From IMG/VR virus record IMGVR_UViG_3300013114_000058, positions 1-34,438 of that record: a DNA stretch of 34,438 bases. One strand, given 5' to 3'. The stretch comes from a virus. Positions 1 through 34,438 of this stretch are shown one piece after another; position 1 is the stretch's first letter; the number at the start of each line of letters is the position of its first letter. The notes beneath the pieces were generated by a model. It was not told the DNA's origin and searched no databases. It saw nothing but the letters and a program-made list of their open reading frames with translations. Position numbers and translations under genes: made by a program.

Positions 1-90
1 GCGGCAAATTGAATAACATTAACGTGTTTTAAATCTTATCTTTGTTAGCGGGAATAAAACCTAGCTGGATTGTTTTTGTGGGGAATAACG

Positions 91-231
91 ATGAAAAAAA
101 ACTTCAACAGAGGCCAGTATGGCACAAAGACTATATCAAGAAGAAAGCTCAGGAAAGATAGTAGAGACCTTTTACAAAAAGAGGTGGATACTAAGATAGC
201 TGAAGCAATTGCTAAAGCTCTTAAGAAATAG
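91..231 (+). CDS. Small basic protein, 46 aa, unknown function
   Basis: An ATG ORF starts MKKNFNRGQYGTK and ends EAIAKALKK. It is strongly basic with a central RRKLRK patch, and its C-terminal half looks like an amphipathic helix. No family was recognised. The upstream GTGGGGAATAACG is only a weak ribosome-binding site. It is followed by about 140 nt of noncoding DNA that holds the promoter of the ssDNA-binding protein gene. It could be a DNA- or RNA-binding accessory protein, but that is inferred only from charge. It is kept because the frame is clean and the composition is protein-like. Confidence 0.45.
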   Translation: MKKNFNRGQYGTKTISRRKLRKDSRDLLQKEVDTKIAEAIAKALKK

Positions 232-312
232 ATTAGTTAGTTCTAACTGTTATAACTAAATGTTATTATACAAAATATAATAAATATATTAAAATGTATG
301 TATCAAATGTGG

Positions 313-353
313 TGATGGTGACATGTTTGGTATAATTAAATTAAGCACCATCA
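313..353 (+). promoter_or_regulatory. Extended -10 promoter flanked by an 8-bp inverted repeat
   Basis: TGGTATAAT at 328-336 is a perfect TATAAT with an upstream TG (extended -10). No good -35 lies 16-18 nt upstream, which fits an extended -10 promoter. The box sits between TGATGGTG (313-320) and its exact reverse complement CACCATCA (346-353). Either a repressor straddles the promoter here or the transcript start folds. The first likely product is the ssDNA-binding protein at 374. Confidence 0.5.
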
Positions 354-373
354 AACTATTAAGGTAAATTAAG

Positions 374-988
374 ATGCAAAAAGTTACTACTCCTAAAGGC
401 AAGTTTGGCTTCACAATCATTTCTGGTAAAGGTAAAGAGAAGAAAGGTAAGAGTGTTTACATGACTTCTGTTTCTATGCCTGATGCTGAAGCTAAACCTC
501 TTATTGATGCTATTGAAGAGTATTGGAAAGAGAATAAGCCTAAAGGCGCTAAGCGTGACAAAGTCCAGACTATCGGCTATCGCCCATTGACTAAAAAGTC
601 AGATAAGGTTGATGAAGATGGTGACGCTATCTATGAAGAAGTTCCAGGTTACACTGAATTCTTTGCTGCTACAGGTACTACCTGGCCAGATGGTAAAACT
701 AAAGAAATTAAAGTGTACAATGCTAAAGGTCGTCCTGTTAGTTTAGGCGATAAAGGTATTGGCATTGGTTCTGAAGGTCGATTCAAAGCTAATATGCTTA
801 CTTACGATGTTGAAGGTAACTACGGTATTAACTTGTATCTTGAAGGCGTTCAGCTAACTAAGTATGTTGAGTATGTAGCTGATGATGGCTTTGATGCTGA
901 CGAAGATGAAGAAGGCTGGACAGGCGATGATGATTCTTTTGAAGGTGTTGAAGAAGAATCAACTACTTCAGCTGGTCCACGTTTGTAG
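374..988 (+). CDS. ssDNA-binding protein, T7 gp2.5-like
   Basis: 204 aa. The protein has a basic, beta-rich N-terminal body and a strongly acidic C-terminal tail from about residue 168 (DDGFDADEDEEGW onward). This architecture is typical of phage single-stranded DNA-binding proteins of the T7 gp2.5 type, where the acidic tail contacts the polymerase and helicase. A motif near GNYGINLYLEGVQL is consistent with the OB-fold core of such proteins, but I assign this from layout and composition rather than a signature. The start has a modest AAGG ribosome-binding site (361-364). Its place directly upstream of the DNA polymerase supports a replication role. The tail ends in GPRL rather than the aromatic terminus of T7 gp2.5. 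Confidence 0.7.
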   Translation: MQKVTTPKGKFGFTIISGKGKEKKGKSVYMTSVSMPDAEAKPLIDAIEEYWKENKPKGAKRDKVQTIGYRPLTKKSDKVDEDGDAIYEEVPGYTEFFAATGTTWPDGKTKEIKVYNAKGRPVSLGDKGIGIGSEGRFKANMLTYDVEGNYGINLYLEGVQLTKYVEYVADDGFDADEDEEGWTGDDDSFEGVEEESTTSAGPRL

Positions 989-1001
989 TAAGTAACATCG
1001 C

Positions 1002-1025
1002 TGGTATACCGATTAAAGTATACCA
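1002..1025 (+). terminator. Hairpin between ssDNA-binding protein and polymerase genes
   Basis: TGGTATAC at 1002-1009 pairs with GTATACCA at 1018-1025 around an 8-nt loop. It is followed by CCTACTTT, so the U-tract is weak. It may be a leaky terminator that lowers polymerase expression relative to ssDNA-binding protein, or an mRNA 3'-end stabiliser. Confidence 0.4.
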
Positions 1026-1060
1026 CCTACTTTACATAAATGTCGCAGGAGACAAATACA

Positions 1061-1150
1061 ATGAGTATTACAAATCTTTTATTAGCTGAAAACGAGGACT
1101 TCAAAATCGTAGCAGTTAAGTTCCCTACCTTACGTAGAGATTCTAATTAA
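1061..1150 (+). CDS. 29-aa ORF coupled to DNA polymerase
   Basis: The ORF reads MSITNLLLAENEDFKIVAVK and ends in RRDSN. A strong ribosome-binding site (GCAGGAG, 1045-1051) precedes it. Its stop codon shares one base with the polymerase start (TAATG at 1148-1152). The polymerase ATG has no good ribosome-binding site of its own, so translation through this short ORF probably re-initiates at the polymerase start. It may be a leader peptide, a very small accessory protein or the remnant of a longer gene. No family recognised. Confidence 0.55.
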   Translation: MSITNLLLAENEDFKIVAVKFPTLRRDSN

Positions 1151-2865
1151 TGTACAAATTAATCAATTCTCTAGATGACATTCCTGTCATTGATTCAACT
1201 AAACCTTTATTCTGCGATACAGAGACAGATGGCTTATATGGCCGCATCGAACTTCTGCAATTAATGCAAGAAGGCTGGGATGAAGCTATCCTGGTTCGTA
1301 GACCCGACCCGTTATTAACCGCAGTATTCTTAGCTAAGTATAACACAGTATGGCATAATGCACACTATGATATCACTACTGTGCAACAGCAAACTAAGTC
1401 AACCTGGGTACCTGAGCAATATGAAGACACCTTTCTTCTAGCTCGTTTAGCTTATCCTAATAAAGAAGCGTTTAGTTTAGATGCTTGTTTAGACTATGCG
1501 TTAGGTTATGACCCTTATGAAGAAGCTAACTTAGATAAGAAAGTACTTCAAAAGTCTGACTGGTCTGCTATACACCTATCTAAAGACCAACTAACTTATG
1601 CTGCTATTGATGTCTTTTATATGCCGTTCTTATGGGATGCCGTGAAGACTAAAGTTGACGACATGAACTATAAGTTAGATAAACTAACTTTAGGTTATTG
1701 TTGGGGCTTTCAATGGCGTGGTATGCCGGTAGACAATGCTAAGCTAAATACTAAGTGGGATAAGATAGAAGACGAACTAAGTACTATCGATATGCCTATT
1801 AATGCTAATTCATGGCAGCAAGTACGTACCTGGCTTAATGTTGACCAGTCTGATGACAAGTTTTTAGCTACCCTTGAAATTAAAGGAGGTAATGACAAAG
1901 CAGCACGTGTACGTAAGGTGCGTAAGCTAAATAAGTTAATTAGCTTCCTTAAAAAGTTTGACCTCGACGATAACCGTATCTTAGGTAAGTTTAAACCTAG
2001 CACACGGTCTGGTCGCTTATCTTCAGACGACCAAAACCTTCAGCAATTACCACGGGCTTTAAAAGGTATCTTCGGCTACAATGAAGATGATGGTCGTATC
2101 CTTATTTATTCTGACTATGCTCAATTAGAACTACGTACTATTTGTGCTATTCTTGGCGTAAAAGTAATGGAGAAACTATTCCGTGATAATGAGGACCTTC
2201 ATGGGTATGTGGCTAGTATTCTTTTTGGTGCTGATTACACTAAAGCTGATAGACAAGTCACAAAGACCTATAACTTTAACTTGCTTTATGGTGGTTCTGT
2301 CGGTATGGTTCTTAGCATTCTCATTGGTTATGGATTCCTTATTGAAGAACGTGTAGCTAATAAGCATAAAACTAAATGGCTAAACCTATTTACTGAAATT
2401 AATAAATGGCAACAAGAACAAATATCAGCCTGGCGTAAAGGTAAGCTTAGTTCTACTCCATTAGGTCGTCAGTACAAAGGTAAGTTGATGACCGACCAGA
2501 TGAACATTAAGAACCAAGGTGCAGGTGCTGAAGTAGCTAAGTTAGCTTTACACTATTTTGCTCCATGGCTTAAAAAGTACAATGAAGCTAACGATTGCGA
2601 TTTTGGTATTTGCAATTTTATACATGATAGCTTTATTCTAGACGGTCCTAATGACCCTGAGCTATACAAACCCGTCGCAACTCAATTAGCTGAATGTATG
2701 CAAGAAGCCTGGTTTGAAATGAGTAAGCTTTACAAAGTTAAAGATTTACCAATGCCTGTAGATGTAGCAGTTGGCTATAACTGGGGTGATATTGAAGATG
2801 ATGCTGAAGATCTCTGGAACTTCACATTAGACCCATACAAAATGTTGGAGCAAGCTAATGCTTGA
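1150..2865 (+). CDS. Family A DNA polymerase with 3'-5' exonuclease domain
   Basis: 571 aa replicative polymerase. The exonuclease domain (about 1-170) has D23/E25 in FCDTETDG, D74 in HNAHYD and D154 in YAAIDVFY. The polymerase domain has SGRLSSDDQNLQQLP (287-301), motif A YSDYAQLELR with catalytic D322, motif B R368...K372...Y380-G381 and motif C IHDS with D493. All catalytic residues for synthesis and proofreading are present. It is shorter than E. coli Pol I and lacks a 5'-nuclease domain, as is usual for T7-like replicative enzymes. No primase-helicase is visible; it may lie outside the window. The start overlaps the preceding short ORF by one base, and the end overlaps the next gene by 8 nt. 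Confidence 0.95.
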   Translation: MYKLINSLDDIPVIDSTKPLFCDTETDGLYGRIELLQLMQEGWDEAILVRRPDPLLTAVFLAKYNTVWHNAHYDITTVQQQTKSTWVPEQYEDTFLLARLAYPNKEAFSLDACLDYALGYDPYEEANLDKKVLQKSDWSAIHLSKDQLTYAAIDVFYMPFLWDAVKTKVDDMNYKLDKLTLGYCWGFQWRGMPVDNAKLNTKWDKIEDELSTIDMPINANSWQQVRTWLNVDQSDDKFLATLEIKGGNDKAARVRKVRKLNKLISFLKKFDLDDNRILGKFKPSTRSGRLSSDDQNLQQLPRALKGIFGYNEDDGRILIYSDYAQLELRTICAILGVKVMEKLFRDNEDLHGYVASILFGADYTKADRQVTKTYNFNLLYGGSVGMVLSILIGYGFLIEERVANKHKTKWLNLFTEINKWQQEQISAWRKGKLSSTPLGRQYKGKLMTDQMNIKNQGAGAEVAKLALHYFAPWLKKYNEANDCDFGICNFIHDSFILDGPNDPELYKPVATQLAECMQEAWFEMSKLYKVKDLPMPVDVAVGYNWGDIEDDAEDLWNFTLDPYKMLEQANA

Positions 2866-3670
2866 TTTTGAATACGAATATGCTAAGCTAGTTAGAAAGA
2901 TTCTAAAAGTTGGCAAAGAACGTGACACACGCAATGCTAAAACTAAAGCTATCTTTGGTGAGCAACTAAAGATTGATGAGTTGCGTCATGGTTACTTCCC
3001 AATTCTCCAGGGTCGTAAAATGTTTTACAAAGGTGTGTTAGGTGAGTTGGCTGCTATGTTGCGTCAACCTAAACACTTAGACGACTTTAAGGTGTGGGGT
3101 TGCAACTACTGGGAGCTGTGGGCTAATGCTGATGGCTCAATCAATGTAGATTACGGTAATGCCTGGTTTGACTTTAACGGCTTTAATCAAATAGAAGCAT
3201 TGAAAGATAAGCTAAAGAACAACCCAACTGACCGTAGAATGATTATCAATGGTTGGCGACCAGATAACTTAGGTAATCTTAGCTTACCATGTTGTCACTA
3301 CAGTTATCAGTTCTATGTTGATACTGATGGTTACTTAGATATGATTTGGATTCAACGTAGTGTTGATACAATGATAGGTTTACCATCAGACATCATCTTT
3401 GCAGCGGCGTGGCTTGTTGCTATAGCTAATGAATTCGGGTACAAGCCAGGCACAATTACTATGCAGTTAGGTGACTGCCACTTATACGAGTCACATTGGG
3501 AAACTGCTGAAGATTATTTAGCTAATGTTGAAGACGGCTGCATTGAGCGTTACCCAATGTATGATTTGTTAGTTGGTCCAGGTTGTGACTTTACAAAATT
3601 TGAACCTACCTGGTTAACCTTCAATGAATTTAAATCTTACCCTAAACTAAATTTGGAGTTGTATAGCTAA
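2858..3670 (+). CDS. ThyA-family enzyme, likely dCMP-specific (dCMP hydroxymethylase-like)
   Basis: 270 aa with a complete thymidylate synthase fold signature: DTRN near residue 24, catalytic LPCCH with C146-H147, QFYV, IQRSVD (165-170) and GDCHLYESH (206-213). After the QRS motif, thymidylate synthase has LGLPFN, whose Asn (E. coli N177) reads the uracil ring. Here the segment is IGLPSD, with D178 in that place. Asp at this position is the known hallmark of T4 dCMP hydroxymethylase and switches preference to dCMP. The enzyme therefore probably makes 5-hydroxymethyl-dCMP (or 5-methyl-dCMP) from dCMP and methylene-tetrahydrofolate. Plain thymidylate synthase is the alternative. Start supported by GGAG at 2847-2850. 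Confidence 0.8.
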   Translation: MLDFEYEYAKLVRKILKVGKERDTRNAKTKAIFGEQLKIDELRHGYFPILQGRKMFYKGVLGELAAMLRQPKHLDDFKVWGCNYWELWANADGSINVDYGNAWFDFNGFNQIEALKDKLKNNPTDRRMIINGWRPDNLGNLSLPCCHYSYQFYVDTDGYLDMIWIQRSVDTMIGLPSDIIFAAAWLVAIANEFGYKPGTITMQLGDCHLYESHWETAEDYLANVEDGCIERYPMYDLLVGPGCDFTKFEPTWLTFNEFKSYPKLNLELYS

Positions 3671-4236
3671 TGAACTTATTAGGAATTTACAGTCGTGCTG
3701 CTGCTTGGAATGAAGCAAGATACGACCGAGTGTACAATCATGACTTCTCTATGGCTTTATTACGTGAAGAGCATAAAGAGTATCTAGACGCTATATCAGA
3801 CGTTAAAGGTTTAGATGCACTATGTGATATCATCTTTGTAGCTATGGGAGTTCTATGGAAACTAGACTTAGAACCAGAAGTGTTCGAAGAAGACGTTGAA
3901 GAAGCATACAAACATGTTAGCAAGCTCATGGAAACTAACACGCTGATGCCAATATACTTAATTAGCGCTGTTATTGATTGTTGCGACCATGATTCGGATT
4001 ACCCTGTATCTTTAGCGATGCATGTGATTATTAGTTTAGCTATGGTTCAAATGTCAATCTTCGGCTTTGATGAAGTTAAAAAGTGTGTTGCTGTATTAGT
4101 AGTATGTGATAGTAACGACAGTAAGTCAGTACAAAAGGCTGCTGCTAACGTTAAAGCTAATATTGATAAAGGTAAAGACTTTATTTGCCCAGAACCTCGT
4201 CTACAGGAGTTGCTTAACAATGAAGGACATCGTTAA
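3670..4236 (+). CDS. MazG-like nucleotide pyrophosphohydrolase
   Basis: 188 aa, all-helical. The N-terminal half carries REEHKE (residues 32-37) followed by DALCD (49-53), matching the EExxE...[ED]xxD metal-binding pattern of the MazG/dimeric dUTPase superfamily of nucleoside triphosphate pyrophosphohydrolases. The C-terminal half (about 90-188) is helical and not recognised. Lying between a putative dCMP-modifying enzyme and a dCMP deaminase, a role in turning dCTP or dUTP into the monophosphate is plausible (T4 gp56 does this), but the substrate cannot be read from the sequence. The start shares one base with the preceding stop (TAATG) and the end overlaps the next gene by 17 nt. Confidence 0.65.
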   Translation: MNLLGIYSRAAAWNEARYDRVYNHDFSMALLREEHKEYLDAISDVKGLDALCDIIFVAMGVLWKLDLEPEVFEEDVEEAYKHVSKLMETNTLMPIYLISAVIDCCDHDSDYPVSLAMHVIISLAMVQMSIFGFDEVKKCVAVLVVCDSNDSKSVQKAAANVKANIDKGKDFICPEPRLQELLNNEGHR

Positions 4237-4852
4237 ATACGTAATGGCTGAAGCAGCTAAATCAAACGTTGAAAAGCGTAAAGTTGGGTGTATTATTACT
4301 GGTCGATACACTAAAGGTGGAGCTGAGTCTATTTTGGCTACTGGTTATAATCATTCTGACCATGTAGATACTGACGGTTTAATAATGCATGCAGAAGCTA
4401 AAGCTTGTGAAGCACTTGTTGCTCAAGCCTTAGAAACTGAAAAATATGTTTTAACTGCGTATGTTAGTCACCCTCCTTGTCCAGCTTGTGCTAAGTTACT
4501 AGCAGACCATGGTGTAACTAATGTTGAAGTGGTAGAAGAGTTTATGAAGTTCGATGGTGATAAGTTACGTTATGACTTAATACCGCCTTCTACAACTAGA
4601 GCTTTAGCTGAAGTTCTAACATTTGGTGCGCGTAAGTATAAACCAAATAACTGGAAGAATGTGTCACAAGAAGAACTACATCGCTATAAAGGTGCGGCTA
4701 TGCGACACTTCGAAGCATATCGTGCTGGTGAATTCTTTGATGAAGAAAGTGGTATGCCGCATTTATGGCATTGTCTAACCAATCTTAGCTTTTTGATTGA
4801 ATTAGACGTACCAAACGAAGACACCGCCAAACCTAAAAATTTATTAGCCTAA
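4220..4852 (+). CDS. dCMP deaminase fused to DUF5664 dATP/dGTP diphosphohydrolase-like domain
   Basis: 210 aa from the ATG at 4220, chosen because AGGAG lies 10 nt upstream and the residues before it are not protein-like. Residues 1-108 form a zinc-dependent cytidine/dCMP deaminase domain with MHAEA (H57, E59) and PPCPAC (C87, C90). Residues about 109-198 match the DUF5664 family annotated as dATP/dGTP diphosphohydrolase, seen in FDGDKLRYDLIPP, LTFGARKYKPNNW, MRHFEAYRAGE and MPHLWHCLTNL. The join is only a few residues, so this is a genuine two-domain protein. It would deaminate dCMP to dUMP and probably trim purine dNTPs. Last gene before a hairpin at 4860. Confidence 0.85.
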   Translation: MKDIVKYVMAEAAKSNVEKRKVGCIITGRYTKGGAESILATGYNHSDHVDTDGLIMHAEAKACEALVAQALETEKYVLTAYVSHPPCPACAKLLADHGVTNVEVVEEFMKFDGDKLRYDLIPPSTTRALAEVLTFGARKYKPNNWKNVSQEELHRYKGAAMRHFEAYRAGEFFDEESGMPHLWHCLTNLSFLIELDVPNEDTAKPKNLLA

Positions 4853-4859
4853 CTAATTA

Positions 4860-4887
4860 AAGCCAGATTTTTAACTAAATCTGGCTT
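4860..4887 (+). terminator. Perfect 11-bp hairpin after nucleotide-metabolism genes
   Basis: AAGCCAGATTT (4860-4870) pairs perfectly with AAATCTGGCTT (4877-4887) around a 6-nt loop. It lies 7 nt after the stop of the deaminase fusion. The trailing sequence is CGTTCTGGAG, without a U-run, and TGGAG then serves as ribosome-binding site for the next gene. It is either a weak terminator or an RNA-processing and stability element between two transcript segments. Confidence 0.55.
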
Positions 4888-4902
4888 CGTTCTGGAGCCA
4901 TA

Positions 4903-5736
4903 ATGATGATAAAAATCAATAATGAAGATTTACGAATTCGACCAAGTTCAATTGAGAGCTTTTATGGGTGTGCTTACCAATGGGGTAAATACTTTCTTGA
5001 AGGTCTTAGTTCTATTCCTAATAATCGTGCTAGCATTGGTACGGGCATTCATGCTGGTGTTGAAGCTATGTGGAACGAAAGTATCTCATCTGGTAAGAAA
5101 GAACCTAACCTAGGTATGATGCTTGATGCAGCTCGTGATGCTTATAAAGAAGACATTGCTGATGGTGTACAACGTGCTGACGGTGAGAATGAGAATACAG
5201 ATATGGCAGCTATACTAGGTGGCACACAAGCCTTTGTAGAGGACATTGTACCATTCACAGCTATACCTAAAGCAGTTGAGACTTTCTACAAGGTTGACTT
5301 AGACCATGTGTTTGTCAAAGAACTAGGCGGCACTATTGACTACCTGGGTGACGGTACTATTGCTGATGTTAAGACAAGTAAACGTAAATCAGGACCAGAA
5401 GGACACACTGTTCAACAGTCAATCTATAAATACTTAGCTGAAGCTAATGGTGAGAAAATTGATGCAAACTTGATTCAACAAGTAGTGTTAAAGAAACAAC
5501 CTGAAGGTGCTATATTAGAGTTAGAACCTAATGTTGACTATTCTAAATACTTAGTTAATGGTATGTTAGATACTTTAGATTTAGTAGCTAAAGATGTAGT
5601 GCCCATCCACATTATCTTGCGTGGTAACCCTAAATATACTTTTTGCTCAGAAAAGTTCTGCAGCCACTATAGGACCTGTCCATTCGTTAAAGGGTCTTAT
5701 GAAGTAGCAGAAACAGTACGAACTATTAAATTATGA
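4903..5736 (+). CDS. PD-(D/E)XK nuclease with probable Fe-S cysteine cluster (Cas4/RecB-like)
   Basis: 277 aa. Nuclease core: GTGIHAGVE (H50), GGTIDYL (D146), ADVKTSK (D155, K157) and QQSIYKYLAE (Q172, Y175), the RecB/Cas4 arrangement. One cysteine near the N-terminus (C23 in YGCAYQW) and three near the C-terminus (C248, C253, C259) match the four-cysteine iron-sulphur clamp of Cas4 and AddB exonucleases. Likely role: DNA exonuclease in phage recombination, end-processing or host DNA degradation. No CRISPR repeats or cas1/cas2 are present, so it is not a Cas4 adaptation protein in context. The first of two adjacent ATGs was used, with TGGAG upstream. Confidence 0.85.
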   Translation: MMIKINNEDLRIRPSSIESFYGCAYQWGKYFLEGLSSIPNNRASIGTGIHAGVEAMWNESISSGKKEPNLGMMLDAARDAYKEDIADGVQRADGENENTDMAAILGGTQAFVEDIVPFTAIPKAVETFYKVDLDHVFVKELGGTIDYLGDGTIADVKTSKRKSGPEGHTVQQSIYKYLAEANGEKIDANLIQQVVLKKQPEGAILELEPNVDYSKYLVNGMLDTLDLVAKDVVPIHIILRGNPKYTFCSEKFCSHYRTCPFVKGSYEVAETVRTIKL

Positions 5737-5987
5737 CTGACACTAGACCTATATGCAATTGTTCAGCTTATCCTTTCCCTCATAAAATTGGAGGTAAGTG
5801 TAAAGGCACAGCATTCGTTCAAGCTTATAGGACTTTTAGTAAAGAACATTGTGAATTTTGTAATTGTCTAAATGGAAATACCTGTGAGGTTTTAACAGGA
5901 CAAGAATCTATCAAACAAGCAGAATGTTATCTAGAAGCTTTAGAGACTTCTAGATACTTAAAATTAACTTTAGAAGACTATTTATAG
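5733..5987 (+). CDS. Cys-rich small protein, 84 aa, unknown
   Basis: Seven cysteines in the first 65 residues, including CNC (8-10), CKG, CEFCNC and CEV. The pattern suggests one or two zinc-binding knuckles. The C-terminus is helical (YLEALETSRYLKLTLEDYL). ATGA overlap with the nuclease gene indicates translational coupling, so it may act with that nuclease. No family was recognised and no function is assigned. Confidence 0.7.
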   Translation: MTDTRPICNCSAYPFPHKIGGKCKGTAFVQAYRTFSKEHCEFCNCLNGNTCEVLTGQESIKQAECYLEALETSRYLKLTLEDYL

Positions 5988-5998
5988 GAATTAAGACT

Positions 5999-6265
5999 AT
6001 GGCACAAGTATTAAATACACAAGCGGATTTAGCTAAATACATCGAGTTAACGGGTAGAAAATCTACTGGAGTTTATGTAACACCTAGAAAGCTTACTAAG
6101 CGTCAGCGTAAACGTATTAAAGGTATGAATGCAGCTACTTATTGGGAAAGCAAACAACAAAAAGGCTTAAACGACCGCAAAGTACCAGGTAAAGCAGGCT
6201 GGATATACAGACATGGTATTGCTGGTGCTTATGGACCATATGTAAATCCGGAGAATTACAAGTAA
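5999..6265 (+). CDS. Basic hypothetical protein, 88 aa
   Basis: Strongly basic, with KLTKRQRKRIKGMNAATYW in the middle and a Gly/Tyr-rich C-terminus. A short N-terminal helix (MAQVLNTQADLAKYIELTG) precedes it. GGAATTAAG lies upstream as a modest ribosome-binding site. The stop shares one base with the helicase start (TAATG). Nucleic-acid binding is plausible from charge only. Confidence 0.7.
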   Translation: MAQVLNTQADLAKYIELTGRKSTGVYVTPRKLTKRQRKRIKGMNAATYWESKQQKGLNDRKVPGKAGWIYRHGIAGAYGPYVNPENYK

Positions 6266-7446
6266 TGATACCTTATGACCATCAGATTGAGATAGCTAAT
6301 TTAGCTTATCCTATCTTGCGTGATAATATGATGGTATATCTAGCGTGTGAGGAGCGGACAGGTAAAACCTTGTCTGCTATCCTCTTAGCTGAATTATGTG
6401 ATGTAACTAATGTGCAGGTCATAACTAAGAAAACAGCAATTAAGGGCTGGTCTGATACATTAAAAGCTTACAGTCATAAGAAGATATACTCAGTAACCAA
6501 TTATCACCAAGCTAAAAAGGTGACCACAAAGCCTGACTTATTGATATTAGACGAATCTCATAACTATATATCTAGTTATCCTAAGACAGGCCAACTTTGG
6601 AAAGATGTAGCTGAAGTAGCTAGAGGTGTACCTATTATATACATTTCTGCTACTCCTCATGCACAAGGGCCACAGCAACTCTTTCATCAATTTAAACTAA
6701 GTACCTGGTCACCTTGGGCCAAGTACAAAAACTTTTATAGGTGGTTTGAAGATTATGGTAGACCTTACACATTACCTATTAACGGTATTAATATACCTCA
6801 GTATGATAGGGTTAATAACGAGCGTGTGCTTGCAGATGTTGCTCATTTGTTTGTCACTAAGACGAGGAAAGACCTCGGGTTTGAGCATGAACCTGAGGAC
6901 CAGTTACATTATATTACGCTCAATGAAGCAACCTGTAATGTGTATAATGACATTGTATGGGATAATATTAGTTACTTGTCTATTGGGCCTCTTGTATGTG
7001 ACACAGCTCCAAAAGTAAGAACAAGTCTACATCAAATTGAAGGGGGTACTATCAAGATAGATGATGATTATTATGTATTAGCCAACAATGAGAAGGTTGA
7101 CTATGTTCTATCTAAATTCGGTGACGTTGAGTCTCTGGTTATCATGTACAACTATAAGGCAGAGTTACAAAAGTTACAGTCAGCTTTTAGCAATGCCACT
7201 TTACTACAAGCCACCTCTTTTGCAGAAGGCGTGGACTTATCAGGATATAAAGACTTGGTCATTTATTCGCAAGACTTTAGTACGGCACGGCATACGCAGA
7301 GAAGAGCAAGGCAGTGTAATAAAAAGCGCAGCTCGCCTATAGTAGTGCACTATTTACTAGTTAAAGGTGCGATTAGCGATAAATGTTATAAACGAGTATC
7401 AGTAAATAAAAAGAACTTTGTTGATACAGTATTCACAGGAATCTAA
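6265..7446 (+). CDS. Superfamily 2 DNA helicase (SNF2/DEAD-like)
   Basis: 393 aa. Motif I is EERTGKT (29-35), a variant of the GxGKT Walker A typical of phage SNF2-like helicases; motif II is LDESHN (95-100, DESH); motif III is SATPHAQ (128-134). The second RecA-like half has LLQATSFAEGVDLSGYKDL and motif VI-like HTQRRARQ. It probably remodels or unwinds duplex DNA during replication or recombination, together with the adjacent nuclease and ligase. The full set of helicase motifs is present and no truncation is seen. Confidence 0.85.
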   Translation: MIPYDHQIEIANLAYPILRDNMMVYLACEERTGKTLSAILLAELCDVTNVQVITKKTAIKGWSDTLKAYSHKKIYSVTNYHQAKKVTTKPDLLILDESHNYISSYPKTGQLWKDVAEVARGVPIIYISATPHAQGPQQLFHQFKLSTWSPWAKYKNFYRWFEDYGRPYTLPINGINIPQYDRVNNERVLADVAHLFVTKTRKDLGFEHEPEDQLHYITLNEATCNVYNDIVWDNISYLSIGPLVCDTAPKVRTSLHQIEGGTIKIDDDYYVLANNEKVDYVLSKFGDVESLVIMYNYKAELQKLQSAFSNATLLQATSFAEGVDLSGYKDLVIYSQDFSTARHTQRRARQCNKKRSSPIVVHYLLVKGAISDKCYKRVSVNKKNFVDTVFTGI

Positions 7447-7448
7447 TT

Positions 7449-7613
7449 ATGTTATATTCAGTAGCATTCACACTTATAGCTTTAGTTATAATTTATATTA
7501 AGTCTGCTTTAGACTACCAAGGTGGAATAAACACAGCTCTGTTAACTCTAATCGGTTACGGCGCAGTTATATTAGCTACTATTACTTGGATGGAGGTGTA
7601 CTATGGCTTTTAA
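7449..7613 (+). CDS. Small two-helix membrane protein, 54 aa
   Basis: An ATG ORF with two hydrophobic stretches, MLYSVAFTLIALVIIYIK and LLTLIGYGAVILATITW, separated by a short polar loop. It starts 2 nt after the helicase stop and ends 11 nt inside the ligase gene, whose ribosome-binding site (TGGAGGTG) lies within it. Likely an inner-membrane accessory protein; function unknown. Too compact for a classical holin call, though that cannot be excluded. Confidence 0.6.
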   Translation: MLYSVAFTLIALVIIYIKSALDYQGGINTALLTLIGYGAVILATITWMEVYYGF

Positions 7614-8475
7614 ACCTATGTTAGCTAGTAGTACGATACCAGAGCTAACAGCTATTACCTACCCAGTTATTGCATCTATTAAACTAGATGGTATTCGTTG
7701 TTTAATCAAAGATGGTATAGCTGTTAGTCGTAATCTCAAACCTATACCTAATAAGTTTATTCAAAAAGAGTTAGCTAAATATAATTTAGAAGGCTGCGAT
7801 GGTGAACTATTAGTTCATGGTGACTTCAATAGTGTTCAATCTGCTGTTATGAGCCAAAGTGGTGAACCTGATTTCACTTATTACGTGTTCGACTATTTCT
7901 TAAGGCCTAATGTGCCATTTGTACGTCGTTTAGTTATAGCAGATGAAGTGGTGCGAGCTGCAGCAACTAATAGAGTTGTAAGTGTTAAACAACTAGAATG
8001 TGCTAGTGCTGACAGACTCCATATGTTATATGAGACCTGGATTAAAGAAGGTTATGAAGGAGCAATTATTAGGGCTACAGATAGTCCTTATAAACATGGT
8101 CGGTCTACCCTACATCAAGGCTGGATGTTAAAGCTCAAACCAGTCAATGATGATGAAGCTAAAGTTATAGGTTATGAAGAGTTACTTCGTAATGGTAACT
8201 TAGCTACTATAGGTGAGTTAGGACAACAAACACGTTCAAAAGAATTAGCTGGTATGGTACCAGGTGATATGCTTGGTAGTCTTAAATGCGAATACCAAGG
8301 TAAAGAGTTTTTCATAGGTTCAGGCTTTACAGAAGCTCAACGTATTGACCTATGGAAAAATAAAGAGTCGCTAATTGGAAAACTAGTGACATTTAAGTTC
8401 CAGGAGCTATCTAAGTATGGAGTACCTAGATTCCCTGTATTTAAAGGTTTTAGAGATGAAAACGATATTAGCTAG
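7603..8475 (+). CDS. ATP-dependent DNA ligase
   Basis: 290 aa, the size of small phage ligases. The adenylation motif I is ASIKLDGIR, with nucleophile K27 in KLDG and R32. Motif III-like YYVFDYF, motif IV EGAIIR and motif V LKLKP follow in order, then a C-terminal OB-fold region ending in YGVPRFPVFKGFRDE. It seals nicks in replication and recombination using ATP. A strong ribosome-binding site GGAGGTG precedes ATG 7603. Confidence 0.9.
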   Translation: MAFKPMLASSTIPELTAITYPVIASIKLDGIRCLIKDGIAVSRNLKPIPNKFIQKELAKYNLEGCDGELLVHGDFNSVQSAVMSQSGEPDFTYYVFDYFLRPNVPFVRRLVIADEVVRAAATNRVVSVKQLECASADRLHMLYETWIKEGYEGAIIRATDSPYKHGRSTLHQGWMLKLKPVNDDEAKVIGYEELLRNGNLATIGELGQQTRSKELAGMVPGDMLGSLKCEYQGKEFFIGSGFTEAQRIDLWKNKESLIGKLVTFKFQELSKYGVPRFPVFKGFRDENDIS

Positions 8476-8665
8476 TTACGACCCTAACACTGGAGATATT
8501 GAAGTAGTAGACTCAACAGGCTTACCTATAAGATATTGTATCGGTGAGGGTTTACACTTGCAGGAATATAAAGAACCTAAGCAAGGTACTAACGTAGTTG
8601 AATTAGTTGCTGCAGGTATGACAGCTGACGATATTATTAAACTTAAACATGGTGGAGTGTTGTGA
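8456..8665 (+). CDS. Hypothetical protein, 69 aa
   Basis: Starts MKTILASYDPNTGDIEVVD and ends in a short helix, AAGMTADDIIKLKHGGVL. A start at 8417 is also possible (AGGAG 10 nt upstream), but it would overlap the ligase by 59 nt; the 8456 ATG has AAAGG close upstream and a 20-nt overlap. The GTGA overlap with the next gene indicates coupling. No family recognised. Confidence 0.65.
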   Translation: MKTILASYDPNTGDIEVVDSTGLPIRYCIGEGLHLQEYKEPKQGTNVVELVAAGMTADDIIKLKHGGVL

Positions 8666-8937
8666 GCGAACAGAAGCTACAAAAGAAGATTATTGATTGG
8701 TTAGCTAAAAAAGATTATTACGTAGTTAAGACAATCACATGTAATCGTAAAGGTGTGCCAGACATTCTGGCATGCTCTCCATCGGGTCAGTTTGTAGGTA
8801 TTGAAGTTAAGTACGGAGCTAATACAGCTTCAGAGCTTCAAAAGTACAACCTGGCAGAAATAGAAAAGCGAGGAGGTACTGCCATCCTCGCTTGGGATTT
8901 AGAAACAGTTATAGCACGGTTAACAAAACTTGCATAG
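8662..8937 (+). CDS. VRR-NUC domain nuclease
   Basis: 91 aa, GTG start with GGTGGAG (8651-8657) upstream. The stand-alone VRR-NUC/PD-(D/E)XK pattern is clear: E3...K30-GVPDILA (D34), GIEVKYG (E48, K50) and Q60. Such small phage nucleases act on branched DNA (Holliday-junction or flap resolution) and often precede packaging. It ends inside the convergent tail gene on the other strand, with a 29-nt overlap at 8909-8937. Confidence 0.88.
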   Translation: MSEQKLQKKIIDWLAKKDYYVVKTITCNRKGVPDILACSPSGQFVGIEVKYGANTASELQKYNLAEIEKRGGTAILAWDLETVIARLTKLA

Positions 8938-9526
8938 TTGTTGCTTCGGTTGTTACTCGTGAGCCTGTAAAGTCAAAGAAACTTATTGCCACTTGTTGGT
9001 CACTTAAAATAGCAACTTTTGGTAATAAGTTATTCCCACTTAAATCATCTACTGTACTAACTAAAGCAACAGGGGCTTTTTGTTTATATGCAGCGGTAAA
9101 ATCAACAATTAGTCGACCTCCAGAGCCGTCAACTAACCAATTGCAGTCTGCATCTACAATAGTTGAACTGCTGACATTCGTATCAACAACCCAATCTGCT
9201 CCATCATATTTAATCAAGGCTTTTATTTCTTGATTTATCGGTACCCATCGACCGTTAGCAGAAGTAGTGGACTGAATACCTATAGTAGCCGCACTATCAA
9301 ATTTATAGTCTACTGAGTCTAGTATAGACGAACCATATAATCGCGCATAAGTATACTTAGCTACATCTAATTGCTGTAAGTCTACTAGCTGGTTTACTGT
9401 AAAAGGTACATCTAAACTATTAATTGTAACAGTTTGACCACCTCTACTTTGTTGTTCTTGCTGATTCCCAGGTAAGACATCTTCCATACCTGCTAGTTGT
9501 TTAGTTATGTTTCTTTTTGCAACCAT
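8909..9526 (-). CDS. Tail fibre-like protein with shared N-terminal anchor
   Basis: 205 aa. The first about 25 residues, MVAKRNITKQLAGMEDVLPG, closely match the N-terminus of the 606-aa tailspike encoded at 22112-23932 (MVTNRTITKQLATVQDLALG). This suggests a common attachment module that docks on the same tail component. The rest is beta-rich (repeating short strands, DWVVDTNV, GGRLIVDFTAAY, APVALVSTVDD) and resembles a small fibre or capping domain. Last gene of the structural operon. Its end overlaps the convergent VRR-NUC gene, and no separate terminator is visible between them. Confidence 0.6.
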   Translation of the reverse strand: MVAKRNITKQLAGMEDVLPGNQQEQQSRGGQTVTINSLDVPFTVNQLVDLQQLDVAKYTYARLYGSSILDSVDYKFDSAATIGIQSTTSANGRWVPINQEIKALIKYDGADWVVDTNVSSSTIVDADCNWLVDGSGGRLIVDFTAAYKQKAPVALVSTVDDLSGNNLLPKVAILSDQQVAISFFDFTGSRVTTEATTMQVLLTVL

Positions 9527-9536
9527 TGTAGTTCCC

Positions 9537-10043
9537 CTATAAAGGCTTTGAGTTATGTATGCGGTCTAGGTGCTTATCATCATTAGGAGAACCACCAAAC
9601 CAAAATCTTAAAATCATAGGTATACCTGCTGTAAGTACACCGACTAAAACATTTGCCATGTCCCGCACAGTATCATCTAGCTGCAAATAACCAGAGAATA
9701 TCATCAGGATAAGAGCAAAGTAACCTTTGATAAATACAAAACTAAGTATAATCTGAGGCCACATATTTACTTTAGCTAACTCACGTGCAGATTTGCGGTC
9801 GTCAACACCAAGCTTATATACATCGATGTCGAGCTCCTTCATCTTAACTTTGAATTGAGCTTCAATCTCTTTCACTTTAGCTAATTGTTCTGGTGATGCT
9901 GTTAGCATAGCTGCTTCAATATCCGCATTTTCATCACCTAATAACTCATTAGCTAAAAACTTAGTCGCAGTACCAGCTAAAGGTCCGCCTAGTGCTGTAG
10001 CTATAGTTGGTGCTATACCGCCTAATACTTTCTTCCAGTCCAT
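9537..10043 (-). CDS. Holin, 3TM (GTA-holin-like) family
   Basis: 168 aa. The N-terminus is weakly hydrophobic and Gly/Ala-rich (VLGGIAPTIATALGGPLAG). A charged, helical middle (EQLAKVKEIEAQFKVKMKE, VDDRKSARELAKVN) follows. Two strong membrane helices lie at about 95-120 (PQIILSFVFIKGYFALILMI) and 129-150 (ANVLVGVLTAGIPMILRFWF). This is the layout of the Holin_3TMs family. It forms the inner-membrane lesion that releases the endolysin encoded immediately upstream, with a one-base stop/start overlap (TAATG). Confidence 0.8.
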   Translation of the reverse strand: MDWKKVLGGIAPTIATALGGPLAGTATKFLANELLGDENADIEAAMLTASPEQLAKVKEIEAQFKVKMKELDIDVYKLGVDDRKSARELAKVNMWPQIILSFVFIKGYFALILMIFSGYLQLDDTVRDMANVLVGVLTAGIPMILRFWFGGSPNDDKHLDRIHNSKPL

Positions 10044-10447
10044 TAGTCAATCACCATTTGTACATGTGGATAGTCTTTGAAGTTCTTCCAAAGTCCTCCC
10101 CATTCTAGCTTAATACCCATTTCATTAGCAGCTTGTAAAAACGCTGAAGCTATAAGAGTTAAATGAAGTTCGTCCCAACTTGCTGCTCCGTCAACAAAAG
10201 CGTAGAAGTCTAATGCGTAGCCATAACCGTCTTCTTTAGGTTGATGGTTACTTAACTTCTTAACACCGTCGCACTTACTCTTACCTTCTAAATAGAGTTT
10301 ATGTTGGTCATTAACTGAACGCACACCACCTAACTTAGGAATACCGAAGTCTACAGGTGATAACTGTAGTGCTCGATGTGCAACCTGACGTAAATCAGGG
10401 TGCACTCCTATCATGTTAGTCTTGGAATTCTTACTAAATATCCACAT
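10043..10447 (-). CDS. M15-family peptidoglycan endopeptidase (endolysin)
   Basis: 134 aa. It matches the VanY/L-alanyl-D-glutamate peptidase family: GGVRSVNDQHKLYLEGKSKC (40-59), SNHQPKEDGYGYALDF with zinc ligands H68 and D80, and final YPHVQM with H128. It cleaves peptide cross-links of the cell wall at lysis. The start at 10447 is supported by a one-base overlap with the preceding stop; an internal Met at residue 12 is the alternative. No signal peptide is visible, so export depends on the adjacent holin. Confidence 0.88.
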   Translation of the reverse strand: MWIFSKNSKTNMIGVHPDLRQVAHRALQLSPVDFGIPKLGGVRSVNDQHKLYLEGKSKCDGVKKLSNHQPKEDGYGYALDFYAFVDGAASWDELHLTLIASAFLQAANEMGIKLEWGGLWKNFKDYPHVQMVID

Positions 10448-13400
10448 TATTTTAATACCTTAACTCTATCTGTACCTTGTTGAATAGCTAAGAAACCGTA
10501 ACGTTTAAGTACGTTCTCAAAGTCTATATTAGTCATTGACATACCTTCAGCATCTGCTATCTTTTTAGCATTTTCTAAAGTAGCAATACGATGCAGAGGA
10601 ATCTCAGCTTGAGCTGCAGCACCTTCTACTGGAGGCTTAAGCTTACCACCTTCAAACACTTTAGCTGTCACAGAACGTTTCTGAGCTGCTTGTTGAGCAT
10701 AAGCTTGTTGTAACTCTTTAGCTTGTGCAGCTAAGTCTGGTCTAGATTCCACTAACTCCTTGAAAGACTTTTGGTGCAGAGGATTCTCTAAAAAGTCTGC
10801 TGTTACTTTAACTAACTGCCAGTTACGACCTTCTTTACCTATAGCTGTTACTTGCTTAATCTTACTAAATATACCAGAAGCTAACTGAAATTTAGCTTTC
10901 GCAGTAATATCAGCAGTCAATGCTTGCATAGCCTTAGGCACTTGAATATTAGAACTAACAGCAGCTAAAGCTAAGTCATTCTTAAAGGTTTCACCCATAT
11001 ATTTAAGAGCTGCTTTAGCTTGACGTGCTTCTTTAGTTGTTAGTGTAATCTTATCCAATTCATCAGCTAACATAGGGAAGTTAATCGCTGTAGTACCATC
11101 ATCTGCTTTAGCTGTAAATCTTTGAGCTAAAGAATCAACAACTGCACCCTCGTATTGACTACGTGCTGTTACTGGTAATTGACGCATAACGTCTTCAAAC
11201 GAACCATCTAAGGCCGTAATATAACGACCTAAGGCCTTAACAACAGTCTGAGGTTGAACTGGGCGTGGTTTACCTTTCTTGTCAAATACAGCGCGATATA
11301 ATGCTGTTTGTTCAACATTCTTCATTTGAGTGTACAGTGAACGAGCTTTATACCAGTCTGATAACCAAGCCTGAGGTTTCTCCATAACTGTATTAGCACC
11401 ATCTTCAATCGCATTATCAATATTAGCTAATACTTGGCGCAATGAAGTTTTATCTGCTGCTTTAGCCATACGCTTATTATATAGCATCTCATTCACTAAC
11501 TGACGCATATCAATCAAGTCTGTGAATGTGCGGCTATCAGTCATAGCACGAATAGCTTGTGCCTGGTCTGTGTATTTCTCTAGTACAGAGCCTTTACCTA
11601 GCTTAAGAATGTTCTTGTGCAATTCTTCTAATGCAGGCTCAATAGCTAACTTATCGTAATCCCAACTAAAGTTATTAGCTCCAGGAGTCTGAGCTGTCTT
11701 AGATTTAACAGCACTATAGAACATCTTAACATCAGAAGTATAGTTCTGTAAGTCTTGCATAAACTGCTTAGGTACAGTATCACCAGTAAGTTTAGCTGTA
11801 GACTCAAGAACATCCCTAGCTCTGTCTGTTACCATCTTAGCTACTGCGCGTGATGCTTGACTGTCTGCCTGAGCTGTTACAGCTAACAAGTCTTGTACAC
11901 GTGGCTGAGTAAGTACAGTAGCTTGTATAGCTTGTTCTTTATCTGTACCTTCTAATGGTATAACACGCTTAAGCTGTTCTGCTGCTTCTTGAGCAGTAGC
12001 ATCATCAATAAAGAATGACTCTTTAAGTGCACGATACGCATCATCAGTAGAACCACTAATTAATCGGTCTTTAAGAGTCTTGGTAATACTAGCAACACCT
12101 GTACCAGCTTTGATAATACCTTGAACAGCTGCAGCACCCACAATCTCACCAATAATCGCAATCTCAGCAGCTTTAATACCTTTAACAGCCATATCTTCAG
12201 CTTTAGCTTCTTCATTAAGCTTTGTAGCTGCTATCATGTAATCTAACTCAGCACCAGAAGATGCTCCAGCTACAGCCCCACCAGTACCGATTAAAAGATT
12301 ACGTGAAGCTAAGAAAGCACCTGTACCACCTGTAATACCTCCCAGAAGTTCTCCGCGTTCTGCCGCTATAGCATCCCAGAAACCTGGTGTAACATTAAAC
12401 TGATTACCTTGCTCATCTGCATAGTACCACTGACCATCTTGTGGTATTAGATTAATATTGTTCTTCTTAGCTAAATCAACAATCTTAGCTTCTTGTTTAG
12501 CTGTTACATAGTCTAAACGACGCTGAGCTGCTTCGTTACCGAAGAATGCGGCAACGCTAGTAGCTGCAGACAGTGAACTAGGGTATATAGCATATGCCGA
12601 AGCTATAAATTCTTCTGGGCTTAAGTTACGTTCAAATGCTTGAGCATTGTATGCTGTCTCTTTTGCAGATGTACCTGGTAAAAATCCACTATAGTCTGTG
12701 CGTTCATCTGGTACACCTGGAACGGGTGTTAACGGTGTCTGTTCTACTGTATCAGTAGTCACATCTTTTGTGTTGAAGAATTCTCCGATTTGTTGTTCAT
12801 TTGCACCTGCTGCTTCCATCTCAGCTGCCGCCTGCGCTGCACGATTAATCTCTTCAATCTCTTCAAGGTCATATCCTTTGTCTAAGAAAAAGTCAGTAAC
12901 TTGTTGGTCTGTAGCCCCTTGCTTATACATCATATAAGCAGGGAAACCTGCAGCAGCCGGAGTTGAGTATAAGCTAAAAGACAAATTAGGCTTAGTGTAC
13001 TTAACTTCTGCACCCTCGCCAAAAGTTCTTGCTTCTAACTCGGCCATTCTGGCGGCGTCGAAGTCTTCTCCCATGGTCTCTTTTAAACTTAGTTCAGCTA
13101 ATTCATCTTGCTCCATTTTAGACAGTGGTTGAGTACTACCAAATTTAGGTTTAATAACTGCGTAAGTAACATTTGAATAGCTATTAATAGCATCGGCTAA
13201 TTCATCAGAGCTGGTAATCTCTCCTCTCATTAGTTTTCTGCCAACTTCTTCGGCCTCTGTTAGAGTGATATTTGCGTTGCGGCCTATATTATTACGCAAA
13301 CTTAAGATATTAACAGACCCATCAGCCAACCCTGCTTTGTACTTTTCAAATACTCCTTTTAGCGCGTCACCAGTAATCTCATTACCTTTAGCAGAAAGGT

Positions 13401-14379
13401 TACCACGAGTAACTAACTTAAGCTCTGAGCCTGACTGTTTAGCTACTTTCTTAGCTGTATTAAGCACTTGAGTTTCGTACCACTTTTGTACACCTTCAGC
13501 ACGGTGTAAATCAGCAACTGCGCCTTTAATTGGTATAGCTAATTGTTGGCGACCTTCAGCAATCGCGTCATTTAGCTCACGTTCAATACCTTTACGTAGC
13601 CAGGTCTTTTCAAACGGTGATTGTTGAGGGTTACCCATAGTCTTCGCTTGAGTTTGTATGCTACTGTATCGTGACGCTAAATTGTCTACTTTTTCAAACG
13701 CAACTTCGTCTAATGTAAGTTCCTCTATAAGGTCAGGTGTGGTGGTTTGCTTAGCTGCGATAGAATCCCAGTCAGCTTCTTTGATAGCTATATTCAATAG
13801 TTGCTGTCTTATATCGTCTAGTTCAGCATGGTATGTCTCTTGAGTTAAATTTGAAACGTCATAACCTTGTTGCCTACCTTGCTGGTGCAAATCTGATTGA
13901 ATCTCTTGGAGTACCCGTGTTTCCGTGCCTTCAAGAGTGTCATCGTACACACGTGTATGAGCTAAGTAGTTTTCTACGTCTGGGAAGTGTTCAGATGTGT
14001 AGCGAGAACCTTGGTCATCCATAGCTCTACCTAGTGCTTCTTGACCTGTACCGGATTCGCCTCGCTCTAATGCGCCGCGTTCGCGGTACTGTAAGACTTT
14101 CTCTTTATAGGTAGGGTTGCCCGCAGCACCAGGTAAAGAGTAAGATTGGTATTGTGAAGGTACTTCTTCAGTTGTAAACCAATCTGCACGCTTTTGTTCT
14201 GCCATAACTAAGTCTTGCTTAGTTATGTCCCGAGCAGGTAGTTGCAAGTCTGCGTACTCTAACTCTTCAGGTTTAACACCTTTCTTAGCTAAAGCATTTG
14301 CAGCAGCTTGAGGGTTTTTAAACTTTGCACCCTCTTCTAATGCCTCAATACCTAATTTCAATAATGATTGAACAGCCAT
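10447..14379 (-). CDS. 1310-aa internal virion/ejection protein with polyvalent-protein-like N-terminal region
   Basis: The largest protein in the window. Residues about 130-265 carry motifs I recognise from large phage polyvalent proteins: YTSEHFPDVENYLAHTRVYD, RVLQEIQSDLHQQGRQQGYD and SPFEKTWLRKGIERELN. Two short related stretches (GATDQQVTDFF near 490, GANEQQIGEFF near 526) precede a Gly/Ala-rich hydrophobic section (about 685-770). The rest is long helices rich in Ala, Gln and Lys. Lying between portal and lysis genes, it is the likely equivalent of large ejected proteins (T7 gp16 role) that enter the host with the DNA. No transglycosylase motif was identified. It is joined to its neighbours by one-base overlaps. 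Confidence 0.6.
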   Translation of the reverse strand: MAVQSLLKLGIEALEEGAKFKNPQAAANALAKKGVKPEELEYADLQLPARDITKQDLVMAEQKRADWFTTEEVPSQYQSYSLPGAAGNPTYKEKVLQYRERGALERGESGTGQEALGRAMDDQGSRYTSEHFPDVENYLAHTRVYDDTLEGTETRVLQEIQSDLHQQGRQQGYDVSNLTQETYHAELDDIRQQLLNIAIKEADWDSIAAKQTTTPDLIEELTLDEVAFEKVDNLASRYSSIQTQAKTMGNPQQSPFEKTWLRKGIERELNDAIAEGRQQLAIPIKGAVADLHRAEGVQKWYETQVLNTAKKVAKQSGSELKLVTRGNLSAKGNEITGDALKGVFEKYKAGLADGSVNILSLRNNIGRNANITLTEAEEVGRKLMRGEITSSDELADAINSYSNVTYAVIKPKFGSTQPLSKMEQDELAELSLKETMGEDFDAARMAELEARTFGEGAEVKYTKPNLSFSLYSTPAAAGFPAYMMYKQGATDQQVTDFFLDKGYDLEEIEEINRAAQAAAEMEAAGANEQQIGEFFNTKDVTTDTVEQTPLTPVPGVPDERTDYSGFLPGTSAKETAYNAQAFERNLSPEEFIASAYAIYPSSLSAATSVAAFFGNEAAQRRLDYVTAKQEAKIVDLAKKNNINLIPQDGQWYYADEQGNQFNVTPGFWDAIAAERGELLGGITGGTGAFLASRNLLIGTGGAVAGASSGAELDYMIAATKLNEEAKAEDMAVKGIKAAEIAIIGEIVGAAAVQGIIKAGTGVASITKTLKDRLISGSTDDAYRALKESFFIDDATAQEAAEQLKRVIPLEGTDKEQAIQATVLTQPRVQDLLAVTAQADSQASRAVAKMVTDRARDVLESTAKLTGDTVPKQFMQDLQNYTSDVKMFYSAVKSKTAQTPGANNFSWDYDKLAIEPALEELHKNILKLGKGSVLEKYTDQAQAIRAMTDSRTFTDLIDMRQLVNEMLYNKRMAKAADKTSLRQVLANIDNAIEDGANTVMEKPQAWLSDWYKARSLYTQMKNVEQTALYRAVFDKKGKPRPVQPQTVVKALGRYITALDGSFEDVMRQLPVTARSQYEGAVVDSLAQRFTAKADDGTTAINFPMLADELDKITLTTKEARQAKAALKYMGETFKNDLALAAVSSNIQVPKAMQALTADITAKAKFQLASGIFSKIKQVTAIGKEGRNWQLVKVTADFLENPLHQKSFKELVESRPDLAAQAKELQQAYAQQAAQKRSVTAKVFEGGKLKPPVEGAAAQAEIPLHRIATLENAKKIADAEGMSMTNIDFENVLKRYGFLAIQQGTDRVKVLK

Positions 14380-16223
14380 TATAGACCCTCATTTGTATTT
14401 TGTGGTAATTTAAGTGCTTGGCTCATGCCACCCTCGTTAGCTGGTGCAGGTTGACCAGGTTGTCCACCTTGTTGCATCATCTGCGCAGTTTGTTCTAATA
14501 TCTCGCTCATCTGAGGACTATACTTAGTTCCCATAGTCTTCATAGCTAATGAAGCAATATTAAAGAACCCTGCAGGATTTGTTTGAGCTAACATAGTGCC
14601 AATCTGACCTGACATCACAGACTCAAGCATTAGCTGGCCTTTCTCATCTTCATCATTGTAACTAGAAGATTCAATCTTAACATTAAATTCAGTAAATTCG
14701 AAGTCTGTACCTTGTTCTGTGACAGGTGCAAAGATAAGGTTACCCTCATCATCTTCCATAGGTTCACCATTAGCTGGGTCAAGAACTTCAGCTAAAATAG
14801 GGACAAATACTGGTTGACCTTGTTGGTCGTATTGACCAGACCATTGCATTTGTGGTCTATTGATTTCTACCCAACGTTCACCTGTCATTGCATCAGTCAA
14901 TAGTAGGAATTGATTAGCTCTATAATATTGTTGAGCTAACTTAGCAACATCCCAAGCTAATGATTGATAAAAAGACTCAATACGTGCTGTGACATAGCGT
15001 AAGCTCATAATCGTAGCAGACTGCTGCAGCTTAACCTTACGACCCGAATCACTCGCATACGCCATACCTAAGAAGCTATCATTAATGCCAAGGACACGTT
15101 GAATACGGTCTAATGCACGGTCAATGATAGTATACTGGTCGAGTACTTCTTTAGTCATTTGCTCCATACGAATGCCGTTAAGTCTAAGCACTGGTATAAC
15201 ACCGTTAATACGGTTAACCATAGTCTTAAACTCTTCCATGTTATCTACAGCGTTTTCTTCAACAAATACTTTAGTTGTATTTGCCATCATTTGAATCTGA
15301 AGTAATGCCTGGTTAATGGCTTTCTGAGGTTCAATTACTTCGCGGAATACACCGTAGAACTCAGTTTTATTTGAGCTATGTAATTTCTGAACTCTGTAAG
15401 GCCATCTAGCAGCTTTAGTAGTTATTTCTTGCTTCTCTAAGATAATATTATCATGCCAGTAAACTGACCAACGACGATTATCTTCATCTACCATAACAGT
15501 GTGAACAATAAGGTAATTATCGTGTACACGGTAATAACCCCTAAATCCATAGCCTTCATAACCATAGTCGTAAGCGTAGTTGTCATTCTTGAACTCAAAG
15601 TCTGCTTCACTAGCATTAACGTAGTTAAGATAGGGTGACATCTTTTCCATTGCTTCTTTGCCGAAAGTCCGTTTAACGTCATCTTCATGCATCCACTTAA
15701 ATCTATGTAGAAACTTAGCATCTGAGTAATCATCAAGTTCACTACGAGGGTCTAAAACTAGTTCATAGTCTGGTACATGGTGAACTTTACATTCATATAA
15801 CGGTCTATTAAACTGGTCGACTTTACCAGAATCAACTACTTCTTCGTATGCGCATAAAAGACCAGAAACTAAGCCACCAAGCTTAATCTGGTCACCTTCG
15901 ATGTCCATACGATTTTGTTCAAAGATATAGTTAATAGTATCATTAAGTACAGTAGCACTAGTGATATCGCGAGGATGTCTAGGGCGTACAACTACAGTAT
16001 TTACAACAGTAGAGTAGTAACCAACTAACATACGTGCGAACATCTTAATCACGTTAAATGTTTCAGCTGGTTGACCGCGATTTTCTAAAGTAGCTAATTG
16101 GTCACTTGTATAATGACGGTTATGGTACAAATCCCATACTTCATTAGCTTCTTTGCGAGAATTATTGTACTGCTCGTACCCAATTTTGAAAGTATCTCTA
16201 ATGTCTTCAATATTAGCTTTCAT
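14379..16223 (-). CDS. Portal protein, P22-like
   Basis: 614 aa. It starts with a helical clip (MKANIEDIRDTFKIGYEQYN) and contains GQPAETFNVIKMFARMLVGYY, VPDYELVLDPRSE, EPQKAINQALLQIQMMANTTK and LGINDSFLGMAYASDSGRK, the order and spacing of P22-type portals. The C-terminal region after about 530 is Gln/Met/Pro-rich (MMQQGGQPGQPAPANEGG) and may form a barrel or disordered tail. The portal is the dodecameric channel for DNA packaging and exit. One-base overlaps with both neighbours imply strict translational coupling. Confidence 0.88.
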   Translation of the reverse strand: MKANIEDIRDTFKIGYEQYNNSRKEANEVWDLYHNRHYTSDQLATLENRGQPAETFNVIKMFARMLVGYYSTVVNTVVVRPRHPRDITSATVLNDTINYIFEQNRMDIEGDQIKLGGLVSGLLCAYEEVVDSGKVDQFNRPLYECKVHHVPDYELVLDPRSELDDYSDAKFLHRFKWMHEDDVKRTFGKEAMEKMSPYLNYVNASEADFEFKNDNYAYDYGYEGYGFRGYYRVHDNYLIVHTVMVDEDNRRWSVYWHDNIILEKQEITTKAARWPYRVQKLHSSNKTEFYGVFREVIEPQKAINQALLQIQMMANTTKVFVEENAVDNMEEFKTMVNRINGVIPVLRLNGIRMEQMTKEVLDQYTIIDRALDRIQRVLGINDSFLGMAYASDSGRKVKLQQSATIMSLRYVTARIESFYQSLAWDVAKLAQQYYRANQFLLLTDAMTGERWVEINRPQMQWSGQYDQQGQPVFVPILAEVLDPANGEPMEDDEGNLIFAPVTEQGTDFEFTEFNVKIESSSYNDEDEKGQLMLESVMSGQIGTMLAQTNPAGFFNIASLAMKTMGTKYSPQMSEILEQTAQMMQQGGQPGQPAPANEGGMSQALKLPQNTNEGL

Positions 16224-17773
16224 TATTGACCTCCCATGCTCTTAGCCCAAATTGCGTTTAAATCTGGTGCGCCTGTAGAATCTACTTGAGGTTCTGTAGT
16301 TTTAATAGTGAATTCAATGTCTTTACTTGTACTTAACCCAGGACCACTATAACCTGAAATCATAGCTGCACGCTCGTCAATGCGACGAATCTTTTCATCT
16401 AAGTCGTCTAAATCTGTGCCGAAGTAGTAATGAGCTAAGTAAGGATCATTATAGTTAGCTACAGATTGTAACTGATTACGTAGCGAATTCATTTGTTCAT
16501 TTAACTTCTTAAGTACAGGACCAGGTTGTTGTTTCAACGTACCCATAGCATTGTTAAATGCTTCAACCTCTGCCTGAGTTAATGAAGCACCGTATAAAGC
16601 ATTACGGAAGATATTGCGGAATGACTCATAAGATGCTTTAGCTTCAGTTGTGCCTATATCATTAAACATATAAGACTTTAAACTATTAATAGTCGAATCA
16701 ATCAAACCAGCTTCTTCATCACCAATCAACTCCCCCGCTTTACCGCCTAATTGAGCTAAGTTACGAATATCACGACCAAGTCGCTTATCATCGTTGGTTA
16801 ACTTGATACCCCGTAAGTCCTCAATACGAGCAATCTGTGAATGTAATTTAGCTCGTTCTTGAGGCTTCATCGTTGCAACATCTAGGTCAAAGAAATTCTG
16901 TTCATCTAAAGCAGCTTTAGCTTCTTCAACTGAACCAATTTCTTTTTGCGTAGTTGTCTGCCCTAAATTACGGTATTCTGCAACTAACTCTGACTCAGGA
17001 CGTTTATCACCTTCTTGGCGCTTAGACTCAACATAACGTCGTTCATTAGATTGATAACTAGGACCTTCTAAAGCTTGTACAGCTTCTAGAGTACTAAAAC
17101 CTTCTTCTTGCTTTAAAGCGTCTATTAATCGTTCTTGTTCTGTAGTACCTGCACCCTTATTTTTTAGCTCTTCCATAATTTTATAGGCTTCAGAAATACT
17201 TGTAGCTTTACCAGTATCAACCATATCTTGGGCTACTTTTTCACTAAAGCTAATATTAGCTCTGGTCTGTCCACTTTGCATTAGTTGATTAATACGTGCT
17301 TGTTTTTCCATTTTAGCTAACTGTTGGTCCGACATATAGTTAGTATAGCCAGTGGTAGCATAATAACGCTCTTTAGGAACTAATTGCAAACCTTCAGTTG
17401 TTGTAGCTAATAATAAACCGTTATCTGGGTCTGTATATACTTCTTCAGGGTTATGGTAACCTGCCTGGCGCAGTAAATCATCTACTTCAGAACTCTTATA
17501 TAAATTGTCCATACGTACAGTACTACCATAAATCTTAGCACCAACTGGATTGCGCTTTGCATCAGCTAAGAAAGTGTTTAAGTGACGAGCGTCTCCGTCA
17601 GCTTCAAAACGATTCAAAGCATCATAAGTTTGTTGTTTGAGTAGTTGAGAATTCGCCTGATACGTCTGTTGGCGCAGCATAGCATTCTCTGCTTCACGAC
17701 GTTCTTCATCTCTAACATACTGTTGGACATTAGCTACACCTTTAGCCATGCCTTCGTACATAAATGCTGACAT
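16223..17773 (-). CDS. Candidate internal virion/ejection protein, 516 aa
   Basis: Mostly helical and highly charged. The N-terminus (MSAFMYEGMAKGVANVQQYV) is followed by a Gln/Glu/Arg coiled-coil-like stretch (EERREAENAMLRQQTYQANS). The middle is rich in Lys, Glu and Gln, with long predicted helices such as KLNEQMNSLRNQLQSVANYN. No enzymatic motif was identified. Position between the portal and a small Ala-rich protein matches the ejection-protein genes of P22- and T7-like phages. The role is inferred from position and composition only. Confidence 0.5.
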   Translation of the reverse strand: MSAFMYEGMAKGVANVQQYVRDEERREAENAMLRQQTYQANSQLLKQQTYDALNRFEADGDARHLNTFLADAKRNPVGAKIYGSTVRMDNLYKSSEVDDLLRQAGYHNPEEVYTDPDNGLLLATTTEGLQLVPKERYYATTGYTNYMSDQQLAKMEKQARINQLMQSGQTRANISFSEKVAQDMVDTGKATSISEAYKIMEELKNKGAGTTEQERLIDALKQEEGFSTLEAVQALEGPSYQSNERRYVESKRQEGDKRPESELVAEYRNLGQTTTQKEIGSVEEAKAALDEQNFFDLDVATMKPQERAKLHSQIARIEDLRGIKLTNDDKRLGRDIRNLAQLGGKAGELIGDEEAGLIDSTINSLKSYMFNDIGTTEAKASYESFRNIFRNALYGASLTQAEVEAFNNAMGTLKQQPGPVLKKLNEQMNSLRNQLQSVANYNDPYLAHYYFGTDLDDLDEKIRRIDERAAMISGYSGPGLSTSKDIEFTIKTTEPQVDSTGAPDLNAIWAKSMGGQ

Positions 17774-18438
17774 TATGAGGTCCTCGAAAATGGGTCAATA
17801 TTAGCTGCTGGTAGAGTATAAGAAGTCTCAGCCGGTCCGCCAGTTTGCTGGGTTGGTCTACTCAAGTAGTCTGATAACGCAGTACCTGCTGTTGTAATAG
17901 CAGAACCTACTGCTCTACCTGCTGCTTGTTCAGAAGCTAAAGCATATTGACTAGCACTCTGAGCTTGGTTAGCTAAAGTAGCTTGTAAAGACTGTGCAGG
18001 GCTCTGACCCATACCAATTTGTAAGAACCTTGTCTTATCTTCTGCAGCCATTCGAGGTGCGTCTCTACGAATTTCTGCCTTAGCTTCAGCCTCTTCTAAG
18101 CCTGCTTGTTGTCGTAAGCTAATAGCAATGGGTGAATCACCAATACCGCGTTGAGCTAAAGACTCGTCCAAACGTGCCATAGAAGCTTCAAACTCTTGCT
18201 GATATGCTTCTAACCCTTGAGCAGCGTAGAGTTCTGGAGATACATTAGAATAGTAAGAAGCTAAGTTTTCTTCTAACGGGCCATAAGTAGCTTTCCAGTC
18301 TTCGTATTGTTCTCTAGCAAACTCAAGCTCTGCAGCTTCTGCTTTCGCTGCTTGTTTACTTGCTTTATCTGCTGATTTTTTACCCATGTAGCCAGATACT
18401 ACACTAGCACCTGCCACCGCTACCGCACCCCAACTCAT
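17773..18438 (-). CDS. Candidate internal virion protein, Ala/Gln-rich, 221 aa
   Basis: A hydrophobic small-residue N-terminus (MSWGAVAVAGASVVSGYMG) is followed by KKSADKASKQAAKAEAAELE, a long amphipathic helix. Another Ala/Gln-rich region (ATLANQAQSASQYALASEQA) follows. The pattern is typical of small podoviral proteins that co-eject with DNA. The gene follows the cupin gene with an ATGA overlap and precedes the 516-aa protein gene with a one-base overlap. Function is inferred from pattern and neighbours. Confidence 0.5.
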   Translation of the reverse strand: MSWGAVAVAGASVVSGYMGKKSADKASKQAAKAEAAELEFAREQYEDWKATYGPLEENLASYYSNVSPELYAAQGLEAYQQEFEASMARLDESLAQRGIGDSPIAISLRQQAGLEEAEAKAEIRRDAPRMAAEDKTRFLQIGMGQSPAQSLQATLANQAQSASQYALASEQAAGRAVGSAITTAGTALSDYLSRPTQQTGGPAETSYTLPAANIDPFSRTS

Positions 18439-18914
18439 AAGGTACCCTCCAATTCTATCTCATCATAAGTCTTAGCTATTACTTCAGCTTCGATTTTGTC
18501 TAAATCTGTTTCATTAGTTGGATGAATTGTGGTCCACACAGTTTCCTCATGAGCACAGACTACTCTCTTAGTTCCTGGTTTAGATATAAAAGTACAAGGT
18601 GCTTCTAGTGTTTGTACACCTTCGTGTTCTGTAACTACTGTAATCTTACCTTTAGAAATAATGTTTATATGCGCATGCTTATGCAACTTACCTACAATAA
18701 CCACTCGAGGCGGTATATGCATCTCTCTAGCGTAATTACCAGGCGCAAAATGATGATAACTAGGTATATCTGTTTGAGCTCCCTCTAAATTTAGGAGGTA
18801 ATGTTCAAAGTCTTTTATAGCTAGTCTTAAATCAGTTGCAGACAGCAAGCCACCAAAAGCAGTAGCTAAACCTGTAGTGTCGGTGTTGTTATGTCCTAAG
18901 TAAGTTATGTTCAT
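18435..18914 (-). CDS. Cupin-like protein, 159 aa
   Basis: Beta-rich with a cupin-type metal site: LHKHAHINIISKG (H78, H80, H82) in the first cupin motif, then KPGTKRVVCAHEETVW and TIHPT (H122, H131) in the second. Cupin genes often appear among phage virion genes with an unknown role, possibly binding a carbohydrate or a metal in the tail. Four-base overlaps on both sides place it firmly in the structural operon. No catalytic specificity can be assigned. Confidence 0.6.
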   Translation of the reverse strand: MNITYLGHNNTDTTGLATAFGGLLSATDLRLAIKDFEHYLLNLEGAQTDIPSYHHFAPGNYAREMHIPPRVVIVGKLHKHAHINIISKGKITVVTEHEGVQTLEAPCTFISKPGTKRVVCAHEETVWTTIHPTNETDLDKIEAEVIAKTYDEIELEGTL

Positions 18915-19621
18915 GCTGGCGGTAGTCCTGCGCCTGGTACGTTGAATAACACAGTGACTGTGACTGTATCACCTGGTGCTAAATCATATTTAGCTAATGT
19001 AAGTTTATTGCTAGCACCTACTACAGTAAACTCGTGCACATTTAATCTAAAGGTATCTCCATCAACTTCTTCAAAGTTTACCTGGAATAATTCAGAATTT
19101 GCATTGGCTGCTATAACCCAAGCTAAAGACGCGGTTGAATTATCAACCACTGAATTGCCTAGGATTGTAGCCTGGTCTAAGCTAAACTCATACACACCAG
19201 TACTAATGCGTGAACTAGCGCTCGTGTCTATGTTATAATCTAAATTATGAACTATATTATTTGAGCCATCAACAGTGAAGTTAAGTTGTACAGCTTTAAT
19301 AGCTACATAATCTTGTATGGCGTCTTGTATAGTTTTAATGTCAGAAGTATTCTGGTCTACTTGAAATTGTAGAGTATCTACAGCTTGCTCTGCTAGTTCA
19401 TTAGCTAAAGCAATTAGGTCTTCTAGCGTTGCTTCTGCGACTTGTAATCTTTTTATTAATGCTTGTGTAGCTGCTAAAAGTTGTTCTTGCTCTGCGTATT
19501 CCGCGGCTGCGCGATTACCAGAAATGATGTCAACTTGCTCTAACAGGCGCATAAGAAAGCGTTGCAAAACCAAAGGCTCTGCAACGTTAGGTGGTACTGA
19601 TAATAACGACTGATTAGTCAT
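18911..19621 (-). CDS. Fibre-like virion protein, coiled coil plus beta domain
   Basis: 236 aa. Residues about 40-115 form a heptad-like helix (AEQEQLLAATQALIKRLQVA, ATLEDLIALANELAEQAVDT, VDQNTSDIKTIQDAI) typical of a trimeric fibre shaft. The C-terminal about 110 residues are beta-rich (NNIVHNLDYNIDTSASS, TFRLNVHEFTVVGASNKLTL) and end in VTVLFNVPGAGLPPA. It is probably a short tail fibre or needle-like accessory. An 8-nt overlap with the gp10-like tail gene links the two. Confidence 0.5.
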   Translation of the reverse strand: MTNQSLLSVPPNVAEPLVLQRFLMRLLEQVDIISGNRAAAEYAEQEQLLAATQALIKRLQVAEATLEDLIALANELAEQAVDTLQFQVDQNTSDIKTIQDAIQDYVAIKAVQLNFTVDGSNNIVHNLDYNIDTSASSRISTGVYEFSLDQATILGNSVVDNSTASLAWVIAANANSELFQVNFEEVDGDTFRLNVHEFTVVGASNKLTLAKYDLAPGDTVTVTVLFNVPGAGLPPA

Positions 19622-21533
19622 TCTTTCTTCTGCCTGTTACATATTCTATCTCAAGAAGTTGGCCTGTCCCAGATACTTCAAACTGTACATAGTAACCTCT
19701 TTGTTGAGGCTGAGGTACTTGTACTTCATGAGTATCTGTACTTGTAAACTCCTTGGTAACCACAAGAACATCATCAATTAATATTTTTATTATTATATCA
19801 CCTTCTGTACGAAAATAAAACTTTTTATACGTTTTAGTCTCCGTTAACGAGCCCTCGATATATCTAGGAGATAGATACTTAAATGTTAAATCGTTTGACC
19901 CTTTAAAGACATTGTACAACTGACCGTCTCGCCAACCATACAATAAGCTATTAGCTGTTAAGATTTCAGTAATGCCTAAATCTAACCACTTAATAATTTG
20001 AGTATATCTATAATCCCAAGATAGTGTTTTACCATCTGAGTTATGACAATAGTAAACTTCATCTACCACAGCAGAACTAGTAGGAGATAGCAGAGTTTCA
20101 CCTAAGGCAAACTTAGTTATGTTCTTAACATCATTACCAGAACTAAGACAAAGTCCATCCGTGGATGCCCAAACTAGGGTTCCTATATTTGCTTCTTGGA
20201 TAGACTCGTGGGCTATACAACCCTGGTCACCTCTTAATAGTTGTTGAGATAACGAGGTAGGTCCTGTACCTGTAACAATATAAGTTTTAGTTCTTGTAAA
20301 AACTAATAAACCATTTGCTACCTGGCCAATACCCGTTATAGTAGTTTTAAAATCTATAGAGAACTCTGGAGGCCAGGCATTAGGTATACCAATTGGCGTG
20401 AACCTGAGTTGAGAGCCTACTGCCCCAAATAACATAGCATAAGATTCTGTTAAGTACTTTAAGTTAGTAGGTGCTTCGTAATAGTTGTCCGACTCTAATA
20501 ACCTTCCGTCTATTTCAGTATCATTTAGATTATCTGTATAGCTAGTTGTTGCATTAGTAATCTCTGCAACCAGAGAAAATTGGGCGATATTACCGCCCAC
20601 TCTATAGATTCGTTTGTTAGTAACTTGAGGATCTGTAGACGCAGTTAATCCTGTAAGTTGTACACTGCCACTGGATAATTCAAGTTCAGCAGACACATCA
20701 CTAGGTGCAGATTCAGTACCGTCAGCAGAGTTATAGTAAGTGTATACGTATTGATAAGTACCATTAAACTTAGTCACATCTGCAGGGTCTAATACTGCAT
20801 TACCACTTATGTCATAAGTGTCATCAAAGAAAGTATCAGCTTTAGTAGTGAACGCATGAACTAAGTACCAGTCTCCATCATAAAAACGATACAGTCTAGC
20901 ACTATCCGAAAAGTTCCCTTGTAAACCAGAAAAAGCTATACGACGATTAGGGGTACTAGGAACTGTAATAACCTGGTTATTCTCTTCCATGTACTCAGGC
21001 TGCCAGGGTACATTAGTAAAGGCTCCAGTAGATCTAAGAGCATCTACAATAGTTAAAGAAATAGTAAACTCATATGGTATAGAATACACACCGTTAGTAA
21101 CATTAAATAATAGATACTTAAGTTCTCCAGTAGGCAAATTACCTGTAGTTGTGTCATTCAGAGCTGTAATCTGGCCTAATAGGTCTGCATTATTTTGTAT
21201 AGTTAAAGTAGGGGCAGATGTTGGTCTTTCAATGCCTATGAAATTCGTAGTGGTACCATTATATTTAGTAGGGCGATTAGTTCTATCAGTAGCGTATAAG
21301 ACACCTTGAAACTCTAAATAATCAGTAGGTATGGTTGAACTAACCCATTCTTGTTGAGCTTCATAGAAAGTAGCATACTGATTTGTATTTATACCTGTAG
21401 CTAACTTGTCTTTGCTAGGCGCTAAGACACCTACAGCATTGTCTATATTTTCATAAACAACGCCTTGGTTTTGTTGTAGTAATTGTGGAGCTAACCTTGA
21501 GTTAACTCCTCCATCAAAGACTTGTAACTTCAC
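19614..21533 (-). CDS. Tail protein, P22 gp10/T7 gp12-like (nozzle or stabilisation protein)
   Basis: 639 aa, almost entirely beta-strand. The N-terminus, FDGGVNSRLAPQLLQQNQGV and YENIDNAVGVLAPSKDK, is the recognisable opening of podoviral tail-hub and stabilisation proteins, which cover the portal-adaptor exit. Repeated strands such as RLYRFYDGDWYLVHAF, TDPQVTNKRIYRVGG and GLLVFTRTKTYIVTGTGP suggest a beta-propeller core. It is expected to close the tail channel and carry the spikes. The family assignment is by feel of the N-terminus and architecture, so the exact P22 or T7 equivalent is uncertain. Confidence 0.55.
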   Translation of the reverse strand: MKLQVFDGGVNSRLAPQLLQQNQGVVYENIDNAVGVLAPSKDKLATGINTNQYATFYEAQQEWVSSTIPTDYLEFQGVLYATDRTNRPTKYNGTTTNFIGIERPTSAPTLTIQNNADLLGQITALNDTTTGNLPTGELKYLLFNVTNGVYSIPYEFTISLTIVDALRSTGAFTNVPWQPEYMEENNQVITVPSTPNRRIAFSGLQGNFSDSARLYRFYDGDWYLVHAFTTKADTFFDDTYDISGNAVLDPADVTKFNGTYQYVYTYYNSADGTESAPSDVSAELELSSGSVQLTGLTASTDPQVTNKRIYRVGGNIAQFSLVAEITNATTSYTDNLNDTEIDGRLLESDNYYEAPTNLKYLTESYAMLFGAVGSQLRFTPIGIPNAWPPEFSIDFKTTITGIGQVANGLLVFTRTKTYIVTGTGPTSLSQQLLRGDQGCIAHESIQEANIGTLVWASTDGLCLSSGNDVKNITKFALGETLLSPTSSAVVDEVYYCHNSDGKTLSWDYRYTQIIKWLDLGITEILTANSLLYGWRDGQLYNVFKGSNDLTFKYLSPRYIEGSLTETKTYKKFYFRTEGDIIIKILIDDVLVVTKEFTSTDTHEVQVPQPQQRGYYVQFEVSGTGQLLEIEYVTGRRKND

Positions 21534-22108
21534 TTTATTAGTTCCTTAAATGCCGTGTACAATACAGCGACTATACTTATAATAGGCCAGAAAGCTTTTT
21601 GCATGAACCATTTGCCTATATTACCAGCAGTAGTCAACTGAGTAGACTTCATTTTTAAAGATTCAACATCTGCTTTTAGCTTTTCAAACTCCGCTACCGT
21701 ATGTAAAATAGCATCTTGTACCTTTACTACTTCGTCTACTTTAGCTTTAATCTTGTTAACATACTCAGGTAGGTAGTCTACCCTCCCTTTAGCTACTTCT
21801 AGTTCATGTATTTTATCTCTAAAAATAGAGTTAGTCTGTTGTTGTACTTCTAAAGCCATTTCAGCTTTGTCTAACCTTTGGATTGAAGTCTCTTTCAAAG
21901 CTTCAATCTTCTCACCATACTGCTTACTTTCAGACGCGACTTCAGTAACTAAATTAGCTAAATACGCCACAGTCTCTGCAACTGTGCGGATATAGTCGTC
22001 TAGTTCTTTAGTCTTAGTTATCTGAGACTCTTGTTGAGTAGCAAGTCTAGCTTGCCCCTCTTTAAGTCCAGATAACTGATCTAAAACTTGGCGTTCAAAT
22101 TCAGTCAT
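21530..22108 (-). CDS. Coiled-coil protein with C-terminal membrane anchor, 192 aa
   Basis: A long heptad-patterned helix spans about residues 3-160 (MTEFERQVLDQLSGLKEGQA, EKIEALKETSIQRLDKAEMA, EKLKADVESLKMKSTQL). A C-terminal hydrophobic segment follows (KAFWPIISIVAVLYTAFKEL, about 169-188). The arrangement resembles haemolysin XhlA-like phage membrane proteins, but the coil is longer. A lysis or envelope role, or a tail-associated membrane-contacting function, are both possible. It sits directly after the tailspike gene and overlaps the gp10-like gene by 4 nt. Confidence 0.5.
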   Translation of the reverse strand: MTEFERQVLDQLSGLKEGQARLATQQESQITKTKELDDYIRTVAETVAYLANLVTEVASESKQYGEKIEALKETSIQRLDKAEMALEVQQQTNSIFRDKIHELEVAKGRVDYLPEYVNKIKAKVDEVVKVQDAILHTVAEFEKLKADVESLKMKSTQLTTAGNIGKWFMQKAFWPIISIVAVLYTAFKELIK

Positions 22109-22111
22109 AAC

Positions 22112-23932
22112 TTATTGAATAACATTTAAAGAATTTGCAAACTGGCCACCAGATATAGTCGGGGAGCTACCACTTTCGTTAATAAGGCGCACTCTAGCGT
22201 CTGTCGCTTTATTGACTTTTATTGGAATGTTAACCCGAATAGACGTATCGGTAGCTGCGTAAGATATCAGCGCCAAGTTAGTAGTTAAGGTAACGTCAGT
22301 GTTTGGTGTTGTAGTTCCTGCGTTGTACACGACAATCTGTAAAAACCCAGAACCTGGTATTGTTAAATCAGTTAACTCAATATTAACCCACGCCAACCCA
22401 GAAGACAGCTTAATGTTATCAATTTCAGCTATCGTCGCTCCGGACGCCCAAGTACTTGAGCTGATTGCAACATCCCCGTAAATGTTATAGTTTTCAACAT
22501 TGTAAGTGTTTACAGGGTATTCATAGAATACAGGAGCGGTTAACTTATCTCTATTTGGTATGTTTGAAACAAGATTATTTTCGCCAGCAACTTTAAATTG
22601 CGCGTAACTGTCATAACCTTGAAAGTTAATATCATCAATAATAATTGCGTTATTGTTGTTATCGGATACATAACCAATGTGTGTGCCTGATTGGTCAGAG
22701 TTGTGTATATTGCCAACACAACTAATACCGTGAGCAAATCGCCTGAATCTAACATCAATACCAGGCACCATTTGATCAAAGTGGTTTCCTATAATTTGTG
22801 AGCGGAATTGATTTGGTGACGTATCCGCATCATCCCCCCAAGAAACACCACGACCAAACCACCAGCAACCTGTGAACTTAATACCTTCTGTTTTGATGTT
22901 GTATTTAATTCTGTTTTGCTTCTCACCAGCTACGCCACCCGAGTCAATATAACAATCAACGAAACCCGCAATAAATAGGTCGTCAATATCTAGGTTATAT
23001 TCAAATCTAAAGAACAATGTCTTGTGAACCGATAAGCCCTCTGGAAAGTCACTACCATCAGCAAAAGAGTGTATGCCTTTCGAGCCAACTACAGGGAATC
23101 CACCATCTCTAACAAAAACCGCCGCATCAACAGTACACTCTGCTGACTTACCTGTATATATAATACCTTTATTACAGGCGTACCTGCCCCGCTGCACCTG
23201 ACACACCCGGGCGTTATGCCAATTAAATGCAACATCTATCCCCGCTGTTCTACAGTCAACAAATTTAATCTGTCTAGCGGCGTTGTCAAACCCAGAGGCT
23301 GCACCAGTACAATCAGCAAAAGAAGATAGATTATTGCCAAGGTAAAACCCACCATAGATAATAACGTCCTCAACTGAAGATGTGTTAGTGGTAAGTATAT
23401 AACCTACATTTTCTTTGTATATACCGCCGCCAAATGTATAAACTCGCATACCAGATTTAAGAACTAGACTATCTGTAATTCTGGCCGTATAACCATCTAA
23501 CGAGTATAAAATGATATTATCATGTAGATATTGAAGAACTGCGGTGTCATCAGTGCCACTAACTCCATCCCAATCCAAATTAGCACCAAAAGCTTTAGCG
23601 CTCATTATTCCATCAACACGCAGTTTTAGGTTAAGACCTACGACACCGCTACCAACAACATCAAACCCATTAGCTGGATTGACTGCTGCATCAACAACGT
23701 CCCAAAGAGCTCCACCACCGTTACCTGTGATGCGTTCCTTAACTTGAACTGTCATGTTTTCTTCTAGATAGTCTGCAGCTTGCGCATTTAGTAAGTCGCG
23801 GAAGACAAATACAGGATTAACTTTATCAAGTTCATACGACACACCTGCACGTTGTTGTACAACTGTTCCTTCGCCTAAAGCTAAGTCTTGAACTGTAGCT
23901 AGTTGTTTAGTGATGGTTCTATTTGTAACCAT
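22112..23932 (-). CDS. Tailspike, pectate-lyase-like beta-helix
   Basis: 606 aa. The N-terminal anchor (MVTNRTITKQLATVQDLALG) is shared with the protein encoded at 8909-9526. The segment AKAFGANLDWDGVSGTDDTA near residues 113-132 is the classic entry into a phage pectate-lyase-like tailspike (GAxxDGxxDDT). Repeated coil-like turns follow (FADGSDFPEGLSVHKTLFFR, KFTGCWWFGRG, IIGNHFDQMVPG), consistent with a right-handed beta-helix. The last 100 residues are beta-sandwich-like. It probably binds, and may cleave, a host surface polysaccharide. Catalytic residues cannot be placed without a structure. Confidence 0.8.
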   Translation of the reverse strand: MVTNRTITKQLATVQDLALGEGTVVQQRAGVSYELDKVNPVFVFRDLLNAQAADYLEENMTVQVKERITGNGGGALWDVVDAAVNPANGFDVVGSGVVGLNLKLRVDGIMSAKAFGANLDWDGVSGTDDTAVLQYLHDNIILYSLDGYTARITDSLVLKSGMRVYTFGGGIYKENVGYILTTNTSSVEDVIIYGGFYLGNNLSSFADCTGAASGFDNAARQIKFVDCRTAGIDVAFNWHNARVCQVQRGRYACNKGIIYTGKSAECTVDAAVFVRDGGFPVVGSKGIHSFADGSDFPEGLSVHKTLFFRFEYNLDIDDLFIAGFVDCYIDSGGVAGEKQNRIKYNIKTEGIKFTGCWWFGRGVSWGDDADTSPNQFRSQIIGNHFDQMVPGIDVRFRRFAHGISCVGNIHNSDQSGTHIGYVSDNNNNAIIIDDINFQGYDSYAQFKVAGENNLVSNIPNRDKLTAPVFYEYPVNTYNVENYNIYGDVAISSSTWASGATIAEIDNIKLSSGLAWVNIELTDLTIPGSGFLQIVVYNAGTTTPNTDVTLTTNLALISYAATDTSIRVNIPIKVNKATDARVRLINESGSSPTISGGQFANSLNVIQ

Positions 23933-24975
23933 TAGAATGCTCTCCGATAATTAGTTTCAAACTGGCCTGCACGAGTACCATCACGTACCTGGGTCTTACC
24001 AGCGATTTGTAATTCACGATTGTATAGTTCTAGCTGTTGAGTACCTTTTTGTTGCCATCCTGCATCTAAGTCATTCAAGAAAGCATGACCTACAACATAA
24101 TACTTAAGTGCTGTATCGAACATATAAGGTGTTTCTAAGTCATCAAATACTGTTTCTAAATCACTTGGATTTTTAATATACCATACTCTAAGTGGTTTAT
24201 TGTTTTCAGTAATTTGAGTAATAACACCATAAGGTGAACTAAAGAGTTCAGATTGAAACTGAGGGTCGTATAAGTCAGTGACTATGCCATACACACTAGT
24301 TAAGGTATAGTTATCTATGTTTACAACCACACCTAAAGTCTCTTCACCTACAAAGTCAAAAACTAAATCATCAGTAACGCTAATTGCTCGGGTAACAACA
24401 CCTAAACCAGAACTAAAGTCAAAGTCATCCCAACTAGAGGCAACACCATCAGTAGGGCTAACTAAGTCATCTACAGAGTCAACAACTACACCGTATATGT
24501 TGTTACCATCAATCTCATACTCGTTTCGTGCACCTGCTTGAAAAGTATAAGGATTCTCAAAAATGGCATCAGTAGGGATAGGATAAATACGCCCTTTCAA
24601 TAAGTTTCTACGGTCGTATAAGAATGCTTCAGGTTCACCTTCTTCAGTTTCCCAACGATTAGAGCTATAGTCAAAATCAGCAAAACGTCTAGTTAGGGGA
24701 TACTCATCTAGGTCAGTATGAGAGACCATAGGAATGACTACATCATCGTAAGTAATACGCGATATTAACCAGAGGTCTTCAGGTAAGTCGAAGTAGGGCT
24801 CACCTACTTCTAAGAAGATGTCAACTCGGTCATTTATTAGTTGTGTATGTCGACAAATATCCTTATGACCTTCATCTAAAATACGTAGAAGGTCATCGTC
24901 TGACCAGCGCTCTTTTGATTGGTCAGATAACGTTATTCGTGCATTAGCTAGTATTTTCTCTACTCTAGTAGCCAT
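23932..24975 (-). CDS. Head-tail adaptor protein (podoviral gp4-like)
   Basis: 347 aa from ATG 24975, chosen because it lies 2 nt after the stop of the preceding gene and gives the conserved opening MATRVEKILANARITLSDQS followed by RWSDDDLLRILDEGHKDICR. I recognise this opening in podoviral adaptor proteins that ring the portal. The longer ORF would overlap the upstream gene. After YFDLPEDLWLISRITYDDVV, a beta-rich insert of about 100 residues with repeated NIYGVVVD, LGVVVNI, YGIVTD and YGVITQ strands lies in the middle and could be a surface domain. The C-terminus returns to helix (FDTALKYYVVGHAFLNDLDA). Confidence 0.6.
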   Translation of the reverse strand: MATRVEKILANARITLSDQSKERWSDDDLLRILDEGHKDICRHTQLINDRVDIFLEVGEPYFDLPEDLWLISRITYDDVVIPMVSHTDLDEYPLTRRFADFDYSSNRWETEEGEPEAFLYDRRNLLKGRIYPIPTDAIFENPYTFQAGARNEYEIDGNNIYGVVVDSVDDLVSPTDGVASSWDDFDFSSGLGVVTRAISVTDDLVFDFVGEETLGVVVNIDNYTLTSVYGIVTDLYDPQFQSELFSSPYGVITQITENNKPLRVWYIKNPSDLETVFDDLETPYMFDTALKYYVVGHAFLNDLDAGWQQKGTQQLELYNRELQIAGKTQVRDGTRAGQFETNYRRAF

Positions 24976-24977
24976 AA

Positions 24978-25226
24978 CTATAATACCACATACAATTTGC
25001 TTTTTATGATGTTGCAAAGCCACTCTAATTCTTCAGCTTTATAGTTCGCTGCAACATATGGTATGGTAGCATCGTTAGTCATGTATGTAACTAACTCATT
25101 ATTCAAATTGACATCACTGTATACAGTCTCTTTAGTTAGAGGATAGCTATTTAAAAAATCCGAAACTTTAGCAGGTGTGAAAGCTTTAGCTACACCTATA
25201 AACTTCTCACTAAACTGTTCTATCAT
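24978..25226 (-). CDS. Hypothetical protein, 82 aa, in head gene cluster
   Basis: A small mixed-helical protein (MIEQFSEKFIGVAKAFTPAK ... WLCNIIKSKLYVVL) between a head protein and the adaptor. No motif was recognised. Position suggests a head-completion or adaptor partner, which is inference only. The stop lies 2 nt before the adaptor start. Confidence 0.55.
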   Translation of the reverse strand: MIEQFSEKFIGVAKAFTPAKVSDFLNSYPLTKETVYSDVNLNNELVTYMTNDATIPYVAANYKAEELEWLCNIIKSKLYVVL

Positions 25227-25232
25227 TTTGTA

Positions 25233-25775
25233 TTACTCATATGTATTAATAATGATTCGAGCTGAAGGTGCAGCAGGTACGCCAGCTAAGGTAGCTGTTA
25301 AGGGTGCTAAACCACCTGAGTTGTGACCGTTACTTGTAGAGTCTCTGATTAAAAGAAGTTTGACAATCCAAGGAAAAGGCGCAACACTCGAATCTAATTC
25401 AAAGTTAACTAGTCTATTAAGAGATTTAATATCGTTAGCGTTTTCGATGTACTCTACTATAGAGTAGGGTACATAAACAAATGGTCCACCGCCAAAGCTA
25501 ATTTGAGAGGTAAACCATAATTTAGATTGGCCTGCACCGCCGCTTCTGCCATACTGTAAATCAAATAACACACCAAAGACTTTTTCTGAATATAATTCAA
25601 TATCGCCATTAACTCGCAGTATAGCGTCTTCGGTTATTATATCAGAAGTATTACCCCAAGTAATTTGTAGAGGTGTGTCTAAACCTGGTGGATTTTGACC
25701 TACTAAACTTGCTTCATCAATTAGAACGGTACTTCTAACTGGGTCGCCCCCTATACCTATATAACCTTTACCCAT
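25233..25775 (-). CDS. Hypothetical virion protein, 180 aa, beta-rich
   Basis: Opens MGKGYIGIGGDPVRSTVLID and continues with beta strands and Gly/Ser turns (GRSGGAGQSKLWFTSQISFG). The C-terminal segment is SARIIINTYE. The composition fits a virion surface or connector protein. No family recognised. It lies 2 nt downstream of the preceding gene. Confidence 0.5.
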   Translation of the reverse strand: MGKGYIGIGGDPVRSTVLIDEASLVGQNPPGLDTPLQITWGNTSDIITEDAILRVNGDIELYSEKVFGVLFDLQYGRSGGAGQSKLWFTSQISFGGGPFVYVPYSIVEYIENANDIKSLNRLVNFELDSSVAPFPWIVKLLLIRDSTSNGHNSGGLAPLTATLAGVPAAPSARIIINTYE

Positions 25776-25777
25776 AG

Positions 25778-26080
25778 CTAATTACCTTTAAAACCGTTAT
25801 CAGTGATAGCTATCTCCGTTGCAGTGCCAGTAACACTCGCTAAGGAAAATTCGTATTCAACAACAATACCTTGAAATTGAATAGTATGAGGTGCTGACAA
25901 GTCAATTACATTGTCTGGTAAAGCTTCAAAGAACGTTGAGCCATTCTTGCGTCCACGAATCGTTAAAGTACCACTTGTAACATTAGTTAAATCAAAAGCT
26001 AAGTCATGGTAAAGATTTCTTGGTGTAACAATTCGTCTCGTGTAAGTCCCGTCTGTTGCAGGGATTGTAATCGTAGACAT
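25778..26080 (-). CDS. Small beta-rich virion protein, 100 aa
   Basis: MSTITIPATDGTYTRRIVTP begins a compact, all-beta protein with LTIRGRKNGSTFFEALPDN. A strong ribosome-binding site (GCAGGAGACTTAGA before the ATG) supports the start even though it lies 82 nt inside the upstream metallopeptidase-like gene. Possibly a capsid decoration or tail protein. Function not recognised. Confidence 0.6.
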   Translation of the reverse strand: MSTITIPATDGTYTRRIVTPRNLYHDLAFDLTNVTSGTLTIRGRKNGSTFFEALPDNVIDLSAPHTIQFQGIVVEYEFSLASVTGTATEIAITDNGFKGN

Positions 26081-26376
26081 TCTAAGTCTCCTGCTATTAG
26101 AGCCTCATCTTCAATTCTAGACTCTAAGTAGTTTTTAACTATATTCCAATGCCTTCTCCAAAGGAAAGCATCACGACAAAAACGTATAACACCTAAGCTA
26201 TTTAATTGACTTATATGAGTGTACTCGTGTTCCAGGGTACGAGCAAGTTCTTCTACAGGTCCATTAAATAACTCAGGATGGACATAAATAGTTTTAGTAA
26301 ATGTAAAGAACCCTCGAACCCGAAAGAACGAGGGTAATTTACGTACCTTATACCCTTTAAATACGAGTGTACTCAC
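25999..26376 (-). CDS. HEXXH zinc metallopeptidase-like protein, 125 aa
   Basis: Chosen start is GTG at 26376, with AAGGA just upstream and only a 20-nt overlap with the preceding gene; an ATG at 26409 is in frame but overlaps more. The body carries ELARTLEHEYTHISQLNSLG (H50, E51, H54), a zinc-binding HEXXH helix, followed by IEDEALIAGD, whose E89 or E91 is a good third ligand. This resembles minimal gluzincin folds. The last 82 nt overlap the following gene in another frame, which is unusual in this operon. A role in head maturation or host processing is possible but unproven. Confidence 0.6.
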   Translation of the reverse strand: MSTLVFKGYKVRKLPSFFRVRGFFTFTKTIYVHPELFNGPVEELARTLEHEYTHISQLNSLGVIRFCRDAFLWRRHWNIVKNYLESRIEDEALIAGDLECLRLQSLQQTGLTRDELLHQEIFTMT

Positions 26377-26791
26377 CTGTATCCTTAGTATATTCAAGGT
26401 AGTTAACAACTACAATATACTCACCTACTGCAGTAGCTGCACCAGTGATTGTAGTGTTTAAGATAAGAGGAACACCTGTGCTAGTCAAAGATTGACCGGT
26501 GAATGTACCTTGCTCACCTGTAACTGCTAAGTCAATAGCAGACGCGATTTCTGAACCACCTTCAGTAGTACCTAAAGTAGCTACTGCAGAAGTAGCCGCA
26601 TCAGAAGCTGTTTTAACATGCACATATGCATCAGTGATGATAGCATCAGCAGGTAGATTAGCTAATTGATAACTGCCAGAAGTAGTACCGATGTTTTCAC
26701 TATCTGTACCTTCTGCTACGACAGCTGCAAACTTGCAAACTGTCTTTTTAGTCATAAAATCGTCTTCACGAACTTTATCGATAATAGCCAT
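26357..26791 (-). CDS. Virion protein following the major capsid, 144 aa
   Basis: MAIIDKVREDDFMTKKTVCK, then Ala/Thr/Gly-rich beta strands (AATSAVATLGTTEGGSEIAS) ending NYLEYTKDTGEYTRI. It lies 12 nt after the capsid gene. Small beta-rich proteins in this position are often head decoration (cementing) proteins. No specific family recognised. Confidence 0.5.
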   Translation of the reverse strand: MAIIDKVREDDFMTKKTVCKFAAVVAEGTDSENIGTTSGSYQLANLPADAIITDAYVHVKTASDAATSAVATLGTTEGGSEIASAIDLAVTGEQGTFTGQSLTSTGVPLILNTTITGAATAVGEYIVVVNYLEYTKDTGEYTRI

Positions 26792-26803
26792 TATTTAGTA
26801 CTC

Positions 26804-27955
26804 CTACACTTGTAAGTCTACAGCAACAACACCATGGTCGATGCCAGAAACTTTAGCTGCTTTGTACTTAGGACCAGACTCAGATACTAAATTAGTCTTA
26901 CGAACTTCCGTCCATACTTCTAATGCAGATTCTGACTTGATACCAAAGTCTTGTGAAGCCTGGAAGCGATAATCAGGTTGTTTACCCATTGCAATTTGCA
27001 ATGCACCAGTACCTAAGATAACCGCACGTGAGCGTAGTGTAGACGCATAATCGAAACCTTCTTGACCTGTCCATACAGCATTTACTGTATCATACTGACG
27101 CAAACCACAGATTTCAACTTCTGAATCATCAAGACCCCAACCAGCACCTGCACCGATAGTGTCACCAAAGAATTGGTTAGACTCGACGATTAATAAAGCA
27201 CCAATTTGACCAATTACACCACTAAAGTTACGGTTTTGCATACCACGTACGTCACCATCTTTAACGATAGTTTGGTAACCTGCAGTATCTTTGCGTAACA
27301 CGTTAGCCATAGAGCTGTCGATTACCATAATCCATAATGGACGTTCACCGTTAGCAGTAGACTGTGTACGCATAGGGTCTAATGGACGACGAATGTCACC
27401 AGTAGAGTAACCTTGTGAAGTCTTAAGGATTTTCTCAATGTCTAATAAGTCATTGAAAGTGAATGAAGTACCAAGATCAATAACGTGAGATGCAGCTTGT
27501 ACACCTGAGTCATTAGTAATGATGTTACCTTGAGCAGCATCAAATAACGCCTGGTCTTTCCAACGAATCCATAAATCACCTAATTTAGTACGTGAATCAG
27601 AGTGTTCGTTGATTGATAAGTCACCGATGTTAACACCGTCAAACTTGTCACCGTTATCAACTGGGATACGATAACGCTCAACTGTGATTTTATCAGAGAA
27701 CTTACGTTTTTGCTCACCTTTACCGTAAGCAGTATCTTTACCTTTGATAGCCTTACCAGATAAGTTGCCGTCAAAGTCGAAAACCACTGTGTGACCTTCT
27801 GAAGAATTTTCATTGTTGGCCTGGAACACGATTGCATCTTTAGATGAACCAGTGTAAGGAGCCCAGAACGAGCGAGACGCCGCCTGAATCATCCCTTCAC
27901 GCATCCATTTACGACGCTCGAGGTCAGAACCAATACTAACTACACCTGTAGACAT
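26804..27955 (-). CDS. Major capsid protein, N4-gp56/DUF4043-like
   Basis: 383 aa. The middle has EGHTVVFDFDGNLSGKAIKG, KFSDKITVERYRIPVDNG and LWIRWKDQALFDAAQG, the pattern I associate with the DUF4043/N4 gp56 capsid family of HK97-fold proteins. ERPLWIMVIDSSMANVLRK and GLDDSEVEICGLRQYDTV complete the A-domain. No N-terminal protease-cleaved scaffold is visible because a separate scaffold gene lies upstream. Own promoter, hairpin and palindrome in the 197-nt leader fit high expression. Confidence 0.75.
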   Translation of the reverse strand: MSTGVVSIGSDLERRKWMREGMIQAASRSFWAPYTGSSKDAIVFQANNENSSEGHTVVFDFDGNLSGKAIKGKDTAYGKGEQKRKFSDKITVERYRIPVDNGDKFDGVNIGDLSINEHSDSRTKLGDLWIRWKDQALFDAAQGNIITNDSGVQAASHVIDLGTSFTFNDLLDIEKILKTSQGYSTGDIRRPLDPMRTQSTANGERPLWIMVIDSSMANVLRKDTAGYQTIVKDGDVRGMQNRNFSGVIGQIGALLIVESNQFFGDTIGAGAGWGLDDSEVEICGLRQYDTVNAVWTGQEGFDYASTLRSRAVILGTGALQIAMGKQPDYRFQASQDFGIKSESALEVWTEVRKTNLVSESGPKYKAAKVSGIDHGVVAVDLQV

Positions 27956-27984
27956 AGTATTTACCTTCTATTAGTTAAATAAAC

Positions 27985-27999
27985 TGAGACTAAGTCTCA
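27985..27999. promoter_or_regulatory. 15-nt palindrome in the capsid leader
   Basis: TGAGACT (27985-27991) and AGTCTCA (27993-27999) form a 7+1+7 palindrome 30 nt upstream of the capsid start. It could be an operator or a short RNA hairpin that protects or tunes the capsid mRNA. Confidence 0.45.
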
Positions 28000-28027
28000 A
28001 CGATAATATAGATAGGAGATTCAGTGG

Positions 28028-28057
28028 CATATAATGCACGAGTCCTTTTTAAGTCAA
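28028..28057 (-). promoter_or_regulatory. Sigma-70-type promoter for major capsid gene
   Basis: On the minus strand, TTGACT (-35, 28057 down to 28052) is followed after 18 nt by TATATG (-10, 28033 down to 28028). The -35 matches 5 of 6 consensus bases. It would start a transcript about 65 nt before the capsid ATG. The -35 overlaps the 3' arm of the hairpin at 28056-28101. Confidence 0.45.
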
Positions 28058-28101
28058 ACCAGGTATCTTGAGACCATAAATGGTGATTCATAACCTGGTT
28101 T
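28056..28101 (-). terminator. Hairpin between scaffold and capsid genes
   Basis: AAACCAGGT (28056-28064) pairs with ACCTGGTTT (28093-28101), 9 bp, around a 28-nt loop that itself holds CCATaaATGG. On the minus strand the stem ends in TTT directly before GACTT. It may end part of the scaffold transcript, so the capsid is driven from its own promoter. Confidence 0.4.
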
Positions 28102-28152
28102 AATCTATATTGATTATATAATAAATGCATATAAATTGTACATTTAATAATA

Positions 28153-28866
28153 TTAATAAAGTTCGTTTTGATAATCTGCTGAATTTTGTGCCTCTAAAGC
28201 TTCTTTAGAAGGTTTAGAACCTCCACGAGCTTCTGCAAAACCTGGGTCTTTATCAGGCGTAGGTCCTTTATCAATAGTCTTACCCTTAGATAAGAAAGTT
28301 TTACATTCACCTAAGAAATCGGCAAATGAAATTTCACCTGTTTCTAATTTCTTAGTAATACGAGGCGGAATGTCATTAGCTAATACATCATCATTAAGTA
28401 CGATATCAGGATTTGACTCCTGGAATTGATTTAGTTCGTACTCACGTTGTTCTAGTTCCGTCATCTGTGAAACTTCTTTAGTAATAGTCTCACGACGTTC
28501 CTGAAACTGTGAACGTTGAGTCTCTTCTAACGTAGCTAACTCTGTACGCCAAGCATCAGGGTCTTGATGTTTTAGCTCTTCAAGTCGAGCTTGTTCTTTA
28601 GCTGGCAGCTGTGACATAGCATCTTGTTCCCAAGATTGCACTAACTTATCATTCTCAGCTTGCAAACGTTTATTTTCTTGCTGCGTTTTAGTAAACGATG
28701 CTTGTGTATCGCGGCGGCGTTTTTCTGCTCGTGCAGCAAATAAGGTAGCTTCATCTACCTCAACCCCGTCGGGTAGAGCAAGCTTGCCATCTTCACCTGT
28801 AGTGAACTGCGAAACAACGGTATTTACTTTTTGTTCGAAAGTATCTGAATTGTCAGGAGTACTCAT
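28153..28866 (-). CDS. Scaffolding protein
   Basis: 237 aa, highly charged and helical (RAEKRRRDTQASFTKTQQEN, QFQERRETITKEVSQMTELE). It lies immediately upstream of the capsid gene and has a Lys/Pro/Asp-rich C-terminal tail (SKGKTIDKGPTPDKDPGFAE). These are the usual traits of a podoviral scaffold that directs procapsid assembly around the portal. No protease-like domain is visible. Confidence 0.7.
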   Translation of the reverse strand: MSTPDNSDTFEQKVNTVVSQFTTGEDGKLALPDGVEVDEATLFAARAEKRRRDTQASFTKTQQENKRLQAENDKLVQSWEQDAMSQLPAKEQARLEELKHQDPDAWRTELATLEETQRSQFQERRETITKEVSQMTELEQREYELNQFQESNPDIVLNDDVLANDIPPRITKKLETGEISFADFLGECKTFLSKGKTIDKGPTPDKDPGFAEARGGSKPSKEALEAQNSADYQNELY

Positions 28867-28974
28867 ATTAGTTACCTTATTATTAAACCTTCATTTATTT
28901 TATAATAACAGTTTACAAATGTAAATAAATTTATTAAAATAAATTAATAACATTATATAGAGATACTCAAACTT
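28867..28974. promoter_or_regulatory. Divergent promoter region between structural and terminase genes
   Basis: 108 nt of very AT-rich DNA from which the scaffold gene (minus) and the terminase block (plus) diverge. TTTACA-AA-TGTAAA at 28912-28925 is an inverted repeat near its centre. Several TATAAT-like boxes occur on both strands (TTATAA, TATATA), but no single -35/-10 pair stands out. The palindrome is a candidate operator for the ribbon-helix-helix-like protein encoded next. Confidence 0.45.
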
Positions 28975-29148
28975 ATGGCTATTCATACTTTCTCAACTAA
29001 AGGCTCAAAACCTGCTGATGAGCAAGTTGTACGTGAAGTTAAAAAACACTGCGAACAACATTGCTTAAACTTTAGCGGTTTAGTAGTATCATTACTCCGA
29101 GATTATCAAACTAAGGTGATAGCAGATGGACGACAATCAAAAGTATAA
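28975..29148 (+). CDS. Small ribbon-helix-helix-like protein, 57 aa
   Basis: MAIHTFSTKGSKPADEQVVR, then an amphipathic helix pair (VREVKKHCEQHCLNFSGLVV) ending LLRDYQTKVIADGRQSKV. Length, the N-terminal strand-like HTFSTKG and the two-helix pattern with the NFSGLVVSLLRDY second helix resemble Arc/CopG-type DNA-binding proteins. It overlaps the start of the terminase small subunit by 23 nt. It may autoregulate the divergent promoter region. Assigned by pattern only. Confidence 0.55.
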   Translation: MAIHTFSTKGSKPADEQVVREVKKHCEQHCLNFSGLVVSLLRDYQTKVIADGRQSKV

Positions 29149-29617
29149 AGCTATATCTTTATTAGAGCAAGAACTTGCACCTAAAGATATAGCTGATGAC
29201 TTAGATCTAAGCTATTCTGCTGTTCTTAAGCTAAAGAAAGATTTCGAACAGGCTAAGCTAAATAATACAGTCGACCAGCTGGTCAATATGGATAACGTGT
29301 TATTGGCGGAAATCGCTGAACATTCACCTATTGTGGAGCAAAATCTGGATAGAGTGACTAAAGGTCTGGACGGTCTTGAGATTCTAAACACAGAACTTCA
29401 AAAGACTGCATTACAAATAGTTAAACGTGTTAATAGTCTATTAATGAGCTCAGATATGCCTTCTGAGATTGAGACGTATGCAGATATTGTATGTAATATG
29501 CAAACTACGTTCTTCAACAAAAATATGACACAAGTTAATGTACAAAACAACTTCGGAAGTGAGAATACAAGTGCAAGCAGATACAGTCAATACCTCGGTG
29601 ACAAGCCTGGAGGCTAG
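29126..29617 (+). CDS. terS: Terminase small subunit
   Basis: 163 aa. An N-terminal helix-turn-helix-like segment (ISLLEQELAPKDIADDLDLS, then YSAVLKLKKDF) would recognise the packaging site. A central helical region probably oligomerises, and a Gln/Asn-rich C-terminal tail (NVQNNFGSENTSASRYSQYL) could contact the large subunit. Identity follows from layout and adjacency to the large subunit, whose ORF overlaps it by up to 80 nt. It lies on the strand opposite to the capsid operon. Confidence 0.7.
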   Translation: MDDNQKYKAISLLEQELAPKDIADDLDLSYSAVLKLKKDFEQAKLNNTVDQLVNMDNVLLAEIAEHSPIVEQNLDRVTKGLDGLEILNTELQKTALQIVKRVNSLLMSSDMPSEIETYADIVCNMQTTFFNKNMTQVNVQNNFGSENTSASRYSQYLGDKPGG

Positions 29618-31325
29618 TCGACAAAGCCTGGAGGGTAAGGTCTTACCGGCTAACCGCGCTTTCGATATAGAGCCTTGTGTAGACCGCTCGGAGTGCAATA
29701 AGCTAAATATAACCAGGCGAGAGTTTGAGTTCTTCTATCCTGATATAGCGGAATACTACGATCTATTCAATGATCCAGTACCTCATAATATCAGTGATGA
29801 AGACTTTGAAGCTAAATATTTGACGTCAAAGCTCTGGCGGCTTAATAACTGTTATACTATCATTAATAAAGATGGTGCGCCTGTCACGTTCCGTATGAAC
29901 TTCGGACAGCACAAAGTATATGCAGCATCCAGGGTACATCCTCGCGTGATAATCCTAAAATCCCGTCAGCAAGGTATCTCAACTCTGTGGCTTGTATCAT
30001 ACTTCGATGATGCAGTATTCTGTCCATTCCTTAATCTGGGCCTGATGGCTCAAGGTACCGATGAGGCATCCACGCTGCTTGAGAGAACTAAGTTTCTATG
30101 GGACATGTTAGATGACTCTATTAAGTCGTTTATAGGGGTCTCATTAGAGAAAGATAATACAAAAGAGTATGCATTTAGCAACAAAAGTACCATATTCATT
30201 CGTGTGTCATTCCGTTCAACAACCTTGCAGCGTCTACACGTGTCGGAGTTCGGTAAGATAGCTAATAATTACCCAAAACGAGCTAAAGAGACCAAAACAG
30301 GTACTCTACAAGCACTTGGTAAGGGAAATACAGGTATTATAGAGTCAACTGCTGAAGGTCGTAACATGTTTAAGCAAATGTGGGATGACTCAGTGCTCGT
30401 AGAGAACAGTACAGGTCTTAGTGTCAAGGACTTCAAGCCAATATTTCTATCCTGGCTCGACGACCCCGACTGTCTCAATGATGTAGAGCAACCTGTAGAC
30501 GGTGAAGCAGCAGACTATTTTGCTAAGTTAGAAGAGCAGACAGGTCGTAAGCTAAGTAAAGAACAGAAGAACTTCTGGATTATCCAGCGGCGCGAGCTCG
30601 GTGGTGATATATTCCAGGAATATCCTGCCACACCTGAAGAAGCCTTCACTGCAAGCCGCGACGGCACATATTACAGTAGGTTGTTCAATGAATCTGTAGT
30701 ACGTAAGGGTCGTGTGGTAAGTGGATTATACGACCCTAACTTACCTGTCGATGTCTATTTTGACCTCGGTGTCGACGACTACTTTGTTGTAGGCTTTGTA
30801 CAGTGGTATAGAGACGAATGGCGACTTGTAGATGAGTACTGGAATAACGGCTACGCGATTACTCACTATATAGATGAAGTAATTAGCCGTGGATATACTA
30901 TACGTGATTGGAATTTCCCTCACGATATACGTCAACGGTCTTTAACTAACGCTAACAGCAGCGGTCAAGCTAAAAGTAGAGAAGACATAGTGCGTGAGTA
31001 CATCCGTGATAACCAAATACCTGGTCGTGTGATGACTTTAGCTAAAGAAAGTATAGCAGATGGTATTGAAGCTGTACGTCGAATGATTCCTAAAATGCGG
31101 GTCGATAAACGTTGCTCTTATCTAATGGAATGTGCTCTAAATTATAGTAAAGAGTGGGATGATAAGCAACAAGTTTGGAAACAGACTCCTGTGCATGACG
31201 AATATTCTCACGGCGCGGATGTACTTAGGTCGATTGCTTGTAATACAGTTGAAAATAGGGAATACCATAGGAGTCCTTATGAGGGCCGTCAACAGAGGGC
31301 TCGTATGAGTGGCTTCGATGTATAA
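29538..31325 (+). CDS. terL: Terminase large subunit (ATPase and nuclease)
   Basis: 595 aa from the longest start. The ATPase has ILKSRQQGISTLW (139-151), a Walker A variant of terminases with Ile where Lys is usual, then RLHVSEFGKIA with E237, and ESTAEGRNM (269-277) as the coupling motif. The C-terminal RNase-H-like nuclease has VDVYFDLGVDD (D409) and ends with YSHGADVLRSIA. It drives DNA into the procapsid and cuts the concatemer. The ATG at 29538 lies 80 nt inside the small-subunit gene with no ribosome-binding site; an in-frame GTG at 29571 is an alternative start. Confidence 0.9.
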   Translation: MYKTTSEVRIQVQADTVNTSVTSLEASRQSLEGKVLPANRAFDIEPCVDRSECNKLNITRREFEFFYPDIAEYYDLFNDPVPHNISDEDFEAKYLTSKLWRLNNCYTIINKDGAPVTFRMNFGQHKVYAASRVHPRVIILKSRQQGISTLWLVSYFDDAVFCPFLNLGLMAQGTDEASTLLERTKFLWDMLDDSIKSFIGVSLEKDNTKEYAFSNKSTIFIRVSFRSTTLQRLHVSEFGKIANNYPKRAKETKTGTLQALGKGNTGIIESTAEGRNMFKQMWDDSVLVENSTGLSVKDFKPIFLSWLDDPDCLNDVEQPVDGEAADYFAKLEEQTGRKLSKEQKNFWIIQRRELGGDIFQEYPATPEEAFTASRDGTYYSRLFNESVVRKGRVVSGLYDPNLPVDVYFDLGVDDYFVVGFVQWYRDEWRLVDEYWNNGYAITHYIDEVISRGYTIRDWNFPHDIRQRSLTNANSSGQAKSREDIVREYIRDNQIPGRVMTLAKESIADGIEAVRRMIPKMRVDKRCSYLMECALNYSKEWDDKQQVWKQTPVHDEYSHGADVLRSIACNTVENREYHRSPYEGRQQRARMSGFDV

Positions 31326-31334
31326 CCTGGCCAC

Positions 31335-31500
31335 TTATATAAATTTATTACGCTTAAATTCTGCATGCATCCATTTACTACCTTAAATGTATAGTTATAT
31401 AAATTTATTATACTTAAACTTGTATGCATCCATTTTACTACCTTATATGTATAGTTATATAAATTTATTATACTTAAACTTGTATGCATCCATTTTACTG
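31335..31500. repeat. Three tandem copies of a 60-bp AT-rich repeat
   Basis: Units begin at 31335, 31395 and 31455 (exact 60-nt period; the third is cut after about 46 nt). Each reads TTATATAAATTTATTATACT, then TAAACTTGTATGCATCCATT, then a less conserved end. The first copy differs slightly (ACGCTTAAATTCTGCATGC). The minus strand of each unit encodes a 20-residue peptide in frame, an effect of the 60-nt period and probably not a gene. Candidate iteron array, promoter cluster or recombination substrate just after terminase. Confidence 0.8.
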
Positions 31501-31560
31501 ATTTCCGTTACGGTGGGAGCCCCCCAGACTGGCCCTAGGCCCTAGTGACCAGGATCCAGG
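31501..31560. other. GC-rich islet after terminase, candidate packaging or end site
   Basis: A sharp change from AT-rich repeat DNA to about 60 nt rich in G and C. It contains CCGTTACGG, GGGAGCCCCCC, the tandem 7-mer GGCCCTAGGCCCTAG and two CCAGG sites. It codes for nothing visible. Being next to the terminase genes, it could be a cos or pac element, or a replication feature; function is not shown by the sequence alone. Confidence 0.4.
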
Positions 31561-31562
31561 CA

Positions 31563-31674
31563 ATTAGATGACTATAACTCAATAGCATATGCTTATAACC
31601 CAGGTTGTTATAACGATATAGCTAAATAGTTGACTATAGCTCAGTAGTATATGTTTATAACCCAGGTTGTTATA
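31563..31674. repeat. Decayed 62-nt direct repeat
   Basis: TGACTATAACTCAATAGCAT at 31569 recurs as TGACTATAGCTCAGTAGTAT at 31631. Each is followed by the same CCAGGTT hairpin (31593-31613 and 31656-31674). The two copies show scattered substitutions, which suggests an older duplication than the leader repeats downstream. Confidence 0.6.
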
Positions 31675-31737
31675 TGCTTATAACCAGGTTTGTTATAACT
31701 ATATAGCTAAATAACATCTATGCAATTAAGTTATATG

Positions 31738-31969
31738 CTTATAGCCAGGTTTGTTATAACTATATAGCTAAATAGCATAGATTCACTTAAACTATATACT
31801 TATAGCTAAATATTATAAAATAATATTGTACAAACCTGGTTACCTGGTCTATACGCACATGCACGTACTATTTATAATAAAGTCTCAACATTTTAGTTAT
31901 ATACTTATAGCATTCTACTCTATAAAAAAGTTGTACTTAATTAAAATTTGGCTTTATTATTAAATTATC
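31738..31969 (+). repeat. Structured leader repeat, copy A (232 nt)
   Basis: Nearly identical to 32160-32378 apart from a 13-nt insertion (ATAAAATAATATT) and a few changes. Outer arms CCAGGTTTGT (31745-31754) and ACAAACCTGG (31830-31839) pair exactly, and an inner 12-bp arm pair is broken by one mismatch. A promoter candidate lies near the 3' end. It ends 29 nt before the start of the 55-aa gene at 31999. Confidence 0.85.
31931..31960 (+). promoter_or_regulatory. Promoter candidate in leader copy A
   Basis: TTGTAC (31931-31936), 18-nt spacer, TATTAT (31955-31960). The -10 matches 5 of 6 consensus bases, the -35 only 3 of 6. It is identical in leader copy B and the same distance from the end of the repeat, which supports function. 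Confidence 0.4.
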
Positions 31970-31998
31970 AAATGCAAACAATTAAAGAGTAACTAAAT

Positions 31999-32166
31999 AT
32001 GACTAATAATCCTGACAATATAGATTTAAACTATATTAAAAGTCTTGTACAAACGACAAGTGACATTATAGAATATACCCATAATGGTGAGTATGTTACA
32101 TTTACGTTTAGTAACGGCGACGGTTGGTATTTTGACATAGACATTGATATTACTGATGTCTTATAG
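31999..32166 (+). CDS. Small acidic protein, 55 aa, between two leader repeats
   Basis: MTNNPDNIDLNYIKSLVQTT ... GWYFDIDIDITDVL. Acidic, with a helix followed by two or three beta strands (HNGEYVTFTFSNGDGWYFDI). Start has AAAGAG 11 nt upstream. Its stop codon lies inside the first bases of leader copy B. No family recognised; probably an early host-interaction protein by position. Confidence 0.6.
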   Translation: MTNNPDNIDLNYIKSLVQTTSDIIEYTHNGEYVTFTFSNGDGWYFDIDIDITDVL

Positions 32167-32378
32167 CCAGGTTTGTTATAAGTATATAGCTAAATAGCAT
32201 AGATTCACTTAAACTATATACTTATAGCTAAATATTGTACAAACCTGGTTACCTGGTCTATACGCACATGCACGTACTATTTATAATAAAGTCTCAACAT
32301 TTTAGTTATAAGTATATTCTTTTCTACTCTATAAAAAAGTTGTACTTAATTAAAATTTGGCTTTATTATTAAATTATC
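32160..32378 (+). repeat. Structured leader repeat, copy B (219 nt)
   Basis: Second copy of the element at 31738-31969. The pairing is perfect here: outer 10 bp CCAGGTTTGT (32167-32176)/ACAAACCTGG (32239-32248), and inner 12 bp TATAAGTATATA (32177-32188)/TATATACTTATA (32215-32226), with a 12-nt one-sided bulge and a 26-nt apical loop. The short CCAGG-loop hairpin at 32161-32181 uses the same bases and cannot coexist with the large fold. Sits 23 nt before the start of the 72-aa gene at 32402. Confidence 0.85.
32340..32369 (+). promoter_or_regulatory. Promoter candidate in leader copy B
   Basis: TTGTAC (32340-32345), 18-nt spacer, TATTAT (32364-32369), the same as in copy A. A transcript from here would begin about 25 nt before the 72-aa gene. 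Confidence 0.4.
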
Positions 32379-32401
32379 GAAACAACAAATGAGTAAGTAA
32401 G

Positions 32402-32620
32402 ATGCAGATTGAAACTTTACAAGATGTAGAGATGTTTATATACACCCTAGAGATAACTAGTATGCTTTGGCATGCTGATGACTTAGTTAGTGATATACCT
32501 AACTTTAGGCATTTGGATGACTCACAACGAGCTCAAATGCAAGAAGCTATGAATGAAGCTAAGCAAGTGTGTATAGACAACGAGTGTAGTATTTTTGACT
32601 TCTATACTCTAGAAGATTAA
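32402..32620 (+). CDS. Small acidic helical protein, 72 aa
   Basis: MQIETLQDVEMFIYTLEITS, LDDSQRAQMQEAMNEAKQV, ending CSIFDFYTLED. It is acidic and probably all-helical. GAGTAAGTAAG lies just upstream as a weak ribosome-binding site. It follows leader copy B. Unknown function; by position and size probably an early gene product. Confidence 0.65.
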   Translation: MQIETLQDVEMFIYTLEITSMLWHADDLVSDIPNFRHLDDSQRAQMQEAMNEAKQVCIDNECSIFDFYTLED

Positions 32621-32630
32621 GAGTATAACT

Positions 32631-32657
32631 AAATAGTCTTTACTAATAAGGCTATTT
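32631..32657 (+). terminator. Hairpin after the 72-aa gene
   Basis: AAATAGTCTT (32631-32640) pairs with AAGGCTATTT (32648-32657), 10 bp with one G-T pair and a 7-nt loop. No U-run follows, so it is a weak terminator or an RNA-processing or stability hairpin ahead of the next gene. Confidence 0.4.
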
Positions 32658-32689
32658 AAGGTATATTCTACTGCCGAAGGAGGCATATT

Positions 32690-33124
32690 ATGACTATTAA
32701 GAAACAATTTGTAGAGATTTATGAGCTATTGGAAGCTAATAAGTCTAAGAAAGTTAGCACAGTACTGCCTGAGCTAATTGAGTTGATGACTGCTAAGCAA
32801 AATAGCAAGAACTTCATCCTGGACGATGATGGCAATGTAACTCATGTGTATTGCTACTATCATAAGCAATGGGAGGATGTGACTGTTGCTGAGTATGGAG
32901 CTAAGAAGTCTACTGCAACTGGACTTAATACAATGTGTAAAGAAGGAGTCTCACAGTGGACTAAGGCCCAGAAAGCTAAGAAGGATGCTAAAGCTAAATT
33001 GCTTGAAGATGTAGCTAAAGGTCTGGTCGAAGTCTCTGAAGTTGCTACTAAGATGACAGAGATAGACGCCCAGGCAGCTGAAATTATCCCTCGTAAAGAC
33101 GGTCACCAGGTTGACTTCAGCTAA
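32690..33124 (+). CDS. Conserved small phage protein, paralogue 1 (144 aa)
   Basis: The centre reads VYCYYHKQWEDVTVAEYGAK, then KKSTATGLNTMCKEGVSQWT. It aligns without gaps to the centre of the 158-aa protein at 33754 (KCYYHKLWMDPQVAEFGAKK, then GSASGFNSMCKDGVSKWT). C55, H58 and C83 are invariant between the two and could bind a metal. A helical, charged N-terminus and a Lys/Ala-rich helical C-terminus flank the core and both end in EIIPR or QIIPR-type motifs. A very strong ribosome-binding site (AAGGAGG) precedes it, so it should be well expressed. Function unknown. Confidence 0.75.
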   Translation: MTIKKQFVEIYELLEANKSKKVSTVLPELIELMTAKQNSKNFILDDDGNVTHVYCYYHKQWEDVTVAEYGAKKSTATGLNTMCKEGVSQWTKAQKAKKDAKAKLLEDVAKGLVEVSEVATKMTEIDAQAAEIIPRKDGHQVDFS

Positions 33125-33132
33125 AGGGCTGG

Positions 33133-33167
33133 ACGGTTCAAGATTAACTAAAGAAATCTTGAACCGT
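33133..33167 (+). terminator. Intrinsic terminator
   Basis: ACGGTTCAAGATT (33133-33145) pairs perfectly over 13 bp with AATCTTGAACCGT (33155-33167), 9-nt loop, followed by TTATCATTT. It starts 9 nt after the stop of the preceding gene. Confidence 0.75.
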
Positions 33168-33251
33168 TTATCATTTAAGTCTATATATTTAATGTAAATA
33201 AATACAATATATATTTAACAATATATTATTAAAATATATATGAATTTAGAA
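33168..33251. other. AT-rich intergenic stretch
   Basis: Nearly pure A and T with repeated TATATATTTAA (33182 and 33206 regions) and the 13-mer AATGTAAATAAAT (33191-33203), which also occurs in the divergent promoter region (28918-28930). No coding signal. Candidate DNA-unwinding or regulator-binding region. Confidence 0.4.
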
Positions 33252-33280
33252 TTGTATTTTGTTACATTAATTGATATATT
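33252..33280 (+). promoter_or_regulatory. Sigma-70-type promoter
   Basis: TTGTAT (33252-33257), 17-nt spacer, TATATT (33275-33280). It follows a terminator and precedes the gene at 33325 by about 45 nt. Spacing is ideal and both boxes are near consensus. Confidence 0.5.
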
Positions 33281-33324
33281 TAAAATGATAATTCAATGAT
33301 TTGACTTAATAGTGGAGAATACTT

Positions 33325-33507
33325 ATGTACTTTAAACTACTAGTAGCAGTTCACCTTGGCAACCTGGTTCGTACGGAATCGGTGATACTACCAGCAAAAG
33401 CAATCCGAATAGTGAACGAACAGCCTTACATCGCTCATTTGCACACTAACAGAGAGGTAACAAAGGTGCAAGTACTTTCAATGGACAAGGTGCGAACTCC
33501 GTCATGA
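33325..33507 (+). CDS. Small protein, 60 aa, unknown
   Basis: MYFKLLVAVHLGNLVRTESV ... TKVQVLSMDKVRTPS. Beta-rich and basic. GGAG lies 10 nt upstream. It is joined to the next gene by an ATGA overlap. No family recognised. Confidence 0.6.
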   Translation: MYFKLLVAVHLGNLVRTESVILPAKAIRIVNEQPYIAHLHTNREVTKVQVLSMDKVRTPS

Positions 33508-33659
33508 CCAGTCCTGAGCTTATTGAGCTAATCCTTAGCTTAGGACAAATCGCAGGCTTATTAGCTTGCACATTTATATATGCTAAGTATTCAAAAAAGA
33601 TATATAAATATGCAAAATCGATATTATACAAAATCTATATAAAGATACATAATATTTAA
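33504..33659 (+). CDS. Single-pass membrane protein, 51 aa
   Basis: MTSPELIELILSLGQIAGLL, continuing into ACTFIYAK, forms one membrane helix. It is followed by a basic, Lys/Tyr/Ile-rich tail (KKIYKYAKSILYKIYIKIHN) that should lie in the cytoplasm. Start coupled to the preceding stop. A small membrane effector or superinfection protein is possible; no family recognised. Confidence 0.6.
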   Translation: MTSPELIELILSLGQIAGLLACTFIYAKYSKKIYKYAKSILYKIYIKIHNI

Positions 33660-33666
33660 AAATCAC

Positions 33667-33736
33667 GAACTAAGCAATGCCAGTAAGTTTAGTTCATATG
33701 TTCATCGCAAGCGATGTTCACATTGTTAACCTGGCA
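33667..33736 (+). promoter_or_regulatory. Pseudoknot-capable 5' leader
   Basis: GAACTAA (33667-33673) pairs with TTAGTTC (33689-33695) to make a hairpin whose loop contains TGCCAG (33678-33683). That loop is complementary to CTGGCA (33731-33736), 17 nt before the next start. Between them CATCGCaaGCGATG (33703-33716) forms a second hairpin. The set can fold as a pseudoknot enclosing a hairpin, close to the ribosome-binding site (AAAGG) of the next gene. Confidence 0.5.
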
Positions 33737-33753
33737 ATAAAAGGTATACCATA

Positions 33754-34230
33754 ATGGCAAATATTAAAAAAGCATTTCAACCAATTGTTACTTTATTAGA
33801 AGACAACAGCGACGCAATCGCACCAGAACTTTTAGCTCAAGTTAAAGAGTTAGCTTCAGCTAAAGTAGGTGGCGGCGGTGGTAAAGCTACTACGTTCCAT
33901 CGTGACCCAGACACTGGCGAAGTAATTGCTGTTAAGTGCTACTATCACAAGTTATGGATGGACCCGCAAGTTGCTGAATTCGGTGCTAAGAAAGGTAGTG
34001 CATCGGGCTTCAACAGCATGTGTAAAGACGGCGTCAGCAAGTGGACTAAGCAGAAAGCAGCAGCTCAGAAAGCAGAAGCAGCTATCTTAGACCAGGTAGC
34101 TAGTGGTGAGTTAGCTCCAAGTGACATTGAAGCACGTCGTGAAGAGATTGCCGCTGAAGCAGCTCAGATTATCCCACGTGAAGATGGCTACGGCTATGAG
34201 AAACTTGAAGATTTATTAGCTGCACGCTAA
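33754..34230 (+). CDS. Conserved small phage protein, paralogue 2 (158 aa)
   Basis: Paralogue of the 144-aa protein at 32690. The shared core is KCYYHKLWMDPQVAEFGAKK, then GSASGFNSMCKDGVSKWTKQ, with C62, H65 and C90 conserved. The N-terminal helix has a Gly-rich linker (KVGGGGGKAT) absent from the paralogue. The C-terminal half is an Ala/Lys/Glu-rich helix (KQKAAAQKAEAAILDQVASG) and ends in EDLLAAR. It is under a structured leader and followed by a terminator, so it forms its own transcription unit. Function unknown; early expression likely. Confidence 0.75.
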   Translation: MANIKKAFQPIVTLLEDNSDAIAPELLAQVKELASAKVGGGGGKATTFHRDPDTGEVIAVKCYYHKLWMDPQVAEFGAKKGSASGFNSMCKDGVSKWTKQKAAAQKAEAAILDQVASGELAPSDIEARREEIAAEAAQIIPREDGYGYEKLEDLLAAR

Positions 34231-34236
34231 TACACA

Positions 34237-34259
34237 AAGGCGTTCCTAGTGAGCGCCTT
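34237..34259 (+). terminator. Intrinsic terminator
   Basis: AAGGCGTTC (34237-34245) pairs with GAGCGCCTT (34251-34259), 9 bp including one G-T, 5-nt loop. It is followed by ACTTTTACTT. Located 7 nt after the preceding stop. Confidence 0.65.
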
Positions 34260-34296
34260 ACTTTTACTTGCTTATTATCTTTTAAGAGTATCATTT

Positions 34297-34438
34297 ATGA
34301 ACCTAGAAAAAATCCTAGCTGACCACAAGTTATGGTTAGCTAATGACCCTAAAGGCACACGTGCTGACCTGTATGGTGCTGACCTGTATGGTGCTGACCT
34401 GCGTGATGCTAACTTGCGTGATGCTAACTTGCGTGGCG
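34297..34438 (+). CDS. Pentapeptide-repeat protein, 5' part only
   Basis: MNLEKILADHKLWLANDPKG leads into tandem A(D/N)LxxG-type pentapeptides (ADLYG ADLYG ADLRD ANLRD ANLRG). Pentapeptide-repeat proteins fold as right-handed quadrilateral beta-helices, and some mimic DNA and bind gyrase. The N-terminal helix with K-x-W and NDPKG is common in phage members. The gene runs off the right edge, so length and C-terminus are unknown. Confidence 0.85.
   Translation, partial: MNLEKILADHKLWLANDPKGTRADLYGADLYGADLRDANLRDANLRG

Follow-up and report, generated by a model that had tools for sequence, protein, structure and literature searches.

In the DNA of phage Xp12, 5-methylcytosine replaces cytosine (PMC9206674, PMC8670742). 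In thymidylate synthase (TS), an Asn-to-Asp exchange switches the substrate from dUMP to dCMP and yields 5-methyl-dCMP (PMC8670742). Addition of water by the T4 dCMP hydroxymethylase involves Asp145, Ser94 and loss of both the C-terminal tail and Trp83, a residue that controls solvent access; the T4 D145N mutant is inactive, and the signature of dCMP hydroxymethylases comprises an acidic residue (Asp or Glu) at position −3 relative to the catalytic Cys and a Ser/Thr-x-Tyr motif (PMC6400193). In MetaGPA, a TS carrying Asp177 together with PF01503, PF00383 and PF14437 was associated with enzymatically selected viral DNA containing modified cytosine, as were the ligase domains PF14743/PF01068, and position 147 was the other residue, besides 177, that separated modified contigs.

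The DNA studied here (the window) is a virus record 34,438 bases long, a fragment of a Kafunavirus-like podophage genome. The window is shorter than its relatives (roughly 41–42 kb) and lacks the primase/Dda-helicase region that they carry, and is therefore incomplete. Its cassette contains the following features.

1150..2865, + strand: family A DNA polymerase (PF00476, E 3.3e-34)
2858..3670, + strand: TS-family protein of 270 aa, predicted dCMP C5-methylase (PF00303, E 5.6e-55)
3119..3121, + strand: codon for Trp88, equivalent to E. coli Trp83 (solvent-access control); T4 gp42 has Val85
3146..3148, + strand: codon for Val97 at the T4 Ser94 position; the S-x-Y signature is absent
3284..3295, + strand: Leu143-Pro-Cys-Cys146, with catalytic Cys146 and Leu at the T4 Asp145 (−3) position
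3389..3391, + strand: GAC codon for Asp178, the base-choice residue, equivalent to E. coli ThyA Asn177 and T4 gp42 Asp179
3670..4236, + strand: all-alpha NTP pyrophosphohydrolase, MazG/dimeric dUTPase-like (PF01503, E 1.8e-4; phrog_671, E 2.4e-13)
4220..4852, + strand: zinc dCMP deaminase fused to DUF5664 (PF00383, E 2.2e-9; PF18909, E 7.3e-30; phrog_2369)

The polymerase gene lies directly 5′ of the TS gene, with an 8-base overlap; relatives have the same gene order. An alignment search of IMG/VR found 131 relatives; a single-protein search of IMG/VR found zero. The adjacency of TS, pyrophosphohydrolase and dCMP deaminase genes, already proposed by a sequence-only reading of this DNA, is borne out by Pfam and PHROG matches, and the order from polA to deaminase is found again in Edwardsiella KF-1, in Pseudoalteromonas PH1 and in many of the relatives from IMG/VR. 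Each genome has one TS in 48 records, with no second copy.

That reading had also identified a ThyA-family protein with Asp178 at the E. coli Asn177 position, and both the PF00303 match, which spans the full length of the protein, and MAFFT alignments agree. The ThyA catalytic set (Glu58, Cys146, Arg166, Ser167, Asp169, His207 and Tyr209) and fold are present, with Glu63, Arg126/127, Cys146, Gln166, Arg167, Ser168, Asp170, His208 and Tyr210 intact in window numbering; the dUMP-recognition residue Asn177 is absent, replaced by Asp178, and His147 is retained. An AlphaFold2 model (pLDDT 95.8) can be superposed on E. coli ThyA up to residue 264, including the C-terminus; its top structural match has Z 34 and an rmsd of 1.5 over 258 residues, the nearest 50 solved structures listed are all TSs, some fused to dihydrofolate reductase (DHFR), and a viral structure library gave no closer match. 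By BLASTP, the protein scores 124 bits against phage T2 Td vs 47.8 against T4 gp42. Asp occupies position 177 in 8/8 named or window members and in 78/80 metagenomic (IMG/VR) relatives; residue 177 was fixed by neither of the two patterns used to find relatives, and thus its conservation exceeds chance. Under the Asn/Asp rule, dCMP rather than dUMP is the likely substrate, as the sequence-only reading had proposed.

The same reading suggested a T4-like hydroxymethyl product, and here the active site argues otherwise. At −3, where T4, avDM5, Glamour, SPO1 (gp29) and a Mosigvirus enzyme all keep Asp or Glu, the window has Leu143; Leu likewise occupies this site in 8/8 named or window members and 80/80 relatives, a count in which one of the two search patterns had that motif fixed. 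(In SPO1 and Bosavirus, an apparent gap just ahead of the catalytic Cys looked like an artefact of alignment, and residues were counted ungapped.) The Ser94 site, two residues before the proton-abstracting Tyr, is Val97 in the window, Val, Ile or Leu in 80/80 relatives, and hydrophobic in the 8 named or window members. Trp88 is matched by Trp in 79/80 relatives, and 60 residues follow the His-x-Tyr motif in the window protein vs 28 in gp42. Because every hydroxymethylase signature site is thus in the TS state, in the window and across the family, 5-methyl-dCMP is a better prediction than its hydroxymethyl counterpart. In a careful tree the clade groups with TSs. An approximately unbiased (AU) test did not reject its grouping with gp42 (p 0.61), however, and we therefore base the argument on active-site residues and set ancestry aside. 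The combination found in the window enzyme and its relatives, Asp177 with a non-acidic −3 residue, is a criterion that we set from two papers rather than a published family definition.

The pyrophosphohydrolase model (pLDDT 93.2) most closely resembles dimeric dUTPases (Z 10–12), its invariant residues are Glu33, Glu34, Glu37 and Asp53, and we propose that it hydrolyses dCTP and/or dUTP. Of the suggested parallel with T4 gp56, an adjoining nucleotide-clearing pyrophosphohydrolase is supported; kinship to gp56 is not detectable by sequence (hhalign probability 0.1), although gp56 itself matches PF08761 (Pfam dUTPase_2). The deaminase gene starts at ATG 4220, not at the raw-ORF GTG 4106, ends at 4852, and encodes HAE and PCxxC motifs. 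Its fusion to PF18909 (dATP/dGTP diphosphohydrolase N-terminal, DUF5664) went unmentioned in the sequence-only reading. VPMS1 has the Asp177 enzyme and the pyrophosphohydrolase, and no recognisable deaminase. A kinase had been expected outside the window; a T4-gp1-like dNMP kinase does lie inside the cassette of five relatives (L029, L043, L044, L054 and L059, by the phrog_139 model), but neither the incomplete window nor complete KF-1 yielded one, and the PF21448 model for T4-type kinases gave nothing above cut-off in the family. Matches to phrog_139 in frames of roughly 730–770 aa covered only the P-loop and were discarded. DHFR (PF00186) exceeds cut-off in four relatives only (G005, G025, G026 and G034) and in DLP4, with no match in the incomplete window. 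Carbamoyltransferase (PF02543) had no match above cut-off in the 49 records searched, and TET/JBP (PF12851) gave nothing above cut-off in the family, although controls gave no signal either. A glycosyltransferase is not supported, none having been noticed.

C-containing 6-mer palindromes are hardly depleted, with observed/expected ratios of 0.88–1.00 overall (window 0.97; KF-1 0.93; near-complete contigs of relatives 0.88–0.95); in presumed-unmodified control phages the ratio is 0.45–0.63 in 7/8, the outlier being RIO-1 at 0.80. This test is exploratory, with only eight controls, one of them the outlier, and phage hosts not identified. Two members naturally carry Asn177, with ratios of 0.775 (G031) and 0.88 (G026), too few genomes to bear weight; G031, at least, appears to have gone back to Asn, to be without the partner genes and to have more depleted palindromes. 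All of the MetaGPA-associated domains (PF01503, PF00383, PF14437 and PF14743/PF01068) occur in the window. These domains, the palindromes and the cassette kinases of five relatives support modified cytosine indirectly; a genome of this kind is the likely outcome, in keeping with the earlier proposal. The literature searched gave no restriction or nucleoside data on KF-1-type phages.

We conclude that this phage and more than 100 relatives probably build DNA with modified cytosine, most likely 5-methylcytosine, by a route unlike that of T4. On balance, we favor a model in which the cassette rewires cytosine supply to give a 5-methylcytosine genome, for which we infer substrate, product, incorporation and benefit as follows. 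The pyrophosphohydrolase would clear dCTP (and/or dUTP) down to the monophosphate, and Asp178 would let the TS-family enzyme take dCMP in place of dUMP. Because the closed, water-excluding active site of TS is kept, the reaction would end by hydride transfer, producing 5-methyl-dCMP and dihydrofolate and not 5-hydroxymethyl-dCMP. A host or phage kinase could then rephosphorylate the product, genomic 5-methylcytosine could block many type II restriction enzymes, and the deaminase/DUF5664 protein may balance dUMP/dTMP and perhaps purine dNTP pools. Several observations count against the 5-methyl reading: retention of His147, a kinase found in neither the window nor KF-1, the detection of DHFR, an expected methylase helper, above cut-off in four relatives only, the AU result, the RIO-1 control ratio, and the Asn, not Leu, at −3 of the putative Bosavirus enzyme.

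Alternatively, the enzyme could be a dCMP hydroxymethylase that uses another constellation of residues, making a genome of 5-hydroxymethylcytosine, possibly decorated. Asp178 and the adjoining pyrophosphohydrolase are as in T4, the palindromes and the AU test are compatible with this possibility, and the public relative MW202665 is annotated ‘pyrimidine hmase’. We consider it unlikely, given Leu at −3 and a hydrophobic Ser94 site in all 8 named or window and 80 metagenomic members, the inactivity of T4 D145N (PMC6400193), the Asp or Glu at −3 in SPO1 gp29 and every T4-type enzyme examined, the retained Trp83 equivalent and C-terminal tail, and the lack of carbamoyltransferase in 49 records.

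Two other explanations would leave virion DNA ordinary. The cassette could supply thymidylate by converting dCMP to 5-methyl-dCMP and then, via the adjacent deaminase, to dTMP. Phage dCMP deaminases accept 5-substituted dCMP, and many members combine TS-like chemistry and a deaminase in one cassette. This route nevertheless seems very improbable, as VPMS1 lacks a recognisable deaminase, an in-cassette kinase like that of some relatives would have no obvious use, and the near-absence of palindrome depletion would go unexplained. Equally, the enzyme could make dTMP from dUMP despite Asp178, with the dUTPase-like protein and deaminase feeding dUMP, a scheme that accords with TSs as the best sequence and fold matches, dUTPases as the closest pyrophosphohydrolase fold, the retained His147 and the TS annotation in public records. 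We doubt it strongly: the Asn-to-Asp change at 177 moves characterised TSs from dUMP to dCMP (PMC8670742), Asp is present in 78/80 relatives, palindromes are hardly depleted and five relatives carry the kinase.

More broadly, and tentatively, a large clade of small podophages may have independently evolved a dCMP methylase directly from TS through the same Asn-to-Asp change that laboratory work had introduced in 1992, with 5-methylcytosine replacing cytosine genome-wide. If the 5-methyl reading is true, 5-methylcytosine genomes would be common among small podophages now annotated simply as carrying TS, rather than an Xp12-like curiosity. Two positions, Asp177 and the presence or absence of Asp/Glu at −3, would then help to sort phage enzymes into makers of dTMP, 5-methyl-dCMP and 5-hydroxymethyl-dCMP, with a bearing on predicted restriction, CRISPR and type IV defence and on phage cloning and sequencing. 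Isolates of the group exist (KF-1, ETP-1, PH1, VPMS1 and Amaethon).

The window system shares with T4 (gene 42, gp56 dCTPase, gp1 kinase and glucosyltransferases) the base-choice Asp, the pyrophosphohydrolase and dCMP deaminase partners and, in the cassettes of some relatives, a kinase. Unlike T4, it is one compact operon whose enzyme keeps the tail and lacks the hydroxymethylation signature, with no kinase found in the window or KF-1 and no glycosyltransferase noticed. The Xp12 route, compared through the related Bosavirus phages DLP4 and AXL1, has the same predicted product, 5-methyl-dCMP, and in these phages the gene for an Asp177 TS-family enzyme likewise adjoins those for a PF01503 pyrophosphohydrolase and a dCMP deaminase. 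However, their enzyme is only about 32% identical to that of the window over 155 core residues, has, in place of the window's Leu, Val and Trp, Asn (−3), Ser (Ser94 site) and Phe83, and is encoded next to a DHFR gene in long-tailed, 64 kb phages. The MetaGPA modified-cytosine contigs share the neighbouring Pfam set and Asp177 but carry a carbamoyltransferase, whereas the window clade has none in the 49 records searched and keeps His147. Finally, the dCMP methylase mutants N177D of E. coli TS and N229D of L. casei TS combine the same TS framework and base-choice Asp; those proteins were engineered, whereas the window enzyme is natural, conserved and embedded in a phage operon.

The closest protein matches and gene order of the window, a virus record of 34,438 bases, group it with the Kafunavirus-like podophages (Edwardsiella KF-1, IW-1 and ETP-1, Dickeya Amaethon, Vibrio VPMS1 and Pseudoalteromonas PH1), bearing out a sequence-only reading that had assigned it to a short-tailed phage and had placed the thymidylate synthase (TS)-family gene and its neighbors correctly. 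The TS is 60% identical to that of KF-1. Because the primase and Dda-helicase region of these relatives is absent, the window is incomplete. Its gene order is:

1150-2865, plus strand, polA
2858-3670, plus strand, TS-family gene
3670-4236, plus strand, pyrophosphohydrolase
4220-4852, plus strand, deaminase-DUF5664

A PD-(D/E)XK nuclease, SNF2-like helicase, ATP ligase and VRR nuclease follow in that order. An inverted repeat just 3' of the deaminase gene (4861-4895; GCCAGATTT...AAATCTGGC) is possibly an operon terminator. Elsewhere, an AT-rich stretch downstream of the large terminase gene (31335-31806), with two tandem arrays of ~60-bp units, is a possible origin or packaging region; several paralogues of phrog_10459, a family of unknown function, occupy the early regions of the window (32690-33124, 33754-34230) and KF-1 (2917-3384, 3801-4259, 7962-8450); and a pentapeptide-like repeat frame (ADLYG/ANLRG; 34362-34437) is open at the contig end.

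Alignment places Asp178 (GAC, 3389-3391) at Asn177 of Escherichia coli ThyA, as the earlier reading held. The remaining catalytic residues are all present, and Ser168 and Arg127 are residue types favoring deoxy- over ribonucleotides according to the MilA study (PMC5175136). Asp177 is invariant among the eight named or window members and is shared by 78 of the 80 IMG/VR relatives, which were found with two search patterns, neither including residue 177. Asn177 is limited to two loci, L057:5998-6825, whose contig has a DHFR gene, and L065:6001-6819, on whose contig pyrophosphohydrolase, deaminase and kinase were sought and not found and palindromes are more depleted. Each genome searched has only one TS gene.

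The Asn/Asp rule fixes the base and not the product, because an Asn-to-Asp thymidylate synthase makes 5-methyl-dCMP (PMC8670742). In the T4 hydroxymethylase, water is added via Asp145, which sits at position -3 relative to the catalytic Cys, together with Ser94-x-Tyr96; Val replaces Trp83, the C-terminal tail is missing, and D145N is inactive (PMC6400193). By ungapped counting, Asp is at -3 in the T4, Aeromonas avDM5, Microbacterium Glamour and SPO1 enzymes, and Glu in a Mosigvirus enzyme. The window enzyme has Leu143 at -3, Val97 at the Ser94 site, Trp88 at the Trp83 site and a C-terminal part of 60 residues, which rules out membership in the gp42 family as defined by these signatures and tells against a T4-like hydroxymethylase. 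Among the 80 relatives, -3 is always Leu, the Ser94 site always hydrophobic and Trp83 kept in 79; LPCCH was fixed in one of the search patterns, and the eight named or window members, which did not come from that pattern, are concordant. An AlphaFold2 model (pLDDT 95.8) superimposes on thymidylate synthases right up to its C-terminal end, with Z 34 and an rmsd of 1.5 over 258 residues. From active-site residues in the TS state and this superposition, we predict a dCMP methylase, with 5-methyl the more likely product than 5-hydroxymethyl. The clade groups with thymidylate synthases in phylogeny; because grouping with gp42 is statistically unrejected, the tree carries no weight here.

DHFR, which is of use to a methylase and not to a hydroxymethylase, scores above cut-off in four relatives and Bosavirus DLP4. 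In most relatives the pyrophosphohydrolase gene comes immediately 3' of TS, and the deaminase usually follows it. The pyrophosphohydrolase may act on dCTP or dUTP. Its model (pLDDT 93.2) is nearest to dimeric dUTPases at Z 10-12, values only moderately informative for helical proteins; T4 gp56 matches the dUTPase_2 family and has no detectable sequence similarity to it. The dCMP deaminase reported earlier is present, but a C-terminal dATP/dGTP diphosphohydrolase (DUF5664) domain had gone unmentioned. This fusion, of a zinc dCMP deaminase to a diphosphohydrolase N-terminal domain (DUF5664), recurs in relatives; the domains are separate at loci L060 and L088, and DUF5664 was found alone at L045. 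No deaminase was recognized in VPMS1, so it is inessential to the TS-family enzyme's role. A kinase had been expected outside the window. A T4 gp1-related kinase was found neither in the incomplete window nor in complete KF-1; five relatives match inside the cassette (three between pyrophosphohydrolase and deaminase, two directly 3' of TS).

Two indirect kinds of evidence bear on whether the DNA is modified. MetaGPA selected viral DNA by resistance to enzymatic cytosine deamination and cleavage; the TS domain gave the strongest association, Asp177 was enriched, TS co-occurred with PF01503, PF00383 and PF14437, and ligase domains PF14743 and PF01068 were among the top associations (PMC8670742). 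The window contains all five domains plus TS, and has the ordinary thymidylate-synthase residue at MetaGPA's other discriminating position, His147. In an exploratory test devised mid-analysis, we compared C-containing 6-mer palindromes with maximal-order Markov expectation. Observed/expected ratios were 0.45-0.63 for T7, SP6, VP4, lambda, LUZ19, SIO1 and Era103, which, like Pseudoalteromonas phage RIO-1, we presume to be unmodified; RIO-1 (NC_021300), unlike the other seven controls, is weakly depleted (0.80). T4, DLP4 and SPO1 fragments gave 0.81-0.92, the window 0.97, KF-1 0.93 and other Asp177 relatives of at least 17 kb 0.88-1.00, with wider scatter for short loci (0.69-1.03). The near-complete Asn177 relative G031 gave 0.775; neither pyrophosphohydrolase nor deaminase was found in it. 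The ratios are tentatively compatible with relaxed selection against restriction sites. We consider a cytosine-modified genome probable.

In Xp12 DNA, 5-methylcytosine replaces cytosine (PMC9206674). In its Bosavirus relatives, an Asp177 TS shares an operon with adjoining pyrophosphohydrolase, dCMP deaminase and DHFR genes:

DLP4 (L012), 15766-16707, minus strand, TS-family gene encoding Asp177, with Asn where T4 has Asp145
AXL1 (L102), 3001-3942, plus strand, TS-family gene encoding Asp177, with Asn where T4 has Asp145

A gene of this type makes a good candidate for the source of dCMP methyltransferase activity in Xp12; the genetic mechanism of the modification was described as unknown in the AXL1 paper. 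Isolates of Kafunavirus-like phages already exist, making our prediction readily testable. The Bosavirus enzymes carry at -3 the change that abolishes hydroxymethylation in T4 D145N; for the Kafuna enzyme we predict the same outcome from ordinary TS residues, so that it would act like the Xp12 activity and the laboratory N177D/N229D enzymes.

Follow-up and report, generated by a model that had tools for sequence, protein, structure and literature searches.

This analysis concerns a 34.4-kb fragment of a virus record, which as a whole is called the window. Judged by its proteins, it is a piece of a KF-1/PH1-like, Kafunavirus-like podophage, a group with genomes of ~42 kb: the tape-measure-like protein, the terminase and the phrog_10459 proteins match those of Edwardsiella phages KF-1/IW-1/ETP-1, and further matches for the same three protein types are found in Pseudoalteromonas phage PH1, Vibrio phage VPMS1 and Dickeya phage Amaethon. 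Between the terminase gene terL (29538-31325) and p10459a lies a gap with two small open reading frames (ORFs), each preceded by one copy of a duplicated cassette (Table 1). This gap is common to ~25 relatives, in which gene order is kept, gap length ranges from 0.6 to 2.9 kb and the small ORFs inside vary; the relatives compared are mostly metagenomic. The window contains a second phrog_10459 paralogue at 33754-34230, and for both paralogues the fold is predicted with confidence but matches no solved structure. Directly after terL (31335-31493), three near-palindromic repeats of TATATAAATTTATTA follow each other at 60-nt spacing; most relatives have this motif at the equivalent position (1.14 per kb inside the gap vs. 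0.06 outside), and in the window it occurs once more, at 28925, in the divergent region. A GC-rich block, GGCCCTAG, is located at 31517-31545 within the AT-rich gap, and similar blocks occur in relatives.

Table 1. Features of the terL-p10459a gap in the window.
Feature	Position	Strand	Basis or remark
Degenerate ~62-nt units ahead of copy A	31553-31737	+	
Copy A (array unit, P1, P2, leader)	31738-31996	+	precedes ORF 31999-32166
Two TATAGCTAAATA sites upstream of P1, copy A	31763-31814	+	third, inverted, near 31892-31901
P1 copy A, TGTACA-17-TATACG	31827-31855	+	alignment to relatives
Alternating tract copy A (TATACGCACATGCACGTAC)	31850-31868	+	sequence
P2 copy A, TGTACT-17-TATTAT	31932-31960	+	sequence; 38 nt before start codon
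Small ORF A, 55 aa	31999-32166	+	weak relative in L065 (34%, E 2e-5)
Copy B of duplicated cassette	32160-32400	+	precedes ORF 32402-32620
Two TATAGCTAAATA sites upstream of P1, copy B	32185-32236	+	inverted site near 32301-32310
P1 copy B	32236-32264	+	alignment to relatives
Alternating tract copy B	32259-32277	+	sequence
P2 copy B, TGTACT-17-TATTAT	32341-32369	+	sequence; 32 nt before start codon
Small ORF B, 72 aa	32402-32620	+	relative in L023 (60%)
p10459a (phrog_10459)	32690-33124	+	conserved gene closing gap in relatives

An earlier note on this DNA had described a two-copy repeat at 31738-31969 and 32160-32378. These two segments are indeed 91% identical, and the similarity reaches beyond them to 31996 and 32400, stopping 2-3 nt short of the start codons (31999 and 32402); at this full extent, the copies share 88% identity over 259 nt (BLAST), with an ungapped core of 92% over 160 nt. 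As had been proposed, a different small ORF stands behind each copy: ORF A and ORF B are unrelated to each other, and the stop codon of ORF A (32164-32166) falls inside copy B. The few differences between the copies are clustered in a 13-nt deletion before the upstream promoter (P1), in the block between P1 and the downstream promoter (P2), and in the leader right before the start codons. The promoter candidates, previously noted as identical, are unchanged between the copies, as is the alternating pyrimidine-purine tract attached to P1. A degenerate ~62-nt array (31553, 31615, 31677, 31738) supplies, with its last unit, the 5′ part of the repeat. A long tandem array, with ~89-nt units that are 92-99% alike, is found in L028 (1-742), directly before the small-gene region. 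Nested inverted repeats are present in copy B as claimed: the outer pair measures 10 bp (CCAGGTTTGT/ACAAACCTGG) and the inner one ~13 bp (TATAAGTATATAG/CTATATACTTATA); the inner pair of copy A contains a mismatch, and the nested stems are located upstream of both promoters. There is no terminator-like site within 31738-32400.

P1 was aligned without gaps in 35 loci, using a search matrix built from 14 seeds, and is present in about 30 relatives, nearly always once per genome and upstream of p10459a; PH1, IW-1 and VPMS1 have one P1 each, and no clear P1 was found in the relatives L021, L023, L018 and L031. Its consensus is T[GT]TAC[AT], 17 nt, TGn directly before TATTCG, then CRYGYGCRCRY. The -35 element with its 17-nt spacing and the extended -10 TGn, which is usual in the relatives and lacking in the window copies, agree with a σ70 promoter. 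The -10 hexamer does not: A-11 is present, but T-7 is replaced by G or A at all sites (TATTCG, TATACG and similar), and by the σ70 consensus a promoter without A-8 and T-7 is expected to be weak. The strict P1 pattern was found in none of 84,980 cellular genomes and in 11 viral contigs, ten of which belong to the KF-1/PH1-like group. The remaining one, an unrelated GC-rich 58-kb contig (L147), carries the pattern with a tract at about 3732-3769, possibly by chance. P2 lies ~105 nt downstream of P1 in the window, directly before the ORF, and in both copies has -35 and -10 hexamers 17 nt apart, which suggests a normal σ70 promoter. A σ70-like P2 site also follows P1 by ~100 nt in most relatives (80% reach a score of 10, vs. 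20% of shuffles). A search for a phage-encoded T7-type RNA polymerase in eight records gave no match, and the control was likewise without a match in any of them.

The best-conserved part of the cassette had been overlooked by the earlier note: in the relatives, P1 runs directly into a 13-20 bp alternating pyrimidine-purine tract. The alternation begins at the C of TATTCG, from where the pyrimidine share is 1.00, 0.00, 1.00, 0.00 and so on (within 0.09) for ~13 positions, and the individual letters within Y and R vary along the tract. Among 31 sites, retained after near-identical sites and two sites fetched by their tract sequence had been dropped, transitions make up 85% of the pairwise differences in the tract, compared to 36% in the spacer, 27% upstream and 33% downstream (the tree being ignored); the flanks, with about one third transitions, look saturated. 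This difference implies that the alternation itself seems to be under selection. An alternating run of at least 12 bp, the length criterion for Z-DNA elements, is found in 26 of the 31 sites but in only 0.4% of shuffles. Several seeds had first been spotted by their alternating run, and the P1 search was therefore repeated on the pre-tract columns only; this matrix, trained on the same sites and thus a partial rather than a full safeguard, split its best sites into P1 with a tract, whose alternating runs span 11-24 apart from one degenerate site with 7, and ordinary promoters, where the runs are mostly 1-4. TA steps are weakly avoided in the tract overall (10 observed vs. 14.6 expected). The tract was also considered as a palindromic operator or a 5′-end RNA hairpin, and this idea was rejected: there is no fixed centre, and the best palindrome measures 4-12 nt.

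The copying of promoters is not peculiar to the window. For each relative, the 150 nt before each ORF were compared with those before ORFs of the same locus, some of the compared ORFs being short and predicted mechanically only. Such upstream segments match in register, up to a point close to the start codons of unrelated ORFs, in the window and in L118 (95% over 84 nt), L009 (93% over 69 nt, with as many as three copies), L114 (100% over 59 nt), L132 (92% over 86 nt), L031 (100% over 56 nt) and L011 (100% over 33 nt), with weaker cases elsewhere. L013/L070 has its own, independent duplication of P1, with no credible ORF between the two P1 copies. The 53 control ORFs outside the gap of the window show no upstream duplication, except for one overlapping pair that shares upstream DNA. 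This recurrence indicates that copying of start signals is habitual at this locus among these phages; in relatives, some duplications concern segments other than P1/P2, and therefore support the habit rather than the exact module. The earlier suggestion of a mobile or modular cassette is thus borne out in its second half, as relatives copy promoters independently, and is unsupported in its first, as the cassette keeps to a single locus both in the window and in those complete relatives that were searched. Within the window, an incomplete genome, the element does not precede other genes elsewhere and recurs only as the fragments that form the ~62-nt array. In PH1, both small ORFs stand behind a single P1/P2. 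The second of them resembles ORF B of the window (by eye only); if this likeness holds, the two ORFs once had a cassette in common, and the window's second cassette came to lie between them.

The sequences document the duplication, a conserved motif with a constant position and recurrent promoter/leader duplications in relatives, and they contain no conserved RNA fold. We consider it probable, at roughly 0.75, that the locus holds a promoter cassette for the host RNA polymerase in the rightward gene cluster of a KF-1/PH1-like podophage, and that duplication of this cassette on the spot has given each of the two small ORFs a copy from which it is expressed. Both P1 and P2 would then be active, presumably early in infection. 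P1 would bind polymerase well via its -35 and extended -10 elements; by the σ70 model, however, its melting should be difficult, given the high GC content of the start region and of the last part of the -10 element, and might require negative supercoiling of the DNA or a helper protein. This dependence may be set by the tract. The σ70-like P2 would give a leader of ~25-30 nt to the start codon. By duplication, each new small gene would thus gain its own start signal and a ribosome-binding leader. Copying of start signals before tiny new genes, known from T4-type phages, would then also take place in unrelated podophages, and repeatedly at one locus, which provides a natural set of cases for examining how expression is acquired by orphan early genes.

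A possible, tentative alternative, which is compatible with the promoter cassette, is that the locus is a protein-binding control region, in which the TATAGCTAAATA sites and/or the tract serve as operators of a phage regulator, with p10459a/b as neighbours, and in which the nested inverted repeats represent oppositely oriented binding sites. Indeed, the motif TATA[AG]CTAAA has a 15-fold higher density in the gap than outside it (21 gap sites vs. 0.84 expected from shuffles), and in the window it flanks P1 on both sides and in both orientations. However, only 9 of 26 gaps have such sites, the tract lacks a fixed palindrome centre, and the confident model of p10459a shows no resemblance to a known DNA-binding fold.

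Returning to P1 as part of a promoter cassette, the conserved alternation of its tract suggests a role of DNA shape, and the most specific form of this idea would be Z-DNA formation under negative supercoiling. A GC-rich discriminator, several start sites (at each R after Y) or a protein that reads purine positions would tolerate transitions as well. Supercoiling-sensitive promoters with a GC-rich discriminator, and Z-DNA-prone tracts near promoters, are known, and P1 resembles them in having GC-rich alternating sequence between the -10 element and the start site. Unlike those promoters, P1 is conserved across a phage family in its alternation more than in its exact sequence, and the tract replaces the end of the -10 element. 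A more speculative and rather doubtful extension is that P1 is a torsion-gated promoter: the good -35 and extended -10 elements would recruit polymerase, melting over the Z-DNA-prone start region would need negative supercoiling, and copying of the cassette would put new small genes under the same control. If true, this would place a B-Z junction in the -10 element, and P1 would signal that the phage DNA is topologically closed. If the alternation acts through DNA shape at all, it would be a rare natural non-B-DNA signal that can be read from conservation and tested on plasmids. The candidate that p10459a is a Z-DNA-binding protein was discarded, as its confident model has no informative structural match.

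The remaining explanations fit less well. It is unlikely that the repeat is a neutral, recent recombination duplicate without a function of its own: the copies are adjacent and 88-92% alike, and the upstream array marks a region prone to tandem duplication, but the promoters and the tract are unchanged in both copies, the differences are clustered outside them, and the same outcome recurs in relatives. Slightly less credible still is a replication origin or a packaging/genome-end region instead of an expression cassette. The locus adjoins terL and has AT-rich repeats and the GC-rich GGCCCTAG block nearby, and several near-complete contigs of the KF-1/PH1-like group (L011, L012, L022, L069 and others) end in or near the gap, which may be caused by genome ends or by repeats. 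However, the repeated unit runs up to two ORF start codons, there is conservation of promoters and leaders, neither the AT-rich repeats nor the GC block is part of the duplicated unit, and the overlaps at contig ends (99, 114 and 127 nt) look as if an assembler had joined a circle. Finally, a duplicated structured RNA leader or riboregulator with its promoter, the "folding RNA" of the earlier note, is highly improbable: shuffled sequences fold less well than either the whole copies (z -2.9 and -3.5) or the P1 leaders of the window (z -2.6 and -2.2), but the median z over 35 P1 leaders is -0.18, the inner stem differs between copies A and B without compensation, the nested stems lie before P1 and would thus be absent from its transcript, a tRNA search and a comparison with Rfam were negative (the earlier note, too, had not recognised a known family), and consensus folding found no conserved pair among 18 relatives, whose leader alignment is only 49% identical, so that poorly alignable structure could be missed.

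Among known systems, the closest parallel is provided by the PeSL cassettes of T4-type phages, which, according to PMC4503421, combine an early promoter with a terminator stem-loop and are spread over the genome (Arbiol 2010 and Comeau 2014, as cited there). Both systems repeat early-type promoter units before different small, poorly conserved ORFs in a variable region. However, the window cassette has two promoters instead of a terminator stem-loop, has no conserved fold, and is confined to one locus (of an incomplete window) in an unrelated podophage family; it works like a PeSL, yet is not one, since the anatomy differs. Early promoters of T4-type phages have the -35 element GTTTAC, or GTGTAC in RB49/RB43/Aeh1, and the P1 -35 occurs in the same two variants (PMC1524935). 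The T4-type promoters keep T-7 and A-11, whereas the P1 -10 ends in CG and continues into the alternating tract. Lambdoid morons, as described in PMC1524935, consist of an inserted ORF with a promoter, a terminator and foreign base composition; they share with the window cassette a small ORF with its own promoter, but morons are inserted units, whereas in the window the promoter part was copied locally. In a partial, non-exhaustive search of the literature, no report of the P1-tract cassette was found. In the relative L114 (3300-4000), a repeated leader with a GC-rich stem-loop followed by TTTT precedes each ORF, which is nearer to the terminator-plus-leader anatomy of the T4 PeSL than the window cassette is.
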